Positions 1 through 64,000 of a DNA stretch of 64,000 nt are shown in pieces. The DNA comes from Thermotomaculum hydrothermale. GTDB lineage: Bacteria > Acidobacteriota > Holophagae > Thermotomaculales > Thermotomaculaceae. The position numbers were made by a program, and so were the translations under genes. The notes under the pieces were generated by a model that saw only the letters and a program-made list of their open reading frames with translations, did no database searches and was not told where the DNA came from. The stretch is from the NCBI RefSeq assembly GCF_016592575.1, contig NZ_AP017470.1:124001-188000 (forward strand), given 5' to 3'. Positions within the stretch are counted from its first letter, which is position 1, and each line of letters begins with the position of its first letter.

Positions 1-31
1 TAAGAAAAATTTAAAACCAGTTAGAAAAAAC

Positions 32-829
32 ATGTTTAGTTGTTATGTTGAAAAGGAAAGGTTTTTAGGCCAGCCTACAAAAGACCTTGCTGATTTTGTT
101 GCATGCAAAAAGGGAAGTTTAAGGAAAACTCTTATCCTTTCCCTTGCAAGTTTGCTTGAGAGTGTTGACCATATAAATGACTTTGACTGTTTCAGGGCAT
201 CCGGGAAGTTAGACGAATTTTTGAGAATGCTTGAGTTATCAAAAGAGGATTCAATAACCTTAAAGTTTTTAATACTGGCATTTTTTGAAAAACACAGTGA
301 AAATTCAAGCGGAATTGAAATCCCGCAGGACGATGTGATTTCACTGAGAAAGGGCAGGCTTTTTGAGGAGATACTCTATAGAATTGGGCCTGTAAAAAGG
401 GGTGATGTTGATTTATTATCCATGCATTGCCAGCCTATGCTTAACAGAGAGGTTCTTGAGATAAAGTGTGGAAGAGATACTGTGACAGGGAAAAACCTTG
501 ATGTCGTTTTCTGGGGTAAGGATTATATTGAGGGGTATGAGTGCAAATCATGTGTAAATTACTTTATTGATTTAGGTAAATCTCATGCTGAAAAGGGCAA
601 AAAGGTAAGAGAAAAAATCAGATACTTAAACCAGCTTGCAAAAACATTGAAAAACTATTTCAAAGAGGTACACATTATTCTTGCAAGTTTTTCACCTGAA
701 GAAGATTTAAAAAGACAGATACCACTTTTAAGGCAGTGGGTTTCTGAATGTGATGGAGATTCAACATTATACTTCAAAGTTATGGGAATAGAGAAAATAA
801 TTGATTGTATAGATAAAAAATCCTTTTAG
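32..829 (+). CDS. PD-(D/E)XK nuclease-like protein, possibly 5'-partial
   Basis: I do not recognise a named family. The C-terminal half looks like a PD-(D/E)XK nuclease fold: a helix with E112/E113 (RLFEEIL), then D157 ending one strand (NLDVVF), then E170-C-K172 on the next (GYECKSC). These are the expected acidic-helix, D and ExK elements. The N-terminal 90 residues are helical with no motif I know. The reading frame stays open leftward to the window edge, and no good ribosome site precedes the ATG at 32, so the true start may lie outside the window. The stop is 9 bases before kup, so the two may be cotranscribed. A DNA-processing or restriction-like role is inferred from the motif only. 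Confidence 0.6.
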   Translation: MFSCYVEKERFLGQPTKDLADFVACKKGSLRKTLILSLASLLESVDHINDFDCFRASGKLDEFLRMLELSKEDSITLKFLILAFFEKHSENSSGIEIPQDDVISLRKGRLFEEILYRIGPVKRGDVDLLSMHCQPMLNREVLEIKCGRDTVTGKNLDVVFWGKDYIEGYECKSCVNYFIDLGKSHAEKGKKVREKIRYLNQLAKTLKNYFKEVHIILASFSPEEDLKRQIPLLRQWVSECDGDSTLYFKVMGIEKIIDCIDKKSF

Positions 830-838
830 GGGGCTTTA

Positions 839-2710
839 ATGGAGAAAAAAGACAACCTTTTTAAGCTTTCAATAGCAGCATTGGGGATTGTTTTCGGGGA
901 TATAGGTACAAGCCCTCTCTATGCAATAAAAGAGTGTTTTTACGGTGAATATGGAATTAAGGTTGATTCTTTAAATATTTTAGGGGTGTTATCCCTTATA
1001 TTCTGGGCATTAACCCTTGTTGTAAGTATTAAATACCTTGCTTTTGTTTTAAATGCCAACAACGATGGTGAAGGCGGTATAATGGCTTTAACCTCTTTGG
1101 TTAATCCAAGAGACCCTAAAAGAACAGGTAGAAAGAGGCTTATTCTTATAACAATTGGGATTTTTGCTGCTTCTCTTTTGTACGGAGACGGAATGATTAC
1201 CCCGGCAATTTCTGTAATGAGTGCTTTAGAGGGTCTTGAGGTTGTGACAGATAAATTTATCCCCTATGTTGTGCCTATGACTATTGCTATTCTTGTTATT
1301 CTATTTATGTTTCAAAGTAAGGGCACGGCAAAGGTTGGCGGCCTTTTCGGGCCAATTGTTTTTATCTGGTTTATAGTTCTTGCGATTTCAGGGGCTTACC
1401 ATATAGTTGATAATTTGCATGTTTTTAAGGCGTTAAACCCCTATTACGGGATAAGCTTTTTTATTAGGAACAAACTTCACGGTTTTATGGTTTTAGGCTC
1501 TGTATTCCTCGTTGTAACCGGTGCTGAAGCAATGTATGCGGATATGGGGCATTTTGGAAAAACACCAATAAGGCTAACATGGGGAACAATTGTTTTTCCT
1601 GCTTTGGTGTTAAATTACTTTGGTCAGGGGGCACTGCTATTGAATCACCCTGAATTTATTAAAAACCCGTTTTTTTCAATGATGCCTTCCTATCTTTTAA
1701 TACCCTCTGTAATTCTTGCAACAATGGCAACAATAATCGCTTCTCAGGCTGTAATTACAGGCTCTTTTTCCCTTACAATGCAGGCGGTTGAAATGGGTTA
1801 TCTTCCAAGGTTAAAGATAATTCACACCTCAGCAGCTCAGGAAGGGCAAATCTATGTTCCCATTGTAAACTGGATTTTAATGATTGCCACAATAGGGCTT
1901 GTTATTGGGTTTGGCTCTTCAACAAAGCTTGCAGGTGCATACGGTGTGGCTGTAACCTCAACAATGCTTGTTACCACAATTCTCTTTGCCGTTGTGGCAA
2001 TTGAGAGATTTAAGTGGAGTAAAACAAAGGTGTTTGTTGTCTGCGGTATTTTTGGAATTGTTGATTTAATGTTTTTCCTGACAAACTTAGGGAAAATTAC
2101 ACACGGGGCATGGTTTCCGTTGCTTGTTGGTGGTGTGTTCTTTACCCTTCTTGTAACCTGGAAGAGGGGAAGGGAAATACTCTATGAAAGGTATAAAAAC
2201 AGCGTTATAAAGTTAGATGATTTCAGACAATCAAAGCCTTTTAAAGATGCGGTAAGGGTTAGAGGAAACGCATTCTTTTTAGCAGGTACAGCCGATGTTG
2301 TGCCAAGGGCACTGTTGCACAACCTTGAACACAACAAGGTTGTCCACTCTCAGGTAATTTTCCTTCACTTTATTACGGAAGAAATTCCAAGGGTGCCAAA
2401 TAGCAAAAAAATAGAAATACAGGATTTAGGTTCAGGTTTTAAGTATGTTGTTGCAAGGTTTGGTTTTATGGAAGACAAAAACTTTCCGAATGTTGTTTCT
2501 CTTGTAAAGCAACAGGGTATAGATATTGACGAAGATGACATTAGCGTATTTTTAGGAAGACAAAAGATAATAGTAAGCGATAAAAAGGGAATGGCAAGGT
2601 GGAGAAAGAGGCTTTACATCAGGCTTTCAAATATGGCTGTTGACGGCATAGAGTACTTTCACATACCTGTGGAAAAATCAATTGAAATAGGTGTGCCGTT
2701 AGAATTGTGA
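839..2710 (+). CDS. kup: Kup-family potassium uptake protein
   Basis: Low-affinity K+ transporter of the inner membrane (K+/H+ symport in the Kup/HAK/KT family). The family signature GDIGTSPLYA is at residues 20-29. About twelve hydrophobic segments fill residues 12-440, followed by a soluble C-terminal domain. The 623-residue length is normal for Kup. AGGGGG, a few bases before the ATG, is a good ribosome site. The gene follows the PD-(D/E)XK gene by 9 bases and may share its transcript. The next gene, nadE, has its own promoter. The assignment is secure; transport affinity and regulation cannot be read from the sequence. Confidence 0.96.
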   Translation: MEKKDNLFKLSIAALGIVFGDIGTSPLYAIKECFYGEYGIKVDSLNILGVLSLIFWALTLVVSIKYLAFVLNANNDGEGGIMALTSLVNPRDPKRTGRKRLILITIGIFAASLLYGDGMITPAISVMSALEGLEVVTDKFIPYVVPMTIAILVILFMFQSKGTAKVGGLFGPIVFIWFIVLAISGAYHIVDNLHVFKALNPYYGISFFIRNKLHGFMVLGSVFLVVTGAEAMYADMGHFGKTPIRLTWGTIVFPALVLNYFGQGALLLNHPEFIKNPFFSMMPSYLLIPSVILATMATIIASQAVITGSFSLTMQAVEMGYLPRLKIIHTSAAQEGQIYVPIVNWILMIATIGLVIGFGSSTKLAGAYGVAVTSTMLVTTILFAVVAIERFKWSKTKVFVVCGIFGIVDLMFFLTNLGKITHGAWFPLLVGGVFFTLLVTWKRGREILYERYKNSVIKLDDFRQSKPFKDAVRVRGNAFFLAGTADVVPRALLHNLEHNKVVHSQVIFLHFITEEIPRVPNSKKIEIQDLGSGFKYVVARFGFMEDKNFPNVVSLVKQQGIDIDEDDISVFLGRQKIIVSDKKGMARWRKRLYIRLSNMAVDGIEYFHIPVEKSIEIGVPLEL

Positions 2711-2748
2711 TGCTCAAATAGTTTTCAATTTTTCAAATCCCCTATTTT

Positions 2749-2776
2749 TTGTTGACTCACTCTTTTTTGTTATAAT
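2749..2776 (+). promoter_or_regulatory. nadE promoter (extended -10)
   Basis: TATAAT at 2771-2776 is preceded by TGT, giving an extended -10. TTGTTG at 2749-2754 (16-bp spacer) is a weak -35. The predicted start of transcription is near 2783, just upstream of the GATGGAG ribosome site. This placement shows that the in-frame TTG at 2776, inside the -10 box, is not the translation start. Confidence 0.6.
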
Positions 2777-2805
2777 TGTCAGGCAAGAAAACTGATGGAG
2801 TTTTT

Positions 2806-4455
2806 ATGAAAATAGCAATAGGACAGTTAAATCCTCGCATTGCAGACTTTGAATACAACTTTTCTCAAATAATTGAGTTTGTAAAAAAGGCAGAAAAAGA
2901 AAATTGCGATTTAATACTCTTCCCGGAGTTGTCTCTATGCGGTTATATGCCGGAAGACATTATTTTTCAGCACGATTTTTTGTTGCAAACAGAAAATTAC
3001 ATAGAAAAAGTTAAACAGTTGAGTAATAAGGTTTCCATTCTTACAGGATTTGTTGAGAAGAATACCGGGAAGGGAAAGCCTTTTTTCAACGCTGTTGGTT
3101 TTTTTGAAAAAGGAATGTTAAAGGGTATTTACAGAAAAAGGCTTCTTCCAACATACGATGTGTTTAATGAAAAGAGATACTTTGAGGAAGGGAAAGACAA
3201 CTTTGTTTTTGAAATAAAAGGCAAAAGAATAGGGGTAACAATTTGTGAGGATGGATGGAATACTGAATTTTCCCCGGCATACGGTTTATACCAATTAGAC
3301 CCTATTGAGGAAACGGTAAAACAGGGCTGCGACATAATCTTAAACATTGCCGCTTCCCCTTTTTACTACCGCAAGGTTTTTTTAAGGGAAAAGATGTTTT
3401 CCAATATTGCAAAGAAATATAATAAGCCTTTAATCTTTGTAAATCAGGCAGGTGGAATGGACGGGATTATATTTGACGGAGATTCCTGTTTCTTTGATAG
3501 AGATGGAAAAATAATAAAAAAGGCAAAGCGATTTGATAAAGACTTTGTTGTCTGGGATACAGAAAAAGAAAAAGGGGTAACTTCTCCTATTGAAAACGAC
3601 GAAAACCAATTGATTTTTGATGCACTTGTTACAGGAGTGAGGGATTTTATTTCCAAAATTGGGGCAGAGAGAGTGCATTTTGGCTTAAGCGGGGGGATAG
3701 ATTCAGCCCTTGTTGCAGTAATTACCAAGTATGCATTGGGGAAAGAGAATGTTACTGGAATTATGCTTCCTTCCCCATATTCAAGCAAATCAAGCATTGA
3801 TGATTCTGTGAAACTTGCGGAGAATTTAGGGATTAACTTAAAAAAGATAGAGATAACACCGTACTTTGAAACATTAAAGAATTTTCTCCCTGAAAAAATA
3901 GGGAATCTAAAAGACATAACAGAGCAAAATTTACAGGCAAGGTTGAGGGGCTTGATATTAATGGCCTATTCAAACAACAATAATTCAATACTTTTGAATA
4001 CGGGGAATAAGTCAGAGCTTGCTGTTGGCTATGCAACCATATATGGGGATATGTGCGGGGCATTGGCTGTTTTAGGGGATTTGTACAAAACAAGGGTATA
4101 TTCCCTTGCAAAATGGATAAATGAAAAATTAGGTAATATAATCCCTGAAAGTATAATTACAAAGCCCCCTTCAGCAGAGTTAAAGCCGGGGCAAAAGGAT
4201 GAAGATAGTTTGCCCCCTTACAATACCCTTGACCTGATTCTTGAAAATTACATTGAAAACTGTCTATCAGCACAAGAGATTGTAAAAAAAACAGGTATTG
4301 ATGAGAATACAGTAAAATATGTGTTAAATCTGGTGCATAAATCTGAGTTTAAAAGAAAGCAGGCTGCACCTATTTTAAAGGTAACATCAAGGGCATTTGG
4401 CACTGGATTTAGATTTCCAGTTAGTTCTAAAATAAAGATTCAGGGGGTATTATGA
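2806..4455 (+). CDS. nadE: Glutamine-dependent NAD+ synthetase
   Basis: Final step of NAD biosynthesis: nicotinate adenine dinucleotide plus ATP and glutamine gives NAD+. Two domains are visible. Residues 1-255 form a nitrilase-type glutaminase with the triad E41 (FPELSLCGY), K111 (YRKRLLPTY) and C147 (TICEDGW). Residues 265-549 form the ATP-pyrophosphatase synthetase with the P-loop SGGIDS at 295-300. Length is 549 residues, as expected for the two-domain bacterial form. I chose the ATG at 2806 because GATGGAG lies 5 bases upstream and the family N-terminus begins MKIAIGQ; an in-frame TTG 30 bases upstream lies inside the promoter. The stop overlaps the next gene in an ATGA junction. Confidence 0.95.
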   Translation: MKIAIGQLNPRIADFEYNFSQIIEFVKKAEKENCDLILFPELSLCGYMPEDIIFQHDFLLQTENYIEKVKQLSNKVSILTGFVEKNTGKGKPFFNAVGFFEKGMLKGIYRKRLLPTYDVFNEKRYFEEGKDNFVFEIKGKRIGVTICEDGWNTEFSPAYGLYQLDPIEETVKQGCDIILNIAASPFYYRKVFLREKMFSNIAKKYNKPLIFVNQAGGMDGIIFDGDSCFFDRDGKIIKKAKRFDKDFVVWDTEKEKGVTSPIENDENQLIFDALVTGVRDFISKIGAERVHFGLSGGIDSALVAVITKYALGKENVTGIMLPSPYSSKSSIDDSVKLAENLGINLKKIEITPYFETLKNFLPEKIGNLKDITEQNLQARLRGLILMAYSNNNNSILLNTGNKSELAVGYATIYGDMCGALAVLGDLYKTRVYSLAKWINEKLGNIIPESIITKPPSAELKPGQKDEDSLPPYNTLDLILENYIENCLSAQEIVKKTGIDENTVKYVLNLVHKSEFKRKQAAPILKVTSRAFGTGFRFPVSSKIKIQGVL

Positions 4456-5228
4456 AATTAAAAGATAAAATTGCTGTAATTACCGGCGCAACAGCGGGAA
4501 TAGGTAAGGCAACGGCAGAGTACTTTGCAAGGGAAGGTTGCAACCTTGTTCTAATTGCAAGAAGGGTTGAGAGGCTTGAAGCATTAAAATCAACACTTGA
4601 GGAAAAATATAAAGTAAAGGTTTTTATTGGAAAGGTTGATGTTTCAGACTTTTCTCAGTGTGAGGCTTTCTTTAACTCGCTTCCTGATGAATTAAAGGCA
4701 CCAGATATTCTTGTAAATAATGCCGGGCTTGCTTACGGTATGGAAAAACTTATTGAAAAGCCTGTTGAAGACATAGATAAAATGTTTGATGTAAATGTAA
4801 AAGGATTGATTTATATAACAAACCTATTTGTGCCTCAAATGGTTAAAAAGGGTAAGGGAAGTATTGTCAATGTTGGCTCAATAGCAGGAAGAGAAGTTTA
4901 TCCCGGCGGTAATGTTTACTGTGCAACAAAGCATGCTGTAAAGGCATTATCTCGTGCTTTAAGGATTGAACTTGTTGACACTCCTTTAAGGGTTATAGAG
5001 ATTGCCCCTGGGCTTGTTGAAACAGAGTTTTCAGTTGTGAGGTTTAAAGGAGATAAAGAGAAAGCGGCAAATGTTTATAAAGGCTTAACCCCTCTTTATC
5101 CAGAGGATATTGCTGATTTAATTCTCTACACTGTTACAAGACCGCCTCATGTCCAGATTAACGAGGTTATAATAATGCCTACAAATCAGGCAACAACAAC
5201 AATAATTCACAGGGAGAACAATGAATAA
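4452..5228 (+). CDS. Short-chain dehydrogenase, YdfG-like
   Basis: NAD(P)-dependent oxidoreductase of the classical SDR family. The cofactor motif TGATAGIG is at residues 11-18, NNAG at 89-92, and the catalytic S143, Y156 and K160 are all present. The C-terminal motif IMPTNQA is typical of YdfG-type enzymes, which oxidise L-allo-threonine, serine and 3-hydroxy acids; the substrate here is inferred from that resemblance. R37-R38 after the second beta-strand suggests NADP preference. The start overlaps the nadE stop by ATGA and the end overlaps the HD gene by 8 bases, so all three are translationally coupled. Confidence 0.9.
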   Translation: MKLKDKIAVITGATAGIGKATAEYFAREGCNLVLIARRVERLEALKSTLEEKYKVKVFIGKVDVSDFSQCEAFFNSLPDELKAPDILVNNAGLAYGMEKLIEKPVEDIDKMFDVNVKGLIYITNLFVPQMVKKGKGSIVNVGSIAGREVYPGGNVYCATKHAVKALSRALRIELVDTPLRVIEIAPGLVETEFSVVRFKGDKEKAANVYKGLTPLYPEDIADLILYTVTRPPHVQINEVIIMPTNQATTTIIHRENNE

Positions 5229-5874
5229 AGAATTTCACTGGGAAAGATACCTTGAAAATTTATTAAGGGAAAAAACTGAAAGGGAAGCAGCCGCTTTGTG
5301 GAAGCATTCAGGAGGAGGAATTCCCTTTGATTACAGGTTTGAGCATGTAATGGCTGTTGTAAAGCATGGCAAATTCCTTCAAAGGCATGAAGGTGGAGAT
5401 TTAAAAGTAATTGTGGCAGCGTGCTATCTTCACGATATAGGCAAAAGTTTTTTTATAAAAGAGGGGAAAAACAAGCACCACGGTTACAAAAGCGCCGAAA
5501 TGGCAAAAAAGATTTTAAAGGATATAAACGACTTTTCAGATAGTGAAATAGAGCATGTGGCAGAGGCTATAAGAAATCATGTCGGGTTGTTTAAAGACAA
5601 CAAAAATAGATGCCTTGAAGGGAAAATCCTCTGGGATGCTGACAAATTAACAAAGGTTGGAGCATTATCCCTTGCCCATTCCCTTGCTATAGCAGGTGCT
5701 TTTGGTGGAATTGATACAAAGGGGATTGTGGAAAGGGGATTAAAGTGGGCTAACCTTGTTCCTGACATTGTTAAGGGATTTCACACTGAAACTGCAAAAA
5801 AAATAGGTAAAGAAAGGGCTGAAATTTTGATATCATTTTATAAACAGTTAGATAACGAATTTAGATTGGAGTAA
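5221..5874 (+). CDS. HD-domain phosphohydrolase-like protein
   Basis: A 217-residue metal-dependent phosphohydrolase-type protein. The HD-fold ligands can be followed: H42, H71-D72 (CYLHDIGKS), H86/H87 and D139 (ILWDADKL). HD proteins hydrolyse phosphomonoesters or phosphodiesters of nucleotides; no substrate can be deduced. AGGGAGA just before the ATG and an 8-base overlap with the SDR gene support this start. It sits between nadE-SDR and coaX, so a nucleotide or cofactor salvage role is possible, but that is inference from neighbours only. Confidence 0.85.
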   Translation: MNKEFHWERYLENLLREKTEREAAALWKHSGGGIPFDYRFEHVMAVVKHGKFLQRHEGGDLKVIVAACYLHDIGKSFFIKEGKNKHHGYKSAEMAKKILKDINDFSDSEIEHVAEAIRNHVGLFKDNKNRCLEGKILWDADKLTKVGALSLAHSLAIAGAFGGIDTKGIVERGLKWANLVPDIVKGFHTETAKKIGKERAEILISFYKQLDNEFRLE

Positions 5875-5877
5875 GCT

Positions 5878-6642
5878 ATGTTATTGGCACTTGATATTGG
5901 TAACACTAACACCACAATAGGGGTTTTTAAAGATTCAAAACTAATTATGGATTTCAGGCTTACCACAAACATTAACCAGACTATGGATGAGTATGGAATC
6001 CTTGTAAGAAACCTTTTGTCCCTTCAGGGAATTGATTACAGAGAGGTCAAAAACATAATAGTCTCCTGCGTTGTTCCTCCACTTGACGAAATTATATATT
6101 TTATGTCCCTTAACTACTTTAAAATTAAGCCTCTATTTGTTAAGCCTGGGATAAAAACAGGGCTTGCTTTAAATGTTGAAAATCCTGCAGAGGTTGGAGC
6201 AGACAGAATTGTTGACTGTGTTGCTGCAATTAATAAGTATAAACCGCCTTTAATAGTTGTGGATTTCGGTACTGCAACTACTTTTGACGCAATAAACGAG
6301 AAAAACGAATTTTTAGGGGGGGCAATTGCTCCCGGTTTGAAGATTTCAGCTTTTTCCCTTTTTGAAAAAGCTGCGAAATTGCCTGAGGTTGAGATTAGAA
6401 AGCCAAAACAGGCAATTGGAAGAAATACGGTTACCAATATCCAATCAGGGTTGTTTTTCGGATATGTTGGGCTTGTTAAAGAGGTTTTGAAGAGAATGCT
6501 TGAAGAGTTGCCCGGTGCAAAGGTTGTTGCTACAGGTGGTCTTGCAAGGGTTATAGCAAAAGAGTGTAAACTGATTGGAGTCATTGACGATAAACTTACC
6601 CTTGAAGGGTTGAGAATACTTTTTGAGAAAAACAAAGACTAA
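5878..6642 (+). CDS. coaX: Type III pantothenate kinase
   Basis: First step of coenzyme A synthesis: ATP-dependent phosphorylation of pantothenate. Member of the ASKHA fold CoaX group, which needs a monovalent cation and is not inhibited by CoA. The phosphate-1 motif DIGNTN is at residues 6-11, GADR with the catalytic D109 at 107-110, and the phosphate-2 motif DFGTATT at 129-135. Length is 254 residues, normal for CoaX. GGAGTAAGCT precedes the ATG. The stop overlaps the next gene as TAATG. Confidence 0.96.
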   Translation: MLLALDIGNTNTTIGVFKDSKLIMDFRLTTNINQTMDEYGILVRNLLSLQGIDYREVKNIIVSCVVPPLDEIIYFMSLNYFKIKPLFVKPGIKTGLALNVENPAEVGADRIVDCVAAINKYKPPLIVVDFGTATTFDAINEKNEFLGGAIAPGLKISAFSLFEKAAKLPEVEIRKPKQAIGRNTVTNIQSGLFFGYVGLVKEVLKRMLEELPGAKVVATGGLARVIAKECKLIGVIDDKLTLEGLRILFEKNKD

Positions 6643-7313
6643 TGTGCAACAAAGAAAATACCACTTTTGAAGAATACTTTTTTAAAGTTGAAAGTTATTT
6701 TGCGCTTAAAAGAGACAGGGCTGTCCTTCTCTCTCCAGAGGAGTTTGAGGTAGTTGAATATTTCTACAATGAGGGTGTTCCTTTAAAGATTATCTTCAAA
6801 GGGATTGACAGGTTTTACGAAAAGAAGAAAAAGAGTAAGAGAAAAACAAAAAGGATTTATTTTTTAACCCATGTCAAAGACCATATTGAAGAAGTATGGC
6901 AGGATTATAAGCGAAAGGGCACAGGCTCATACCTTGTATCGGGAGAAAGTGAGAAAGATTTTATTGTAAACAGGATAGATGAAATAATTGATGCTTTGAA
7001 CAAAGCTCATAAGTCTGTAAAATCTGTTTGTCAGGAAGTAACTAACAGATTGGTGAATTTAAAAGACAAGGTGGAAGAGTTAACACTGGAAGATGCTGAG
7101 GGGGAGATGGAGTCTATTTTTGAGTTTGCAACAGAAAAAATTTTTGATATTCTAAACAGCGAATTGAAGTGGCTAAAAGAGGAAGTGGAAATAGAGGTAA
7201 ATTCTCTGGTGGAGTCAATTGGGAAAGAGATTTCTCCCGATGTTATAGATAGATTTAAAAAACAAATTGTTTTTGAAAAATTAAAATTTCCTAATATATC
7301 TTTGTTTGGTTGA
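6642..7313 (+). CDS. Unknown conserved-looking coiled protein
   Basis: I do not recognise this 223-residue protein. It has no signal peptide or membrane segment. The first 85 residues hold a compact helical segment with a very basic stretch (YEKKKKSKRKTKR, about residues 64-76). Residues 105-215 are strongly helical with heptad-like leucine/valine and glutamate spacing, suggesting a coiled coil. It starts inside the coaX stop (TAATG) and ends 16 bases before thiC, so it is made with the cofactor genes. A nucleic-acid or scaffold role would fit the basic patch, but nothing in the sequence proves a function. Confidence 0.75.
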   Translation: MCNKENTTFEEYFFKVESYFALKRDRAVLLSPEEFEVVEYFYNEGVPLKIIFKGIDRFYEKKKKSKRKTKRIYFLTHVKDHIEEVWQDYKRKGTGSYLVSGESEKDFIVNRIDEIIDALNKAHKSVKSVCQEVTNRLVNLKDKVEELTLEDAEGEMESIFEFATEKIFDILNSELKWLKEEVEIEVNSLVESIGKEISPDVIDRFKKQIVFEKLKFPNISLFG

Positions 7314-7329
7314 TAGAAAGGAGAAGGAT

Positions 7330-8610
7330 ATGAGCATAATTGAACAATTGAGAAAAGGTAATATTCCTGATGTTTTAAAAAAGGTGGCAGAGCTTGAAAA
7401 TGTTCACCTTGACCATATAGTTAGCGGAATTTTAGAGGGAACAATAGTTGTTCCCCACAACAACCTTAAAACTTTAGATAAGCCCTGCGCTATTGGAAAA
7501 GGATTAAGGATAAAGGTTAATGCAAACATAGGCACCTCTCAAGACCATGAAGATATTGAAGAAGAGCTTGAAAAGTTAAAAATTGCTGTTAAGTACGGAG
7601 CGGATGCTGTAATGGACTTATCCACAGGGGATAAGGCAAGGGACACAAGGCTTCAGGTTGTAAAGAATTCTCCTGTCCCTGTGGGCACTGTCCCTGTTTA
7701 TGAAGCATTTTTAAAGGCAGGAAAGCACAAGGGTACAATAATGAGGCTTACAGCAGACGATATATTTGACGCAATAGAGCAGCACGGAAAAGACGGGGTG
7801 GATTTTATTACAGTTCACTGCGGAATTACAATGGAGTCTGTAGAAAGAATGAGAAAGCAGGGAAGGCTTGCCGATGTTGTTTCAAGGGGAGGCTCTCTTT
7901 TAATTGAATGGATGGTTTTAAATGAAAAAGAAAATCCCTTGTACCAATACTTTGACAGGCTTCTTGAGATTTGCAAAAAGTACGAGATGACAATAAGCCT
8001 TGGAGATGGAATGAGGCCAGGTGCAATTGAAGACGCAACTGACAGGGCACAGATTCAGGAATTAATAATTTTAGGTGAACTTGCCCAGTATGCGGTTGAA
8101 AACGGGGTTCAGGTAATGATTGAAGGCCCAGGGCATGTGCCTTTAGACCAGGTTGAAACAAATATGAAAATTCAAAAATCCCTTTGCAACAATGCACCTT
8201 TCTATGTTTTAGGGCCAATTGTAACTGATGTGGCTCCAGGCTACGACCACATAACTGCTGCGATAGGTGGGGCTGTTGCTGCAATGAGCGGTGCTGATTT
8301 TCTATGCTATGTAACACCCGCAGAGCATTTAAGGCTTCCTACTGTGGACGATGTAAAAGTTGGTGTAATTGCAAGTAAGATTGCAGCCCATGCGGCAGAC
8401 ATAGCAAAAGGAATCCCGGGAGCAAAAGAATGGGATTACAGAATGAGTAAGTACAGAAAAGAGTTGAACTGGGAAGGTATGTTTAAAGAGTGTATCGACG
8501 AGGAAACTGCAAGGAAGATGAGGGGAGAGATTGAGCCTCAAAACGAGAATGTGTGCAGTATGTGTGGAGAGTTCTGCGCCCTTAAAACATTAAACGATGT
8601 TTTTAAATAA
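7330..8610 (+). CDS. thiC: Phosphomethylpyrimidine synthase ThiC
   Basis: Radical-SAM enzyme that rearranges aminoimidazole ribotide into hydroxymethylpyrimidine phosphate for thiamine. The whole protein matches ThiC, including MEGPGHVPL and DHITAAIGGA-type motifs (here IEGPGHVPL and YDHITAAIGG). The C-terminal cluster cysteines are C409, C412 and C416. I chose the ATG at 7330 because AAAGGAG lies 7-13 bases upstream; an in-frame upstream start would overlap the previous gene. It is 426 residues, the short form without the N-terminal extension of enteric ThiC. No TPP riboswitch fold is visible upstream, consistent with its position inside an operon. Confidence 0.95.
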   Translation: MSIIEQLRKGNIPDVLKKVAELENVHLDHIVSGILEGTIVVPHNNLKTLDKPCAIGKGLRIKVNANIGTSQDHEDIEEELEKLKIAVKYGADAVMDLSTGDKARDTRLQVVKNSPVPVGTVPVYEAFLKAGKHKGTIMRLTADDIFDAIEQHGKDGVDFITVHCGITMESVERMRKQGRLADVVSRGGSLLIEWMVLNEKENPLYQYFDRLLEICKKYEMTISLGDGMRPGAIEDATDRAQIQELIILGELAQYAVENGVQVMIEGPGHVPLDQVETNMKIQKSLCNNAPFYVLGPIVTDVAPGYDHITAAIGGAVAAMSGADFLCYVTPAEHLRLPTVDDVKVGVIASKIAAHAADIAKGIPGAKEWDYRMSKYRKELNWEGMFKECIDEETARKMRGEIEPQNENVCSMCGEFCALKTLNDVFK

Positions 8611-8616
8611 TGCTGA

Positions 8617-8622
8617 TATAAT
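8617..8622 (+). promoter_or_regulatory. Extended -10 upstream of amidase gene
   Basis: TATAAT preceded by TGA gives TGATATAAT, an extended -10 with no good -35. It lies in the 49-base gap after thiC, 38 bases before the amidase ATG. Confidence 0.45.
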
Positions 8623-8659
8623 AAAACCATAAGACTATTTGTTTTTGGAAGGCGGTTTG

Positions 8660-10333
8660 ATGGGAAAAAAACATTTGTTTAAGATGCTTCTATCAGTTAT
8701 TATTCTGGTTTTTGGATTCTCTGTTTTTGCTCAAACGGTTACTCAGCAAGAGGAGTTAAACAAAAAAAATCAGGTTATAGAAACTGAAAGTAAAACAGAA
8801 ACTGAAAATAATGAAGAAAGCAGGTGGCCTGAAAACTTCGCATTTTTAGTAAACGGAAAGATATTTTATTTAAACTATATAATCCAGGATAATATTCCTT
8901 ATTTTACCATTGAATCGGTTTTTAATCCTTTAAAGCAGGCTGGTTTAGACTATCAAAAAATTTCAAATGATGAATACAAAATTGTAATTGACGAAAATGA
9001 GTTTTCCCTTGATTTAAAGCATTTTTTAATTAAATCGACAAAACTCTATGTTGATGAAAAGGAGAAAGAAAAGCCTGATTTTAAACCACCAGAGCCAATT
9101 ATTATCCCTGTTGACATACTGATTAAAGACGGACAGGTTTATTTTAGATATGATTTCCTTGTAAAAGGATTGCCAGAGTTGATAAACAAGGTTGTAGGCT
9201 ATGATAAAAACTCTGGAACCTTTGTTGTAGGAAGAGAAAAACCTGTAAAAATTAACTTTGAGTTAAAGGAAACAGAGCCTTATGCTATTCTCACCTTTAA
9301 ATGTCCTGCGAAAATTAAATACAATTTAATAAAGACAGATAAAAATGCCTATCTTACGGTTAATGCAAGATTCAATATTGAAAAAGAAAAATTAATTGAA
9401 CTTGAAAGCAAATTTTTTAAGATTGTGGATGTTAAATTTTTTGGCAGGGAAACTGAGATTAATTTTGAACTTAAAGAAAAAACGGATAAAATTTCAGGCT
9501 ATTTTGACAGAAACTTTGATGAGTTGAAGATTTATTTTTACTCAAAAGACTTTTATAACCCCAAAGTGGACACTTTAAACAAAGCAGCAGTTGAGCTTGA
9601 TGCCACCAAACATACGATTAAAAAGATAATTATTGACCCCGGCCATGGTGGTGAGGACAACGGGGCTGTAAGCAAAGATGGGACAATGGAGAAGGATATT
9701 GCTTTACAGATAGCATACAAGTTAGGTAAAGAGCTGAAAAAAAGGGGCTATGAGGTGGTTTTAACAAGGTATACAGATGTTTATGTTCCATTGAAGGATA
9801 GAACAGGGATTGCAAACTCAAATAAAGGGGATTTGTTTATATCAATTCATCTTAATGCATCTTACAGGAAGGCTTCAGGGGCGGAAACATACATATTGAG
9901 CCTTGATGGTTACAAACAGGTTTCAGATACCATAGCTTTTGAAAACAGGGAGATAAAAAATTCTAAATCCAAAGATAATAAGGGAAAGGATGAGCAATCT
10001 TCAGTCTCATTTATACTCTGGGATATGGCTCAAAGAGAGTACATTAAAGATAGTGAAAAATTAGGGGAATTTATTCAGGAAGGTTTAAACAACCTTATGG
10101 GGATAAGAGACAGGGGAGTGAAGCAGGCACCTTTAGTTGTTTTGAAGGGGCTTGATATGCCAGGGGTGCTTGTTGAGGTTGGCTTTCTTTCAAATCCTGT
10201 TGAAGAAACAAAGTTAAAGTCAGAGGATTATCAGAACAGGGTTGTAAATGTAATAGCAAATAGTGTGGATAGATATAGAATTTATTACGAGTTAAGAATG
10301 AAAAAATTATCGGATAATGAGGATGAAGAATAA
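8660..10333 (+). CDS. Secreted N-acetylmuramoyl-L-alanine amidase (Amidase_3)
   Basis: Zinc amidase that cuts the bond between MurNAc and the stem peptide of peptidoglycan, as AmiA/B/C do in cell separation. Residues 1-25 are a signal peptide ending FSVFAQT. Residues 55-310 form a beta-rich N-terminal region, including a copper-amine-oxidase-N-like portion and an AMIN-like portion. The Amidase_3 domain covers about 320-550, with H329 (DPGHGG), E344, H397 (SIHLNAS) and E506 (LVEVGFLSN) in the expected order. AAGGCGG precedes the ATG at 8660; the frame is open further upstream but without a ribosome site. The end overlaps the GerMN lipoprotein gene by 17 bases. Confidence 0.93.
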   Translation: MGKKHLFKMLLSVIILVFGFSVFAQTVTQQEELNKKNQVIETESKTETENNEESRWPENFAFLVNGKIFYLNYIIQDNIPYFTIESVFNPLKQAGLDYQKISNDEYKIVIDENEFSLDLKHFLIKSTKLYVDEKEKEKPDFKPPEPIIIPVDILIKDGQVYFRYDFLVKGLPELINKVVGYDKNSGTFVVGREKPVKINFELKETEPYAILTFKCPAKIKYNLIKTDKNAYLTVNARFNIEKEKLIELESKFFKIVDVKFFGRETEINFELKEKTDKISGYFDRNFDELKIYFYSKDFYNPKVDTLNKAAVELDATKHTIKKIIIDPGHGGEDNGAVSKDGTMEKDIALQIAYKLGKELKKRGYEVVLTRYTDVYVPLKDRTGIANSNKGDLFISIHLNASYRKASGAETYILSLDGYKQVSDTIAFENREIKNSKSKDNKGKDEQSSVSFILWDMAQREYIKDSEKLGEFIQEGLNNLMGIRDRGVKQAPLVVLKGLDMPGVLVEVGFLSNPVEETKLKSEDYQNRVVNVIANSVDRYRIYYELRMKKLSDNEDEE

Positions 10334-10898
10334 AGCCTTTTTTATAATAATTACTGCTGTGCTTTTTTTGTTATTTGCCTGCAATGGGAAAAAAACTCAA
10401 AATGAAATTGTGGCTAAAAGTGTTCAAACTGAAAACGAAAATCAAGAGCAAAAGGATGAAATTAAACCTGATGAAAGCGAAAAGCTTAAATTCAGGATAA
10501 TAAATCTTTACTTTATAAACCCATACACAAATGAGTTGAAAACTGAAAAAAGGCAGGTTTTTGATTTAAAAGAAAAAACCTCAATGATTAAGCAGGTTTT
10601 AAGGAGTTTAAAATTAGGCCCTGTTTCAAATTTAAAGCCTTCAGTGCCTGAAAACATAGAGTTTAAAGATGTATTTATATACGGCGATAGAGTTTACATT
10701 GACTTACATAAAAATTCTGAAAATGCGTTTATAGGGGGAGTAAAGGGAGAAAAGTTATTTTTAGAGGCGGTTGTGAAAACTGTGCTTGATATATCCCCGA
10801 AATATAAAAAGGTTTATTTTTTGATTGATGGTGAGGAGATAGACTCAGTAATGGGGCATCTTGACTGTTCCGGTTATTTTACTTCAGAATCTTTTTAA
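10317..10898 (+). CDS. GerMN-domain lipoprotein
   Basis: A 193-residue lipoprotein. The signal peptide ends with the lipobox LFAC, the cysteine falling at about residue 22, followed by a charged linker. Residues 55-190 resemble the GerMN (sporulation and spore germination) domain, including the pattern of a long beta strand then a helix and a GEKLFLEAVVKTVLD segment. The domain is found in cell-envelope lipoproteins of non-spore-formers too, and coupling with the amidase gene (17-base overlap) suggests a shared cell-wall job. ATG codons at 10317 and 10323 are both possible starts; neither has a strong ribosome site, as expected for coupled translation. Confidence 0.8.
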   Translation: MRMKNKAFFIIITAVLFLLFACNGKKTQNEIVAKSVQTENENQEQKDEIKPDESEKLKFRIINLYFINPYTNELKTEKRQVFDLKEKTSMIKQVLRSLKLGPVSNLKPSVPENIEFKDVFIYGDRVYIDLHKNSENAFIGGVKGEKLFLEAVVKTVLDISPKYKKVYFLIDGEEIDSVMGHLDCSGYFTSESF

Positions 10899-10899
10899 A

Positions 10900-11619
10900 T
10901 CACATATTGTTGTAATATCTGCACATTAAAATTTTACCAACTGAAGGAGGCGTTTGATGTTTTTCTATCCATCTAACAAGAGCAACTCCATTTCTTCCAA
11001 GTACCTCCCATGTGTAAATAGGGATTTTAGATGCCGCCTCAGCTCCGACTGCCACTGACAGCTTTATTTTGTCTTTATCTTTAACCTTGCATATAACGAA
11101 TTTTACATTATTTTTGTTATTTCCATAGCATAATGAAAGCACATTTGCGAACATATCAAAGTACTGATTTAAAGTTAATGCCTTATTTTTGTAGATTGTT
11201 ACATCAACTTCGTATCCATTTAATGTTTTATTGTAATTAATTTCAAGTTCATGGGTTACCCCTTTTAAAGCATTATTAATATCTTGTATAAGTATCATTT
11301 TCGGTTCCATTATCCCTGATATGGGGGATTTACCCGGTGCTCTGGGAGCCATTACTTCCGGGGCTTGTCCATTTGGAGTGTTATTTTTTTCATTTACTTT
11401 TATGCTTGCTCGAGTTTCTTTTATCTTTGATAATCTGTAATCAGTAATAAGCTGGCTTATTTTAATAACTGCAAAAATAAAAAGTACAATTATACTTCCC
11501 AATATTATGGCATCAATTATAGGGCTTGTTTTATTCGCTGATATTATTGGAGTTCCACATGCTGGACAATATTTTGACTTTTTGTCTGGCAATTTTGCGC
11601 CACAATTTGGACAATACAT
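10900..11619 (-). CDS. Zinc-ribbon membrane protein
   Basis: The N-terminus is a zinc ribbon with C3-x2-C6 and C18-x2-C21 (YCPNCG and YCPACG). A membrane segment follows at about residues 33-58, then a Pro-rich linker and a soluble domain from about residue 105 to 239 that I do not recognise. The architecture suggests a cytoplasmic ribbon tethered to an extracytoplasmic domain. The start is one base after the stop of the upstream small membrane protein on the same strand, so the two are an operon. It converges on the amidase/GerMN genes with only one base between stops. Confidence 0.8.
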   Translation of the reverse strand: MYCPNCGAKLPDKKSKYCPACGTPIISANKTSPIIDAIILGSIIVLFIFAVIKISQLITDYRLSKIKETRASIKVNEKNNTPNGQAPEVMAPRAPGKSPISGIMEPKMILIQDINNALKGVTHELEINYNKTLNGYEVDVTIYKNKALTLNQYFDMFANVLSLCYGNNKNNVKFVICKVKDKDKIKLSVAVGAEAASKIPIYTWEVLGRNGVALVRWIEKHQTPPSVGKILMCRYYNNM

Positions 11620-11620
11620 T

Positions 11621-11953
11621 TTATTTGCCCATTAACCTTTCTGCATAAAAAGAAATAAATGGAAGTTCTTTCTCAATATCGTTACTTTTTATTATAACAA
11701 TCACAACAAAAGCTAACACATAAAACCATAAAAATATTGTAAAAAGAAATGAAAAAACAATTCCAAGAATAGGGATTAAGCTTAAATACTTTAAGAAAAT
11801 TAGAGCAAACAAAAAGATAAGGTTAAAAAGCAATCCTTCAGTTTCAACCTTTTTTTGAGATTTTGTTAAACTTTCTCTAATTCCCCACCCTATAAGCATG
11901 AGAGGGAAAAGAAAAGAGAAAATTATAACAAAAAAATTATCACCCTTTTTCAT
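11621..11953 (-). CDS. Small integral membrane protein
   Basis: A 110-residue protein with hydrophobic segments at about residues 7-26, 43-57 and 62-90, so three or four membrane passes. AGGGAATAA lies just before the ATG on the minus strand. It is the first gene of a two-gene operon with the zinc-ribbon protein. No family recognised; small subunit-like or DUF4870-like membrane proteins have a similar outline, but I cannot confirm that. Confidence 0.75.
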   Translation of the reverse strand: MKKGDNFFVIIFSFLFPLMLIGWGIRESLTKSQKKVETEGLLFNLIFLFALIFLKYLSLIPILGIVFSFLFTIFLWFYVLAFVVIVIIKSNDIEKELPFISFYAERLMGK

Positions 11954-12033
11954 ATTTATTCCCTAACTCTTTGATTAAATTATAATTAATTTTTTTTAAA
12001 AAACAAATTTTTTTTAATTTTTATTTAAGAAAA

Positions 12034-12056
12034 CAAAAAAAGGGGGAAACCCCCCT
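12034..12056 (-). terminator. Rho-independent terminator of argF
   Basis: Read on the minus strand: a 6-bp stem AGGGGG/CCCCCT with a 4-base loop, followed by a run of seven T (the A run at 12034-12040). It lies 24 bases past the argF stop. Confidence 0.88.
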
Positions 12057-12079
12057 GGATTATAGAAAAAGTTGTTAAT

Positions 12080-13057
12080 TTAAGCCAATGTGGCAACCAT
12101 TACAGCCTTAATAGTGTGCATTCTATTTTCAGCCTGGTCAAAGACTTTTGAATGTTTGCTTTCAAATACCTCTTCTGTTACCTCACAAATATCAGGGAAT
12201 TTTTTTGCCAGTTCAGTTTCTGTGTTGTGGAATGCTGGCAAACAGTGCAGGAATATTACATCCTCTCTTCCAGTTGCTTTAATCACATTCATATTTACCT
12301 GATATGGCTTTAAAATCTTAATCCTTTCAGGGATTTTGTCCTCTTCTCCCATTGAAGCCCATACATCTGTGTATATTACCTGGCAATCTTTTACTCCCTC
12401 TTTTACATCTGGAGTAAATGTGAGCTTTGCTCCTGTTTCCTTTGCAATCTCTTTGCACTTTTCTATTAATTCCTTTTCTGGATACATATTCTCTGGTGCA
12501 ACAATCCTGAAATCCATTCCCATTTTTGCAGCACCAACCATAAGTGAATTTGCCATATTGTTTCTTCCATCTCCCATGTATGCAAATTTTATCCCCTTTA
12601 AATAGCCGAAATTCTCTTTTACAGTTAAAAAGTCAGCCAAAATTTGAGTTGGATGGAATTTGTCAGTCAAACCATTCCACACAGGCACTCCAGCCCATTT
12701 TGCCAGCTCTTCAACTGTTTCATGTTTAAATCCTCTAAACTCAATTCCGTCAAACATTCTGCCTAAAACCCTTGCGGTATCTTTAACTGTTTCCTTTTTT
12801 CCCAACTGAATATCCCCTTTTCCAAGGTATTCAGGGTGAGCGCCTTCATCAATGCATGCAACTGTAAAAGCACACCTTGTTCTTGTTGAAGGTTTTTCAA
12901 AGATTAGTGCAATGTTTTTGTGCTTTAAATTTTCTCCGTAAATTCCTGCTTTTTTCTGGTCTTTTAAAACTGATGCAAGGTCTAAAAGATAATTTATCTC
13001 TTCTGGTGTGAAGTCAAGAAGTGTTAAAAAATTTCTTCCTCTCAAATTTACAGGCAT
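12080..13057 (-). CDS. argF: Ornithine carbamoyltransferase
   Basis: Makes citrulline from ornithine and carbamoyl phosphate in arginine synthesis, or the reverse in the deiminase pathway. The carbamoyl-phosphate motif STRTR is at 57-61, HPTQ at 135-138, the ornithine-loop SMG at 235-237 and HCLP at 271-274. Length 325 is typical. The SMG motif distinguishes ornithine from aspartate transcarbamoylases. It is a single gene with its own promoter and terminator; no other arg gene is nearby. Confidence 0.95.
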
Positions 13058-13087
13058 ATTAAACCCCCTAAAAATTTTTACCTTTGA

Positions 13088-13115
13088 ATTATAACAGTAA
13101 TTTTTTTATGCAATA
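13088..13115 (-). promoter_or_regulatory. argF promoter
   Basis: On the minus strand TATTGC (13110-13115), a 16-bp spacer and TATAAT (13088-13093). The -10 is preceded by TGT, giving an extended -10. It sits 30 bases upstream of the argF ATG. I see no clear ARG-box palindrome. Confidence 0.55.
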
Positions 13116-13144
13116 ATAAAAAAAACTTCTATCAGGGAGGTAAT

Positions 13145-13891
13145 ATGTTTGATTTTAATGGTAAGACAGCAATTGTAACAGGGGGAACAAGGGGAATTGG
13201 ATTGGAAACAAGCAGATTATTTGCAAAATTTGGTGCCAATGTTGTTGCGTCCTACCGTTCAAATGATAAAGCTGCTCAAAAATTAAAGGATGAATTTTCA
13301 AACATTGAAGTTTTCAAGGGGGATATTTCAGAGGTTGAAACAGCAAAATCCCTTGTTAGTTTTGCATACTCTAAATTTGGCAGGGTTGATATTTTAGTTA
13401 ACAATGCTGGAATCTGGGATTATCTCTATGCAGGAAGCTTTGATTACAAGGTATGGGATAATATGATAAAAAACAACTTACGCTCTGTTTACCTTGTAAC
13501 AGATTACCTTGTATCTAAATGGCTGAAAGACGAAACAAAGGGAAGGATTGTCCATGTATCCTCAACAGCGGGACAGAGGGGAGAGGCTGAACATTCCCAC
13601 TATGCGGCAACAAAGGGGGCAATAATTGCCTATACAAAGTCTCTTTCATCTGAGCTTGCACCAAAGGGAATAATAACAAACTGTGTTGCACCAGGCTGGG
13701 TTGATACAGAATTAAACGAAAAACCGTTTGCAGGGGATGGTAAGGAGAAAATCAGAAAAACAATTCCAATTGGAAGAATTCCTGAGCCTGTTGAAATAGC
13801 ATGGCCAATTGTTTTCCTTGCCTCAGATTTAGCCTCAGCTGTTTGCGGAGAAATTTTCAATGTAAACGGCGGCAGTGTTTTATGTGGATAA
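13145..13891 (+). CDS. Short-chain dehydrogenase, FabG-like
   Basis: NAD(P)-dependent oxidoreductase of 248 residues. TGGTRGIG is at residues 12-19, NNAG at about 87-90, a serine near 140 (VSSTAG) and the YxxxK pair in HYAATKGA. The C-terminal VNGGSVLCG pattern is usual for FabG-type SDRs. This may be a 3-oxoacyl-ACP reductase or a relative acting on another substrate; no fatty-acid genes are adjacent, so the substrate stays open. GGGAGG precedes the ATG. It is divergent from argF. Confidence 0.88.
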   Translation: MFDFNGKTAIVTGGTRGIGLETSRLFAKFGANVVASYRSNDKAAQKLKDEFSNIEVFKGDISEVETAKSLVSFAYSKFGRVDILVNNAGIWDYLYAGSFDYKVWDNMIKNNLRSVYLVTDYLVSKWLKDETKGRIVHVSSTAGQRGEAEHSHYAATKGAIIAYTKSLSSELAPKGIITNCVAPGWVDTELNEKPFAGDGKEKIRKTIPIGRIPEPVEIAWPIVFLASDLASAVCGEIFNVNGGSVLCG

Positions 13892-13893
13892 TG

Positions 13894-13902
13894 TGTTATA
13901 AT
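13894..13902 (+). promoter_or_regulatory. Extended -10 upstream of sdaA
   Basis: TGTTATAAT in the 39-base gap between the SDR stop and the serine dehydratase start. No good -35 is visible. Transcription would begin near 13909, leaving room for the GGGGAGGA ribosome site. Confidence 0.45.
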
Positions 13903-13930
13903 TTGCCGAGTATTTTTTGGGGAGGATTAA

Positions 13931-15160
13931 TTGGACACAATAAAGCAATTGTATAAAATCGGGCACGGGCCTTCATCTTCTCATACAATGGGGCCTTTGT
14001 TTGCTGCTGAAAAATTTGTTTCAATGTGTAAAGATTGCGATTTTTTTAAGGTTACCTTATACGGAAGCCTTGCATTAACAGGAAAGGGGCATTTTACAGA
14101 CATTGCATTGATTGATTACTTTACCTCAATAAACAAAAAGGTTGAGATTATCTGGAAGCCTGATGAGTTTCTTCCCCTTCATCCCAACGGAATGAAGTTT
14201 GAGGGATACGATAAAAATTACAATTTTGTCAGAGATTGGGTTGTTTACTCTGTTGGCGGTGGTGCAATAAAGGACGAGAAGGATTTTGACAATCCCCCTG
14301 CGTCAATTTACCCCTTAACAAAGATGGACGACATACTTGAATGGTGTGAAAAAACAGGTGCACCGTTATGGGAGTATGTGGAGAATTACGAAGAAAAGGA
14401 TATATGGGATTACCTTGAAGAGGTATGGGATACAATGGTTGACTCAATTAAAAGGGGATTGAAACACGAAGGTGTTTTGCCTGGTGAACTTCACCTTCAA
14501 AGAAAGGCTGCCTCATATTTTATGAAGTCAAAAAATTCAGGTCTTTTCTTAAAATCCTTTGGCCTTGTTGCATCTTACGCTCTGGCGGTGGCAGAGGAGA
14601 ATGCATCAGCAAATATAGTGGTGACAGCACCAACCTGTGGTTCTTCAGGTGTTTTGCCTGCAGTTTTATACTTTTTAAAAAAATATCACAGGATAGATAA
14701 AGAAAGGATTTTGAAAGCTATTGCAACAGCAGGATTGATAGGCAACCTTGTAAAGGAAAACGCTTCCATTTCAGGGGCAGAGGTTGGTTGTCAGGGAGAG
14801 ATAGGGACTGCCTGTGCAATGGCTTCTGCTGCGGCTACACAGCTTTTAGGGGGAACTGTTGCACAAATTGAGTATGCCGCAGAAATGGGGATGGAGCATC
14901 ATTTAGGGTTAACCTGCGACCCTGTTGGAGGCTATGTTCAAATTCCCTGTATTGAAAGAAATGCCTTTGCCGCTGGAAGGGCTTTGCAGTGTGCAACCTA
15001 TTCTCTGTTTTCAGACGGAAGACACAGAATAAGCTTTGACGAGGTTGTGATTACAATGAAGGAAACAGGGTTGAGTCTCCCATCCTGCTATAAAGAGACA
15101 GGTACCTGTGGACTTGCCAGGCACTGGCTTGACAGCGAAAACAGAAAAAAACAAACCTAA
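13931..15160 (+). CDS. sdaA: L-serine dehydratase, iron-sulfur type
   Basis: Oxygen-sensitive [4Fe-4S] L-serine ammonia-lyase: serine to pyruvate and ammonia. The single chain carries the N-terminal beta domain (GPSSSHTMGP at 13-22) and the C-terminal alpha domain with the family's conserved cysteines in APTCGSSG, the GCQGE segment, TCDPVGG and PCIERN. Length 409, somewhat shorter than the roughly 455 of the enteric enzyme. The start is TTG, decided by GGGGAGGA ending 6 bases upstream and by the family N-terminus beginning right there. Use of a TTG start may lower expression. Confidence 0.93.
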   Translation: MDTIKQLYKIGHGPSSSHTMGPLFAAEKFVSMCKDCDFFKVTLYGSLALTGKGHFTDIALIDYFTSINKKVEIIWKPDEFLPLHPNGMKFEGYDKNYNFVRDWVVYSVGGGAIKDEKDFDNPPASIYPLTKMDDILEWCEKTGAPLWEYVENYEEKDIWDYLEEVWDTMVDSIKRGLKHEGVLPGELHLQRKAASYFMKSKNSGLFLKSFGLVASYALAVAEENASANIVVTAPTCGSSGVLPAVLYFLKKYHRIDKERILKAIATAGLIGNLVKENASISGAEVGCQGEIGTACAMASAAATQLLGGTVAQIEYAAEMGMEHHLGLTCDPVGGYVQIPCIERNAFAAGRALQCATYSLFSDGRHRISFDEVVITMKETGLSLPSCYKETGTCGLARHWLDSENRKKQT

Positions 15161-15226
15161 ATTAACTTTTCTTAAAAAGAGTTTTTAGAGGTAATTTTTA
15201 AATCAAAAAATCAGGCATTTTTTTAA

Positions 15227-15685
15227 TTAAAACCATTCAGGGGCAAGGTTTCTGTCAAAGAAACTCCATGCAAGGCTAATTACTTTATCAGAATAATAGC
15301 CTATCTCATGTATCCTTTCAAAGAGTATTATTGCTGTTTCTTTATGTATTACTTCGTTTAGGTAAAGGAAAGCGGGTATTGCTATTGCTGAAGTGTATGG
15401 TTTGTTGTGGTTTTCTGCATATTCAAGCAGTTTAAAGTCATCTGAAAGCAGCGCAAAATTCAGGTTTCTAATTATTAAGCTTTGAATACTTTTATCGCCA
15501 GCAGATTTTGTGTCTCTCCATTTTATATTTTTAAACCACTCTTTTGGCTCAGACTTTTCCTCAAACTCTTTTTTTATAGACACAGTGGAGATTAGAGGGA
15601 CATGGGAGGAGAGTACTCCCATTGCCCCTGCTTTATCAAGTATTATCATTGAACTTGCGTCTATTACAAATCCCTTTATTTCCAT
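15227..15685 (-). CDS. PIN-fold-like protein
   Basis: A 152-residue protein with a PIN (PilT N-terminus) nuclease-like outline: D9 in FVIDASSM at the first strand, E40/E42 in the middle helix, D64 in SAGDKSI and S81-D82-D83 in LLSDDFKLLEYA. The order of acidic residues fits a PIN active site, although overall similarity is weak. No antitoxin-like gene is next to it, so it is probably not a VapC toxin. Its ATG overlaps the elbB stop by one base (TGATG), so the pair is coupled. Function unknown; an RNA-processing role is only inferred. Confidence 0.65.
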   Translation of the reverse strand: MEIKGFVIDASSMIILDKAGAMGVLSSHVPLISTVSIKKEFEEKSEPKEWFKNIKWRDTKSAGDKSIQSLIIRNLNFALLSDDFKLLEYAENHNKPYTSAIAIPAFLYLNEVIHKETAIILFERIHEIGYYSDKVISLAWSFFDRNLAPEWF

Positions 15686-16344
15686 CAGCCTATAAGTTTC
15701 ATTAATGCATCAACCATCTTTGATATGCCTGCATGTACTTCGGAAATTCTCTTTCCTAACATATATGCAGGGGTTGATATTATTTTATTTTTTTCATCAA
15801 CATGAAAACCGTCAACAGGGCATACAAAATGTTTTCCGCCCATTGCCTCAATTGCCTTTGCTGTTGCCTCGTCATTACCAATAGTTAATTCAGGGTTTAT
15901 CTCCCCTAAAGCAGCAGCCACAACAGCAGGGGCAATACATACTGCTGCAATAGGCTTGCCCTTTTTGTGAACTTCCCTCAAAATCCTTGCAACAGAAGGG
16001 TCAACTTCTGCCTTTTCCCCTTTTACCGCAAAGTTTGAGAGGTTTTTGGCAGCCCCAAATCCACCTGGAAGAACAAGTGCGTCTAATTCATCAGGGTTTA
16101 CATCGTCAATATTTTTAATCTCACCCCTTGCTATCCTTGCAGATTCAACAAGCACATTTCTTGTTTCCCCTTTAACCTCTTCCCCGGTTAAATGGTTTAT
16201 AACATGCATTTGAGGTTTATCAGGGGCCATAATTACAAGTTCACAGCCTCTTTTATCAAGTTCAAGCATGGTTAACACTGCTTCGTGTATTTCCGCACCA
16301 TCGTAAACGCCGCAACCTGAAAGAATTACACCAACTTTAGGCAT
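15685..16344 (-). CDS. elbB: ElbB-like glyoxalase / DJ-1/PfpI family protein
   Basis: Class I glutamine amidotransferase-like fold, ES1/ElbB branch. The nucleophile elbow carries C136 (AAVCIAPAVV), and the family signature SGCGVYDGAEIHE starts at residue 9. ElbB (formerly linked to isoprenoid synthesis) has glyoxalase-type activity in E. coli. Length 219. I chose the ATG at 16344 because GGAGG lies 6-10 bases upstream; an in-frame ATG 12 bases earlier is embedded in that ribosome site. It is the first gene of a pair with the PIN-like gene. Confidence 0.92.
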   Translation of the reverse strand: MPKVGVILSGCGVYDGAEIHEAVLTMLELDKRGCELVIMAPDKPQMHVINHLTGEEVKGETRNVLVESARIARGEIKNIDDVNPDELDALVLPGGFGAAKNLSNFAVKGEKAEVDPSVARILREVHKKGKPIAAVCIAPAVVAAALGEINPELTIGNDEATAKAIEAMGGKHFVCPVDGFHVDEKNKIISTPAYMLGKRISEVHAGISKMVDALMKLIG

Positions 16345-16376
16345 TTTATCCTCCATTTTTTTGATGATTCTTAAAT

Positions 16377-16385
16377 ATTATACCA
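16377..16385 (-). promoter_or_regulatory. elbB promoter (extended -10)
   Basis: On the minus strand TGGTATAAT, 33 bases upstream of the elbB ATG. The -35 region is poor. Confidence 0.5.
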
Positions 16386-16429
16386 GATTTTAAACAAAAT
16401 ATAAAGGAAGACAACATTTGGTTGTTTAA

Positions 16430-16438
16430 TGCTAAAAT
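16430..16438 (+). promoter_or_regulatory. Promoter of small membrane protein (extended -10)
   Basis: TGCTAAAAT ends 19 bases before the ATG at 16458. The same nonamer precedes the gene at 18782. No good -35. Confidence 0.4.
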
Positions 16439-16457
16439 ATAAAAAAAGGAGGGTTCA

Positions 16458-16664
16458 ATGAAAAAGTATCTAATAATATACCTTGCTGTGTTTTTAATAG
16501 GTTTTATTGTATGGAGCGGGCTTTACTATGTTTACACTGCTTCAATTTTAGGGGTTGCTAAATTTAGAATAGATTACGGAATAAGGGCAGGGCTTGTATT
16601 GGGGATTTCAATAACAGGTTTAATATACTGGCGCGATTTAGAAGATAAAGAAAAGGGGGATTAA
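16458..16664 (+). CDS. Small two-pass membrane protein
   Basis: A 68-residue protein with hydrophobic segments at about residues 4-27 and 40-57 and a charged tail (DLEDKEKGD). AAAGGAGGG precedes the ATG, and a terminator overlaps the stop codon, so it forms its own transcription unit. The clear promoter, ribosome site and terminator argue it is a real gene. No family recognised. Confidence 0.7.
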   Translation: MKKYLIIYLAVFLIGFIVWSGLYYVYTASILGVAKFRIDYGIRAGLVLGISITGLIYWRDLEDKEKGD

Positions 16665-16676
16665 TCCCCCTTTTTT
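16651..16676. terminator. Bidirectional terminator
   Basis: A perfect inverted repeat GGGGGATTAATCCCCC flanked by AAAA on the left and TTTTTT on the right. It overlaps the stop of the plus-strand small protein and lies just past the stop of the minus-strand peptidase-like gene, so it can serve both. Confidence 0.88.
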
Positions 16677-16678
16677 GT

Positions 16679-18685
16679 TTATATGTTTATGTCAGGTGTC
16701 TCAGTTCCGAATATGTATTTGTCAAAGAAGGGCTGCCAGTTGTCTCTTGTTATCATGTTTAAAAGCCTTATGCAATCGTAGGTGTTTACATACCTTCCGC
16801 TGAATGATTTTAAAATTGAACTTATCCACACAAAGAACATTCTGTCTCCGTTTTGAGCCCCGTATTTTTTCTGCATTTCAAGCCTTAAAGCGTGCAAAAC
16901 AAGGGGTGCTTTGTCATAGTATAGGTGTACCATATCGTAAATATCTTTTGATTTTTTCCCGCACAAATGGGAAGCAAGGTAGATTGAGTCCCCTGATTTA
17001 ACTAATTCAGCCCCTCTTTTCCATTTCCTTAAAATCCTTATAAATTTTTTCTGGGCAACTTTCCTTTTCCTGAATAATTGAGTGTATGTTATTGCTGCAA
17101 TGTATTGAGAAAACCCCTCGCTTATCCAGAATTCGTTTTCATTTGGTAGATTAAGCCTGAACCTGAAATAAGCCCTTGCAATATCGTTTATAAAGAGAAG
17201 GTTTAAATCGTCTATTGTTTCGTATTTTGGATTAAAAATTTCACTTCCTACATAGATTATTGATGGCCCTGTATAGTACCTGTCAAAGTTTGTCTCAATA
17301 ATGTACTGATCTTTAAAGGGATATGGCTTGTTTACTCCCCTCTCAATAATATCACTTGCTGCAAAAAAGTAATTTAAAAGCCTTTTTGAGTTTTTATCCT
17401 TTTTTGTACCGTGGGTTGCAACGATACAGCTTCTCCCTAAAGCCTTTTTCTTATGGATAAAGTATTTTCCTGCACTAATTAAAGGCCTTTGAATAGGGTA
17501 GTCAAGCTTTGTTTCAATTGTTTTGTACCCGTCTTTCTTTTTAAATGAAACAGTATCCCCTGACGCAAATACTGTAAAGTTGTCTGGTACCGTTGCTTTT
17601 ATGTGTATTGTCGCATGCTCTTCTTTTAACTTTGCTTTGGGATACCATGCATAATTGTCAAGTTGCCAGAAATTGTCTCCGAATAATCTATGAAGAATGT
17701 CTCCGGACAGGCGGGTGTAGAGAACTATTTTATCCCCTTTTTTTGCTCCTTGAGGAAGTTTTACCAATAATTTGTGGGAATAATGGATATAATCAGAGTC
17801 TTCTCCGTTTATTTTAAGAGAGTCAACCTTTAATTCTTTGGAACCTGATATCCTTCCTGTGTTGGTGTTTAAGGTGTAGTAGGAATTAACTAAATCAAAT
17901 GTAAGCCCATTTAAAGTGGTTTCTGCGGTAATTGTAAGTTTTGCGTCAATGGTTACAAGGTCTTTTTGGGTGTTTACAACATTTAAATCAATATGTGTTA
18001 CCGAAAAATCTGGCGCTGTTAATTCATAAACTTCTCTTTCGTAAGGCTGGTAGGCAATCTCGTACATTTCGTAATAGTCAATATACTTACTCTTCCTTAA
18101 ATAAAACAATTGCTCGCTTTCAGTGTCGTCAGGGTCAAAAACATAGTAAAAATAACCTAAAGTTGTCTCAAAAACAGCAACGGTAATGTCGTTGTTTTGC
18201 AGTTTTGCCCCTGTAAAATCAATAGCCGGGTCTATAAAAGGGTTCTCCACTATAAACTTTTTCAGGCTTTCTGGCAATTTTATGTCTGATTGCAAAGGCG
18301 TTGTAGCGCCTAAATCGTTTGTTGTCAGGATATAAGCGTTGTCAAACTTTTTTGTAATTGTTAATTCACCGATGCTATTTGTGGTTGATATGTGAAATCT
18401 TTTTGTGTTTCTTTTAACAACAGGTATGCAGTATTTGTTTTTGATTTTTAATTTAAACTCCCCATTGTTAATTATTATTCCGCATTTTTTGTTAAGTGCT
18501 TTAACACCGAAAATGCTTTCTGAAGTAACGGTTAAATCCCCTAATTTAAAATTGGTAGATTGTATTTTCCCGTAAACTTCAGGGCTGTAAAGAGATTTTA
18601 CCTGTTCCCTTAAAGTCTGGGCTTTTAAAGAAAAAAGAACAAAAAACGCGATTAACACCATCAAAAATTGTTTCAGTCTTTTCAT
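16679..18685 (-). CDS. Secreted M1 (gluzincin)-like protein, degenerate active site
   Basis: A 668-residue exported protein: signal peptide 1-23 (ending SLKAQT), a beta-rich region about 25-410 resembling the N-terminal beta domain of M1 aminopeptidases, then a helical region 430-660 matching the M1 catalytic domain. The zinc motif is altered. Where HExxH is expected there is N500-D-I-A-R504; exactly 18 residues later comes E523 in WISEGFSQY, the usual third ligand motif. The first two zinc ligands and the catalytic Glu are therefore missing, and no GAMEN motif is seen. It is probably a non-catalytic homologue with a binding or scaffold role. GGAGG precedes the ATG. Confidence 0.8.
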   Translation of the reverse strand: MKRLKQFLMVLIAFFVLFSLKAQTLREQVKSLYSPEVYGKIQSTNFKLGDLTVTSESIFGVKALNKKCGIIINNGEFKLKIKNKYCIPVVKRNTKRFHISTTNSIGELTITKKFDNAYILTTNDLGATTPLQSDIKLPESLKKFIVENPFIDPAIDFTGAKLQNNDITVAVFETTLGYFYYVFDPDDTESEQLFYLRKSKYIDYYEMYEIAYQPYEREVYELTAPDFSVTHIDLNVVNTQKDLVTIDAKLTITAETTLNGLTFDLVNSYYTLNTNTGRISGSKELKVDSLKINGEDSDYIHYSHKLLVKLPQGAKKGDKIVLYTRLSGDILHRLFGDNFWQLDNYAWYPKAKLKEEHATIHIKATVPDNFTVFASGDTVSFKKKDGYKTIETKLDYPIQRPLISAGKYFIHKKKALGRSCIVATHGTKKDKNSKRLLNYFFAASDIIERGVNKPYPFKDQYIIETNFDRYYTGPSIIYVGSEIFNPKYETIDDLNLLFINDIARAYFRFRLNLPNENEFWISEGFSQYIAAITYTQLFRKRKVAQKKFIRILRKWKRGAELVKSGDSIYLASHLCGKKSKDIYDMVHLYYDKAPLVLHALRLEMQKKYGAQNGDRMFFVWISSILKSFSGRYVNTYDCIRLLNMITRDNWQPFFDKYIFGTETPDINI

Positions 18686-18716
18686 TTTTCCTCCGTTGAT
18701 TTTTATTACGGAAGAT

Positions 18717-18722
18717 ATTATA
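18717..18722 (-). promoter_or_regulatory. -10 box of M1-like gene
   Basis: TATAAT on the minus strand, 32 bases upstream of the ATG at 18685. Neither -35 nor extended -10 is convincing. Confidence 0.35.
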
Positions 18723-18754
18723 CCTTAATAGCAGTCATTTTATAATGTTTTGTG

Positions 18755-18763
18755 TGCTAAAAT
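18755..18763 (+). promoter_or_regulatory. Promoter of GYF-type protein (extended -10)
   Basis: TGCTAAAAT, identical to the element at 16430, 18 bases before the ATG at 18782. Confidence 0.4.
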
Positions 18764-18781
18764 AATCTTTAAGAGGCAATT

Positions 18782-19237
18782 ATGGAAAGTATATACATTG
18801 TAATTAGAGGTGAAAAATACGGGCCTTACACAAAAGAGGCTTTAAAGACTTTTTTAAAAGAAGGCAGGATTACTCCTGATACTTTATGCTGGTACGCTGG
18901 GATGTCTCAATGGCTGCCATTAAGAAGCATTTTCCCTGATTTGTTAAATGAAATGCCGCCTCCACCTCAAACAATCCCCCCACAACCTCCGAATGAATAT
19001 GTTAATCCTCAGGGAGTTAATAATGAAAAAAGTGGTGGTAAAGGCTGCTGTTTAGGCTGTCTCATATTCTTTATTTTATTTCTTGTTGTAATTGCAATAG
19101 GTGGATTTTTTATGTGGAAGTACGGGAAGCCGTATATTAAGCAATTCAAGTATCAATACCATTACCAGTACAATTCGTCAATGAATTTTAGCAATAATTT
19201 TTCAGAGAAGATCAATCCAATCCTATGGAAAAGTTAA
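18782..19237 (+). CDS. GYF_2/DUF4339-domain membrane protein
   Basis: Residues 3-52 match the bacterial GYF_2 (DUF4339) domain: YIVIRGEKYGPYTKEAL and the Trp pair of CWYAGMSQWLPL. Such domains are thought to bind proline-rich peptides or mediate protein contacts. A Pro-rich linker (residues 60-75) follows, then GCCLGC and a membrane segment at about 90-116, then a short Tyr/Asn-rich tail. AAGAGGC precedes the ATG. The end overlaps the methyltransferase gene by 13 bases. The role in the cell is unknown. Confidence 0.8.
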   Translation: MESIYIVIRGEKYGPYTKEALKTFLKEGRITPDTLCWYAGMSQWLPLRSIFPDLLNEMPPPPQTIPPQPPNEYVNPQGVNNEKSGGKGCCLGCLIFFILFLVVIAIGGFFMWKYGKPYIKQFKYQYHYQYNSSMNFSNNFSEKINPILWKS

Positions 19238-19731
19238 GGGGATATTACAGGGAAATAAATTCCCCTTTAGGTAAGGTTTTGGCAGGCTGTGTAAAAGATT
19301 CCCTTGTGTTTTTGCAGTTTAAGGATACTTTTAATTTAAAAAATATTGAAAAAAGATATGGAATTAAGTTTGAAAAGTCTTTTGGAAATTTTTTTCTAAA
19401 TAATGTTGAAAATCAATTAAAAGAATACTTTGAGAAAAAAAGAAAAAATTTTGATTTAGCACTTCATTTTATTGTGGGGACTGATTTTCAAAAAAAGTGC
19501 TGGGAAGCGTTAATGAAAATCCCTTATGGACAAACTATCTCATACTCAAAACAGGCTGAAATGGTTGGCAATAAAAAAGCGGTGAGGGCTGTTGCAAATG
19601 CAAACAGGTTAAATCCAATAGCCATTATTGTTCCCTGCCATAGAGTGATAGGTAAAAACGGTAAATTAACAGGCTATGCCGGGGGGATTGAAAAGAAAGA
19701 GTACCTTTTAAAACTTGAAGGCGCAATTTAG
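19225..19731 (+). CDS. ogt: Methylated-DNA--protein-cysteine methyltransferase
   Basis: Suicide DNA repair protein that moves the alkyl group from O6-alkylguanine to its own cysteine. The active site PCHRVIG is present with C138, preceded by the helix-turn-helix and arginine-finger region (IPYGQTISYSKQAEMVG; AVRAVANANRLNP). Length 168, a normal Ogt/AGT. The ATG lies 13 bases inside the previous gene with only a weak ribosome site, so coupled translation is likely. Confidence 0.93.
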   Translation: MEKLRGYYREINSPLGKVLAGCVKDSLVFLQFKDTFNLKNIEKRYGIKFEKSFGNFFLNNVENQLKEYFEKKRKNFDLALHFIVGTDFQKKCWEALMKIPYGQTISYSKQAEMVGNKKAVRAVANANRLNPIAIIVPCHRVIGKNGKLTGYAGGIEKKEYLLKLEGAI

Positions 19732-19741
19732 ATTTTTTTTG

Positions 19742-20050
19742 CTATTTTGCCTCTAATATTTTTTTAATAATTAAATCTTTAGGAGGCATTCCGGAAAATC
19801 TTTCTTCAGTTTGATATACCCTGCACCCATACAGTATGTCCCTGTTTGCCATTCCTTCTTCTAAATCAACCCCGTTGATATGCACAGACGGAGAGCCGTA
19901 AAAATTAAGCCTTTTCGCATCTTCCAGATCCCTTATCTTTATAAACTCAATTTCAGCATCAACCTTTAATTCTTCAACAATCTCTTTAATAAGCTTTAAA
20001 GTATCTCTTGCATGAGGGCATCCGTCAAAGTATAAAATATCAATTTTCAT
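19742..20050 (-). CDS. Thioredoxin-fold protein with CPH motif
   Basis: A 102-residue cytoplasmic protein with a thioredoxin-like outline: strand IDILYFDGCPHA with C11 at the start of the first helix, and the cis-Pro segment GSPSVHING at about 52-60. A second cysteine C76 lies in LYGCRVY. Small proteins of this kind occur beside mercury and other metal genes and are often called alkylmercury-lyase-like. Its ATG overlaps the response regulator stop as ATGA, so it is the third gene of the metal-sensing operon. A redox or metal-handling role is inferred from that position. Confidence 0.7.
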   Translation of the reverse strand: MKIDILYFDGCPHARDTLKLIKEIVEELKVDAEIEFIKIRDLEDAKRLNFYGSPSVHINGVDLEEGMANRDILYGCRVYQTEERFSGMPPKDLIIKKILEAK

Positions 20051-21393
20051 AAATTTTCCCCTTTCTCAGGTTTTTTAAGTTCATAATCTGCAATTTTTTT
20101 TCTTAAAGTGTTTGGGGCAATTTCAAGAATCTTTGAAGTCCTTGTAATATTCCAATCAGTATAGTTTAAAACAAATTTGATATAGTTCTTCTCAACCTCT
20201 CTCAATGGCATTACCTTTTCAGGGATTGTAGCAGATACATTTAATTCCTTCCTTATATCACTTTCGTCAATATACTCAGTTTTGCAGTTAATAATTGCTC
20301 TGATAATAATGTTTTCAAGCTGTCTTACATTGCCTGGAAAGTCGTAGCTTTCAAGGAGTTTTAACGCTTTTGAGGTTATCCCTTTTACAGGGTAAAGCCT
20401 TAAATTTTTGTGTTTGTTTAAAAAGTAGTTTACAAGTATTGGTATATCTTCCGTTCTCTCTCTTAAAGGGGGAATTTTTATCTCCGCAACCGATAACCTG
20501 TAATAGAGGTCTTCCCTGAATTTCCCCTCTTCCACCAGTTTTTTCAAATCCTTGTTTGAGGCGGCTACAATCCTTGCTTTAAGAGGTATTTTTTTATGGC
20601 TTCCTATCCTTTCAAACTCTTTTTCCTGCAAAACCCTTAACAGTTTAACCTGAAATTCAAGGGGAATCTCAGAGATTTCATCTAAGAAAACCACCCCGTC
20701 TTCAGCCTGCTCTAATTTACCTATTCTTGTTTTTTCTGCTCCAGTGTAAGAGCCTTTTTCAGCACCAAATAGCTCAGCTTCAATTAAAGTTGAGGGAATT
20801 GCCGACGCGTTAATTGCAATAAAAGGTTTTGATTTGTCCATTGCCCTGTGTATTGCTCTTGCAACCAATTCTTTTCCCGTCCCGCTTTCTCCTATAATTA
20901 AAACAGGCACCCTGTTAACTGATACAAGTCCTATTTGTTTTAATGTCTCTGTAATGCCTCTACTTTTGCCTATTATTCTATAGTCTTCAACCTCTGTTTT
21001 CTTTATGTTTTCAACAACCTCTTTTTTTTCAACGCTTTTCATTTTTGCCTTTTCAATTAAGATAAGTATATCTTCAAGGTTTATCGGTTTTCTTAGATAA
21101 TCAAAAGCATTCAATTTCATTGCTTCAATAACAATATCCATATCCTCTCTGCCTGTTACAAGTACAATTGGTGTTTTTATCTCTCTTTCCTTTGCCCTTC
21201 TTAAAAAGTCGAGTCCGGTAATGTCTGGCAAATGGTAGTCAAGAAAAACTATAGCTGGATTTTCTTCTAAAAGGGCTAAAAAGCCTTCTTCCCCGGTGTT
21301 TTTTGTGGTTGACATAATCCCGTGGGTTTCAAGTTGCAATTGCAGAGACCTGCAAAACATTTTATCATCATCAATTATTAAAATATTATTCAT
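20047..21393 (-). CDS. Sigma-54-dependent response regulator (ZraR/NtrC type)
   Basis: A 448-residue activator with three domains. Residues 1-118 are a receiver (D8-D9 acidic pair, phospho-acceptor D52, lysine in LRKPI). Residues 140-370 are an AAA+ sigma-54 activation domain with Walker A GESGTGKE and the sigma-54 contact loop GSYTGA, a variant of GAFTGA. Residues 400-445 are a Fis-type helix-turn-helix (NITRTSKILEIAPNTLRKK). I chose the ATG at 21393 because GGAGGG lies just upstream and the receiver begins there. It overlaps the kinase by 8 bases. Likely target sites are the 17-bp elements upstream of the efflux and YHS operons. Confidence 0.92.
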   Translation of the reverse strand: MNNILIIDDDKMFCRSLQLQLETHGIMSTTKNTGEEGFLALLEENPAIVFLDYHLPDITGLDFLRRAKEREIKTPIVLVTGREDMDIVIEAMKLNAFDYLRKPINLEDILILIEKAKMKSVEKKEVVENIKKTEVEDYRIIGKSRGITETLKQIGLVSVNRVPVLIIGESGTGKELVARAIHRAMDKSKPFIAINASAIPSTLIEAELFGAEKGSYTGAEKTRIGKLEQAEDGVVFLDEISEIPLEFQVKLLRVLQEKEFERIGSHKKIPLKARIVAASNKDLKKLVEEGKFREDLYYRLSVAEIKIPPLRERTEDIPILVNYFLNKHKNLRLYPVKGITSKALKLLESYDFPGNVRQLENIIIRAIINCKTEYIDESDIRKELNVSATIPEKVMPLREVEKNYIKFVLNYTDWNITRTSKILEIAPNTLRKKIADYELKKPEKGENL

Positions 21394-23128
21394 CTTTTCC
21401 CTCCATAGATGCTTTTTCAAGGATTATGGTGAATTTAGCTCCGCCTTCTTCTCTGTTTTCAGCAAAGATTTCACCATTGTGGTATTCAATTATTTTTTTT
21501 ACTATGGGAAGTCCCAGCCCTGTCCCCGTCTCTTTTGTTGTAAAGAATGGTTTGAAAATCATATCTTTAACAGCCTTTGACAATCCCTTGCCAGTGTCTT
21601 CCACTGAAATAATTACTTTGTCTTTTTTCTCTTTTATGTAAATTGTAACCTTTCCCTTTTTTGGGTTTGCTTCAGCTGCGTTTTTAATTAAATTGGTTAA
21701 TGCCCTTAAAAGGTGCTCCCTGTCTCCGTAGATGTATGCGTTTTCCCCTATCTCAGAAATTACAAAAGTCTTTTGCTCTAATTTTGAAATTTCAGACGAC
21801 ACAATCTCAAGAGCCTGCTCTACAAGGTCAACAGGCTTAATCCTTGATTTTTTTAATTCGATTGGTTTCCCGAAGTTGAGTAATTCTGAAAGCATGGTTT
21901 CAAGCCTTAAAACCTGAGTTTTTGTGATGTTAAGAAGTTCCGAGTAAGTTTTATCGTCTTTTAATTTATCGGCAACCGCTTTAATATTTAATTTAATAGA
22001 AGACAAAGGGTTTCTCATCTCATGGACAATGCTTGAACTTAACTCCCCTATTGCAGCAAGGCTTGATTTTTGAGCTAACTCTTTGCTTTGCTCTGTAAGT
22101 TTATCAATCATTGCATTGAATGCATCTGCTACAGCACTTGCTTCTTTTGTTTCATACCTGCCTATTCTTGCCTTTACATTTCCTTCAAGGATTTCCTTTG
22201 AAACCCTTTCAAGGTCTTTTAACGGTTCAGATAAGCTCTTAGATATCTTAATTGCTACGAAAATAACAATAACAAACACAATAACACCTGTTATTATTGA
22301 CCTTTTAAATAGAATATTTATCCATCTTAATGTTTCGCTTTTATCAACTGTAATGACAACAAAGGAGTTAATCTTTTTTAACACCCTGTACCCTATAAAT
22401 TTCTCTTTGCCAGATAAAGGTTTTTCAAAAATAGCCCCTTCTTTTTCATTTAATATTGCCTTTAAAAGAGGCTTTCCATTTTTTTCTATAAGCCTTTTAT
22501 CGTCACGGTATTCCAATTGCAACCCATCTTTTGAGAGTATAAAAATTCTCCCTGTTTTTCCAAAATTAGGGGTTGTTTTGAGAAGTGTTTCAAAAATCTT
22601 TTTTAAATCAATGTTCGCAGCAATAAAACCTGTTGTCTCATTGGTTTTTTTATTTTTTAAGGTTGAAAATACTGTTAGAGTATTTAATTTATTTTGAATT
22701 AGCAGATATTTTTCTTTTAGAATTTTGTTTATTGTTTTTTCTGGTAATTGTTCGGGAAGGTTACTCCCTGAAATCTCTATAAGTTTTCCTTCAAGAGAGT
22801 ATATCCCAACACCTTTATAACATTTATTGGTTTCGTAAAGGTGAAGCAAAGGGCTACATGAACACCCCATTGTGTGGCACATAGGTGTTGAATTACTTTT
22901 GTTTAAAGACATAATTGAGACAAGGGATAAATCATGTTTTATATCGTTTATTTGTTTGTTAAAATTCTCCTCTTTCCATTCTAAAATGGATTTTAGTTGA
23001 CTGTTTTTTGTCTCTAAAATAGCCTGCGTGCTGCAATGGTGCCCCTGGTATATTAAAACAAGGAGAGGCAGCAGCGTTAATATTAAAAACCAGAATAAGA
23101 TTTGCGTTTCTATACTTTTTTGTTTCAT
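21386..23128 (-). CDS. Membrane sensor histidine kinase with Cys-rich sensor loop
   Basis: Partner of the sigma-54 response regulator. A membrane segment at about 11-28, a periplasmic sensor region 30-275 (PAS/Cache-like), a second segment at 278-294, a HAMP linker 295-347, the dimerisation helix with phospho-acceptor H369 (SSSIVHEMRNP), and an HATPase domain with DTGKGL and TGTGLGLPIV. The sensor contains a cluster of C84, H85, C89, C91 and C103 (MCHTMGCSC) that could bind a soft metal. It resembles ZraS-type kinases in layout. It is the first gene of a three-gene operon, divergent from the efflux genes. Confidence 0.92.
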   Translation of the reverse strand: MKQKSIETQILFWFLILTLLPLLVLIYQGHHCSTQAILETKNSQLKSILEWKEENFNKQINDIKHDLSLVSIMSLNKSNSTPMCHTMGCSCSPLLHLYETNKCYKGVGIYSLEGKLIEISGSNLPEQLPEKTINKILKEKYLLIQNKLNTLTVFSTLKNKKTNETTGFIAANIDLKKIFETLLKTTPNFGKTGRIFILSKDGLQLEYRDDKRLIEKNGKPLLKAILNEKEGAIFEKPLSGKEKFIGYRVLKKINSFVVITVDKSETLRWINILFKRSIITGVIVFVIVIFVAIKISKSLSEPLKDLERVSKEILEGNVKARIGRYETKEASAVADAFNAMIDKLTEQSKELAQKSSLAAIGELSSSIVHEMRNPLSSIKLNIKAVADKLKDDKTYSELLNITKTQVLRLETMLSELLNFGKPIELKKSRIKPVDLVEQALEIVSSEISKLEQKTFVISEIGENAYIYGDREHLLRALTNLIKNAAEANPKKGKVTIYIKEKKDKVIISVEDTGKGLSKAVKDMIFKPFFTTKETGTGLGLPIVKKIIEYHNGEIFAENREEGGAKFTIILEKASMEGKDE

Positions 23129-23162
23129 CTTACAACCCTTTTCCTTCCTATTTGTTTTATAA

Positions 23163-23177
23163 GCAAGTTTAATGCCA
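23163..23177 (-). promoter_or_regulatory. Sigma-54 promoter of the sensor kinase operon
   Basis: On the minus strand TGGCATTAAACTTGCT, with exactly 10 bases between the invariant GG and GC. Transcription would begin near 23152, leaving a 23-base leader before the kinase ATG at 23128. It suggests the two-component pair activates itself. Confidence 0.75.
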
Positions 23178-23239
23178 TATTAAAAATCCCTTAAAACCCG
23201 TATAAATTCTGAATTTTTCTGTTTAATATTCTACAACAC

Positions 23240-23256
23240 TATTCAGAAACTGAATA
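23240..23256. promoter_or_regulatory. Activator site 1 (perfect palindrome)
   Basis: TATTCAGAAACTGAATA, perfect dyad of TATTCA around 5 bases. It lies between the two divergent -24/-12 promoters. One of four copies of the pattern T(A/G)TTCA-N5-TGA in the metal island; probable binding site of the response regulator at 20047-21393. Confidence 0.7.
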
Positions 23257-23273
23257 CCTTTTAAATCCGTTGC

Positions 23274-23290
23274 TATTCAGTTTTTGAGCA
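23274..23290. promoter_or_regulatory. Activator site 2
   Basis: TATTCAGTTTTTGAGCA. Its centre is 34 bp from site 1 and about 61 bp upstream of the -24 box of the efflux promoter, a normal enhancer position for a sigma-54 system. Confidence 0.62.
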
Positions 23291-23342
23291 GTTTTAAGTT
23301 GGCTTCCAAGATAAGTTATTTGTTTTGTTTAAATTATCGGTA

Positions 23343-23358
23343 TGGCAGCCTTTTTGCA
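23343..23358 (+). promoter_or_regulatory. Sigma-54 promoter of the efflux operon
   Basis: TGGCAGCCTTTTTGCA, with exactly 10 bases between GG and GC. Transcription would begin near 23369, 26 bases upstream of the channel gene's ATG. It rules out the in-frame ATG or GTG-type starts further upstream for that gene. Confidence 0.8.
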
Positions 23359-23394
23359 ATATATAAGAGGAACGAATATTTTAGGGAGAAGAAT

Positions 23395-24684
23395 ATGGGC
23401 AAAAGAAAATTTATTTTAATCTGGATATTAATTGCAGGGGTTTCCGTTTTTGGAAATGAGAATGGTTATCTAAAAAATTACATTAACCTTATTAAAAGCA
23501 ATAATCAAAAGTTAAAGGCGTTGAATTTTGAGCACAACTCTATTTTAAAATCTGCAGAATCTGAGAAATACCTGCCTGACCCTGTGTTTACAACAGGAAT
23601 TTACCTTCAGTCTATTGAAACCAGGGTTGGAGCGCAAAAAAGCAAGTTTGGTATTTCCCAGAAAATTCCCTTTAAGGGAAAGTTGAAATTAAAAATGCTT
23701 ACCAAGAAGGAACTGGCAAAGGCTGTGTTGGAGAAAATAAAACAAACCGAACTTGATTTAATTACAAGTTTTAAGAAAAACTACTATACACTTTCCTATT
23801 TAAACGAAAGGGAAAAGATTCTTGAACAACATATTTCACTTCTTAAAGATTTACATTCTGTAATTATGTCTTCTTATGAAGCAGGGAAGGGGAATTACTC
23901 TTCAATATTAAGGATAGAGTCTGAAATAGACTATCTTAAAAACTCCCTTGAAAGCGTAAGAGAGTTAAAATCTCCTGTTATTGCAAAACTTAATGAGCTT
24001 ATGAATAGAAACCCCGAAGAAGAGATAAAGGCAATATCCCTTGATGAGTTTAAGATATTAAAAATAGGCAAAAACGAAGAAGAGAAGATTATAAAAGCCC
24101 TTTTTAGCACAAGCCCTGAGCTTAGAAGTATAAACTTTAAGATGAAGGCTGAAAGGTTAAACAGAGACCTTGCAGGTAAAAGTAGATACTCTGATTTTAC
24201 AATAGGGCTTGACTGGATTAATACTTCAAAGGTAAACGGAAGCAGTATAAAAGACAACGGCAAAGACGGATTGATTTTTAAGATAGGGATGACAATACCG
24301 CTACACAGAAAAAAATACCACTATCAAATTGATGCCTCAAACGACAGGTATTTGAAAGAGGCAAGCGAACATGTAAACACAAAGAACGAAAAAGCCACAG
24401 GGATAAAAAAGGCTTTCTTTGACTATTTAGATGGGATAAGAAAACTTAACCTCTATCAAAATTCAATAATCCCCAGAGCCAAGGAGGCTTTAAATGTTTT
24501 AATAAGCGCTTATGAAAGTGAGGCTGGAAATTACCTTGATGTGATTGACGCTGAAAGGGTGCTTTTGCAGTTTGAATTAGAAGTTTTAAAAAGCAAAAAA
24601 GATATTCTTTCAGCAATTGCTGACATTGAAAGAATTTCAGGAATAAAAGATTTATCAAATTTAAATAATAAGGGAGGAATTTAA
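23395..24684 (+). CDS. Outer-membrane efflux channel, CusC/TolC type
   Basis: Outer-membrane component of a tripartite metal efflux pump. Signal peptide 1-20 (ending SVFGNEN). The remaining 409 residues are helical with two OEP repeats; conserved TolC-type features are LPDPVF near 58 and YESEAGNYLDVIDAERVLLQ near 362. There is no lipobox, so unlike E. coli CusC it is not a lipoprotein. The ATG at 23395 has AGGGAGAAG upstream; the frame is open for 111 more bases but that stretch holds the sigma-54 promoter. The stop overlaps the adaptor gene as TAATG. Confidence 0.88.
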   Translation: MGKRKFILIWILIAGVSVFGNENGYLKNYINLIKSNNQKLKALNFEHNSILKSAESEKYLPDPVFTTGIYLQSIETRVGAQKSKFGISQKIPFKGKLKLKMLTKKELAKAVLEKIKQTELDLITSFKKNYYTLSYLNEREKILEQHISLLKDLHSVIMSSYEAGKGNYSSILRIESEIDYLKNSLESVRELKSPVIAKLNELMNRNPEEEIKAISLDEFKILKIGKNEEEKIIKALFSTSPELRSINFKMKAERLNRDLAGKSRYSDFTIGLDWINTSKVNGSSIKDNGKDGLIFKIGMTIPLHRKKYHYQIDASNDRYLKEASEHVNTKNEKATGIKKAFFDYLDGIRKLNLYQNSIIPRAKEALNVLISAYESEAGNYLDVIDAERVLLQFELEVLKSKKDILSAIADIERISGIKDLSNLNNKGGI

Positions 24685-26522
24685 TGAAAACCTTAAATAA
24701 AAATAAGTTAATTGTTGTTGTGGGAGTGGTTGCTCTTGTTGTCGGGCTTTTAGTGGGTAAAAGTTTTGGCGGTGGAGTGAATGTTGAGGTTAAACAATCG
24801 CACAAAAAAGAGGTTAAAGAAGATATAAAATACTGGACTTGCTCAATGCACCCTCAGATAAAAGCAGACAAAAAAGGTCTATGCCCAATATGTGGGATGG
24901 AACTTATCCCGGTTTACAATTCCTCAGAAACCAAAAACAGCGGAGACTGGGAGTTAACCTTATCAGAAACAGCTATAAAGTTAATGTCTGTTGAAACTGT
25001 AAAAGTAAAAAGAGGAGATGCATACCATACTTTAAGTGTTTTCGGGACAATTTCTGCAAGCGAAGAGAAAGAGTCTGTACTCACCTCATGGTTTGGGGGA
25101 AGGATAGACAAACTTTATTTTGAGGTAACTGGAGAGTTTTTGAGAAAGGGTAGCAAGATTGCAGATATATACAGCCCTGAGATTTACAAGGCTAAGAAGG
25201 AATTGATTGAGGCATTCGCATCTTTGAAAAAATCGGATAAATCACTGAACAAATATACAAGGTTAAGGTTTAAAGCGGCAAAGAAGAAGTTGAAACTATT
25301 AGGCTTGAGAGATTCTCAGATAGATGCAGTTTTGAAGAGAAATGAACCTAAACAGCATGTCTCTGTTTATGCTGAAAAGAGCGGGTATATTTTGAAAAAA
25401 ACTGCAACCGAAGGGATTTATGTAAAAAAAGGAGCCCCTTTGTATAAGCTTGCCACCTTAGATAAATTGTGGGTGTTTTTTGATGTATACGAATCTGATT
25501 TAATCTGGGTGAAAAAGGGTGAAACTGTTGACTTTACAACAGATTCCTATCCCGGCAAGGTATTTAAAGGGAAAATAACCTTTATAGACCCTGTGGTTAA
25601 TCCAAAAACAAGATCAGTAAGGGTCAGGGCAGACATAGACAACTCAGAAGGGTTGCTAAAGCCTGATATGTTTGTTAGAGGCACAGTTTATTCAAGGATA
25701 AGCGCTATAGGATTGGCAGATAGTGGCAGTAGTGAAAAGCCTCTTTTAATCCCCCTTTCAGCACCTTTGATTACAGGTAAAAGAGCAGTTGTTTATGTTG
25801 AAAAGAAAAAGGGAGATTTTGAAGGAAGGGAAGTGATTTTAGGTCCGAAAACAGATAAGGGATATGTTGTGTTAAAGGGGTTAAAAGAGGGAGAAAAGGT
25901 TGTTGTTAAGGGCAACTTCCTGATAGACAGCGAGTTACAGATAAGGGCAAAGCGCTCAATGATGTATCAAGGTGGAGAAGCCCCATCTACACATAACCAC
26001 GGTGGCATGGAAATGGAAAAGAAAGCAAAAAAATCTACTCAATTAAAGGTTAGTAATGAATTTAAAAAATCCGCAGAGTTTTTGGTTGAGGATTACTTAA
26101 AAATCCAGAAGGCTTTAAGCAAAGACAATCTTGAAAGTGCTAAAAAAATTGCCAGAGATGCCCTTAAAAATATTAAAGGTATAAGAATGGAAGCCCTTGA
26201 AGCAAAACCTCATATGAGATGGATGAAGATTCAAAATGCCGTTAAAAGCAATTTAGAAGGTATAGGTAATTCAAAAACCCTGTCAGAAGCAAGGAGTTTT
26301 TTTAAAAACTTAAGTGAAGAAATAGAAAAGGCTTCAAAAGAGTTTAAACTAAACAGCAAAACCGTTTACAAATATTTCTGTCCTATGGCTTTTGACAACA
26401 AGGGGGCATATTGGTTACAGGATAAAGAGGGAACCGAGAATCCTTATTTTGGAAGCAAAATGTTTAAATGTGGTTCAGAGGTTGAAAAACTTAAACCTAT
26501 CCCCGGTGGAGAGTCAAAATGA
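24684..26522 (+). CDS. cusB: RND periplasmic adaptor, CusB type with extra metal domains
   Basis: Periplasmic adaptor that links the RND pump to the outer-membrane channel and delivers metal. An N-terminal membrane anchor is at about 8-28. Residues 49-77 are a heavy-metal-binding domain with C53, C67 and C70 (WTCSMHP; CPICGMEL). Residues 85-425 are the usual hairpin, lipoyl and beta-barrel domains. A Met/His stretch (HNHGGMEMEKK) leads into residues 455-612, a DUF3347-like domain ending in a cysteine-containing unit (YFCPMAF; MFKCGSEV). The extra domains make it 612 residues, about 200 more than E. coli CusB. It is coupled to both neighbours (TAATG, ATGA). Confidence 0.92.
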   Translation: MKTLNKNKLIVVVGVVALVVGLLVGKSFGGGVNVEVKQSHKKEVKEDIKYWTCSMHPQIKADKKGLCPICGMELIPVYNSSETKNSGDWELTLSETAIKLMSVETVKVKRGDAYHTLSVFGTISASEEKESVLTSWFGGRIDKLYFEVTGEFLRKGSKIADIYSPEIYKAKKELIEAFASLKKSDKSLNKYTRLRFKAAKKKLKLLGLRDSQIDAVLKRNEPKQHVSVYAEKSGYILKKTATEGIYVKKGAPLYKLATLDKLWVFFDVYESDLIWVKKGETVDFTTDSYPGKVFKGKITFIDPVVNPKTRSVRVRADIDNSEGLLKPDMFVRGTVYSRISAIGLADSGSSEKPLLIPLSAPLITGKRAVVYVEKKKGDFEGREVILGPKTDKGYVVLKGLKEGEKVVVKGNFLIDSELQIRAKRSMMYQGGEAPSTHNHGGMEMEKKAKKSTQLKVSNEFKKSAEFLVEDYLKIQKALSKDNLESAKKIARDALKNIKGIRMEALEAKPHMRWMKIQNAVKSNLEGIGNSKTLSEARSFFKNLSEEIEKASKEFKLNSKTVYKYFCPMAFDNKGAYWLQDKEGTENPYFGSKMFKCGSEVEKLKPIPGGESK

Positions 26523-29500
26523 AAAACGAAAAAATAGAACCTAAGGGATTTCTGGAAAAGTTAATATACTTTTCTATAAAAAACAAACTGGTAATAGGCA
26601 TATTTATAGCAATTATTCTCTTTGTAGGGGCAATGGTTTCACCTTTTGACTTTGATATTGCAGGAATTCAAAGAGACCCTGTTCCTGTTGATGCAATTCC
26701 CGATGTAGGGGAAAACCAGCAGATTGTTTTTACAAAATGGCCGGGAAGGTCTCCCCAGGATATTGAAGACCAGATTACATATCCATTGACAGTTGCGTTG
26801 CTTGGGATTCCAGAAGTCAAAACAATTAGAAGTTTTTCAATGTTTGGCTTCTCAACCATTTATGTAATTTTCAAAGAAAAAGCTGATTTCTACTGGTCAA
26901 GGTCAAGGATACTTGAAAAACTCAACAGTTTACCGCCAAATACCTTGCCTGAAGGGGTAAAGCCTTCTTTAGGGCCTGACGCTACAGCTTTGGGACAGGT
27001 TTTCTGGTATACACTTGAAGGGAGAGATAACAAAGGCAACCCAACAGGGGGCTGGGATTTGCAGGAGTTAAGGTCTATTCAGGACTGGTATGTAAGGTAT
27101 GCTCTTTTATCTGCTGACGGGGTAAGTGAAGTTGCGTCTGTTGGGGGATATGTTAAAGAATACCAGATAGATGTTGACCCTGATGCTTTAAAGGCTTACG
27201 GAATAACTCTTGAGCAGGTTTTTAAAGCCGCCAAAATGTCAAACCTTGATGTAGGGGCAAAGTCTATAGAGATAAACAATGTTGAGTATGTTATAAGGGG
27301 AATAGGTTTTATTAAAAAAATAAAGGATATTGAGGATACAGTTATAACAGTCAGAAATAACACCCCTATTTACATAAAAAATGTTGCAAATGTAACAATA
27401 GGGCCGGCAATGAGAAGAGGAATTCTTGATAAAGAAGGGGCAGAGGTTGTAGGTGGAGTTGTTGTTGCAAGGTTTGGGGAAAATCCTTTAAAGGTAATCA
27501 AGAATATAAAGGAAAAGATAAAAGAGATTTCCCCTGGTCTTCCTTCAAAAAAGCTGAAAGACGGAACAGTTAGCAAGGTTACAGTTGTACCCTTTTACGA
27601 TAGGAGCGGTTTGATTTATGAAACCCTGGGCACCTTAAAATCGGCACTAACAGAAGAAATATTTGTAACAATAATTGTAGTCCTTTTGATGGTAATGCAC
27701 TTTAGAAGTTCATTGCTTATTTCAGGGTTGTTGCCCCTTGCAGTTATTATGACTTTTATAGCAATGAAGGTATTTAAGGTTGACGCAAACATTGTTTCTC
27801 TGTCTGGAATAGCAATAGCCATAGGCACCCTTGTGGATATGGGAATTGTAATTGTGGAGAATATTATCAAGCATTTAAGCGACCCTGACAATAATTTAAG
27901 TTTTTTCAATAAAGTGTTTGTTGCAACCAAAGAGGTTGGGGGAGCGGTTTTAACTGCCGTTTCTACCACAGTGATAGGTTTTCTACCTGTGTTTGCAATG
28001 GAAGGGCCTGAGGGGAAATTGTTTAAACCCCTTGCATTTACAAAAACTTTTGCCTTAATTTCAGCGATAATTATTGCTTTGACAATTATTCCTCCAGTTG
28101 CTCACCTTATTTTAAAAGCAAAAGTTAAAAGAAAATCTTTTCAGAAAGTCATTAACGCATCCTGGATTGTATTGGGGATAATATCTTTCTTTTTATTTTC
28201 AAAATTTGCAGGTATTGCCCTTGTCTTCCTTGGTATCTACCACCTGACAAAGGATAAAATAGCACCAAAATACACTAAATACGGGCTATATGTTATAAAC
28301 GGGATAGCGGCTATAATTGTAGCAACCTTTTTGGCTGAACACTGGTTGCCTTTAGGGGCATACAAAGGGTTTACCCTTAACTTTCTCTTTGTGGTTTTGA
28401 TTATTGGCTCAATATTATTGTTTTTCCAGATTTTCCAGTTTTTTTATCCCTCAATTTTAAGATGGGCTTTAAACAACAGGAAGTTGTTTTTGCTTATACC
28501 GGTATTTATAATCCTTTTCGGTGCTTTGTCATGGTTAGGTTTTGAGAAAATATTTGGCTGGTTGCCGGTTTCTGTAAAAAGGCTTGCCCCTGTTTCATAC
28601 TTTGCACATAAATTTCCCGGGTTAGGTAAAGAATTTATGCCTCCTTTAGACGAAGGCTCTTACCTCTATATGCCGACAACATCAACCCATGCATCAATAG
28701 GGGTTGTTAAAGAGGTTTTAAAAATTCAGGACAGCAATTTTAAAAAAATACCTGAAATTGAAACAGCGGTTGGAAAATTAGGAAGGGCAGAGACTCCTTT
28801 AGACCCTGCACCTATCTCAATGATTGAGACTGTAATAAATTACAAACCTGAATATATTACTGACAAAAACGGCAACAGGCTTTTATTTAAGTTTAATCCA
28901 GATGAAGTTGATTATTACAGAGACGAAAACGGAAATCCTGTGTTAGCCCCGGACGGCAAGCCATATAGGGTTCAGGGTAGATTTGAAAGGGATAAATACG
29001 GAAAACTTATTCCTGATAAAGACGGTTCTCCCTTCAAACTCTGGAGGCCTGAATTAGACCCTGAATTAAACCCGGGAAGGGAATATTGGAAGGGTATAAC
29101 TTCCCCGGACAACATATGGAAAGAGATTGTGGAAGCAGGGACAATTCCCGGGCTTACTTCCGCACCTAAACTTCAGCCTATTGCCGCCAGAATTGTTATG
29201 TTGCAAAGCGGAATGAGAGCCCCCATGGGATTGAAAATCAAGGGGCCTGATTTGAAAACAATTGAGAAAGTAGGCCTTGAAATTGAGAAGTTTTTGAAAG
29301 AGGTGCCCTATATTGACCCAAATACCGTTGTTGCAGACAGAATGATAGGAAAGCCTTACCTTGAAATTAACATTGACAGGCAGGCTATTGCAAGGTATGG
29401 AATCCCTCTGGTAAAGGTTCAAAATGCCATAGAAACCGCAATAGGCGGGAAAACAGTAACAACTACAATTGAGGGTAGGGAAAGGTACAATGTCAGAGTG

Positions 29501-30403
29501 CAGTATTTCAGGGAATTGAGAAATGATATTGACAAAATAGGCAATGTTTTAATCTCTTCACCTACAGGTGCTCAGATCCCCCTTAAACAGCTTTCAAAAA
29601 TCAACTATGTTAAAGGCCCTCAGGTTATTAAGAGTGAAGACACATTTTTAACAGGCTATGTTATTTTTGATAAAAGGGGGGATTATGCAGAGGTTGATGT
29701 TGTTGAGCAGGCTAAAAGGTATCTTAAAGAAAAAATAAAAACAGGTGAATTGGTAATCCCTGCTGGGGTAAGTTACAGTTTTGCAGGAAACTATCAAAAT
29801 CAGATAAGGGCTGCTAAAAAGCTGGCTATAGTTTTACCACTTGCACTTTTTACCATATTTTTAATTCTCTACTTTCAGTTTAAAAGGGTATCAACAACTT
29901 TACTGGTTTTCTCTGGAATTTTAGTGGCATGGGCAGGGGGATTTATACTTATCTGGTTTTATGGCCAGCCATGGTTTATGGACTTTAACTTTTTAGGGGT
30001 TAATTTAAGGGATTTGTTTCAAATGCACCACATAAACTTAAGTGTTGCAATATGGGTGGGTTTCTTAGCCTTATTTGGTATTGCATCAGACGACGGAGTT
30101 ATTATAGCCACTTACTTAGACCAGATTTTTGAGGTGAGAAAGCCTGAGACAGTTGAGGAGATAAGAAAGGCTACAATTGAGGCGGGGAAGAAAAGGGTTA
30201 GGCCTGCTTTAATGACTGTTGCAACAACGGTTATAGCATTAATTCCTGTGTTAACCTCAAAGGGAAGAGGCTCTGATATTATGATTCCCATGTCAATTCC
30301 CACATTTGGAGGGATGATTGTAGTTGTAATAACTATTTTTGTAGTGCCTGTTTTATACAGTTTAATAAAAGAGATTTCGTTGAAAAGAAGTGGTAAAATA
30401 TAG
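26519..30403 (+). CDS. cusA: Heavy-metal RND efflux pump, CusA type
   Basis: Inner-membrane proton-driven pump for monovalent copper or silver in the CusCBA complex. The N-terminus and the TM4 proton-relay motif (GIAIAIGTLVDMGIVIVEN) match the HME-RND family. At 1294 residues it is about 250 longer than E. coli CusA. Two insertions explain this: about residues 540-650, after the sixth membrane segment, with extra hydrophobic segments, and a hydrophilic DKNGN/DENGNP-repeat loop at about 780-870 in the second periplasmic domain. The Met-containing segment MLQSGMRAPMG is near the expected metal-binding cleft. It overlaps the adaptor by ATGA. Confidence 0.93.
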   Translation: MKNEKIEPKGFLEKLIYFSIKNKLVIGIFIAIILFVGAMVSPFDFDIAGIQRDPVPVDAIPDVGENQQIVFTKWPGRSPQDIEDQITYPLTVALLGIPEVKTIRSFSMFGFSTIYVIFKEKADFYWSRSRILEKLNSLPPNTLPEGVKPSLGPDATALGQVFWYTLEGRDNKGNPTGGWDLQELRSIQDWYVRYALLSADGVSEVASVGGYVKEYQIDVDPDALKAYGITLEQVFKAAKMSNLDVGAKSIEINNVEYVIRGIGFIKKIKDIEDTVITVRNNTPIYIKNVANVTIGPAMRRGILDKEGAEVVGGVVVARFGENPLKVIKNIKEKIKEISPGLPSKKLKDGTVSKVTVVPFYDRSGLIYETLGTLKSALTEEIFVTIIVVLLMVMHFRSSLLISGLLPLAVIMTFIAMKVFKVDANIVSLSGIAIAIGTLVDMGIVIVENIIKHLSDPDNNLSFFNKVFVATKEVGGAVLTAVSTTVIGFLPVFAMEGPEGKLFKPLAFTKTFALISAIIIALTIIPPVAHLILKAKVKRKSFQKVINASWIVLGIISFFLFSKFAGIALVFLGIYHLTKDKIAPKYTKYGLYVINGIAAIIVATFLAEHWLPLGAYKGFTLNFLFVVLIIGSILLFFQIFQFFYPSILRWALNNRKLFLLIPVFIILFGALSWLGFEKIFGWLPVSVKRLAPVSYFAHKFPGLGKEFMPPLDEGSYLYMPTTSTHASIGVVKEVLKIQDSNFKKIPEIETAVGKLGRAETPLDPAPISMIETVINYKPEYITDKNGNRLLFKFNPDEVDYYRDENGNPVLAPDGKPYRVQGRFERDKYGKLIPDKDGSPFKLWRPELDPELNPGREYWKGITSPDNIWKEIVEAGTIPGLTSAPKLQPIAARIVMLQSGMRAPMGLKIKGPDLKTIEKVGLEIEKFLKEVPYIDPNTVVADRMIGKPYLEINIDRQAIARYGIPLVKVQNAIETAIGGKTVTTTIEGRERYNVRVQYFRELRNDIDKIGNVLISSPTGAQIPLKQLSKINYVKGPQVIKSEDTFLTGYVIFDKRGDYAEVDVVEQAKRYLKEKIKTGELVIPAGVSYSFAGNYQNQIRAAKKLAIVLPLALFTIFLILYFQFKRVSTTLLVFSGILVAWAGGFILIWFYGQPWFMDFNFLGVNLRDLFQMHHINLSVAIWVGFLALFGIASDDGVIIATYLDQIFEVRKPETVEEIRKATIEAGKKRVRPALMTVATTVIALIPVLTSKGRGSDIMIPMSIPTFGGMIVVVITIFVVPVLYSLIKEISLKRSGKI

Positions 30404-30454
30404 GTAATTTTTCAGCGAAAAATGTAAAAGAGGGATTCCCTGAAGGAGAAAGGT

Positions 30455-32929
30455 ATGAATACCTACCATAATGAAAAAAAAGGTTTTATTGACCCTGTTT
30501 GCAAAATGGAAGTTAATGAAAATTCACAATTTAGCACAGAGTTTAACGGGAAAATTTATTATTTTTGCAGTAATCATTGCTATGAAAAGTTTATTAAATC
30601 TCCTGAAGATTTTGTTAAAGAGAAAAAGGATATTCATCATCACAGCGGACATGAGCATAAACACCACCATGTTGAAAATGGGCATCAAATTGACAACCAT
30701 TCTCATCACACACACGGTAAAGAGGACGACCATGCATGTTGCGATACTGGATTAGATGAGGTTCAAAAAGAAGCGGAAAAGAATATTTCCAGAGTGTTTG
30801 AGGGAAAATCCATAATTTACACCTGTCCTATGCACCCTGAGGTTGAAAGCGACAAGCCAGGGAATTGCCCTAAGTGTGGAATGGCTTTGGAGAAAAAGGA
30901 AATTACCCTTGATGATGATGAAAGAAATCCTGAGTACGAGGATATGCTAAAAAGGTTTAAAGTAAGCGTTGTACTTGTTATCCCTTTGCTTATTCTGGCA
31001 ATGGGCGACATGCTCCCCGGAGCGCCTATGTCAAAGTTGTTTTCGCCTAAGTTAAAGGTTATGCTTGAATTTGTTTTTGCAACCCCCATAGCAGTATGGG
31101 CTGCCTGGCCTTTCTATGAGAAGGCAGTTTTATCTTTAAAGGGGTTTAATCTTAATATGTTCACCCTTATAGGTTTGGGAGTTGCCATAGCATATATTTA
31201 CAGTGTGGTTGCTGCATTTCTCCCGGGTATATTTCCCCCTGAGTTTTTAAGCGAAACTGGAGAGGCTCAGGTTTATTTTGAAGCGGCAGGGGTAATTGTA
31301 ACCTTGATTTTGCTTGGTCAGGTGCTTGAATTGAAGGCAAGGACTCAGACTGGGGCGGCAATAAAGAAACTTTTGGGGCTTGCTCCTAAATCTGCAAGGC
31401 TTATAAGAGAGAACGGAGACGAAATTGATATCTCTATTGAGAAAATAAAGGTGGGGGATTTGCTCAGGGTAAGGCCTGGAGAAAAAATCCCTGTTGACGG
31501 AGAAGTGGTTGAAGGTGAAAGTTTTGTTGATGAATCAATGATTACAGGTAAGCCGCTTCCGGTTAAAAAGAAGAAGGGAGACAAGGTCATAGGCGCAACT
31601 GTTAATAAAAAAGGAAGCCTTGTTGTTAGAGCTGAAAGGGTAGGCTCGGATACAATGCTTGCAAGAATTGTAAAAATGGTCAACGAAGCCCAAAGGAGCA
31701 AAGCGCCTATTCAAAAACTTGCAGATACTGTTTCTGGTTACTTTGTGCCTATAGTTATTCTTGTTGCGGTTATCACCTTTATTGTTTGGTTTAAATTCGG
31801 TCCTGAGCCTAAATTTAGTTATGCAATTATAAATGCAATTGCTGTTTTAATTATTGCCTGCCCCTGTGCGTTAGGGCTTGCAACTCCAATGTCAATAATG
31901 GTGGCCACAGGGAAGGGTGCTACTCACGGCATACTTTTTAGAAATGCGGAAGCTATTGAAAAGTTTGAAAAGGTTAATATCTTAATTGTTGACAAAACAG
32001 GCACATTAACTGAGGGAGAACCTAAGGTTACAATTGTAAAGCCAGCAGAAGGGTTTACAGAAAATGAGGTTTTATTCTACGCTGCAACTTTGGAAAAAAG
32101 TAGTGAACATCCGTTAGGAGCAGCAGTTGTTAACAAGGCTCTTGAGTTAGGATTGTCTCTAAAATCTCCTGAGAAGTTTCAGTCTATAACCGGAAAGGGA
32201 ATTGCAGGCAAAGTTGACGGTAGAGAGGTCTATGTTGGAAACAGAAAAATTGCTGAAGAGTTTAACATTGATATTTCAGGGATAAAAAATGAGGCAGAAA
32301 AACTTCAGCAAGAAGCCTATACCGTAATTATGGTAATTGTTGATTCAAGACCAGCGGGAATTATAGGAATTATTGACCCTATTAAAGAGACATCTCTTGA
32401 CGCTATTAAAACCCTGCACAAATTAGGTATTAAGGTTGTAATGGCTACGGGAGACAATAAGAAAACCGCTGAGGCTGTTGCAAACAAGTTAGGTATAGAC
32501 AGTGTTTTTGCAGAAGTGTTGCCTGAAGACAAGGTGAATCTTGTTAAAAAGTTTAGAGAAGAAGGCGATATTGTGGCAATGGCTGGTGACGGAATAAACG
32601 ATGCCCCTGCTTTAACCCTTGCAGATGTAGGAATTGCTATGGGAACAGGAACCGATATTGCAATTGAAAGTGCCGAAGTGACCCTTGTTAAGGGCAATTT
32701 GCAGGGTATTGTAAAGGCTTATCAATTAAGTAAAGCTACAATGAGAAACATCAAACAAAACCTTTTCTTTGCTTTTATATACAACTCTGTTGGTGTGCCG
32801 GTTGCAGCGGGGGTGCTTTATCCTTTTTTCGGCATACTATTAAGCCCAATAATAGCAGCTGCTGCTATGAGTTTTAGTTCAGTATCTGTAATTGGCAATT
32901 CATTAAGGTTACGAAATATAAAATTATAA
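30455..32929 (+). CDS. copA: Copper/silver P1B-type ATPase with YHS and His-rich N-terminus
   Basis: Inner-membrane Cu+/Ag+-exporting ATPase. The N-terminus is composite: a YHS-type domain (residues 12-53, C16 and C38-x3-C42), a His-rich linker (60-95, over a dozen His), and a heavy-metal-binding domain (122-148, C124, C138, C141). No classic HMA domain with CxxC between strands is present. The core has C469-P-C471 in the membrane, the phosphorylation motif D513-KTGTLT, SEHPLG and [10 protein letters not shown]. 824 residues. AAGGAGAAAGGT precedes the ATG. It lies 51 bases after cusA with no promoter between. Confidence 0.95.
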
Positions 32930-32940
32930 AAGGAGTTTTT

Positions 32941-33159
32941 ATGTGGAATTATCATTATATGGGATATGGAGGATTTATGATGTGGTTAGGATTTATTTTT
33001 ATAATTGTTGTTTTGTATATTGTTTTAAAAAACTCTGGTGCATTAGCGGGGGTTTCAAACTCTAACAAAAATAAAACACCAATGGATATACTTAAAGAAA
33101 GGTATGCTAAAGGAGAGATTACTGAGGAAGAGTTTGAAAGAATGAAGAAGAATCTTTAA
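32941..33159 (+). CDS. SHOCT-domain small membrane protein
   Basis: A 72-residue protein with one membrane segment (about 12-29) and a C-terminal SHOCT motif (MDILKERYAKGEITEEEFERMKKNL region, residues 48-72). Proteins like this often end copper operons. AAAGGAG precedes the ATG. It is the last gene of the efflux operon, 11 bases after copA, and is followed by a terminator. Confidence 0.85.
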   Translation: MWNYHYMGYGGFMMWLGFIFIIVVLYIVLKNSGALAGVSNSNKNKTPMDILKERYAKGEITEEEFERMKKNL

Positions 33160-33171
33160 TCATTTTTTGCT

Positions 33172-33197
33172 AAAAGCCCCCAAAAGAGGGGCTTTTT
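33172..33197. terminator. Terminator of the efflux operon, bidirectional
   Basis: Stem AAAAGCCCC/GGGGCTTTT with a 7-base loop and T runs on both strands. It lies between the converging SHOCT and DUF302 genes. Confidence 0.85.
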
Positions 33198-33212
33198 TAT
33201 TTTTACTTAAAT

Positions 33213-33686
33213 TCACTGCGTTATCTCTTTTAAAAATTCTTTGCTTTTTATTGCTACATTTTTCATTATTTTCCCGGGAATACCGGAAAAAATCTTTGAC
33301 ATTAAAGAGATATTGATTTTTGACACATACACATTGCCATTTTTGTCTTCGTAAATAGTCCATGAGCAGGGGATAAGCCCGGATAGTTCAGGATTATTGC
33401 TTACAAGCATATTGGCATTTTTAGGATTACACACAAAATAGATTTTACAGTTTTTAATAGATTCAAAGTTAAGATTTTTATTTTTTTGAAATTGATAAAA
33501 ATCCCAAGTATCTATGGGTAATCCCCAGCCTTCCGCTTTGTTTATTGTGTTTTCCAGCCTTTTGCAGGTTTCTTCAAACCCGTATTTGCTTTTTACGGTT
33601 GTAATTGCATTCTTTCTGGTGAAAACAATAAAAAACACACTTACAAGAAAAATGGTAATTAAAGCGGTTAATATAATAGTTAACAT
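33213..33686 (-). CDS. DUF302-domain membrane-anchored protein
   Basis: A 157-residue protein: N-terminal membrane segment (about 1-22), then a DUF302 domain (residues 31-130) with the typical order VKSKYGFEETCKRLENTINK, YFVCNPKNANMLV, PCSWTIYEDKNGNVYVSKIN. DUF302 proteins are common near metal and sulfur genes; their role is not established. AAAGGAGGTAAC sits directly before the ATG at 33686, which decides the start over an in-frame ATG 15 bases upstream. A terminator separates it from the operon upstream on the same strand. Confidence 0.85.
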   Translation of the reverse strand: MLTIILTALITIFLVSVFFIVFTRKNAITTVKSKYGFEETCKRLENTINKAEGWGLPIDTWDFYQFQKNKNLNFESIKNCKIYFVCNPKNANMLVSNNPELSGLIPCSWTIYEDKNGNVYVSKINISLMSKIFSGIPGKIMKNVAIKSKEFLKEITQ

Positions 33687-33756
33687 GTTACCTCCTTTCA
33701 TAGGTTTTAGAAGTGCTATTAAATAGTTTCAATCTTTGCTTCACTAAAAGTTTTGC

Positions 33757-33789
33757 TAAAAAAAGCCCGGGGGTGGGTATCCCGGGCTT
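33757..33789 (-). terminator. Terminator of the YHS operon
   Basis: Read on the minus strand: stem AAGCCCGGG/CCCGGGCTT with a 9-base loop and a T run. It is 40 bases past the stop of the 34752-33829 gene. Confidence 0.85.
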
Positions 33790-33828
33790 AAGTTAATAAT
33801 AATGATAAATAGTTGGGAGAGGTTAAAA

Positions 33829-34752
33829 TTAATTCATTCCTCCCATTCCGCCTCCCATTCCGCTGCCGTCCATATTACCCATTGCATCGGGAATTGGAAC
33901 TAAAGGAATGGCTGTCTGGATCCCATTGCTGTTTATTAAAACAAGGGGGACAATGCCGTCATCTTCTGCCCTGATTTCAATAACTCCTTTGAAATTATTG
34001 ATACCTTGATACTCGCTTAAGAAATTTGCAAGTATATCAACTGTTTGCTGGCCTGCCAACAGAGTTATGTCTTTTCTGAAAACTTCTACACCGTTAACAT
34101 CTTTTAAGATTAAAGTTGCGTTCATATCTGTGTCTGAGGTGTTTACCATTGCAAGCCCTGTAATATTGTTTTCATCGTTTACAATGGGAGCGGCAAAGCC
34201 TCTCATCATTCCTGCCATAAACCTCATTCCGTTTGTTCCTACCTGAGTGGCGAGAACGCCGTTGCTGTCAAATCTCTTGTACTTTACTCCTAAAAATACA
34301 TGGTCGCTCATCATTCCATGATTACCGCTATTATCGCCCATGCCGTCACCCATATCGGTGGTCTGGTCATTTTCATCAACAATATAGGTTGCCCAGCCGA
34401 TAACTTTTTCGTTTTCCGGGTTTCCAAGTGTTACTTCTACCATTCCGCCTGCTGGTACTGTTATTTCAAAGTTGTCTCCAAACTGCCCATTTACATCAAG
34501 GGCAAGCCTGCTTCCATCCTGGTTGTAAAAATATAAAGTTCCAGTTGCATCCTCGCTTATCCCAGGGTTAAAAACAGTTATGACAGTCTGATATCTCCCA
34601 CCTATATGGATATGTGGGATTACCAGGTTATTCTCCATCTCCATACCTTCGTGATTCTGGTGAGTTCCTGTGTTTCCGTCCATATCATTGTGTGCAGAGG
34701 CCAACCCCACACTTAAAATCATTGCCGCAAGTAGTATAAAAAGTTTTCTCAT
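33829..34752 (-). CDS. Secreted Met/His/Gly-rich-ended protein of the metal regulon
   Basis: I do not recognise a family. A signal peptide (residues 1-20, ending LASA) is followed by a His/Met-rich segment (HNDMDGNTGTHQNHEGMEME). Residues 45-285 are beta-rich and contain two similar halves, each with a FN/VNTSD start, a glycine turn and a TVPAGGMVEV or TLLAGQQTVD strand. The protein ends in a Met/Gly run (GSGMGGGMGGMN). The Met/His ends and the sigma-54-controlled operon with the YHS protein suggest periplasmic copper or silver binding. The beta domain resembles repeat units in the large secreted protein at 38885-43771. Confidence 0.7.
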   Translation of the reverse strand: MRKLFILLAAMILSVGLASAHNDMDGNTGTHQNHEGMEMENNLVIPHIHIGGRYQTVITVFNPGISEDATGTLYFYNQDGSRLALDVNGQFGDNFEITVPAGGMVEVTLGNPENEKVIGWATYIVDENDQTTDMGDGMGDNSGNHGMMSDHVFLGVKYKRFDSNGVLATQVGTNGMRFMAGMMRGFAAPIVNDENNITGLAMVNTSDTDMNATLILKDVNGVEVFRKDITLLAGQQTVDILANFLSEYQGINNFKGVIEIRAEDDGIVPLVLINSNGIQTAIPLVPIPDAMGNMDGSGMGGGMGGMN

Positions 34753-34762
34753 AATTTCTCCT

Positions 34763-35350
34763 TTATCTCTTTACTTTGTTAGAATTAGCGTTCTGGTTAT
34801 TCTGGTTTGTTGACATCCATTTGTCCATCATTGATTTACAATAATTGCACATCTCACCATTTTTCATCATTTCAGCAGTGCAGGTGCATTTGGACATATC
34901 AAAGTTGTGCATTTTCATCATTTTTTTGTGCATTTCCATCATTGTTTTTTTGTCCCAATTTTTCATATAATTCCTGCAGTGGTCCATCATATACATTTGT
35001 TTATTGTTTTTCACCTTACTATTCTGATTGTTGGCACTGGTGTGCATCCAGCAACCATTCATCATATAAGTTTCATTCTTCTGTGCATTTGCCGGTGTCT
35101 TTTCAAGTTCAATCCCTTCTTCTTCCATCTGTTTAATATACTTGTCCGGGTTTTTCATAAATTCAGCAGGGCAACCTTCGCATCCGAAATAAATCCTTTT
35201 ACCCTTGTAATCCACATATAGGTTTTTGTTAATGTCCATTTTGCAGATTGGACACTTTGTTTGAGGTTTTAATTTCTTATCGCTTTTTGCGAATGAGGTA
35301 ATACCGAATATAAGCCCTAAAACAACTGTTAAGATTAATAATTTTTTCAT
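34763..35350 (-). CDS. Periplasmic YHS protein with Met/Cys/His-rich tail
   Basis: A 195-residue exported protein. Signal peptide 1-21 (ending TSFAKS). Residues 31-72 form a YHS/TRASH-like domain with C33-x2-C36 and C57-x2-C60. Residues 96-179 hold 20 Met, 6 Cys and 4 His (for example NGCWMH, MMDHC, MMKMH, CTC), an extreme soft-metal-binding composition. The tail is Asn-rich. It is the first gene of a sigma-54-controlled operon and is likely a periplasmic copper or silver sponge, functionally like ZraP or CusF but with no visible similarity to either. GGAGG precedes the ATG. Confidence 0.78.
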   Translation of the reverse strand: MKKLLILTVVLGLIFGITSFAKSDKKLKPQTKCPICKMDINKNLYVDYKGKRIYFGCEGCPAEFMKNPDKYIKQMEEEGIELEKTPANAQKNETYMMNGCWMHTSANNQNSKVKNNKQMYMMDHCRNYMKNWDKKTMMEMHKKMMKMHNFDMSKCTCTAEMMKNGEMCNYCKSMMDKWMSTNQNNQNANSNKVKR

Positions 35351-35385
35351 TTCGTCCTCCTAAAAATTTAGTACACTCTATTTAT

Positions 35386-35401
35386 TGCAACTCCTGTGCC
35401 A
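35386..35401 (-). promoter_or_regulatory. Sigma-54 promoter of the YHS operon
   Basis: On the minus strand TGGCACAGGAGTTGCA, the best consensus match in the window, with 10 bases between GG and GC. Transcription would begin near 35375, 25 bases before the ATG. Confidence 0.85.
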
Positions 35402-35454
35402 GAACAACAAATGCTTTAAAGTCAATAAATTATGTTTTTGTTTGTTTTGAATAC

Positions 35455-35471
35455 TATTCAAAAATTGATTT
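35455..35471. promoter_or_regulatory. Activator site 3
   Basis: TATTCAAAAATTGATTT, matching the TTCA-N5-TGA core of the sites at 23240 and 23274. It is 62 bp upstream (centre) of the -24 box of the YHS promoter. Confidence 0.58.
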
Positions 35472-35475
35472 AAGG

Positions 35476-35492
35476 TGTTCAATTTTTGAGTA
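35476..35492. promoter_or_regulatory. Activator site 4
   Basis: TGTTCAATTTTTGAGTA. Its centre is 21 bp, two helical turns, from site 3. Confidence 0.6.
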
Positions 35493-35502
35493 TTAGTTTT
35501 TT

Positions 35503-35530
35503 TTGATTTTTTGGAATATTATTTTAAAAT
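35503..35530 (+). promoter_or_regulatory. Promoter of acyl-CoA synthetase gene, possibly leaderless
   Basis: TTGATT (35503-35508), a 16-bp spacer and TAAAAT (35525-35530). The -10 ends 6 bases before the ATG at 35537, so transcription would start at or next to the start codon. No ribosome site is present. Confidence 0.45.
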
Positions 35531-35536
35531 AAAAAC

Positions 35537-37240
35537 ATGAATACAGTTAAGAAGCCCTGGTTGAAATTTTATGGAAATATACCTGAATCTTTAGATTATC
35601 CTAAAAAATCCCTCTATCAGGTTGTTAAAGAGAATGCAAAAAAACACGGAAACTCAATTGCATACAAGTTTTTAGGTGCATCCTATACATACAATCAACT
35701 TATTGAAAATATTGAAAAATTTGCTTCAGGGCTTAAGTCTCTGGGCTTTAAAAAAGGGGATACCATGAGCATTATAATGCCTACATGCCCTGAAGGGATT
35801 GTTGCTTTTTATGCTGTAAACAAGTTAGGCGGAATTGCAAGTATGGTGCATCCCCTTTCAACTGAAAAAGAGATTGAGTATTATTTTAATTTAAGCGATT
35901 CAAAGTATGTTTTAACCCTTGATATGTTTTACGAAAAGGTTGAAAATGCTTCAAAAAATTCAAAGGTTGAAAAAATAATTGTCTCAAAAATATCAAACTC
36001 AATGCCATTCCTTAAAAAATCAATATACAACCTCTTTATGTCAAAAAAGGTTAAGTTAGGTGAAAAGGCGGTTAAGTATAATGATTTAATAAATATTAAA
36101 GACTATGTTGAAGATGCTGAGGTAAATACAAATGAATTAGCGGCAATTCTGTACAGCGGTGGTACAACAGGTTTTCCAAAAGGGGTAATGCTTTCAAATT
36201 ACAATTTAATTGCAGAGGGGATGCAGGTTTCAGTCTGGGGGGGTTTAAACGAAGAGGATACAATATTGGCAATTCTCCCAATTTTTCACGGTTTTGGTTT
36301 AAGTGTTTGTATAAACGCTGTTTTTATGGGGGGAGCAAGGTCAATTTTAATCCCCAAGTTTGAATTAAATGATTTAATTAAGACGATAAAGAAGGAAAAA
36401 CCAACCTTTTTAATTGGTGTTCCCACTCTGTACAAGGCTTTTGTTGATAGTGAGGATTTTAGAAAGATAAAACTTGACTTTTTAAAGGCTGCATTCTGTG
36501 GGGCAGACACTTTGCCTGAAAAGTTAAAGAGAGACTTTGACTTGCTTGTTGAAAAAAGCGGCGGAAAGGCAAAGTTGCTTGAAGGATACGGCTTAACTGA
36601 GGCTGTAACCGCTGTTATGGCTATGCCTTTAAACCACTATAAACCAGGCTCAATGGGGGTTCCATTCCCTGATATGCTTGCAAAGATTGTTGAACCGGGA
36701 ACGGATAAAGAAAAGGAAACTGGTGAGATAGGAGAGATTGTTTTATCAGGGCCTGATGTTATGCTTGGTTATATAAAGAATAAGGAAGAAACAGAAAGGG
36801 TTTTAAAGAGGCATTCAGACGGCTTAACCTGGCTTCACACAGGTGATTTAGGCTATATGGATGAAGACGGCTTCTTTTACTTTAAGCAGAGATTAAAGAG
36901 AATGATTAAGGTTTCTGGATACAATGTTTTTCCAGCAGAGGTTGAAAATGTGCTTATAAATCACCCATTGGTAAAAAATGCCTGCGTTATAGGTGTTGAA
37001 GACGATTATCAGATGACGAGAGTTAAGGCATTTGTGGAACTTGAAGACTTTTCTAAAGCAAGCGATGAGTTGAAAAAAGAGTTGATTGAGTATGCTAAAA
37101 AGCATTTGATAAAGTGGAGTTGCCCTAAAGAAATTGAATTCAGGAAGGAATTGCCGTTAACAAAGATTGGCAAGGTTGACTTCAAGGTTCTTGAACAGGA
37201 AGAAAAGGAAAAAAGGCTTAAAGAAAAGAAAGAAAAATAA
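35537..37240 (+). CDS. Long-chain acyl-CoA synthetase (AMP-binding family)
   Basis: ATP-dependent activation of a fatty acid to acyl-CoA through an acyl-adenylate. The P-loop YSGGTTGFPKGVML is near residues 208-221, the A5-type GYGLTEA near 351, and HTGDLGYMDEDGFFYFKQRLKRMIKVSGYN carries the C-terminal hinge (these motifs run through residues 434-463). The catalytic lysine motif is LTKIGKVD near the end. 567 residues. The N-terminus KPWLKFYGNIPESLDYP is typical of the family, supporting the ATG at 35537 even though no ribosome site precedes it. Chain-length preference cannot be told. Confidence 0.9.
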   Translation: MNTVKKPWLKFYGNIPESLDYPKKSLYQVVKENAKKHGNSIAYKFLGASYTYNQLIENIEKFASGLKSLGFKKGDTMSIIMPTCPEGIVAFYAVNKLGGIASMVHPLSTEKEIEYYFNLSDSKYVLTLDMFYEKVENASKNSKVEKIIVSKISNSMPFLKKSIYNLFMSKKVKLGEKAVKYNDLINIKDYVEDAEVNTNELAAILYSGGTTGFPKGVMLSNYNLIAEGMQVSVWGGLNEEDTILAILPIFHGFGLSVCINAVFMGGARSILIPKFELNDLIKTIKKEKPTFLIGVPTLYKAFVDSEDFRKIKLDFLKAAFCGADTLPEKLKRDFDLLVEKSGGKAKLLEGYGLTEAVTAVMAMPLNHYKPGSMGVPFPDMLAKIVEPGTDKEKETGEIGEIVLSGPDVMLGYIKNKEETERVLKRHSDGLTWLHTGDLGYMDEDGFFYFKQRLKRMIKVSGYNVFPAEVENVLINHPLVKNACVIGVEDDYQMTRVKAFVELEDFSKASDELKKELIEYAKKHLIKWSCPKEIEFRKELPLTKIGKVDFKVLEQEEKEKRLKEKKEK

Positions 37241-37269
37241 TCTAAAATCATATTTTTAAAAATTTAGAA

Positions 37270-37295
37270 AAAAACAAGCCCCCTCAAAAGGGGGC
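37270..37295. terminator. Terminator between acyl-CoA synthetase and trpB
   Basis: Stem GCCCCC/GGGGGC (37278-37283 with 37290-37295) and a 6-base loop. The T run is best on the minus strand, so it mainly ends trpB; on the plus strand it is followed only by ATCTTTATG. Confidence 0.8.
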
Positions 37296-37363
37296 ATCTT
37301 TATGTGAAATAAGGAGGTCTGCCGTATTTACACTATTTTAGACGAAGGCTTTAAATAAAAAGT

Positions 37364-38581
37364 TTATACCTGTAAATTTAATATCTCAAAGATTGTGTCA
37401 AGGTCTTTGTCTCCCCTTCCAGAAAGATTGACAATTATTATTTTGTCCTTAGGCAAAGTTTTTGCGAACTTTATTGTATAGGCAATAGCGTGAGAGGATT
37501 CAAGGGCAGGGATAATCCCCTCAACCTCGCTTAAAATCCTTAATGCATCAATTGCCTCTCTGTCTGTTACTGCAACATACTTTGCCCTTCCGGTTTCTTT
37601 CAAAAATGCGTGCTGAGGGCCGACTGATGGATAATCAAGCCCTGATGCAATTGAGTATACAGGTGCAGGGTTGCCCTTTTCGTCTTTAAGCATAATTGAG
37701 TTAAAGCCGTGCATTATTCCCTCTTCCCCAAAATTCAAGGTTGCAGCATGCTCTCCAAGTTTTTCTCCCTTCCCAAGCGGTTCAACTCCGATTATGTTAA
37801 CCTCTTTGTAATCAAGGAATTGGTTGAAAAGCCCTATCGCATTGCTTCCCCCACCGACGCAGGCAATCAGATAATCAGGAAGCCTTCCCTCATGCTCTAA
37901 AATCTGCTTTTCTGCCTCTTCCCCCACAATCTTTTGAAAATCTCTAACCATAGACGGGTATGGATGAGGTCCAACAGCTGAGCCTAATGCGTAAAATACA
38001 TCCTCGTGGTTTTGAACAAATGCGTTTAATGCGGCATCAACAGCCTCCTTTAAGGTTGCAGCACCTTCGTTTACCTCAATTACATTTGCCCCTAAAAGTT
38101 TCATTCTCAATACATTTGGCGCCTGTTTCTTTACATCAACTGCCCCCATGTAAATGTCACAATCAAATCCAAACCTTGCGGCAACAGTTGCTGTTGCAAC
38201 ACCGTGTTGGCCTGCTCCTGTCTCTGCAATCAACTTTTTCTTTCCCATTTTCTTTGCAAGCAATGCTTCCCCGATTGTGTGGTTTATCTTGTGCGCACCT
38301 GTATGGTTTAAATCTTCCCTTTTAAGGTAAATTTTTGCTCCACCGCAGTACTCTGTTAACCTTTCTGCAAAGTATAAGGGGGATGGCCTTCCTGCATAGT
38401 GCTTCAAATAATACCTAAACTCTTCCTGAAATTCCTTTGTTGGCACTATTGTTTTATAAGCCTCTGCTAACTCATCAAGTATAGGCTTTAAAACCTCTGG
38501 CACATAAGCGCCGCCAAATTTACCAAAAAAGCCTTCCCTTAAATTCTCTTTTTTCTCCTGAATGTGTGTAGCTGTATTCAT
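37364..38581 (-). CDS. trpB: Tryptophan synthase beta chain
   Basis: PLP enzyme that joins indole and serine into tryptophan. The PLP lysine K98 is in [10 protein letters not shown]; the glycine-rich phosphate loop GGGSNA is present, as is the C-terminal LSGRGDKD. 405 residues, the TrpB1 type that works with TrpA. The ATG at 38581 has GGAGG upstream; an in-frame TTG 12 bases earlier overlaps that site. No trpA or other trp gene is in the window. A Trp-containing leader peptide and hairpin lie upstream, indicating attenuation control. Confidence 0.96.
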
Positions 38582-38636
38582 AAAATCCTCCAATTTTTTT
38601 TATTAAATAGAAATAAAATAAGTAAATAGAATAAGT

Positions 38637-38665
38637 TATAAAAATACACCTAAAAAAGGGTATTT
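38637..38665 (-). promoter_or_regulatory. Candidate trp attenuator hairpin
   Basis: On the minus strand AAATACCC, a T-rich loop, GGTGTATTT and then further T. Stem of AAATAC/GTATTT plus CC/GG with one bulge. It lies between the Trp leader peptide and trpB. The stem is AT-rich, so its strength as a terminator is uncertain. Confidence 0.45.
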
Positions 38666-38707
38666 AACAAGATTGTTTTAATTAAATAAGGGGATTAAAT
38701 TGTGAGG

Positions 38708-38773
38708 TTAGCTACGCCACATCCAGGAGGCAACTTCAACAACATTTAACTGCGGATAATTGATTTTTCTCAT
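38708..38773 (-). CDS. trpL: Trp leader peptide
   Basis: A 21-codon open frame on the minus strand, MRKINYPQLN to a C-terminal Trp-Met-Trp-Arg-Ser, then TAA. Two Trp in three codons close to the stop is the hallmark of a ribosome-mediated attenuation leader. A strong GGAGG at 38779-38783 precedes the ATG with 5 bases between. It sits 127 bases upstream of the trpB start, directly after a TTGACA-17-TAAATT promoter. Bases 38777-38785 (ribosome site) are perfectly complementary over 9 bp to 38724-38732, which covers the codons just before and at the first Trp. Confidence 0.78.
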   Translation of the reverse strand: MRKINYPQLNVVEVASWMWRS

Positions 38774-38785
38774 ATCTGCCTCCTG
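38724..38785 (-). promoter_or_regulatory. 9-bp hairpin joining leader ribosome site and Trp codons
   Basis: CAGGAGGCA at the leader's ribosome site pairs with TGCCTCCTG over codons 15-17 of the leader peptide. A ribosome stalled at Trp17 would cover one arm. Part of the proposed trp control region. Confidence 0.6.
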
Positions 38786-38802
38786 CAAAGTAAGTTAAAA
38801 AG

Positions 38803-38831
38803 AATTTAAAGCATTGGCTTTCATTTGTCAA
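38803..38831 (-). promoter_or_regulatory. trpL-trpB promoter
   Basis: TTGACA (38826-38831 on the minus strand), an exact 17-bp spacer and TAAATT (38803-38808). The consensus -35 makes this one of the best sigma-70-type promoters in the window. Start near 38796. Confidence 0.72.
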
Positions 38832-38884
38832 GCATTTTAATGAAAATTTTTTTATAGCATGCTTTTCCCTCTCTAAAATCATTT

Positions 38885-41800
38885 TCAAGGTGCTTTTAGG
38901 AGGATTATTCCCTCTTTTGGGGGGATTGATACTGTTGAATTTGCTTTCCCTTTTTGGTTTGTTAGTGAATCAATTGTTTTGTACATCCCGTTTAAAGGTA
39001 AATTTAATGTTTTTTGAGAGTTGTTGCATATTGCAACTCCGTTTTCAAAGTACCTTATTGAGTACATTGTGTTTGTGTCTGAATAAACCTTTATGTTGTC
39101 AATAAGTGTTTTCCCCCTGTTCTTTATTCCAAATACAATTTGATAATCGTTTGCATTTTTAAGTTTACAGGATGTTTTAAATGTGGATGTTTTTAAGATT
39201 GGAGAGTTTTTCCCGAAGTATTTGTCTATGTTTAAGTCATAGTTTTCACTCTGGCTTTTTGAGCGAATGACAAAGTAAAACTCTGTGTTTTCTTGTTTTT
39301 CAAGTATTTTGTAATCAAACTTAACAATTATCTCATTTTCAGGGGTAAGAGAGTTTGACGGAGAGAATAAAAATTCGTTCCACTCATCGGTTGAGTTTGT
39401 GCTGTCTGCCAGTATTGATTTTCCATCAATTCCGTTTTCTGTTATCTCGCCAAATTCATTTGTTTCCCAGCTGTTGTTTTCAAAGTCGTTTGTTAAAACA
39501 GGGTTTTCAATCACAATCTCCCCATCATCTAAAGGTACTCCAAGGTCAATAAGGTATTCAGGGTAAATCCAGTGTTCAGAGTGGGTTTGTGAGCCTGCGT
39601 CGTAGGAGTAATATCCATCTGAAATTAAAGCACTTGCAAGCCCGAACCTCATTTTTTTTAAGTCATTTTCTCCCCCGCAGGCGTTAATTGTATTTAATAC
39701 AGGCTTTTTCATTAAGTTGCATAGTTTTCTGTAAGTGTTTACCTCGTTATACCAGTTGTCCCACTCAGTAAACTCTTCAATTAAAGCACCGTTTAAGTAT
39801 TTGTAAAAAGCATAGCCGCCATTCCCCATAAATAGTGAGTTTGATGTTAATGAGTTAAACCTGGCAAGCATTTCATCCATTCCGTCTTTCCAGGAATTGT
39901 CAATTAGTTCGGTGTTGTCTCCTATTGAATCTCCGTTAATGTCAATGCACTCATCAATCCAGGAAATGTTGTCCCAGCAATTGTCAACATAAAATCCATC
40001 CCACAGTTTGCAGGATAAAACATTGTTCACTATAAATTCAGCAAAGGTTGTGTTCCACTTTTTCCCATTGACTTCAGGGCAAAGGGATGAGCAGTTTAGC
40101 ATCCAGGTATCTTCCCAGAAAACAATGTGTTCCCCGTTACAGTTTTTTAGCCACCAACTGTCTTTAATGTTTTGCCATAGTTTATACCTTAATGAATTCT
40201 CATCGTAAAGAGGCGAGTCTGTTTCAATCTCTTCCGCTGTCATATAGCCAAGGATTTTTATTTCAGGGTTTATCTTTTTTATGCTTTTTAAAATATCCTG
40301 TTTTGCATTTCCCGTTTCCATATCAAGCACAATTAAATCCATCTGCGAAAGGGGTGTTATGTCACTTTCATTAACATCCCCTAAAAAATAGTTTGCAATT
40401 TGAGGAAATCTTTTTGATTTTAACTTTTCTCCGTTAAAAAATGTGTGCCTGTCCTGTTCATTGTTCCCTGAGATAATTATTGGCGCTGGAATCGGGTAAT
40501 TGCTTTTTAACTCAATTTTGTCAAAGTTTTCAGGGGTTAACCCTTGTATAAAGTTTGATACAAGCTTAACATTTTTGCTGAATTGGTTTAATTCAAATAA
40601 GTTGTCTCCAACCTTTTCTTTCCCTTTATAAGCGCTTAAATATATTTTTACCGGGAAACTGTTAAAGTTTGCAATTGCCAATCCTGACCAGTCAAACCAG
40701 TTTTCAAATTTATTGTTAATTAAAAAGTGTTTTGAAAGATTGTCCGGTTTTATCGGGAAAGCGCAGATTGACTGTCTCCCTTTGAATCTGTAATAAAGTG
40801 TTAACATAATGGCATTGTTGCTTTCAATTTTGTACAGGCTTGAGAAGTCTAACTCGCTTCCGCTTTTTAGTGCTATTTTTGAGTATGGGGGAATTGTAAT
40901 TGTTTTTGATTCTCTCTTGCCAGTTAGGATTATTTTTGTTTCATAGTTTGATGGATTTATTAGTTCAACTGAAGTTTCCCAGTTTTCCTCTGCTATGTGG
41001 TTTAGATAAAATGTGCCACTTGCCATTAATTGGCCTTTAAGGAATAAATGCCTTGTCTGGCTGTTGTTACCTGAAATAAATATTGGGGAATAGATTTCTC
41101 TGTTTGAGGAGACAATTAAAAAATCAGGGATTGTATCATTTAAAAATATGTTTTTTAGCGTTGATACAAATTTTGAGTAAGGGTTAAGTGTTGTGTTGAA
41201 TTCGCTTATTTTTTCTCCGTTTTTGTAAGCGGTTATATTCAAGTTTATTTTTTCGTTTAAGTGATTGGCAATAGCAATGCCTGACCAGTCAAACCAGTCA
41301 GGTTGTTTTACAGGGATAATCCATTTGCTATTGCTTTTTTCATTCAGGTTAAAACTTGAAACAGACTTTGTGTCTTTGTATCTGAAGGATAGATTGATGT
41401 GAATTGAATTTGAGAATGAATTAACCAGAACAAAGCCGTTTTTTCCAAACTCATTGTTTGTTAATGTTATTGCTTCAAGAGGGTTTATTAAAATTGGTTT
41501 TTCAATTTTTAATTTCCCACTTTCATACTTTTTTAATGTTAAATAGCATTCTTTCCCTGATTCGTTGAATATTTTTGCTGTTGTGTGCCAGTTTTTCTCT
41601 GCAATGTGGGGGATAACAAAGGTATGAGGCTTTGAATTCGCAATATTTTTAAAAAGGTAAAATAGGTTTTTTTCTTTTAAGTTTTTATAAACAATTCCGC
41701 TGTACTTTTCCGGGCAATTTTCAATGTTTTCTGGATAGTCTGCAAACGGTGTCCAGAATACAACTCCGTCTGTTAATCCCAACTCCAGAGGGATAGTTTT

Positions 41801-43771
41801 TTTTAAGTAATTGACTAATCCCTCTTCCCCCTGTTTAAACTCCCCATTTTGCCAGATTTTTTCAGAAGAATAGCAGGTTTCAGTAATCCACAAAGGTTTG
41901 TTGCCGTAATCTTTTAAAATATTTTTATTCATCTCAATTTGATTGACAATTTGAGATGGGGTTTTGTAATTTGTGTGTATGTTTAGAATGTCAAAGTTGT
42001 TGAAAGCAGGGTAATTGGTGTTTCTTAACAATTTTTCAAGGTAATTCGGGTGTGAATTTATAGAATTTATATCCTGTGCCAGTCCCCCTATTAAAACCTT
42101 TGCATCTGGGTTTCCGTCTTTTATCCCGTGGTAAAAATAGAATAGCATTTTTGCATATTCCGCTGATGTGTCGCTTGAATTAACACTTTTTAAAAAATCT
42201 GTGTCTTCTTCATTCCACAACTCATAGTAAAAAACGCTGTCCTTGTACCTTTCCGCAAGGGTTTTTGCAAAAAGGTAAAGGTAATCGTAACCGCTTCCCT
42301 CACTGAATGGGGATTGGTAATCCCCTATTTTTTCGTCGGTTGGTGCATAAAAGTAATAGTCAGGTGCATTTGGATTTGAGCTAACCCATTTTGGACACCA
42401 CGCAACAGCAATCAATGGATTTAAGTTATACTTTTTTAAAGTGTTGATTAGCAAATCTTCATTTTCAAAGTTAAATTTATCTTTTTCAGGGTTTAGCATA
42501 TCCCATATTGCGCCAATCCTTACCCATTTTGCCCCGCTTAAACTTGCTTTTTTCAATGTGTTGTCAATTGTTTGTGAATCTTCCCCCTCCAATCCGACAA
42601 TGTGCACTCCCATCCTTGATGACAATGTTTTATTTTTTGAAAGTGTGTTAGCCCTGCTAATTGCGTATTTAACTGTGTTAAATAGATTTTTCTCCTCAAT
42701 CTCATTTAAGTTGAACAGGTTTAGAGAGTTTATGTTGAGGGAATCAAAGAGTAAAATTCGCTTCAGCAACTCTTCATTACTGTTTGATTCAATGTCGTAA
42801 AGATAGGTTGAGCAGGCAATCTTTTTTGCGCTTACCTGTTTAATCAAAAAAATTAATTCATTATACTTTTCTAAATTGTGTTCATTTGAATCAACTAAAA
42901 TCATTGTGTAAGGTATATCTGCAATTTTGCAGGCTTCTTGGTAATCTATTCCATAATCTTCTAATGCCCACTTGTCTGCAAGTAAATGAGGCCTGAATGG
43001 TATGCTTTTGCCACTTTTTACTATTCTATTTTTTATAAATTCAAGCAATCGGTTAACCTGATTTGCCCTCCATTCAAGCCAACTATTATAAATCTCTTCA
43101 TTGTTGAAGATATAATCTGCCTTTTCTTCAGGGGAATTTCCCTCAACATTGATTCCAGTATCACTTTCAAATGCTTCAACTGAAAAGTTATCAAAACTTG
43201 AATATAAGGTTAAATCCTGATTTTCAATATAGTATTCAGCCCATTGAAAGTTGTCGTTTAAATCAATACCGTCAATGTTGTAACTAACCAACTGGTCAAT
43301 TAAACTGGCGAGTAAATTCTTGTATTCATCTTCCTTTATAACCCTTGCAGGGGGAATAATTCTCTGAAAATAATCATTGCTGTTATAGTAATCTGACGGT
43401 TTGCCGTTTGAGAGAATTGAAATCCAATCCGGGTGAAGTGATAAAAAGTATTCATTCGGCATATTTATCCAGGCATATACCTTTAATCCTTTCTGATGGG
43501 CAATTTTTATAACATTTTCAAAGTAATTCTCTTCAACCCCCTCTGCAAGGGGTAAAACTGAATTTGGGAAAAATGCCACACTTTTACCATCCTCCACAAA
43601 CTCGTCTGTTGCAGGAAGGATAATTGCATTAAATCCCATTTCTTTTATTTTTACTATTGTCTGTTCAATGTTTGAATTGCCAATGTGCGAGGGAAAGTAC
43701 ACACCAAATTCTTCAATAGAAAATGCAAGGCAGGATGTAAAGATTAAGAGAAAAAAAGCAATCTTTTTCAT
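38885..43771 (-). CDS. Large secreted protein with three glycosidase-like barrels
   Basis: 1,628 residues with a signal peptide (1-17). About residues 20-390 resemble the glycosyl-hydrolase-like GHL10 barrel (GVYFPSHIGN, GLKVYAWINMPNEYF, NIDGIDLND). About 395-725 resemble a GH5/GH39-clan barrel (GAKWVRIGAIWDMLNP, YELWNEEDTDF, WITETCYS). About 735-1120 hold two copies of a ~185-residue beta module, each with HIAExNW and WFDWSGxAIAN. About 1125-1470 resemble the GHL15 barrel (GYMTAEEIE, LWDGFYVDNCWDNISW). The tail is a beta domain. It is probably a cell-surface or secreted polysaccharide-active protein; substrate unknown. The start at 43771 begins the signal peptide; 15 upstream codons lack one. 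Confidence 0.75.
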   Translation of the reverse strand: MKKIAFFLLIFTSCLAFSIEEFGVYFPSHIGNSNIEQTIVKIKEMGFNAIILPATDEFVEDGKSVAFFPNSVLPLAEGVEENYFENVIKIAHQKGLKVYAWINMPNEYFLSLHPDWISILSNGKPSDYYNSNDYFQRIIPPARVIKEDEYKNLLASLIDQLVSYNIDGIDLNDNFQWAEYYIENQDLTLYSSFDNFSVEAFESDTGINVEGNSPEEKADYIFNNEEIYNSWLEWRANQVNRLLEFIKNRIVKSGKSIPFRPHLLADKWALEDYGIDYQEACKIADIPYTMILVDSNEHNLEKYNELIFLIKQVSAKKIACSTYLYDIESNSNEELLKRILLFDSLNINSLNLFNLNEIEEKNLFNTVKYAISRANTLSKNKTLSSRMGVHIVGLEGEDSQTIDNTLKKASLSGAKWVRIGAIWDMLNPEKDKFNFENEDLLINTLKKYNLNPLIAVAWCPKWVSSNPNAPDYYFYAPTDEKIGDYQSPFSEGSGYDYLYLFAKTLAERYKDSVFYYELWNEEDTDFLKSVNSSDTSAEYAKMLFYFYHGIKDGNPDAKVLIGGLAQDINSINSHPNYLEKLLRNTNYPAFNNFDILNIHTNYKTPSQIVNQIEMNKNILKDYGNKPLWITETCYSSEKIWQNGEFKQGEEGLVNYLKKTIPLELGLTDGVVFWTPFADYPENIENCPEKYSGIVYKNLKEKNLFYLFKNIANSKPHTFVIPHIAEKNWHTTAKIFNESGKECYLTLKKYESGKLKIEKPILINPLEAITLTNNEFGKNGFVLVNSFSNSIHINLSFRYKDTKSVSSFNLNEKSNSKWIIPVKQPDWFDWSGIAIANHLNEKINLNITAYKNGEKISEFNTTLNPYSKFVSTLKNIFLNDTIPDFLIVSSNREIYSPIFISGNNSQTRHLFLKGQLMASGTFYLNHIAEENWETSVELINPSNYETKIILTGKRESKTITIPPYSKIALKSGSELDFSSLYKIESNNAIMLTLYYRFKGRQSICAFPIKPDNLSKHFLINNKFENWFDWSGLAIANFNSFPVKIYLSAYKGKEKVGDNLFELNQFSKNVKLVSNFIQGLTPENFDKIELKSNYPIPAPIIISGNNEQDRHTFFNGEKLKSKRFPQIANYFLGDVNESDITPLSQMDLIVLDMETGNAKQDILKSIKKINPEIKILGYMTAEEIETDSPLYDENSLRYKLWQNIKDSWWLKNCNGEHIVFWEDTWMLNCSSLCPEVNGKKWNTTFAEFIVNNVLSCKLWDGFYVDNCWDNISWIDECIDINGDSIGDNTELIDNSWKDGMDEMLARFNSLTSNSLFMGNGGYAFYKYLNGALIEEFTEWDNWYNEVNTYRKLCNLMKKPVLNTINACGGENDLKKMRFGLASALISDGYYSYDAGSQTHSEHWIYPEYLIDLGVPLDDGEIVIENPVLTNDFENNSWETNEFGEITENGIDGKSILADSTNSTDEWNEFLFSPSNSLTPENEIIVKFDYKILEKQENTEFYFVIRSKSQSENYDLNIDKYFGKNSPILKTSTFKTSCKLKNANDYQIVFGIKNRGKTLIDNIKVYSDTNTMYSIRYFENGVAICNNSQKTLNLPLNGMYKTIDSLTNQKGKANSTVSIPPKEGIILLKAP

Positions 43772-43798
43772 GATTTTTCTTCTTTTTAAATTTAAGCA

Positions 43799-43804
43799 AT
43801 TATA
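43799..43804 (-). promoter_or_regulatory. -10 box upstream of large secreted protein
   Basis: TATAAT on the minus strand, 28 bases before the ATG at 43771, in the gap after the transporter gene. No clear -35. Confidence 0.35.
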
Positions 43805-43824
43805 GTGAATTTGCAAGAAATTTT

Positions 43825-45408
43825 TTAAAACATTGCAGCAAGGATTTTAGCCCAGAGCATCATTGAGATCATAGCAACAGGGTAAACAGCGGCATAGGTT
43901 ATCATTGGGGTGTCTGAATCTGAAAGAGAGGTGGCAGCAGCAAGCCCCGGGGTTGATGTCATCCCACCTGTAATAATCCCGCTAAGCCTTAAATAGCCGT
44001 ATTTCAGGAAAATCAGGTTGATTATTAAAACAACAACCATTGGCAAAAGGGTAATCAATGCACCGTAAAGAAAAAGGGAAAATCCGCTTGTGTGGATAAT
44101 CTGCGCAAAGGTGCTTCCAGCCTTTACCCCAACAACTGCAAGGAAAAAAACAAGCCCCAACTCCCTTACAAAGTTTACTATTGCCCCGGGGGCACGCCAT
44201 ATAATTGGCCCTGTTTTTCCTAAATTGCTTAAAACAAGCCCTGAAAATAGAATTCCCCCGGTCATTCCCATTTTTAGAGAGATAACTTTTCCAAATGAAA
44301 CAGGTATCATCCCTATCAAAATCCCTATAACCATTCCTAAAATTACAGCGTAAATATTTCCCTCTTCAAGCGCCTTTAAATCGTCTCCAAAAATGTTTTT
44401 AATCTCATTCATAACAGATTCTTCTCCAACAACAGTAACCCTGTCTCCCCACTCAAACTTTCTGTCAAGCATTGCAGGAAATTCAATCCCGCTTCTCCTT
44501 ATCCTTGTAATTGTTGCATTAAAGTATGAGTTTAATGCTATATCCCTGACAGTTTTTCCAATAATTTCCCTGTTTGTTACTACAAATTTTTTAACTGTTA
44601 GGCTTCTTGAAGGTATTTCCCTGTCTGTTTTGCCCCCTAAAAGGTTTGTTGCATTTTCAAGGTTTTCAGGTGTTCCAACAACTCTTACAATGTCCCCTTT
44701 AAGCAATTTTGTTTCAGGTTTGGGAACAAAAATTTTATCCCCTCTCATTACCCTTGAAACAACGCACCCTGTAACAGTCCTGAATTTTAGTTCCCTTAAA
44801 CTTTTGCCAAAAATGGCAGGATTTTTAACTTCATTATGGATAAAACCAATCTTCTCTTTCTCATTCTCCTGTTTGTTTTCTTCCCCCTTTTTAATAAAAA
44901 AAGGAAGGAGTTTAACAAATACAATTACTCCAATAACTCCAAATGGATAGGCAATTCCGTAACCTGTTGAGGTAAGGGGGGAATTTGTTGCCTCCTGTGC
45001 AGCGGCAAGCCCCGGGGTTGAGGTTAATGCACCTGCAAAAAGCCCAATTGCAATTTCAGGTTTTACATTGAAAAAATATATAATTATTGCTGTAACAATT
45101 GCCCCGATTGAAACTATTGCAAATGCAAGCATATTTAATGCAAAGCCGTCTCTTTTAAAGAATGAAAAAAACTTTGGGCCAGCCTGTAAACCTATTGAAT
45201 AAACAAAAAACAAAAGCCCCACCGTTTTAAAGGAAACAGGGGCATCTAACCCTAAATGCCCTGCAAGTATTGCCACAAACAAAATTGCAGAGGATTCAAG
45301 GGAAAAGCCTTTTATTTTTATTCTGCCGATTAAATACCCGATAGAGATAATTAAAAAAAGTGTAAACACCTGGTTTTTCCCTAAAAAATCAAGCACCATA
45401 TTCATAAC
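43825..45408 (-). CDS. AspT/YidE-type transporter with RCK_C domains
   Basis: A 527-residue membrane protein of the aspartate:alanine exchanger (AAE) family. Two halves of about five membrane segments each contain the duplicated motif LTSTPGLAAA (near 120) and MTSTPGLAAA (near 495). Between them lie two TrkA-C/RCK_C-like domains (residues 190-360; GKSLRELKFRTVTGCVVSRV and GKTVRDIALNSYFNATITRIRR). The substrate is not predictable; YidE/YbjL proteins are poorly characterised. The start is uncertain: ATGs at 45408 and 45402 and a TTG at 45450 are all in frame, none with a strong ribosome site. Confidence 0.82.
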   Translation of the reverse strand, partial: VMNMVLDFLGKNQVFTLFLIISIGYLIGRIKIKGFSLESSAILFVAILAGHLGLDAPVSFKTVGLLFFVYSIGLQAGPKFFSFFKRDGFALNMLAFAIVSIGAIVTAIIIYFFNVKPEIAIGLFAGALTSTPGLAAAQEATNSPLTSTGYGIAYPFGVIGVIVFVKLLPFFIKKGEENKQENEKEKIGFIHNEVKNPAIFGKSLRELKFRTVTGCVVSRVMRGDKIFVPKPETKLLKGDIVRVVGTPENLENATNLLGGKTDREIPSRSLTVKKFVVTNREIIGKTVRDIALNSYFNATITRIRRSGIEFPAMLDRKFEWGDRVTVVGEESVMNEIKNIFGDDLKALEEGNIYAVILGMVIGILIGMIPVSFGKVISLKMGMTGGILFSGLVLSNLGKTGPIIWRAPGAIVNFVRELGLVFFLAVVGVKAGSTFAQIIHTSGFSLFLYGALITLLPMVVVLIINLIFLKYGYLRLSGIITGGMTSTPGLAAATSLSDSDTPMITYAAVYPVAMISMMLWAKILAAMF

Positions 45409-45479
45409 ATTGTAAAATTTATCACAAAATCTTTTTTTCTCAACCCTCAATTGAAAGAAAAATTCTAAATTTTTATTCC

Positions 45480-45521
45480 AAACCTAACTCCCAAAACCCA
45501 GTACCCAAAACCTAAAACCTT
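45480..45521. repeat. A/C-rich degenerate short repeat
   Basis: Several near-copies of ACCCAAAACC-like units (CCTAACTCCCAAAACCC, AGTACCCAAAACCT, AAAACCT) in the divergent region between the transporter and the ABC gene. No coding capacity. Confidence 0.5.
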
Positions 45522-45546
45522 TTTTAACTTTTTTTCGTCAAAATTC

Positions 45547-45573
45547 CTGGCACTTGGTCTTTTTGAGTGCTAA
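45547..45573. promoter_or_regulatory. CIRCE-like inverted repeat (HrcA site)
   Basis: CTGGCACTT, 9 bases, GAGTGCTAA. The right half matches the CIRCE consensus (TTAGCACTC-N9-GAGTGCTAA) in all 9 bases, the left half in 6 of 9, and the spacer is exactly 9. It lies between the divergent transporter and ABC genes. Confidence 0.55.
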
Positions 45574-45621
45574 TTTGAGGGTGAAATTTTTATTCTTTGT
45601 ATTAAAATATTCTATGGTTTC

Positions 45622-45648
45622 TTGACAAAAATTTGATTTAAATAAATC
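45622..45648 (+). promoter_or_regulatory. Candidate promoter of ABC exporter operon
   Basis: TTGACA at 45622-45627, a 15-bp spacer and TAAATC at 45643-45648. The -10 is weak. Confidence 0.4.
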
Positions 45649-45666
45649 TCTTTAAAAGAGGTGGCT

Positions 45667-46587
45667 ATGATTAAGGTTGAGGGATTAACCAAGTATTACG
45701 GCGATTTCCTTGCAGTTGATAACATTTCTTTTGAGGTGAAAAAGGGGGAAATTGTCGGGCTTTTAGGCCCTAATGGTGCGGGTAAAACAACCACTTTAAG
45801 GATTTTAACAGGCTATCTTCTTCCTTCAGGGGGAAGTGTAAAGATTAAAGATTACGATATTTACAAGGATTTAAGGGAGATTAAAAAGACAATTGGTTAC
45901 CTTCCTGAGACAACTCCCCTTTACGGCGAGATGCTTGTTTACGATTATTTAAACTTTGTTGCTGATTCAAAGGGGATTGAGGAAGAAAAGAGGCTTGCCG
46001 AGTTAAAGAGGGTTGCTGATGTTTGCCAGATTAAGGATGTTATGCACAAGCCTGTTAATGAATTGTCAAAGGGTTATAAGCAGAGGGTTGGGCTTGCCGC
46101 CGCTATGCTTGGAGACCCTGATATTCTTGTTTTAGACGAACCAACAAGCGGGCTTGACCCTAACCAGATTGTTGAGATTAGAGAGATAATAAAAGAGATA
46201 GGGAAGGAAAAGACTGTTTTGTTTTCAACACACATTTTAAGCGAGGCTGAAGCAACCTGCGACAGGCTTGTAATTATAAGTAAGGGAAAGATTGTTGCAG
46301 ACGGGAAAACAGAGGAATTGAAAAGGGGAAGAGACAAATTTATCGTTAACCTTGAACTTGAAAATGTTGATAGTAATACTGCAGTTAATGAGTTGAAAGT
46401 GGTTAACGGTGTTGAAGATGTTAAGGTTAACTCTGAAAACGGTTCATTGAAACTGACACTTGAGGGGAAAGAGGATTTCAGAAGAGAGGTTTACTCGCTT
46501 ATAAAGTCAAAAGACTGGGGATTGCTTGAGATGGCAAGGGCCTCTGAGACACTTGAAGAAATCTTCAAAAAACTGACGAGGGAGTAG
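45667..46587 (+). CDS. ABC transporter ATP-binding protein (GldA-like)
   Basis: A 306-residue ABC ATPase. Walker A GPNGAGKTT near residues 38-46, signature LSKGYKQRVGLAAA near 134-147, Walker B ILVLDEPTSGLDP near 155-167, switch His in STHIL. The C-terminal 80 residues form the regulatory extension common in ABC-2 exporters. The ATG at 45667 has AGAGGTG upstream; an in-frame GTG 6 bases earlier is part of that site. It is the ATPase for the permease encoded 4 bases downstream. Confidence 0.94.
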   Translation: MIKVEGLTKYYGDFLAVDNISFEVKKGEIVGLLGPNGAGKTTTLRILTGYLLPSGGSVKIKDYDIYKDLREIKKTIGYLPETTPLYGEMLVYDYLNFVADSKGIEEEKRLAELKRVADVCQIKDVMHKPVNELSKGYKQRVGLAAAMLGDPDILVLDEPTSGLDPNQIVEIREIIKEIGKEKTVLFSTHILSEAEATCDRLVIISKGKIVADGKTEELKRGRDKFIVNLELENVDSNTAVNELKVVNGVEDVKVNSENGSLKLTLEGKEDFRREVYSLIKSKDWGLLEMARASETLEEIFKKLTRE

Positions 46588-46591
46588 GGCT

Positions 46592-49444
46592 ATGAAGGTG
46601 TGGACAATTGCTAAAAGAGAGTTTAAAAATTACTTTGTATCTCCCGTTGCATACATTGTAATTGGCGTGTTTTTGGTTGTTGTTGGCTGGTTTTTCTTCT
46701 CCACATTTTTTATATACAATCAGGCTTCTTTAAGGAAATTGTTTGACCTTTTCCCCTATGTGCTTGCATTTATTATTCCTGCAATTACAATGAGGCTTTT
46801 TGCAGAGGAAAAGGCTCAAGGCACAATTGAAACCTTAAAAACTCTTCCATTTAACGATTTTGAAATTGTTTTCGGCAAGTTTTTAGGGGCGTTTTTCTTT
46901 TCCATTGTTATGCTTCTTCCAACATTGAGTTATGTTATTTTTGTTTCAAGGATAGGAGACCTTGACGGGGGCGCTGTTTTTGGCGGTTATTTAGGTTCAA
47001 TTTTACTTGTTACATCCTTTATTGCAATTGGTATTTTTGCATCATCAATTACAAAGAATCAGGTTGTATCTTTTATTATTGCAACTCTAATAAGCAACTT
47101 TCTTGTTTTGCTAAAAGCATTTTTAGTCGTATTGCCTGAATCACTTGTTACATTTTTCAGGGTTTTAAGCGTAAGTTATCACTTTGACAACTTTGCAAAG
47201 GGAATTGTTGATTCAAGGGATATTGTTTATTTTCTTTCTCTTGTGGTTATATTTATTGTGGCGACAATTGAGGTGTTAAGGGAAAAGGATGTTAAAAAGG
47301 AGAAAAAAATCCTTGCTTCGTCAACTGCAAGGATTGCCCTTTACCTTGTTTTGCTTATTGTTTTAAACATTGCTGAAAACGCTTCATCAACATTCAGGTT
47401 TGATTTAACTCAGAATAAGATTTACTCACTTTCAAAGGTTTCAAAGGATAGCGTAAAACAACTTGTTGAGCCAATGACTGTTAAGGTTTTCTTTTCAAAA
47501 AACCTTCCTGCTCCCTACAACGGGATTGAGCAGTATTTGAAAGATTTGCTTGAAGAGTATTCAATTTACGGTGGGGATAAGTTTAACTATCAATTTTACG
47601 ATTTGTCATCAAAAGAGGGTGAGGTTACTGAAAAACTAAAGCAGAACGAGGAATTGGCTCAAAACTATGGCATATCCCCTGTTCAAATTCAGGTTGTTGA
47701 GCACGATGAGGTTAAATTCCAGAAGGCGTATATGGGGCTTGTAATTATTTGCGGAGACCTTGTTGAAAAAATCCCTGCAATTACCTCTCCAAACGGGATT
47801 GAATACAGAATTACCTCAAAGATTGTAAAAATTAACAATAAGATAAACAGGTTTCTCTCTCTAAAAGGCAATATTAAGGTTACCTTATACCTCTCAAAAT
47901 CCCTTGAAAGGATTGGAAAGTACATGGGGTTGGGGGATTTAGCAGGCCTTGAGAGTACAGTTGACTCCCTTGTTGGTGAATTAAATAAGCAAAATTATGG
48001 AAAACTTGAGTTTGAGACTGTTGACCCGCTAAAAGTGAAGGTTGATGAGAAACTTATTAAAAATGGAAGGGTTTTGGACTTAAGGTGGAAGCCTTTTATG
48101 AGCCCTGAAGGAAAGGTTGAAGGGGGTGAAGGATTCATAGGCCTGACAGTTCAATACCAGAACGAAATAGAGGGTGTTCCTGTAATAAAGGTTGTAAATA
48201 TCCCCATTATTGGCCCTCAGTACAAGCTTGCAAATAAGGATGAGTTAAAGAATTCCTTAACTGCGGCAATTGATTCAGTTTTAAACCTGAACGAAAAAAT
48301 TGGCTATGTTGTTTCAAACGGTGCAGTTTCCCCCTATGGCTTTGGGCAGAATGAAGGTGATGTCGCTTCAAACTTCTTCAACCTTTTAGGTGAAAATTAC
48401 AAGGTTGTAACTCTGAACCTTAAAGATGACAATTTAAACGAGGTTAATGCACTTATTGTCCCAGGAATTAAGGAAAAGTTAAGCGACTATGAATTGTACA
48501 AATTAGACCAGTTTATTATGAGTGGTAAGCCTGTACTGTTCCTTGTTGACAACTTTGCAGAGCAAAAAGCAAGGAATATGATGGGAGTCCCTCAGCTTAA
48601 AGCAATTGACACAGGGCTTGATAAACTGCTTTTGCACTATGGAATTGATGTTAGAAAATCAATTGTAATGGATAAAAACTGCTTTAAGCAGAAGCTTCCT
48701 CAGGCACTTGGCGGGGGAGAGCAGAAGATTTACTATGCACCTGTTATTAAAAACGAAAATATAAACCACAAACTCCCATACCTTGAAAATTTAAAGGGAT
48801 TTATCGTTCTTCTAAATTCCCCTGTTTTGCCTGAAAAGGGGAAATTGTCAAAGGATACAAAGGCTGAAATTCTCTTTAAATCTTCAAAGGATTCCTGGAT
48901 TCAAAGCGGTTTTATAGCATTGAACCCAATGTTTATTCAGCCACCAGCAAAAGCAAGTGATTTTAAACAACAGCCCCTTGCTGTTCAGTTAACAGGAAAG
49001 CTTACCTCTTTCTTTAAAGGAAAGCCAATCCCTGAAAAACCTGATGAAGGAAAGGAAAAGGTTAAGAAAAAGGAAAAACAAAAATCAATAGTTAAAAACA
49101 TTGAAAGCGAAAATGCAAAGCTTGACTCAACAGACAATGCAAAGATGATTGTTTTCGGCACTTCTGCAATTATTAAAAACAACTTTATTGACAGAGACGG
49201 TATGGGTCCAAACTCAATGTTAATGCTTAACAGCCTTGACTATTTAACCGGAAGGATTGAATTTGCAAAAATGAGAAGCAAGGCGCAGTTTTACAATCCA
49301 TTAAAAGAGACAACTCCTTCACAGAGGGCTTTTATAAAGTGGTTTAACATTGCAGGGCTTGCAATACTTGTTGCTATATTTGGGCTTATTGTCTGGTTTT
49401 TGAGAAGGAAAAAGATGGAAAAGATTAAAGAGATATTTGCGTGA
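46592..49444 (+). CDS. ABC-2 permease fused to Gld-type auxiliary domain
   Basis: 950 residues made of two parts usually encoded separately as GldF and GldG. Residues 1-230 are an ABC-2 permease with six membrane segments and the motif MRLFAEEKAQGTIETLKTLP. After a membrane segment near 245-260, residues 270-850 form the periplasmic ABC_transp_aux domain (FDLTQNKIYSLSKVS; VIVPGIKEKLSDYELYKLDQFI-type motifs), with a Lys-rich insertion at about 808-835. A last membrane segment lies near 925-945. In Bacteroidetes the Gld trio supports gliding; elsewhere the substrate is unknown. 4 bases after the ATPase gene. Confidence 0.9.
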   Translation: MKVWTIAKREFKNYFVSPVAYIVIGVFLVVVGWFFFSTFFIYNQASLRKLFDLFPYVLAFIIPAITMRLFAEEKAQGTIETLKTLPFNDFEIVFGKFLGAFFFSIVMLLPTLSYVIFVSRIGDLDGGAVFGGYLGSILLVTSFIAIGIFASSITKNQVVSFIIATLISNFLVLLKAFLVVLPESLVTFFRVLSVSYHFDNFAKGIVDSRDIVYFLSLVVIFIVATIEVLREKDVKKEKKILASSTARIALYLVLLIVLNIAENASSTFRFDLTQNKIYSLSKVSKDSVKQLVEPMTVKVFFSKNLPAPYNGIEQYLKDLLEEYSIYGGDKFNYQFYDLSSKEGEVTEKLKQNEELAQNYGISPVQIQVVEHDEVKFQKAYMGLVIICGDLVEKIPAITSPNGIEYRITSKIVKINNKINRFLSLKGNIKVTLYLSKSLERIGKYMGLGDLAGLESTVDSLVGELNKQNYGKLEFETVDPLKVKVDEKLIKNGRVLDLRWKPFMSPEGKVEGGEGFIGLTVQYQNEIEGVPVIKVVNIPIIGPQYKLANKDELKNSLTAAIDSVLNLNEKIGYVVSNGAVSPYGFGQNEGDVASNFFNLLGENYKVVTLNLKDDNLNEVNALIVPGIKEKLSDYELYKLDQFIMSGKPVLFLVDNFAEQKARNMMGVPQLKAIDTGLDKLLLHYGIDVRKSIVMDKNCFKQKLPQALGGGEQKIYYAPVIKNENINHKLPYLENLKGFIVLLNSPVLPEKGKLSKDTKAEILFKSSKDSWIQSGFIALNPMFIQPPAKASDFKQQPLAVQLTGKLTSFFKGKPIPEKPDEGKEKVKKKEKQKSIVKNIESENAKLDSTDNAKMIVFGTSAIIKNNFIDRDGMGPNSMLMLNSLDYLTGRIEFAKMRSKAQFYNPLKETTPSQRAFIKWFNIAGLAILVAIFGLIVWFLRRKKMEKIKEIFA

Positions 49445-49454
49445 CGGAGGGGCT

Positions 49455-50381
49455 ATGAGCAAGAGGGAATTGATAATAATAGTTGTTTTAATAGTTGTTT
49501 TTGGCGGGCTTTACTTTTTGAGAAACAGGGATAAGGTATCTTACAAATTGCCGGAAAGCCCAAAGATACAAAAAGAAAAGGTTGACGAGATTGTAATTAA
49601 ATCAGAGAAAAATACCTTTGACATTGTTAAAAAGGGGGATAAGTGGTATTTAAAAAATGATGGAATCCCTGTAAAAAAAGGCTTTGTTGACAATATTTTA
49701 GACAAATGTTCAAGCCTTAAATTTACTGCCCTTGTATCAACAAGCGGCAACTATGAAATTTATGACCTTGACAAAAAGGCAATAAGCTTAACCTTACTTG
49801 AAAAAGGCAAAAAAATCCTTGATTTAAAGGTGGGGAAAGAATCTCCAACCTATTCTCAAACCTATGTGCTTTTTAGCAAAGACCCCAATGTTTACCAGAT
49901 AGACGGCAATCTTAAAAATTATGTGAAAAAGATAAAGGAAGACATAATTGACACAAGGGTTTTGAATTTTGAGCCTGAAGAAGTTAACAAAATTGCATTT
50001 AATTATGGAAAAGAGAAGTTTTACTTTGAGAAGAAAAAAAATAAGTGGTATTACGGTGATGGAAAAGAGGCAAACAGCGATAAGGTAAAAGAGGTTATAA
50101 CAAGCCTTTCAACATTGAATGCAATTAAGCCATTTCCAGAAATGAAGGGTAAAATCAAGGAAAAGCCTGAAAAAACTATAACAATAACCACTGACAAAGA
50201 TATTGTCTTAAAATGCTATGGTTTGAAGGATAAAGACTTTTTATGCGAATCAACTCAATACCCAATGCCATTTACAATAACTGATACTCTGTTTAACACA
50301 GTTTTCAAAGAAAGCAAATACTTTAAAAAATCAGTTGCTAAAAGGAAAAAAGAGAAAAAGGAGAGCAAAAATAAGAAATAA
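49455..50381 (+). CDS. DUF4340 protein, accessory to ABC exporter
   Basis: 308 residues: a membrane anchor at about 6-24, then periplasmic beta-rich repeats matching DUF4340 (KVDEIVIKSEKNTFDIVKKGDKWYL and the similar EEVNKIAFNYGKEKFYFEKKKNKWYY). The C-terminus is very basic (KRKKEKKESKNKK). DUF4340 genes commonly follow GldFG-type exporter genes, as here. GGAGGGG decides the ATG at 49455; the frame is open 18 bases upstream from a GTG inside the previous gene. It ends the operon, followed by a terminator. Confidence 0.88.
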   Translation: MSKRELIIIVVLIVVFGGLYFLRNRDKVSYKLPESPKIQKEKVDEIVIKSEKNTFDIVKKGDKWYLKNDGIPVKKGFVDNILDKCSSLKFTALVSTSGNYEIYDLDKKAISLTLLEKGKKILDLKVGKESPTYSQTYVLFSKDPNVYQIDGNLKNYVKKIKEDIIDTRVLNFEPEEVNKIAFNYGKEKFYFEKKKNKWYYGDGKEANSDKVKEVITSLSTLNAIKPFPEMKGKIKEKPEKTITITTDKDIVLKCYGLKDKDFLCESTQYPMPFTITDTLFNTVFKESKYFKKSVAKRKKEKKESKNKK

Positions 50382-50395
50382 TACTTTAAATTTCT

Positions 50396-50425
50396 GGCAG
50401 GCAAAAGGCCTGCCTCTTTTATTTT
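50396..50425 (+). terminator. Terminator of ABC exporter operon
   Basis: Stem GGCAGGC/GCCTGCC (50396-50402, 50408-50414), 5-base loop, followed by TCTTTTATTTTT. Confidence 0.9.
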
Positions 50426-50501
50426 TAAGCAAATATTTTTGACTAAATCTTCTTTCTAATTTATACTTTTTTTAGAAAATATTTTTTATCGGGGGTTTAA
50501 A

Positions 50502-51080
50502 GTGGCTGAAAAAAAGTTTGTTGAATTGGTTATAGAATCTCCTTTTATTTTGTTTAAAGGTTTTTTAATGGGGTTTATGGAAGGCACAGGAGAGAAGCCT
50601 GTTTACTTTTTCAGTAAAAAAACAGGAATTAAAACAGAAACCCTTGTTGAAAGCCTTAAAGTGTGGTTTGGTTTTGAAACCCTTGTCCATTTGTGCATAG
50701 AAAAGGATTTCGCAGAAAAACTGAAAAAAGCGCTTGAAAACACCTTTGATAAATTGGGAATGAAAGTTAAAAGCGAAAAGCCTATAAAATCTGCTTCTTT
50801 TGATTTTAAGGTAACCTTTTACCACAAAAGTGACGCTAAAAAATTTGAAGACTTAGTTCACAATCTGCCTGAGGGTGTTGTTTTAGACGAGTTTAAGAAA
50901 GAAGTTGATGTTGACAAAGAGGCAAAAAAAGAGAAGGGAATATATGCAGTTGAGCATGCATATGTTTACAAAGCTGTAGGTGAAATTGTGGGAGATTTTC
51001 AGGGAGTAATAGATGTCTTTTTGAAGATGAAAGATATGCCCCATGTTGAGCTTGAAGAGGTTTACCTGAATTTTGAGTAA
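50502..51080 (+). CDS. Unknown soluble protein with duplicated halves
   Basis: I do not recognise this 192-residue protein. It has no signal peptide or membrane segment. Predicted alternating strands and helices with the halves VELVIESPFILFKGFLMGFMEG and ASFDFKVTFYHKSDAKKFEDLV suggest a ferredoxin-like duplication. The start is GTG, with GGGGG 6 bases upstream. It stands alone between two terminators. Confidence 0.7.
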   Translation: MAEKKFVELVIESPFILFKGFLMGFMEGTGEKPVYFFSKKTGIKTETLVESLKVWFGFETLVHLCIEKDFAEKLKKALENTFDKLGMKVKSEKPIKSASFDFKVTFYHKSDAKKFEDLVHNLPEGVVLDEFKKEVDVDKEAKKEKGIYAVEHAYVYKAVGEIVGDFQGVIDVFLKMKDMPHVELEEVYLNFE

Positions 51081-51207
51081 TGATTTTTATCTGATTTTCT
51101 TAAAAAATTAAAACCTGGAATAATCCTGTTTAAAACTTTTTTGTAAAAAGTTAAATGTTAGGATGTATTTTTTTATTTTTTCCCCTTTTTTTAAAATTTT
51201 TTTTAGT

Positions 51208-51213
51208 TATAAT
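51208..51213 (+). promoter_or_regulatory. -10 box upstream of gdhA
   Basis: TATAAT, 50 bases before the gdhA ATG. No good -35 in the T-rich stretch upstream. The leader between holds a short GCCAT/ATGGC dyad. Confidence 0.4.
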
Positions 51214-51262
51214 TTAATCGCCATGGGAAATGGCCTTATTCTTTTGAGGAGGAGATATAAAA

Positions 51263-52522
51263 ATGTCTGAAACACTAAACCCTTTTAAAATGGCTCAGGC
51301 TCAGTTAGATGAGGCGGCGCGTATAATGAATTTAGATGAGGATATTCACGCAATTTTAAGGGAACCAAGAAGGGAATTCCATGTTTCAATCCCTGTGCGT
51401 ATGGATGACGGGAAATTAAAAGTTTTCAAGGGTTTCAGGGTTCAATATAACGATGCAAGGGGACCATGCAAAGGTGGTATCAGGTTTCACCCTGGAGAAA
51501 CAATTGACACAGTAAGGGCTTTAGCTGCATGGATGACCTGGAAGTGTGCAGTTGTAAACATTCCATTAGGCGGTGGTAAAGGCGGAGTTATTTGTGACCC
51601 AAAAGAGATGTCAATGAAAGAATTAGAACAGCTTTCAAGAAATTATATTCAGGCAATAGGAAGATACATAGGCCCTGAAATTGATGTACCGGCACCTGAT
51701 GTTTATACAAACCCGCAGATTATGGCATGGATGGCTGATGAATACGCTAAAATTAGAGGATACTATGCTCCTGGCGTAATCACAGGTAAACCTGTTGCAA
51801 TTGGTGGTTCATTAGGCAGGGTTGATGCAACCTCAAGGGGAGTGCTTTACACAATCAGAGAGGCTGCAAAGAAAATTGGAATGGAGTTGAAGGGTGCAAC
51901 AGTTGCGATTCAGGGATTTGGTAATGTTGGTTCATATGCTGCAAAATTCCTTGCTGAAGAAGGCTGCAAAGTGGTTGGAATAGCAGACATTGGCGGTGCT
52001 TTCTACAATCCCGAGGGATTTGACATTCCTAAAGCAATGGACTATGTTCTTGAAAACGGAACACTTGAAGGCTTCAACAATGTTGTTAATTGCGAGCAGT
52101 TAACACCTCCTGAAGCAATTCTTGAACTTGATGTAGATATACTTGTTCCTGCCGCTTTAGAAGGCCAGATTACAGAGAAAAACGCAGACAAAGTTAAGGC
52201 AAAACTTCTTGCAGAAGCAGCAAACGGGCCAACAACTCCAGAAGCAGACAAGATTTTGAGAGACAAAGGGGTATTCGTAATCCCTGACTTCCTCTGCAAT
52301 GCAGGTGGAGTTACTGTTTCATACTTTGAACAGGTACAGGGCAACATGAACTTTTTCTGGAGTGAGGAAGAGGTAAGAGAAAGACTTGAAAAGATTATGA
52401 AAAATGCATTCTGGGCTGTTGTTGAAACTGCTGAAAAGTACAATGTTGACAACAGAATGGGTGCATACATTGTTTCAATAGCAAGAGTTGCCGAAGCAAT
52501 GAAACTCAGAGGCTGGGTATAA
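51263..52522 (+). CDS. gdhA: Glutamate dehydrogenase
   Basis: Reversible oxidative deamination of glutamate to 2-oxoglutarate and ammonia; small hexameric family, 419 residues. The substrate domain has GPCKGGIRFHP and PLGGGKGGV with the catalytic lysines, and PAPDVYTN with the catalytic Asp. The cofactor domain has GFGNVG and the strand end IADIGG. NAD or NADP preference cannot be settled. GAGGAGGAG precedes the ATG. Single gene with its own terminator. Confidence 0.96.
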   Translation: MSETLNPFKMAQAQLDEAARIMNLDEDIHAILREPRREFHVSIPVRMDDGKLKVFKGFRVQYNDARGPCKGGIRFHPGETIDTVRALAAWMTWKCAVVNIPLGGGKGGVICDPKEMSMKELEQLSRNYIQAIGRYIGPEIDVPAPDVYTNPQIMAWMADEYAKIRGYYAPGVITGKPVAIGGSLGRVDATSRGVLYTIREAAKKIGMELKGATVAIQGFGNVGSYAAKFLAEEGCKVVGIADIGGAFYNPEGFDIPKAMDYVLENGTLEGFNNVVNCEQLTPPEAILELDVDILVPAALEGQITEKNADKVKAKLLAEAANGPTTPEADKILRDKGVFVIPDFLCNAGGVTVSYFEQVQGNMNFFWSEEEVRERLEKIMKNAFWAVVETAEKYNVDNRMGAYIVSIARVAEAMKLRGWV

Positions 52523-52550
52523 GAAAAAAATCCAGAAAATAAACTTATTC

Positions 52551-52574
52551 AGGGGGCTAACGCCCCCTTTTTTT
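52551..52574 (+). terminator. Terminator of gdhA
   Basis: Stem AGGGGGC/GCCCCCT with a 4-base loop TAAC and a run of seven T. Confidence 0.92.
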
Positions 52575-52649
52575 ATGTCTATTTTTTATGCACGCTAACT
52601 TATTGAAAAATAATAACAAAGATTCAATCCCTCTTTGTTTTGTGAAAAT

Positions 52650-52678
52650 TTGACTACTTCTTTTCCCCTTAATAAAAT
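52650..52678 (+). promoter_or_regulatory. Promoter of the cas operon
   Basis: TTGACT (52650-52655), exact 17-bp spacer, TAAAAT (52673-52678). Start near 52685, 22 bases before the cas6 ATG. Confidence 0.7.
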
Positions 52679-52706
52679 TTAAATATTAAAAGTTGGAGAA
52701 AGTTCT

Positions 52707-53465
52707 ATGAGATTAAAACTTTGCTTTCAATCAGAAAAAAAGATAATTTTAGGTAAGGGTTATCTCTCTCAATTACAGGGTTTAATTTACAATTTGCTTG
52801 ATAAGGCAAGTGCAAACTGGCTTCACCAGGAGGGATTCAAGCATAAAAATCGCTTTTTCAAACTCTTTGTTTACTCGGAAATAATGGAAAAAGGAGAGTT
52901 GAAAGGAAATAACTTTATCTTTCCCCCAAAAATAAGCTTTTACCTTGCATCCCCTATTGATTGGATACTTGAGCAAATTGTAAAAAACTCAGTATTTACT
53001 GATGAATTTCAATTAGGCAATAACACTTTACAGCTATGTGAACTTCAAACAATAAAAAGTAAAAACATAGATGGAGAAAAGCTGAAGGTAAGGGTTAGAA
53101 CCCTATCCCCGGTTGAGGTGCACTCAACATTTATTAGCCCTGAAGGAAACAAAAAAACAATTTACTATCCCCCGATAGACAATGAGTTTTCAAAATACAT
53201 TAATTTAAATTTAAGAAAAAAATGGGAAATATTAAACGAAAAAGAATGCCCATACAATATTTCAATCAAACCTGTAAATTTTTCAAAATGCAAAGTAAGA
53301 AGAATAAATGTTAAAGGCACATCAATAACTGGCTGGAAGGGCCATTTCTTTCTTGAAGGGGATACCCCGTTAATCAACCTTGCCTTTGACACTGGCCTTG
53401 GCACAAGAAACAGCCTCGGCTTCGGCTTTATTGAGGAGGTGAGAAATGATAGAAGCAATTCATAA
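52707..53465 (+). CDS. cas6: CRISPR RNA endonuclease Cas6
   Basis: Cuts the CRISPR precursor RNA within each repeat to make crRNAs. Two ferredoxin-like folds. H40 or H46 (NWLHQEGFKHKNR) is the likely catalytic histidine. The C-terminal Gly-rich loop DTGLGTRNSLGFGF is the family signature. 252 residues. TTGGAG precedes the ATG. Base composition (40 per cent G+C in sampled rows) is like the host genome and unlike the next four cas genes. The last 20 bases overlap the Cas8b-like fragment. Confidence 0.93.
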   Translation: MRLKLCFQSEKKIILGKGYLSQLQGLIYNLLDKASANWLHQEGFKHKNRFFKLFVYSEIMEKGELKGNNFIFPPKISFYLASPIDWILEQIVKNSVFTDEFQLGNNTLQLCELQTIKSKNIDGEKLKVRVRTLSPVEVHSTFISPEGNKKTIYYPPIDNEFSKYINLNLRKKWEILNEKECPYNISIKPVNFSKCKVRRINVKGTSITGWKGHFFLEGDTPLINLAFDTGLGTRNSLGFGFIEEVRNDRSNS

Positions 53466-53619
53466 AATTGGTCTAATTCAAGAAAAAAAAGATTTTTTAG
53501 AAGAATTTATTGAAGAAATTGGAAATAATTACAAAAATGTATTTAAAATTGTCATAAATATCTCCGATGAAAAATTATTGATTAAATTTCAAAGATGTTT
53601 TAGAGTATTAGTAATATAA
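53446..53619 (+). pseudogene. Truncated Cas8b N-terminus-like fragment
   Basis: A 57-codon frame starting MIEAIHKIGLI and running through a region like the first strands of Cas8b (NVFKIVINISDEKL), then stopping. The intact Cas8b that follows starts MIKGILEIGNL, sharing the M-I-x-x-I-x-x-I-G pattern. A strong ribosome site (GGAGGTG) precedes the fragment's ATG within the end of cas6, better than the one before intact cas8b. I read it as the leftover start of an earlier or duplicated cas8b. It could instead be a small functional protein. Confidence 0.6.
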
Positions 53620-53638
53620 ATAAACAAAGGATTTTTAA

Positions 53639-55519
53639 ATGATTAAGGGAATTTTAGAAATAGGAAATTTAAATAAAAATAAACAAGTTTCAGAAGTTGC
53701 CACGGATATTCCAAAGAGAAAGGAAAATATTATCTATAAAATTGGGAAAATTAATTTTAATTTGAATAAAGACATAATTGAAATTGATTTAATTGAAAGC
53801 TATGGACCTGGAAAAGAAGAGGTTTACAAATTTGTTCAACTCAAATTAAGTGGAAGACAAAATCAATTTTTTGCAACATTTAAGGATTTAAAAAGATTTG
53901 TTGGAGAGTCTGGGAAAAAATATTCTATATGGCTTTCAATAGAAAATGAACTTGATGATTTATATCAAAAAATAAATGAAAAACCTATGAAAGAAGAAAT
54001 AGAAAATTTTTTGATTACTTTGAAAAAAATAAAAGAAAATTTTTATGAAGATTATTTGCTTGATTTTTCTAAAATTGAAGGTTTTAAAGGTCAAAATTCA
54101 TCTGATTTTAAAAAATTTATTAAAAATAAACTTGGGAAAAATGAAGATGTTATTTTCTGGACAATTTTAATTAATGAAGAGAAATTAGTTGATAAAACTT
54201 TTTATAACGAGCTTTTAAAGAAAAAAATTATAGATGATAAAAAGAAAATAGGACATATAACCTGTTCTTTTTGCAATAAAAAGGCAGATGAATATTTTGA
54301 CGATTTTGCGAGACTTCCTATTAAATTTTTTATAAATGATAAAGTTGGTTTTTCACAAAATTTGTCGAACAGATGGGAAGGGAATTTTGTTCTTTGCAAA
54401 GATTGTTATTTGTCTCTTTTTTCAGGAGAAAAATTTATTTTAAATAATTTTAATCAAAGAGTTGGAGCAGTTTCATTTTTAATAATCCCAGAATTTATAG
54501 CAAAAATCCCTTTTAATCAGGAAAAAGTCAGGGAATGGTCAGAACTAACAAATAATGTTTATAATCCATTTTATTTTTTTGAAAAAGAAAAATTAAAAGA
54601 TTTATTAGAAAGATATAAAAAACATAAATATTTAACTTATTTTTTACTTAATTATGTTTTTTATCAGCAAAATAACCAGCAGTTTAAAATATTTACCGTT
54701 GTAAAGGACATTCCAAGAAATAGATTGGATGAAATTAGAGAAAAATTTATAGAATATAAAGAAAACATATTTACGAAGTTTCCAAATCTTTACTCTTTTA
54801 GGTTAAACTCAATGGCAGAAATATATTGGATTATTCCATTGAGATTTTCTAAGGTTGATAATAAGATTATTGATACTCCCAAAATAACAAATCTATTTGC
54901 TTCTATTTTAGAAGGAAGAAAAATAAATTCTTCTTTTTTAGTTCATGAATTTTGGATTGGTTTAAAAGCAAAATACTATAAAAATAAAAGCTATCATAAT
55001 GTAAAAAATTCAGAAAACACAGAAAAAGAAATGAATGAATATATTCTAAAAACTCATCAGCTTATTTTTTTACTAAGGAAATTAAATCTTTTAAATGGAG
55101 GTACAAAAATGCATATTGAAGAAATAAATGAGGAATTTGAAAAATATATTCAAGAAGCAGGCTTTAATGAAAGGCAAATATCTCTTTTTTTGTTGGGGAC
55201 ATTAATCGGGGATATAGGAACAAAACAAGCAAAATATGGAAGTAAACCAATTTTAAATAAAATAAACTTTCAGGGAATGTCTTTAGAGAAACTTCAAATT
55301 TTGTTTAATGAGGTATATCAAAAACTTCAGCAAGAAAAACTTCTTTATCCCGATGTAGAAATAATTTATGAAAAAGCCAAAGAACTTTTTGATAAACATT
55401 TAAAAGATTGGGGCCTGAAACCCTATGAAAATGTTTACTATATCCTTTCTGGATTTTCATTTAAAACAAAATTAAATATTGAAAAAGCTAAAGAAAAAAA
55501 AGGAGGATATCTAAAATGA
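53639..55519 (+). CDS. cas8b: Cas8b (TM1802/Csh1) large subunit of type I-B Cascade
   Basis: Large subunit of the interference complex, which recognises the PAM and the target. 626 residues, with a zinc-binding pair of CxxC motifs, C209/C212 (TCSFCNKK) and C253/C256 (LCKDCYLS), typical of the TM1802 group. The C-terminal part contains the helical bundle often also made as a separate small subunit (NEEFEKYIQEAGFNERQISLFLLGTLIGDI region). Very AT-rich: a sampled 60-base row at 54601 has six G or C. AAAGGA precedes the ATG. Its stop overlaps cas7 as ATGA. Confidence 0.9.
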   Translation: MIKGILEIGNLNKNKQVSEVATDIPKRKENIIYKIGKINFNLNKDIIEIDLIESYGPGKEEVYKFVQLKLSGRQNQFFATFKDLKRFVGESGKKYSIWLSIENELDDLYQKINEKPMKEEIENFLITLKKIKENFYEDYLLDFSKIEGFKGQNSSDFKKFIKNKLGKNEDVIFWTILINEEKLVDKTFYNELLKKKIIDDKKKIGHITCSFCNKKADEYFDDFARLPIKFFINDKVGFSQNLSNRWEGNFVLCKDCYLSLFSGEKFILNNFNQRVGAVSFLIIPEFIAKIPFNQEKVREWSELTNNVYNPFYFFEKEKLKDLLERYKKHKYLTYFLLNYVFYQQNNQQFKIFTVVKDIPRNRLDEIREKFIEYKENIFTKFPNLYSFRLNSMAEIYWIIPLRFSKVDNKIIDTPKITNLFASILEGRKINSSFLVHEFWIGLKAKYYKNKSYHNVKNSENTEKEMNEYILKTHQLIFLLRKLNLLNGGTKMHIEEINEEFEKYIQEAGFNERQISLFLLGTLIGDIGTKQAKYGSKPILNKINFQGMSLEKLQILFNEVYQKLQQEKLLYPDVEIIYEKAKELFDKHLKDWGLKPYENVYYILSGFSFKTKLNIEKAKEKKGGYLK

Positions 55520-56556
55520 ACAATGAAGTTTTAAACAGTGAAATTTTATTTATTTATGATTGTAAAGGGTGTAATCCAAATGGTGATCCTGATAATGAAA
55601 ACAAACCAAGAATGGATTTACTTAAAGAAAAAGTTTTAGTAAGCGATGTTAGGTTAAAAAGATATATAAGAGACTTTTTCCAAAACATTAAAGAAAAACC
55701 AATATTTGTTTCAAAGGTAGATGATAAAACTGTAGATGCTACTGATAGGTTTGCCTATTTTATTGCAGAATTGTTACTTAATGATGAAAAATATAAAGAT
55801 AAACTTAAAAAACTAACAAAAGAAAATAAAATATCAAGAGATGAACTTGTAAATTTAATAAAAGGAAATGATAAAGAAAATGATAAAAAAAATAAAAAAA
55901 ATCATTGGGATTTAATTGATATAGATGATTTTTTAAATTATTTTATAGATGTAAGATTATTTGGAGTTACTCTTCCCATAAAAGATGCAAAAAGAGGCTC
56001 ATCAATAACTTTTACAGGTCCTGTTCAATTTAACTGGGGATATACGCTTAACAAAACAGAACTTATAGAATCTCCATCCATTACTTCTCACTTTGCAGGG
56101 AGAATAAAAGGTGAAGGGGAAGAAGGTGGGGCAATTGGAAAAGACTGGAAAATATACTATGGGGTTATTTCTTTTTACGGAAGAGTCAGTGGAAATAGTG
56201 CAAAAAGAACAAATCTAACTAATGAAGATATAAAATTATTAGATGAAGCTATCTGGAAATCAATAATAACTGAAACAAATACAAGAACAAAAATCGGGCA
56301 ACATCCTTTGTTTTATTTAAGAGTAGAGTTTAACGACAAAGAAACATATATAGGAGATTTAAGAAGATATATCGATATAGACAAAAAAGAAGGGTTAAGA
56401 GATATTGTGGATTTTAAATTAAATATTGGAAAACTTGTAGAAAAGTTTAAAAATTTTGAAATCAAAAAAATTGTTTTTAAGAAAAGCGATGATGTCAGCA
56501 TAGAAGAAATAGAAACTCTTAAAAAAGAGTTCCAAAACAAAATTGAGGAATTGTAA
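55516..56556 (+). CDS. cas7: Cas7 (Csh2) backbone subunit
   Basis: Backbone of the type I-B complex, binding the crRNA along the spacer. The family motif NPNGDPDNENKPRMD begins near residue 20; ITSHFAGRIKGEGEEGG and KRGSSITFTGPVQFNWGY are further Csh2 features. 346 residues. AGGAGG precedes the ATG. The stop overlaps cas5 as TAATG. Confidence 0.94.
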   Translation: MNNEVLNSEILFIYDCKGCNPNGDPDNENKPRMDLLKEKVLVSDVRLKRYIRDFFQNIKEKPIFVSKVDDKTVDATDRFAYFIAELLLNDEKYKDKLKKLTKENKISRDELVNLIKGNDKENDKKNKKNHWDLIDIDDFLNYFIDVRLFGVTLPIKDAKRGSSITFTGPVQFNWGYTLNKTELIESPSITSHFAGRIKGEGEEGGAIGKDWKIYYGVISFYGRVSGNSAKRTNLTNEDIKLLDEAIWKSIITETNTRTKIGQHPLFYLRVEFNDKETYIGDLRRYIDIDKKEGLRDIVDFKLNIGKLVEKFKNFEIKKIVFKKSDDVSIEEIETLKKEFQNKIEEL

Positions 56557-57317
56557 TGGAGCAAAAAAGAGCTCTTGTATTTGATATAACAGGTGAGCTT
56601 GCACATTTCAGGGCATATTATACAAACTCTTCATCAATAAGTTATGGATTTCCACCAAGAACTGTAATTGTTGGAATTATTGCTTCTATTTTAGGTTTTG
56701 AAAGGGATAGCTACTATGAAAAGTTGTCTCCAGAAAATTGCAATGTTTCAGTTTCCATTCTAAATCCTATTAAGAAATATATTCAATCAATAAATTATGT
56801 AAGGACAAAACCAGATGAGGATAATTTTAAATCGTTTAATAATGCTGTTCAATCATATCTTGAAGGAAAAATAAATACTTATCCTGTTTCAATTGAATTT
56901 GTACTCCCAGAAGATGATTTGATAAAATACAGAATATATTTTACAAGCAAAAATGAAATATATAAGAAGTTAAAAACCAAATTAGAAGAAAATAAAACTT
57001 ATTATCCAATTTATCTTGGAATTACAGAGCTTCTTGCAGATGTTGATTATATAGGAGAATTTCATATCGAAAAACCAATTGAAAACAAGGGAATAAAATC
57101 AGTAATACCAGAAAAGATTTTCCCAGATATTGAGTTTAAAGAAAACCTGTCATTGATAGTTGAAAAAATGCCATTTAATTTTGAAATTGAAAACGGATTT
57201 AGAAAAATATCTGCCGTCAAAAAATTTATTTATGAAAAAAATGCAAAAGAAATTCCAATCAAAAACCTAAATGAAGCTATATCTATAAATGGAGAGAATA
57301 TTATATGGATAGAATAG
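56556..57317 (+). CDS. cas5: Cas5 (Cas5h) subunit
   Basis: Caps the 5' handle of the crRNA in the complex. The N-terminal RAMP region has ITGELAHFRAYYTNSSSISY and the motif GFPPRTVIVGIIASILG, characteristic of type I-B Cas5h. 253 residues. Coupled to cas7 (TAATG) and overlapping cas3 by 13 bases. Confidence 0.93.
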   Translation: MEQKRALVFDITGELAHFRAYYTNSSSISYGFPPRTVIVGIIASILGFERDSYYEKLSPENCNVSVSILNPIKKYIQSINYVRTKPDEDNFKSFNNAVQSYLEGKINTYPVSIEFVLPEDDLIKYRIYFTSKNEIYKKLKTKLEENKTYYPIYLGITELLADVDYIGEFHIEKPIENKGIKSVIPEKIFPDIEFKENLSLIVEKMPFNFEIENGFRKISAVKKFIYEKNAKEIPIKNLNEAISINGENIIWIE

Positions 57318-59641
57318 TGTTTTATTCACATAGAGATCCACTTGTTAAACTGAAAGATCATTTAAGAGATGTTTCCGCGAGAGCGAAAAAGATATACAAA
57401 AGTCAAAAAGATTTTGTAAAGCTTCAGATAAATCAAAAAATTATCGAAAATGTGTGCGTAGCTCACGATTTTGGGAAATATACAACTTTTTTTCAAAACT
57501 ATATTATAAAAAAAATTCGAGATAAAAAAAATAGACATTTTCACGGATTTATATCTGCTCTTTTTGGTGCTTGGCTTTGTAAAAATAAAGATTATATACC
57601 ATTAATAGCCTACTTTGTAATAAAACATCACCACGGAGATTTAAGGAATTTTGAAGATGATTTAAATGAAGGAAAAAATGTTGAAAATTTTCAAATTTTT
57701 AAAGAGCAGATAAAGGATATAAGAAAGAATCAAAAAATTATAGAAAAAGAGTATGGTTTTAGTATTGAAGAATTTTTAAATGAATATGAAAATGTTTTTA
57801 AAACATTACAAGATTTAAGCTTTAAACTTTTTGAGTGTGAAAATCAAGAAACAAGGATAGAAGTTTATTTTACTATTTTATATCTTTATTCTCTTCTTAT
57901 AGATAGTGATAAAAAATCTGCTGCAAAAGTTGATGAATTTAAAAGAAAAAGTATTCCAAAAGATATTTTAGAAAGATACAGAAAGATAAAAAATTGGGAC
58001 AATCCAGAAAAAAGAATTGATAAACTGAGAAATAAGCTTTATTATGAAATAAAGAGAAAAATAGAAAACCTTAAAGAGATTCCAAATATCTCAACAATAA
58101 CCGCCCCTACTGGTCTTGGAAAAACATTTTTAAATTTAGAGGTAGCGTTAAATTATAGAGATAAATTAAAACAAAAACCAAGAATCATTTATAGTCTGCC
58201 ATTTGTCTCTATTATAGACCAGACATATAAATTTTACGACGAAATATTAACAAGAACTTTGAGAAAAGAATATTTAAATAATCAGAATGTTTATTTATTA
58301 CAACATCACCATTTAGCAGATACAAAATATAAAGGCGAAAGAGAAGAAAAGCCAGTAAGCGAATCGCTGCTTTTAACTGAAAGCTGGGATAGTGAGATTA
58401 TATTAACAACATTTGTTCAATTTTTGCATTCTGTAATTGCGTTTAAAAATTCTTTTTTAAAAAAATTTCATAATATTGCAGGTTCAATAATTATTTTAGA
58501 TGAAGTTCAGGCTGTTGATATTGGATATTGGAAGGCAATAGGAATAGTCTTAAAAAAGTTATCAGAGCTTTTAGGCTGTAAAATAATTTTTTCGACAGCT
58601 ACAAAACCTTTAATTATAGATGAGTATATAGAAATGGTGGAAAATCAAGATGAATATTTTAAATCACCAGTATTAAAAAGAACTAAATTAATTCCAAAAA
58701 TAGAAGAAACTAAAACAATAGATGAATTTACAGATTACTTTTTAAAAAATTTGGATAATACCATTAATTCATATCTTGTTGTTTTTAACACAATAAAATC
58801 ATCAATTGAATTTTTTGAAAAAATTAAAAATTTAAACAAAAAAAATTATATAATTTGTTACCTTTCCACAAACATAATCCCTTTACAAAGAAAAGTAAGA
58901 ATAAAAAAAATTTCTAATATGCTAAAACGAAATGAAAAATTAATTGTTGTTTCAACACAGGTTATAGAAGCAGGAGTTGATCTTGATTTTCAAAAAGTTT
59001 ATAGAGATATGGCCCCTTTAGATTCCATAATTCAAGTAGCTGGAAGATGTAATAGGAATAATAAAATAGAGCTTGGAGATGTGGAAATACATAGACTTTA
59101 TGATCTAAATATGAATAGGGAATTTTCAAAAATGATATATGGAAGCACAACTTTAAGTTTGAGTGGTAAAATTTTGCGAAATGAATATACAGAAGATAAT
59201 TATATAAATTTAATAAATAAATATTTCTCAGGAATACAAAAAAATGAAAGTTTTGAAAAATCTGACAGAGTTTTAAAGGGTATTGAAAAGTTAAAATTTT
59301 ATGGAGAAAATAACTGCATAGCAAATGATTTTAAAGTTATAGAAGAACTTCCAATATATCAGGATTTGTTTATTGAAATTAACAACACTGCCAAAAGAAT
59401 ATATGAAAAATTTGAAAAAGAAATCATAGAAGAAAAAGACTTTATTAAACGACTTGAAAATTACCATAAATTAAAAGTAAAATTTAAGAAGTATATAATT
59501 TCTGTCCCTAAGGATTTTTTAAAATATGCAATTAATATTGAAATTTTTCCAAAAATTCCACTTGAAAATTTAGAAGATTATTATGATAAGGATGGATATG
59601 GATTTAAAAGAACTAAAGAAGAAGATGTGTTAATATGGTAA
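57305..59641 (+). CDS. cas3: Cas3 nuclease-helicase
   Basis: Unwinds and degrades DNA marked by the Cascade complex. The N-terminal HD nuclease has H19, H54-D55 (VAHDFGKY) and the histidine run near 108-110. The superfamily 2 helicase has Walker A APTGLGKT (267-274), D399-E400-V-Q402 as motif II, STATKP as motif III and QVAGRCNR as motif VI. 778 residues; single HD-helicase fusion as expected. Sampled row 58801 has five G or C in 60 bases. Confidence 0.95.
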   Translation: MDRIVFYSHRDPLVKLKDHLRDVSARAKKIYKSQKDFVKLQINQKIIENVCVAHDFGKYTTFFQNYIIKKIRDKKNRHFHGFISALFGAWLCKNKDYIPLIAYFVIKHHHGDLRNFEDDLNEGKNVENFQIFKEQIKDIRKNQKIIEKEYGFSIEEFLNEYENVFKTLQDLSFKLFECENQETRIEVYFTILYLYSLLIDSDKKSAAKVDEFKRKSIPKDILERYRKIKNWDNPEKRIDKLRNKLYYEIKRKIENLKEIPNISTITAPTGLGKTFLNLEVALNYRDKLKQKPRIIYSLPFVSIIDQTYKFYDEILTRTLRKEYLNNQNVYLLQHHHLADTKYKGEREEKPVSESLLLTESWDSEIILTTFVQFLHSVIAFKNSFLKKFHNIAGSIIILDEVQAVDIGYWKAIGIVLKKLSELLGCKIIFSTATKPLIIDEYIEMVENQDEYFKSPVLKRTKLIPKIEETKTIDEFTDYFLKNLDNTINSYLVVFNTIKSSIEFFEKIKNLNKKNYIICYLSTNIIPLQRKVRIKKISNMLKRNEKLIVVSTQVIEAGVDLDFQKVYRDMAPLDSIIQVAGRCNRNNKIELGDVEIHRLYDLNMNREFSKMIYGSTTLSLSGKILRNEYTEDNYINLINKYFSGIQKNESFEKSDRVLKGIEKLKFYGENNCIANDFKVIEELPIYQDLFIEINNTAKRIYEKFEKEIIEEKDFIKRLENYHKLKVKFKKYIISVPKDFLKYAINIEIFPKIPLENLEDYYDKDGYGFKRTKEEDVLIW

Positions 59642-59658
59642 TTTTTTTGTATTGAAAA

Positions 59659-60162
59659 ATGAACAAAATAGTTCCTCCTTCAATTTTTAATGCCTTTAAT
59701 ATATGTCCGAGGCAGGCGTGGTTAATGAGCAGGCAATTAACAGCAGATCAGTCAAATGAATTTCTTGAAATAGGAAGATTGATTGATGAATCAACTTTTT
59801 CAAAGGAGAAGAAAAAAATTTTTATTCCAGACTTAAATGCAATGATTGATTTAATCTTAAAAGAGGATGGCATTTTATTTGTTGCTGAGATAAAAAAATC
59901 AGTTAAAACACTAAATTCAGGCATACTGCAATTGAAATACTATTTATATTTATTAGAAAAGAAAAAAGTTAAGGCCAATGGTGTAATAAAAATTCCAAGA
60001 GAAAAAAAGAGTGTAATTGTTGAGTTAAATAATGATGATAGGAAATTTATTGAAGAACAATTGGTTAAATTAAATGAAATAATTAAATCAGAAAAGCCGC
60101 CTAAGGCAAAGAAAATAAAATTTTGTTCTAAATGTGCACATTTTGATTTTTGCTGGAGTTAG
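59659..60162 (+). CDS. cas4: Cas4 exonuclease
   Basis: Iron-sulfur RecB-family nuclease that trims prespacers and helps select the PAM. The four cluster cysteines are C16 (ICPRQAW), C156, C159 and C165 (CSKCAHFDFC). The nuclease core shows D in IDLIL and the ExK pair in FVAEIKKS. 167 residues. Composition returns to the host-like value after the AT-rich effector block. The stop is one base before the cas1 ATG. Confidence 0.94.
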   Translation: MNKIVPPSIFNAFNICPRQAWLMSRQLTADQSNEFLEIGRLIDESTFSKEKKKIFIPDLNAMIDLILKEDGILFVAEIKKSVKTLNSGILQLKYYLYLLEKKKVKANGVIKIPREKKSVIVELNNDDRKFIEEQLVKLNEIIKSEKPPKAKKIKFCSKCAHFDFCWS

Positions 60163-60163
60163 T

Positions 60164-61159
60164 ATGAAGGAGACGATATACATATTTTCAGACGGAAGGT
60201 TGAAGAGGAAAGACAATACACTATTCTTTGAAAAAAGCGATGGGCAGAAAAAATTTATTCCAATAGAAAATATCAAAGAAATATTTGCCTTTGGTGAGGT
60301 TGATTTAAATGCAAAAGTTTTAAATTTATTGTCACAGAAAAACATTATCCTGCACTATTTCAATTACTACGATTTTTATTCAGGTTCATTTTATCCAAGG
60401 GAGCACTACAACTCAGGTTATATGATTCTAAATCAGGCAAGCCACTATTTAGATAAAGAAAAAAGGCTTAATCTTGCTAAAAAATTTATTTTAGGAGCAG
60501 CCTTAAACTCTCTAATAGTCCTGAAATACTACAACAGAAGAGGGAAAAAGTTAAACAATCAAATTAAAGAGATTGAAAGGTTAATGGAAGAGGTTGAAAA
60601 GCAAAATGATATTAACTCTGCAATGGCCTTTGAGGGACAAATTAAAAGCACATACTACTCTTGTTTCAATGAAATAATTGAAAACAGAGACTTTATTTTT
60701 GGGGAGAGAACCAGAAGACCGCCTAAAAACAACATAAATGCCTTAATTAGTTTTTCAAACTCAATAGTTTACACAAAAGTTTTAAGCGAAATATACCAGA
60801 CCCACCTTGACCCAAGAATTGGTTTTCTTCACGCAAGCAACTTCAGAAGGTTTAGTCTTAATTTAGATGTGGCGGAAATATTTAAACCAATAATCGGAGA
60901 TAGAACAATATTTGCCTGTTTAAACAAAAAAATCATAACAAAAAAAGACTTTGAAAGTGCCTTAAACGGTGTGGTGCTAAACGAAAATGGAAGAAAAAAA
61001 TTTTTAACTCAATTTGAAGAAAAGGAGAAGCAGACAATATATTACAGCAAAATGAAAAAAAAGGTTAGTTACAGAAGGTTAATCAGGCTTGAGTTATACA
61101 AAATTGAAAAACATCTAATGGGGGAAGAGGAATACATCCCCTTTATTATGGAGTGGTAA
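60164..61159 (+). CDS. cas1: Cas1 integrase
   Basis: Metal-dependent integrase that inserts new spacers. Catalytic residues E157 (AFEGQIKS), H223 (FLHASN) and D235 (LNLDVAEIF) are present. 331 residues. I chose the ATG at 60164 because TGGAG lies just upstream and the family N-terminus (ETIYIFSDGRLKRKDNTL) begins there; the frame is open 30 bases further into cas4 without a ribosome site. The stop overlaps cas2 as TAATG. Confidence 0.96.
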   Translation: MKETIYIFSDGRLKRKDNTLFFEKSDGQKKFIPIENIKEIFAFGEVDLNAKVLNLLSQKNIILHYFNYYDFYSGSFYPREHYNSGYMILNQASHYLDKEKRLNLAKKFILGAALNSLIVLKYYNRRGKKLNNQIKEIERLMEEVEKQNDINSAMAFEGQIKSTYYSCFNEIIENRDFIFGERTRRPPKNNINALISFSNSIVYTKVLSEIYQTHLDPRIGFLHASNFRRFSLNLDVAEIFKPIIGDRTIFACLNKKIITKKDFESALNGVVLNENGRKKFLTQFEEKEKQTIYYSKMKKKVSYRRLIRLELYKIEKHLMGEEEYIPFIMEW

Positions 61160-61425
61160 TGTTTATAATTCTGTACTATGATGTAAACCAGAAAAGGTGC
61201 AACAAAATGCTAAAAGTTTGCAGGAAATACCTGCAATGGGTTCAAAATTCTGTTTTTGAAGGGGAAATAAGCAATGCGAATTATGAAAGGTTGGTACACG
61301 AAATTAAACAAATAATAAAAAAAGAGGAAGGGGATTCAGTTATTATTTACAGGTTTAAAATGATGTACTATTCAAAAAGAGAGGTGTTAGGAAACGATAA
61401 AAAGGAAGACATAACCTTTATTTAA
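61159..61425 (+). CDS. cas2: Cas2
   Basis: Structural partner of Cas1 in the integration complex. Ferredoxin-like fold with the N-terminal strand ILYYDV (D8) and the segment KYLQWVQNSVFEGEIS. 88 residues from the ATG at 61159, which overlaps the cas1 stop; a GTG 6 bases earlier is less likely. It is the last cas gene, 132 bases before the first repeat. Confidence 0.94.
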   Translation: MFIILYYDVNQKRCNKMLKVCRKYLQWVQNSVFEGEISNANYERLVHEIKQIIKKEEGDSVIIYRFKMMYYSKREVLGNDKKEDITFI

Positions 61426-61556
61426 ATTCTGTCTATCGGTAATAGTGCAAAAAACACGGGGTATAGACAGAAAAATAATAATTTTTTTGAATGGTTCTTT
61501 GACAATTTTGTATAATGGTAAGGGAACGAAAATATTATGTATAACAAAAGTTGAGT
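61426..61556 (+). promoter_or_regulatory. CRISPR leader
   Basis: A 131-base AT-rich stretch between cas2 and the first repeat. It contains a candidate promoter, TTGAAT (61487-61492), 18-bp spacer, TATAAT (61511-61516), that would start transcription about 35 bases before the first repeat. It also contains a 10-bp inverted repeat, TTCTGTCTAT at 61427-61436 and ATAGACAGAA at 61463-61472. Confidence 0.75.
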
Positions 61557-64000
61557 ATTTCCACATTACCTACAAGGAATTGAAACAACTTCATTTTGGT
61601 TGAATTCATATTCCCCCCTTAATTTCCACATTACCTACAAGGAATTGAAACAGGTTTTTAAGGATTCTAAGAACAGGTATTTGCTTCATTTCCACATTAC
61701 CTACAAGGAATTGAAACAAAAAAGAAATAGAAAAAAAACTAAACAGCAGGAAATTTCCACATTACCTACAAGGAATTGAAACTTTGTCTCAACTCTAAAA
61801 ACACCGTCTAATGTCGGATTTCCACATTACCTACAAGGAATTGAAACATGGATAATTGTGTTTTTGTTGAAAATTTTGGTGCGATTTCCACATTACCTAC
61901 AAGGAATTGAAACACACAAGTTCCGTCAACTTCTCAAACTGTAAGGGACATTTCCACATTACCTACAAGGAATTGAAACATGGTCAACTTTTTCATTTTC
62001 CCCTCCGTCCAAGATATTTCCACATTACCTACAAGGAATTGAAACACTTCTATAAACCACACATCACCCCACCTAACAACCTATTTCCACATTACCTACA
62101 AGGAATTGAAACATTGGTAGAACCCACTCTATACCCCCACTCTTTTTAATTTCCACATTACCTACAAGGAATTGAAACCATCAAATTTAGTTCCATCACT
62201 TAAAAATTGCCCCTCGATTTCCACATTACCTACAAGGAATTGAAACAGATAAAAGAGTGTAGGGCTTGCCCACTGCACTATCCATTTCCACATTACCTAC
62301 AAGGAATTGAAACAAAAAAGAGGTTGATTACAAGGTTTTTGTGGTTAAATTTCCACATTACCTACAAGGAATTGAAACTGTCCTCGCTGTAAGAATAAGA
62401 AGGCTTTGTAAAAATTTCCACATTACCTACAAGGAATTGAAACACTCCTCTTAAAGTAGAGTTTCTTTTTTCCTATTTGCATTTCCACATTACCTACAAG
62501 GAATTGAAACTGGAATAAAAAGCGAAGCAACAATGAAACGAGCCACATTTCCACATTACCTACAAGGAATTGAAACTTGTTATATTTGCCCCATCAGTTT
62601 CCCCAGCGGGGATTTCCACATTACCTACAAGGAATTGAAACTAACACAACCCACGAGATTTTTATCGCCGATTTAACATTTCCACATTACCTACAAGGAA
62701 TTGAAACTCTATATAATTATATATACGGTGGTTATGTGTATAACTATTTCCACATTACCTACAAGGAATTGAAACGAATTAAAAGGCAATTACTTCGGGA
62801 AATTCTCTTTAACAATTTCCACATTACCTACAAGGAATTGAAACACAATCCCCGTTGCCTCAGGTGTAAAGATTTTCGCAATTTCCACATTACCTACAAG
62901 GAATTGAAACTCAGCACCGGAAGGAACAAATTACATAAGAGTGTGGAATTTCCACATTACCTACAAGGAATTGAAACATCATAATTCCCCCTTTGCTAAT
63001 ATTTCTAAACCTTATTTCCACATTACCTACAAGGAATTGAAACAAGGCTCTTTCTCTCTGTTCCGCATCTTGCGGGTCAATTTCCACATTACCTACAAGG
63101 AATTGAAACGGGGTTGAGCCTGTCTTAATAAATTCTGCATTAGTTTATTTCCACATTACCTACAAGGAATTGAAACTTTGAATGCGTATGCAATTCGGTA
63201 TGATCATAAGTCATTTCCACATTACCTACAAGGAATTGAAACACCCACCTGTCAGGGTCGCTTGCTCCATCGTCCAGCATTTCCACATTACCTACAAGGA
63301 ATTGAAACATCTCCTCCGTCCACCTTCTCCTTTCGCCCCGCTCCTATTTCCACATTACCTACAAGGAATTGAAACCATAAAAGCACCTGACAAAATAGCG
63401 GTTGCACAGGATTTCCACATTACCTACAAGGAATTGAAACATCTCCTCCGTCCACCTTCTCCTTTCGCCCCGCTCCATTTCCACATTACCTACAAGGAAT
63501 TGAAACTAAAATCATTAAATCTTAATTTCAAATCAATTTCAGAATTTCCACATTACTTACAAGGAATTGAAACCTGCAACATATAATAAGGTTTGTGCAA
63601 GAGATTATTTATTTCCACATTACCTACAAGGAATTGAAACTATAAGAGTGTGGATTGTTGGGATTGCAATATACGATTTCCACATTACCTACAAGGAATT
63701 GAAACATTAGAGAAACACCGTTCCAAAAACCAGATAAAGGAATTTCCACATTACCTACAAGGAATTGAAACATAATCAAAGGCAAAGCAAATGCCGGGCT
63801 TATGCAGATTTCCACATTACCTACAAGGAATTGAAACTCAATGGGGATAGTGTTTTCATTGGCTATTGCTTTTCATTTCCACATTACCTACAAGGAATTG
63901 AAACTATTGCAGCCTGACCGGAACACCAACCCAGGGAAACATTTCCACATTACCTACAAGGAATTGAAACTATACCGTGCTTTTAATATAACACACAGGG
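61557..64000 (+). CRISPR. Type I-B CRISPR array, 37 repeats, continues off the edge
   Basis: 37 copies of a 30-bp repeat starting ATTTCCACATTACC and ending GGAATTGAAAC, first at 61557-61586, last at 63941-63970. Spacers are 35-39 bases; 36 are complete and a 37th runs to the window edge. The GAAAC end is usual for type I-B repeats cut by Cas6, leaving an 8-base handle. All repeats are identical except the one at 63544-63573, which has ACTTAC for ACCTAC. The spacers at 63309-63345 and 63441-63476 are the same. Confidence 0.98.

Follow-up and report, generated by a model that had tools for sequence, protein, structure and literature searches.

Evidence for a probable sigma-54 control region, with divergent promoters and a common enhancer, between a sensor pair and a copper/silver-type efflux operon in Thermotomaculum hydrothermale

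The window analysed here, a stretch of 64,000 nucleotides from Thermotomaculum hydrothermale, carries a heavy-metal efflux operon and, in the opposite orientation, a two-component system. On the plus strand, the gene of a cusC-like outer membrane efflux protein (23395..24684, with the ATG at 23395 as its likely start) is followed by those of a cusB-like adaptor with HMBD and DUF3347 (24684..26522), a cusA-like heavy-metal RND pump (26519..30403) and a copA-like P1B ATPase with YHS, HMBD, CPC, YN and MSFSS motifs (30455..32929). CusA scores 767 bits against TIGR00914 (CusA/CzcA family; cut-off 701), and its three conserved methionines align with the Met triad of E. coli CusA. CopA scores 613 against TIGR01511 (copper ATPase; cut-off 397) and has the P1B-1 motifs CPC, YN and MxxSS, the last in the form MSFSS. 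Because the Met triad of CusA and the Cu+ ATPase motifs of CopA are kept, copper or silver is the likely load of CusCBA-CopA.

The minus strand encodes a histidine kinase (21386..23128) composed of a TM segment, a periplasmic dCache domain, HAMP, HisKA and HATPase. Four of its cysteines, C32, C84, C89 and C91, are invariant among four orthologues, in the pattern CxxxxCxC plus an HC after TM1. The periplasmic domain has a dCache fold according to a moderately confident predicted model (pLDDT 71 on average) with PDB matches to dCache domains, and residues 75-102, which hold three of the cysteines, are modelled without confidence. This Cys-cluster dCache kinase is a candidate copper/silver sensor. 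Among 297 genomes of the phylum, the kinase family with invariant periplasmic cysteines is confined to this bacterial family, and a search of wider genome contigs gave distant kinase-domain matches and no close relatives. The kinase gene is followed by that of an NtrC-family response regulator (20047..21396, minus) with a REC domain, a sigma-54 AAA domain and HTH_8, an architecture (REC-AAA-HTH8) that places it outside the OmpR type. Its sigma-54 activation domain, which the sequence-only reading had recognised, matches PF00158 with E=4e-65; the sigma-54 contact loop is GSYTGA where GAFTGA would be typical, a conservative change, and the sister-genus orthologues have GAFTGA. Almost the full length of the protein can be aligned with the NtrC-family structure 4l4u. 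The third gene of the sensor operon encodes a small, Cys-containing thioredoxin-like protein of the DF-family (seleno)proteins (19742..20050, minus; NF049942 over cut-off). A single copy of rpoN is found in the genome (E=1.5e-67).

Between the kinase gene and cusC lie two divergent −24/−12 sites, both with exactly 10 bases from GG to GC, as had been noted from the sequence: TGGCATTAAACTTGCT on the minus strand (23177..23162), ahead of the kinase-regulator operon, and TGGCAGCCTTTTTGCA on the plus strand (23343..23358), ahead of cusCBA-copA. The start noted for the minus-strand site was off by one. Transcription is predicted to start at about 23150-23152 and about 23368-23370, respectively, and the distance from site to ATG codon is 49 bp for the kinase and 52 bp for cusC. 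A simple scan of the intergenic region for sigma-70-like sites found none. Both of two putative enhancer palindromes (CTATTCA-N5-TGA; neither assigned to a strand) lie between the divergent promoters: palindrome A, TATTCAGAAACTGAATA (23240..23256), has its centre 95 bp from the cusC promoter and 71 bp from the kinase promoter, and palindrome B, TATTCAGTTTTTGAGCA (23274..23290), has its centre 61 and 105 bp from them. Palindromes A and B would serve as an enhancer common to both divergent promoters.

A third −24/−12 site, TGGCACAGGAGTTGCA (35386..35401, minus), precedes another operon by 51 bp; the distance from promoter to ATG is 49-55 bp in all seven cases measured. The first gene of this operon encodes a Met/Cys/His-rich YHS-domain protein (34763..35350, minus), and the second a secreted-looking protein with Met/His-rich ends (33829..34752, minus), which has no match in Pfam or NCBIfam. 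A homologue of the latter adjoins a P-type ATPase in genome G005, and secreted-looking proteins with Met/His-rich ends adjoin copper ATPases in both genera considered below. A small protein of no known family (33213..33701, minus), possibly the product of the last gene, follows in an order that is conserved in the same-genus relative G001. Upstream of the YHS promoter there are again two putative enhancer palindromes, likewise unstranded, TATTCAAAAATTGATTT (35455..35471) at 62 bp and TGTTCAATTTTTGAGTA (35476..35492) at 83 bp. Paired palindromes around TCA-N5-TGA are thus found upstream of all three promoters of the window, and such paired, activator-like sites stand 60-110 bp upstream of the −24/−12 sites.

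The −24/−12 motif by itself is weakly enriched. TGGCAN6TTGC occurs three times in the window against 0.6 expected per 64 kb, TGGCAYN5TTGCW with at most one mismatch gives eight matches against 5.0 expected, and of three matches listed to exact TGGCAN6TTGCA on the plus strand of the genome, one (G000 453400) is inside an open reading frame. The bare motif count was rejected as proof of sigma-54 promoters for this weak enrichment, and the kinase and cusC sites taken alone are modest evidence. The composite TCAN5TGA-N45-75-TGGCAN6TTGC is much more discriminating: 0.01 occurrences are expected in the window, which has three, and 0.36 in the whole genome of 2.3 Mb, which has four. The promoters of the kinase, cusC and YHS operons account for three of these four. 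At the fourth (G000:C1:276365-276447), TGGCACGCTTTTTGCT is found just past an htpG-like gene and ahead of the gene of a secreted-looking protein; it was rejected as a metal-gene promoter, because its palindrome is inside the htpG-like gene, which is no metal gene; it may be a further sigma-54 promoter that has a palindrome beside it by chance. Tandem palindromes stand at 13 distinct sites genome-wide, of which two, both in the window, adjoin a −24/−12 site matching in at least 9 of 10 positions. These two are also the only ones outside a gene, the open frame that overlaps one of the window pairs being a TTG-started upstream extension of cusC. A genome list of palindromes with two mismatches allowed was dropped for too many AT-rich matches. 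Since the sites and palindromes were already in view when the composite patterns were drawn up, the recurrence of these patterns in other genomes is the weightiest, independent support.

Relatives were compared with the window genome (G000) in the form of one genome of the same genus (G001) and three of a sister genus (G006, G007 and G008), all from fragmentary assemblies, that of G001 being broken and 89%-complete. Promoter and enhancer pairs are conserved at nine promoters in five genomes of the two genera, upstream of cusC, copA and YHS operons. Ahead of cusC, the three sister-genus genomes have TGGCAC/T...TCTTGCC, and the centre of CAGAAACTG is 95 bp from the cusC promoter in G000, 96 in G006, 95 in G007 and 97 in G008; a second, related copy of CAGAAACTG stands 74-76 bp from the promoter in G006, G007 and G008. 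The copA operon promoters of G007 and G008, which are preceded by a multicopper oxidase gene, have CAGAAACTG sites in inverted form, 103/80 bp away in G007 and 106/83 bp away in G008. In G001, the YHS operon has an enhancer pair 61/82 bp from its promoter TGGCACGCTTCTGGCA, and CusA is 93% identical to that of the window; CusB was not found in this assembly, where the contig ends at cusA. When the nine regions are aligned, TGGCA shows no variation and the TTGC element hardly any; the stretch between enhancer and promoter varies. The pattern CAGAAACTG-N73-100-TGGCAN6TTGC has matches in eight of 396 phylum genomes, including all four found to bear the kinase, the matches in G070, G283, G030 and G326 being stray single hits, two of which (G283 and G030) overlap long open frames. 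The kinase itself was found in four of 297 phylum genomes, each of which has the element upstream of copper genes. The proposal made from the sequence, that divergent sigma-54 promoters serve the sensor pair and the efflux operon, is thus well supported by comparative evidence (one rpoN, an NtrC-type regulator, paired enhancers and nine conserved promoters), while the enhancers and the third operon had been missed.

The sister genus has its kinase-regulator pair away from cus, and a search upstream of the kinase for a sigma-54 site revealed no good one; linkage and autoregulation therefore appear to be particular to the genus of T. hydrothermale. A further genome, G002, yielded no CusA operon of this type and has an enhancer pair between two convergent genes, one of them trpB-like (G002:C99:7707-7739). 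This pair, which is not accompanied by a YHS operon, has TTGATTTAAGGTGTTCA in common with the YHS enhancer of the window and is possibly a relic.

Taken together, these sequence features suggest that the intergenic region is very probably a sigma-54 control region, with divergent promoters and a common enhancer, which the dCache kinase and the NtrC-type regulator work in response to copper or silver. The GSYTGA loop of the regulator, in place of GAFTGA, counts against this reading. The system might instead be sigma-54 dependent and answer, in a ZraSR-like manner, to another signal such as zinc, arsenic, or envelope or thiol stress, with the copper genes as part of the response. The thioredoxin-like third gene of the sensor operon would agree with this, the Cys cluster of the kinase could be redox-sensing, and the dCache matches are mostly to domains that bind small organic ligands; each of the nine promoters, however, stands ahead of genes of copper type or of genes for their sensor, CusA has the Met triad and CopA the P1B-1 motifs, and a multicopper oxidase adjoins the element in G007 and G008, so that a signal other than copper or silver appears unlikely. 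It is somewhat less probable still that the elements are true sigma-54 elements bound by a different NtrC-type activator, the neighbouring pair being coincidental or partly involved. With at least nine further NtrC-type matches in the genome, binding by some other activator is conceivable; the pair and cus are not linked in the sister genus, and in G001 (again, a broken, 89%-complete assembly) the regulator was not found, though the enhancer is present. On the other hand, the pair adjoins the sites in this genome, every genome found to have the kinase has the element upstream of copper genes too, and the enhancer lies ahead of the pair's own promoter, as autoregulation predicts. Chance −24/−12 matches, with sigma-70-type promoters under a copper repressor or an activator of MerR or OmpR type, might be suspected from the weak enrichment of the motif, its exact occurrence in coding sequence elsewhere and the control of cus by CusR in E. 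coli. Even with the RpoD-dependent cus and sil of Cupriavidus metallidurans as a further parallel (PMC9045368), chance is very improbable in view of the nine conserved promoter-enhancer pairs in five genomes, the lack of a sigma-70-like match in the scanned region and the lack of CsoR-family proteins in the five genomes that were searched for this family alone.

Under the preferred reading, control by the adjoining kinase and regulator, excess periplasmic Cu(I) or Ag(I) would be sensed by the dCache kinase, probably via its invariant cysteine cluster, and the kinase would phosphorylate the NtrC-type regulator. The phosphorylated regulator would bind palindromes A and B and, through DNA looping and ATP hydrolysis, cause RNA polymerase-sigma-54 to open at both −24/−12 sites. 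The enhancer-promoter pair would thus probably switch on pump and sensor together, the rise of the sensor operon amounting to positive autoregulation and that of cusCBA-copA to export, and the regulator would act likewise from the second enhancer pair to raise the YHS/Met-rich operon. The analysis shows directly the sequences, spacing and conservation of promoters and enhancers, the presence of rpoN, the domain make-up of the regulator and the copper-type motifs of the pumps; from these we infer that the regulator binds the palindromes, that RpoN is required and that the signal is copper or silver. A broader proposal can be made tentatively: the dCache Cys-cluster kinase and the NtrC-type activator may be the main copper switch of the family, in which one enhancer pair would fire two divergent sigma-54 promoters and replace the control of CusR, CueR or CsoR type that is familiar from model bacteria.

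A sigma-54 promoter stays silent unless its activator is present, and the copper defence would therefore be tightly off and strongly inducible. The enhancer motif is explicit (TCAGAAACTGA type, paired, 60-105 bp upstream), which lets the regulon be located in relatives, and the cysteine-loop dCache domain is suggested as a new candidate for copper/silver sensing.

The nearest well-known layout is that of E. coli ZraSR-zraP, where sigma-54 activates the sensor pair and a periplasmic protein divergently through an NtrC-type regulator in response to zinc, lead and envelope stress. The divergent layout and the type of regulator are shared with the window, but ZraSR has no efflux operon, and the window regulator scores 320 bits where the ZraR equivalog requires 760, and the kinase 169 where ZraS requires 479. 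E. coli CusRS-cusCFBA likewise combines a divergent two-component pair with a Cu/Ag RND pump operon; CusR, however, is an OmpR-type regulator that works with sigma-70, whereas the regulator here is of the NtrC type and the sensor is a dCache protein. The cus and sil operons of C. metallidurans are also copper-type RND operons, RpoD-dependent, and its cus has no two-component genes (PMC9045368). No description of a sigma-54-controlled CusCBA operon was found in the literature, most subscription journals lying outside the search. The sequence-only reading had regarded a sigma-54 route to copper efflux, beyond ZraSR, as unusual. This was too strong, because in Myxococcus xanthus the NtrC-type two-component system CorSR controls the copper-induced curA operon, which includes the P1B ATPase gene copA and has four predicted sigma-54 promoters, as tested by deletion of corSR (PMC3707914). 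CorSR, compared with the window pair by gene content alone, is the nearest known system in logic. Both have a kinase and an NtrC-type sigma-54 regulator in a copper cluster, several genes with predicted sigma-54 promoters, a P1B copper ATPase with a YHS domain and their own genes under control. They differ in that the operon under CorSR, a single one of nine genes, includes a multicopper oxidase and lacks an RND pump, a divergent common enhancer is not described there, and the ECF sigma factor CorE also acts at copA. Sigma-54-type control of copper genes is thus already known from one other bacterium, and the present system is a sound variation whose principle is not new. What is new is the combination of an RND pump, a divergent common enhancer and a dCache/Cys sensor, by which the principle of CorSR would be extended to RND pumps and to another lineage.
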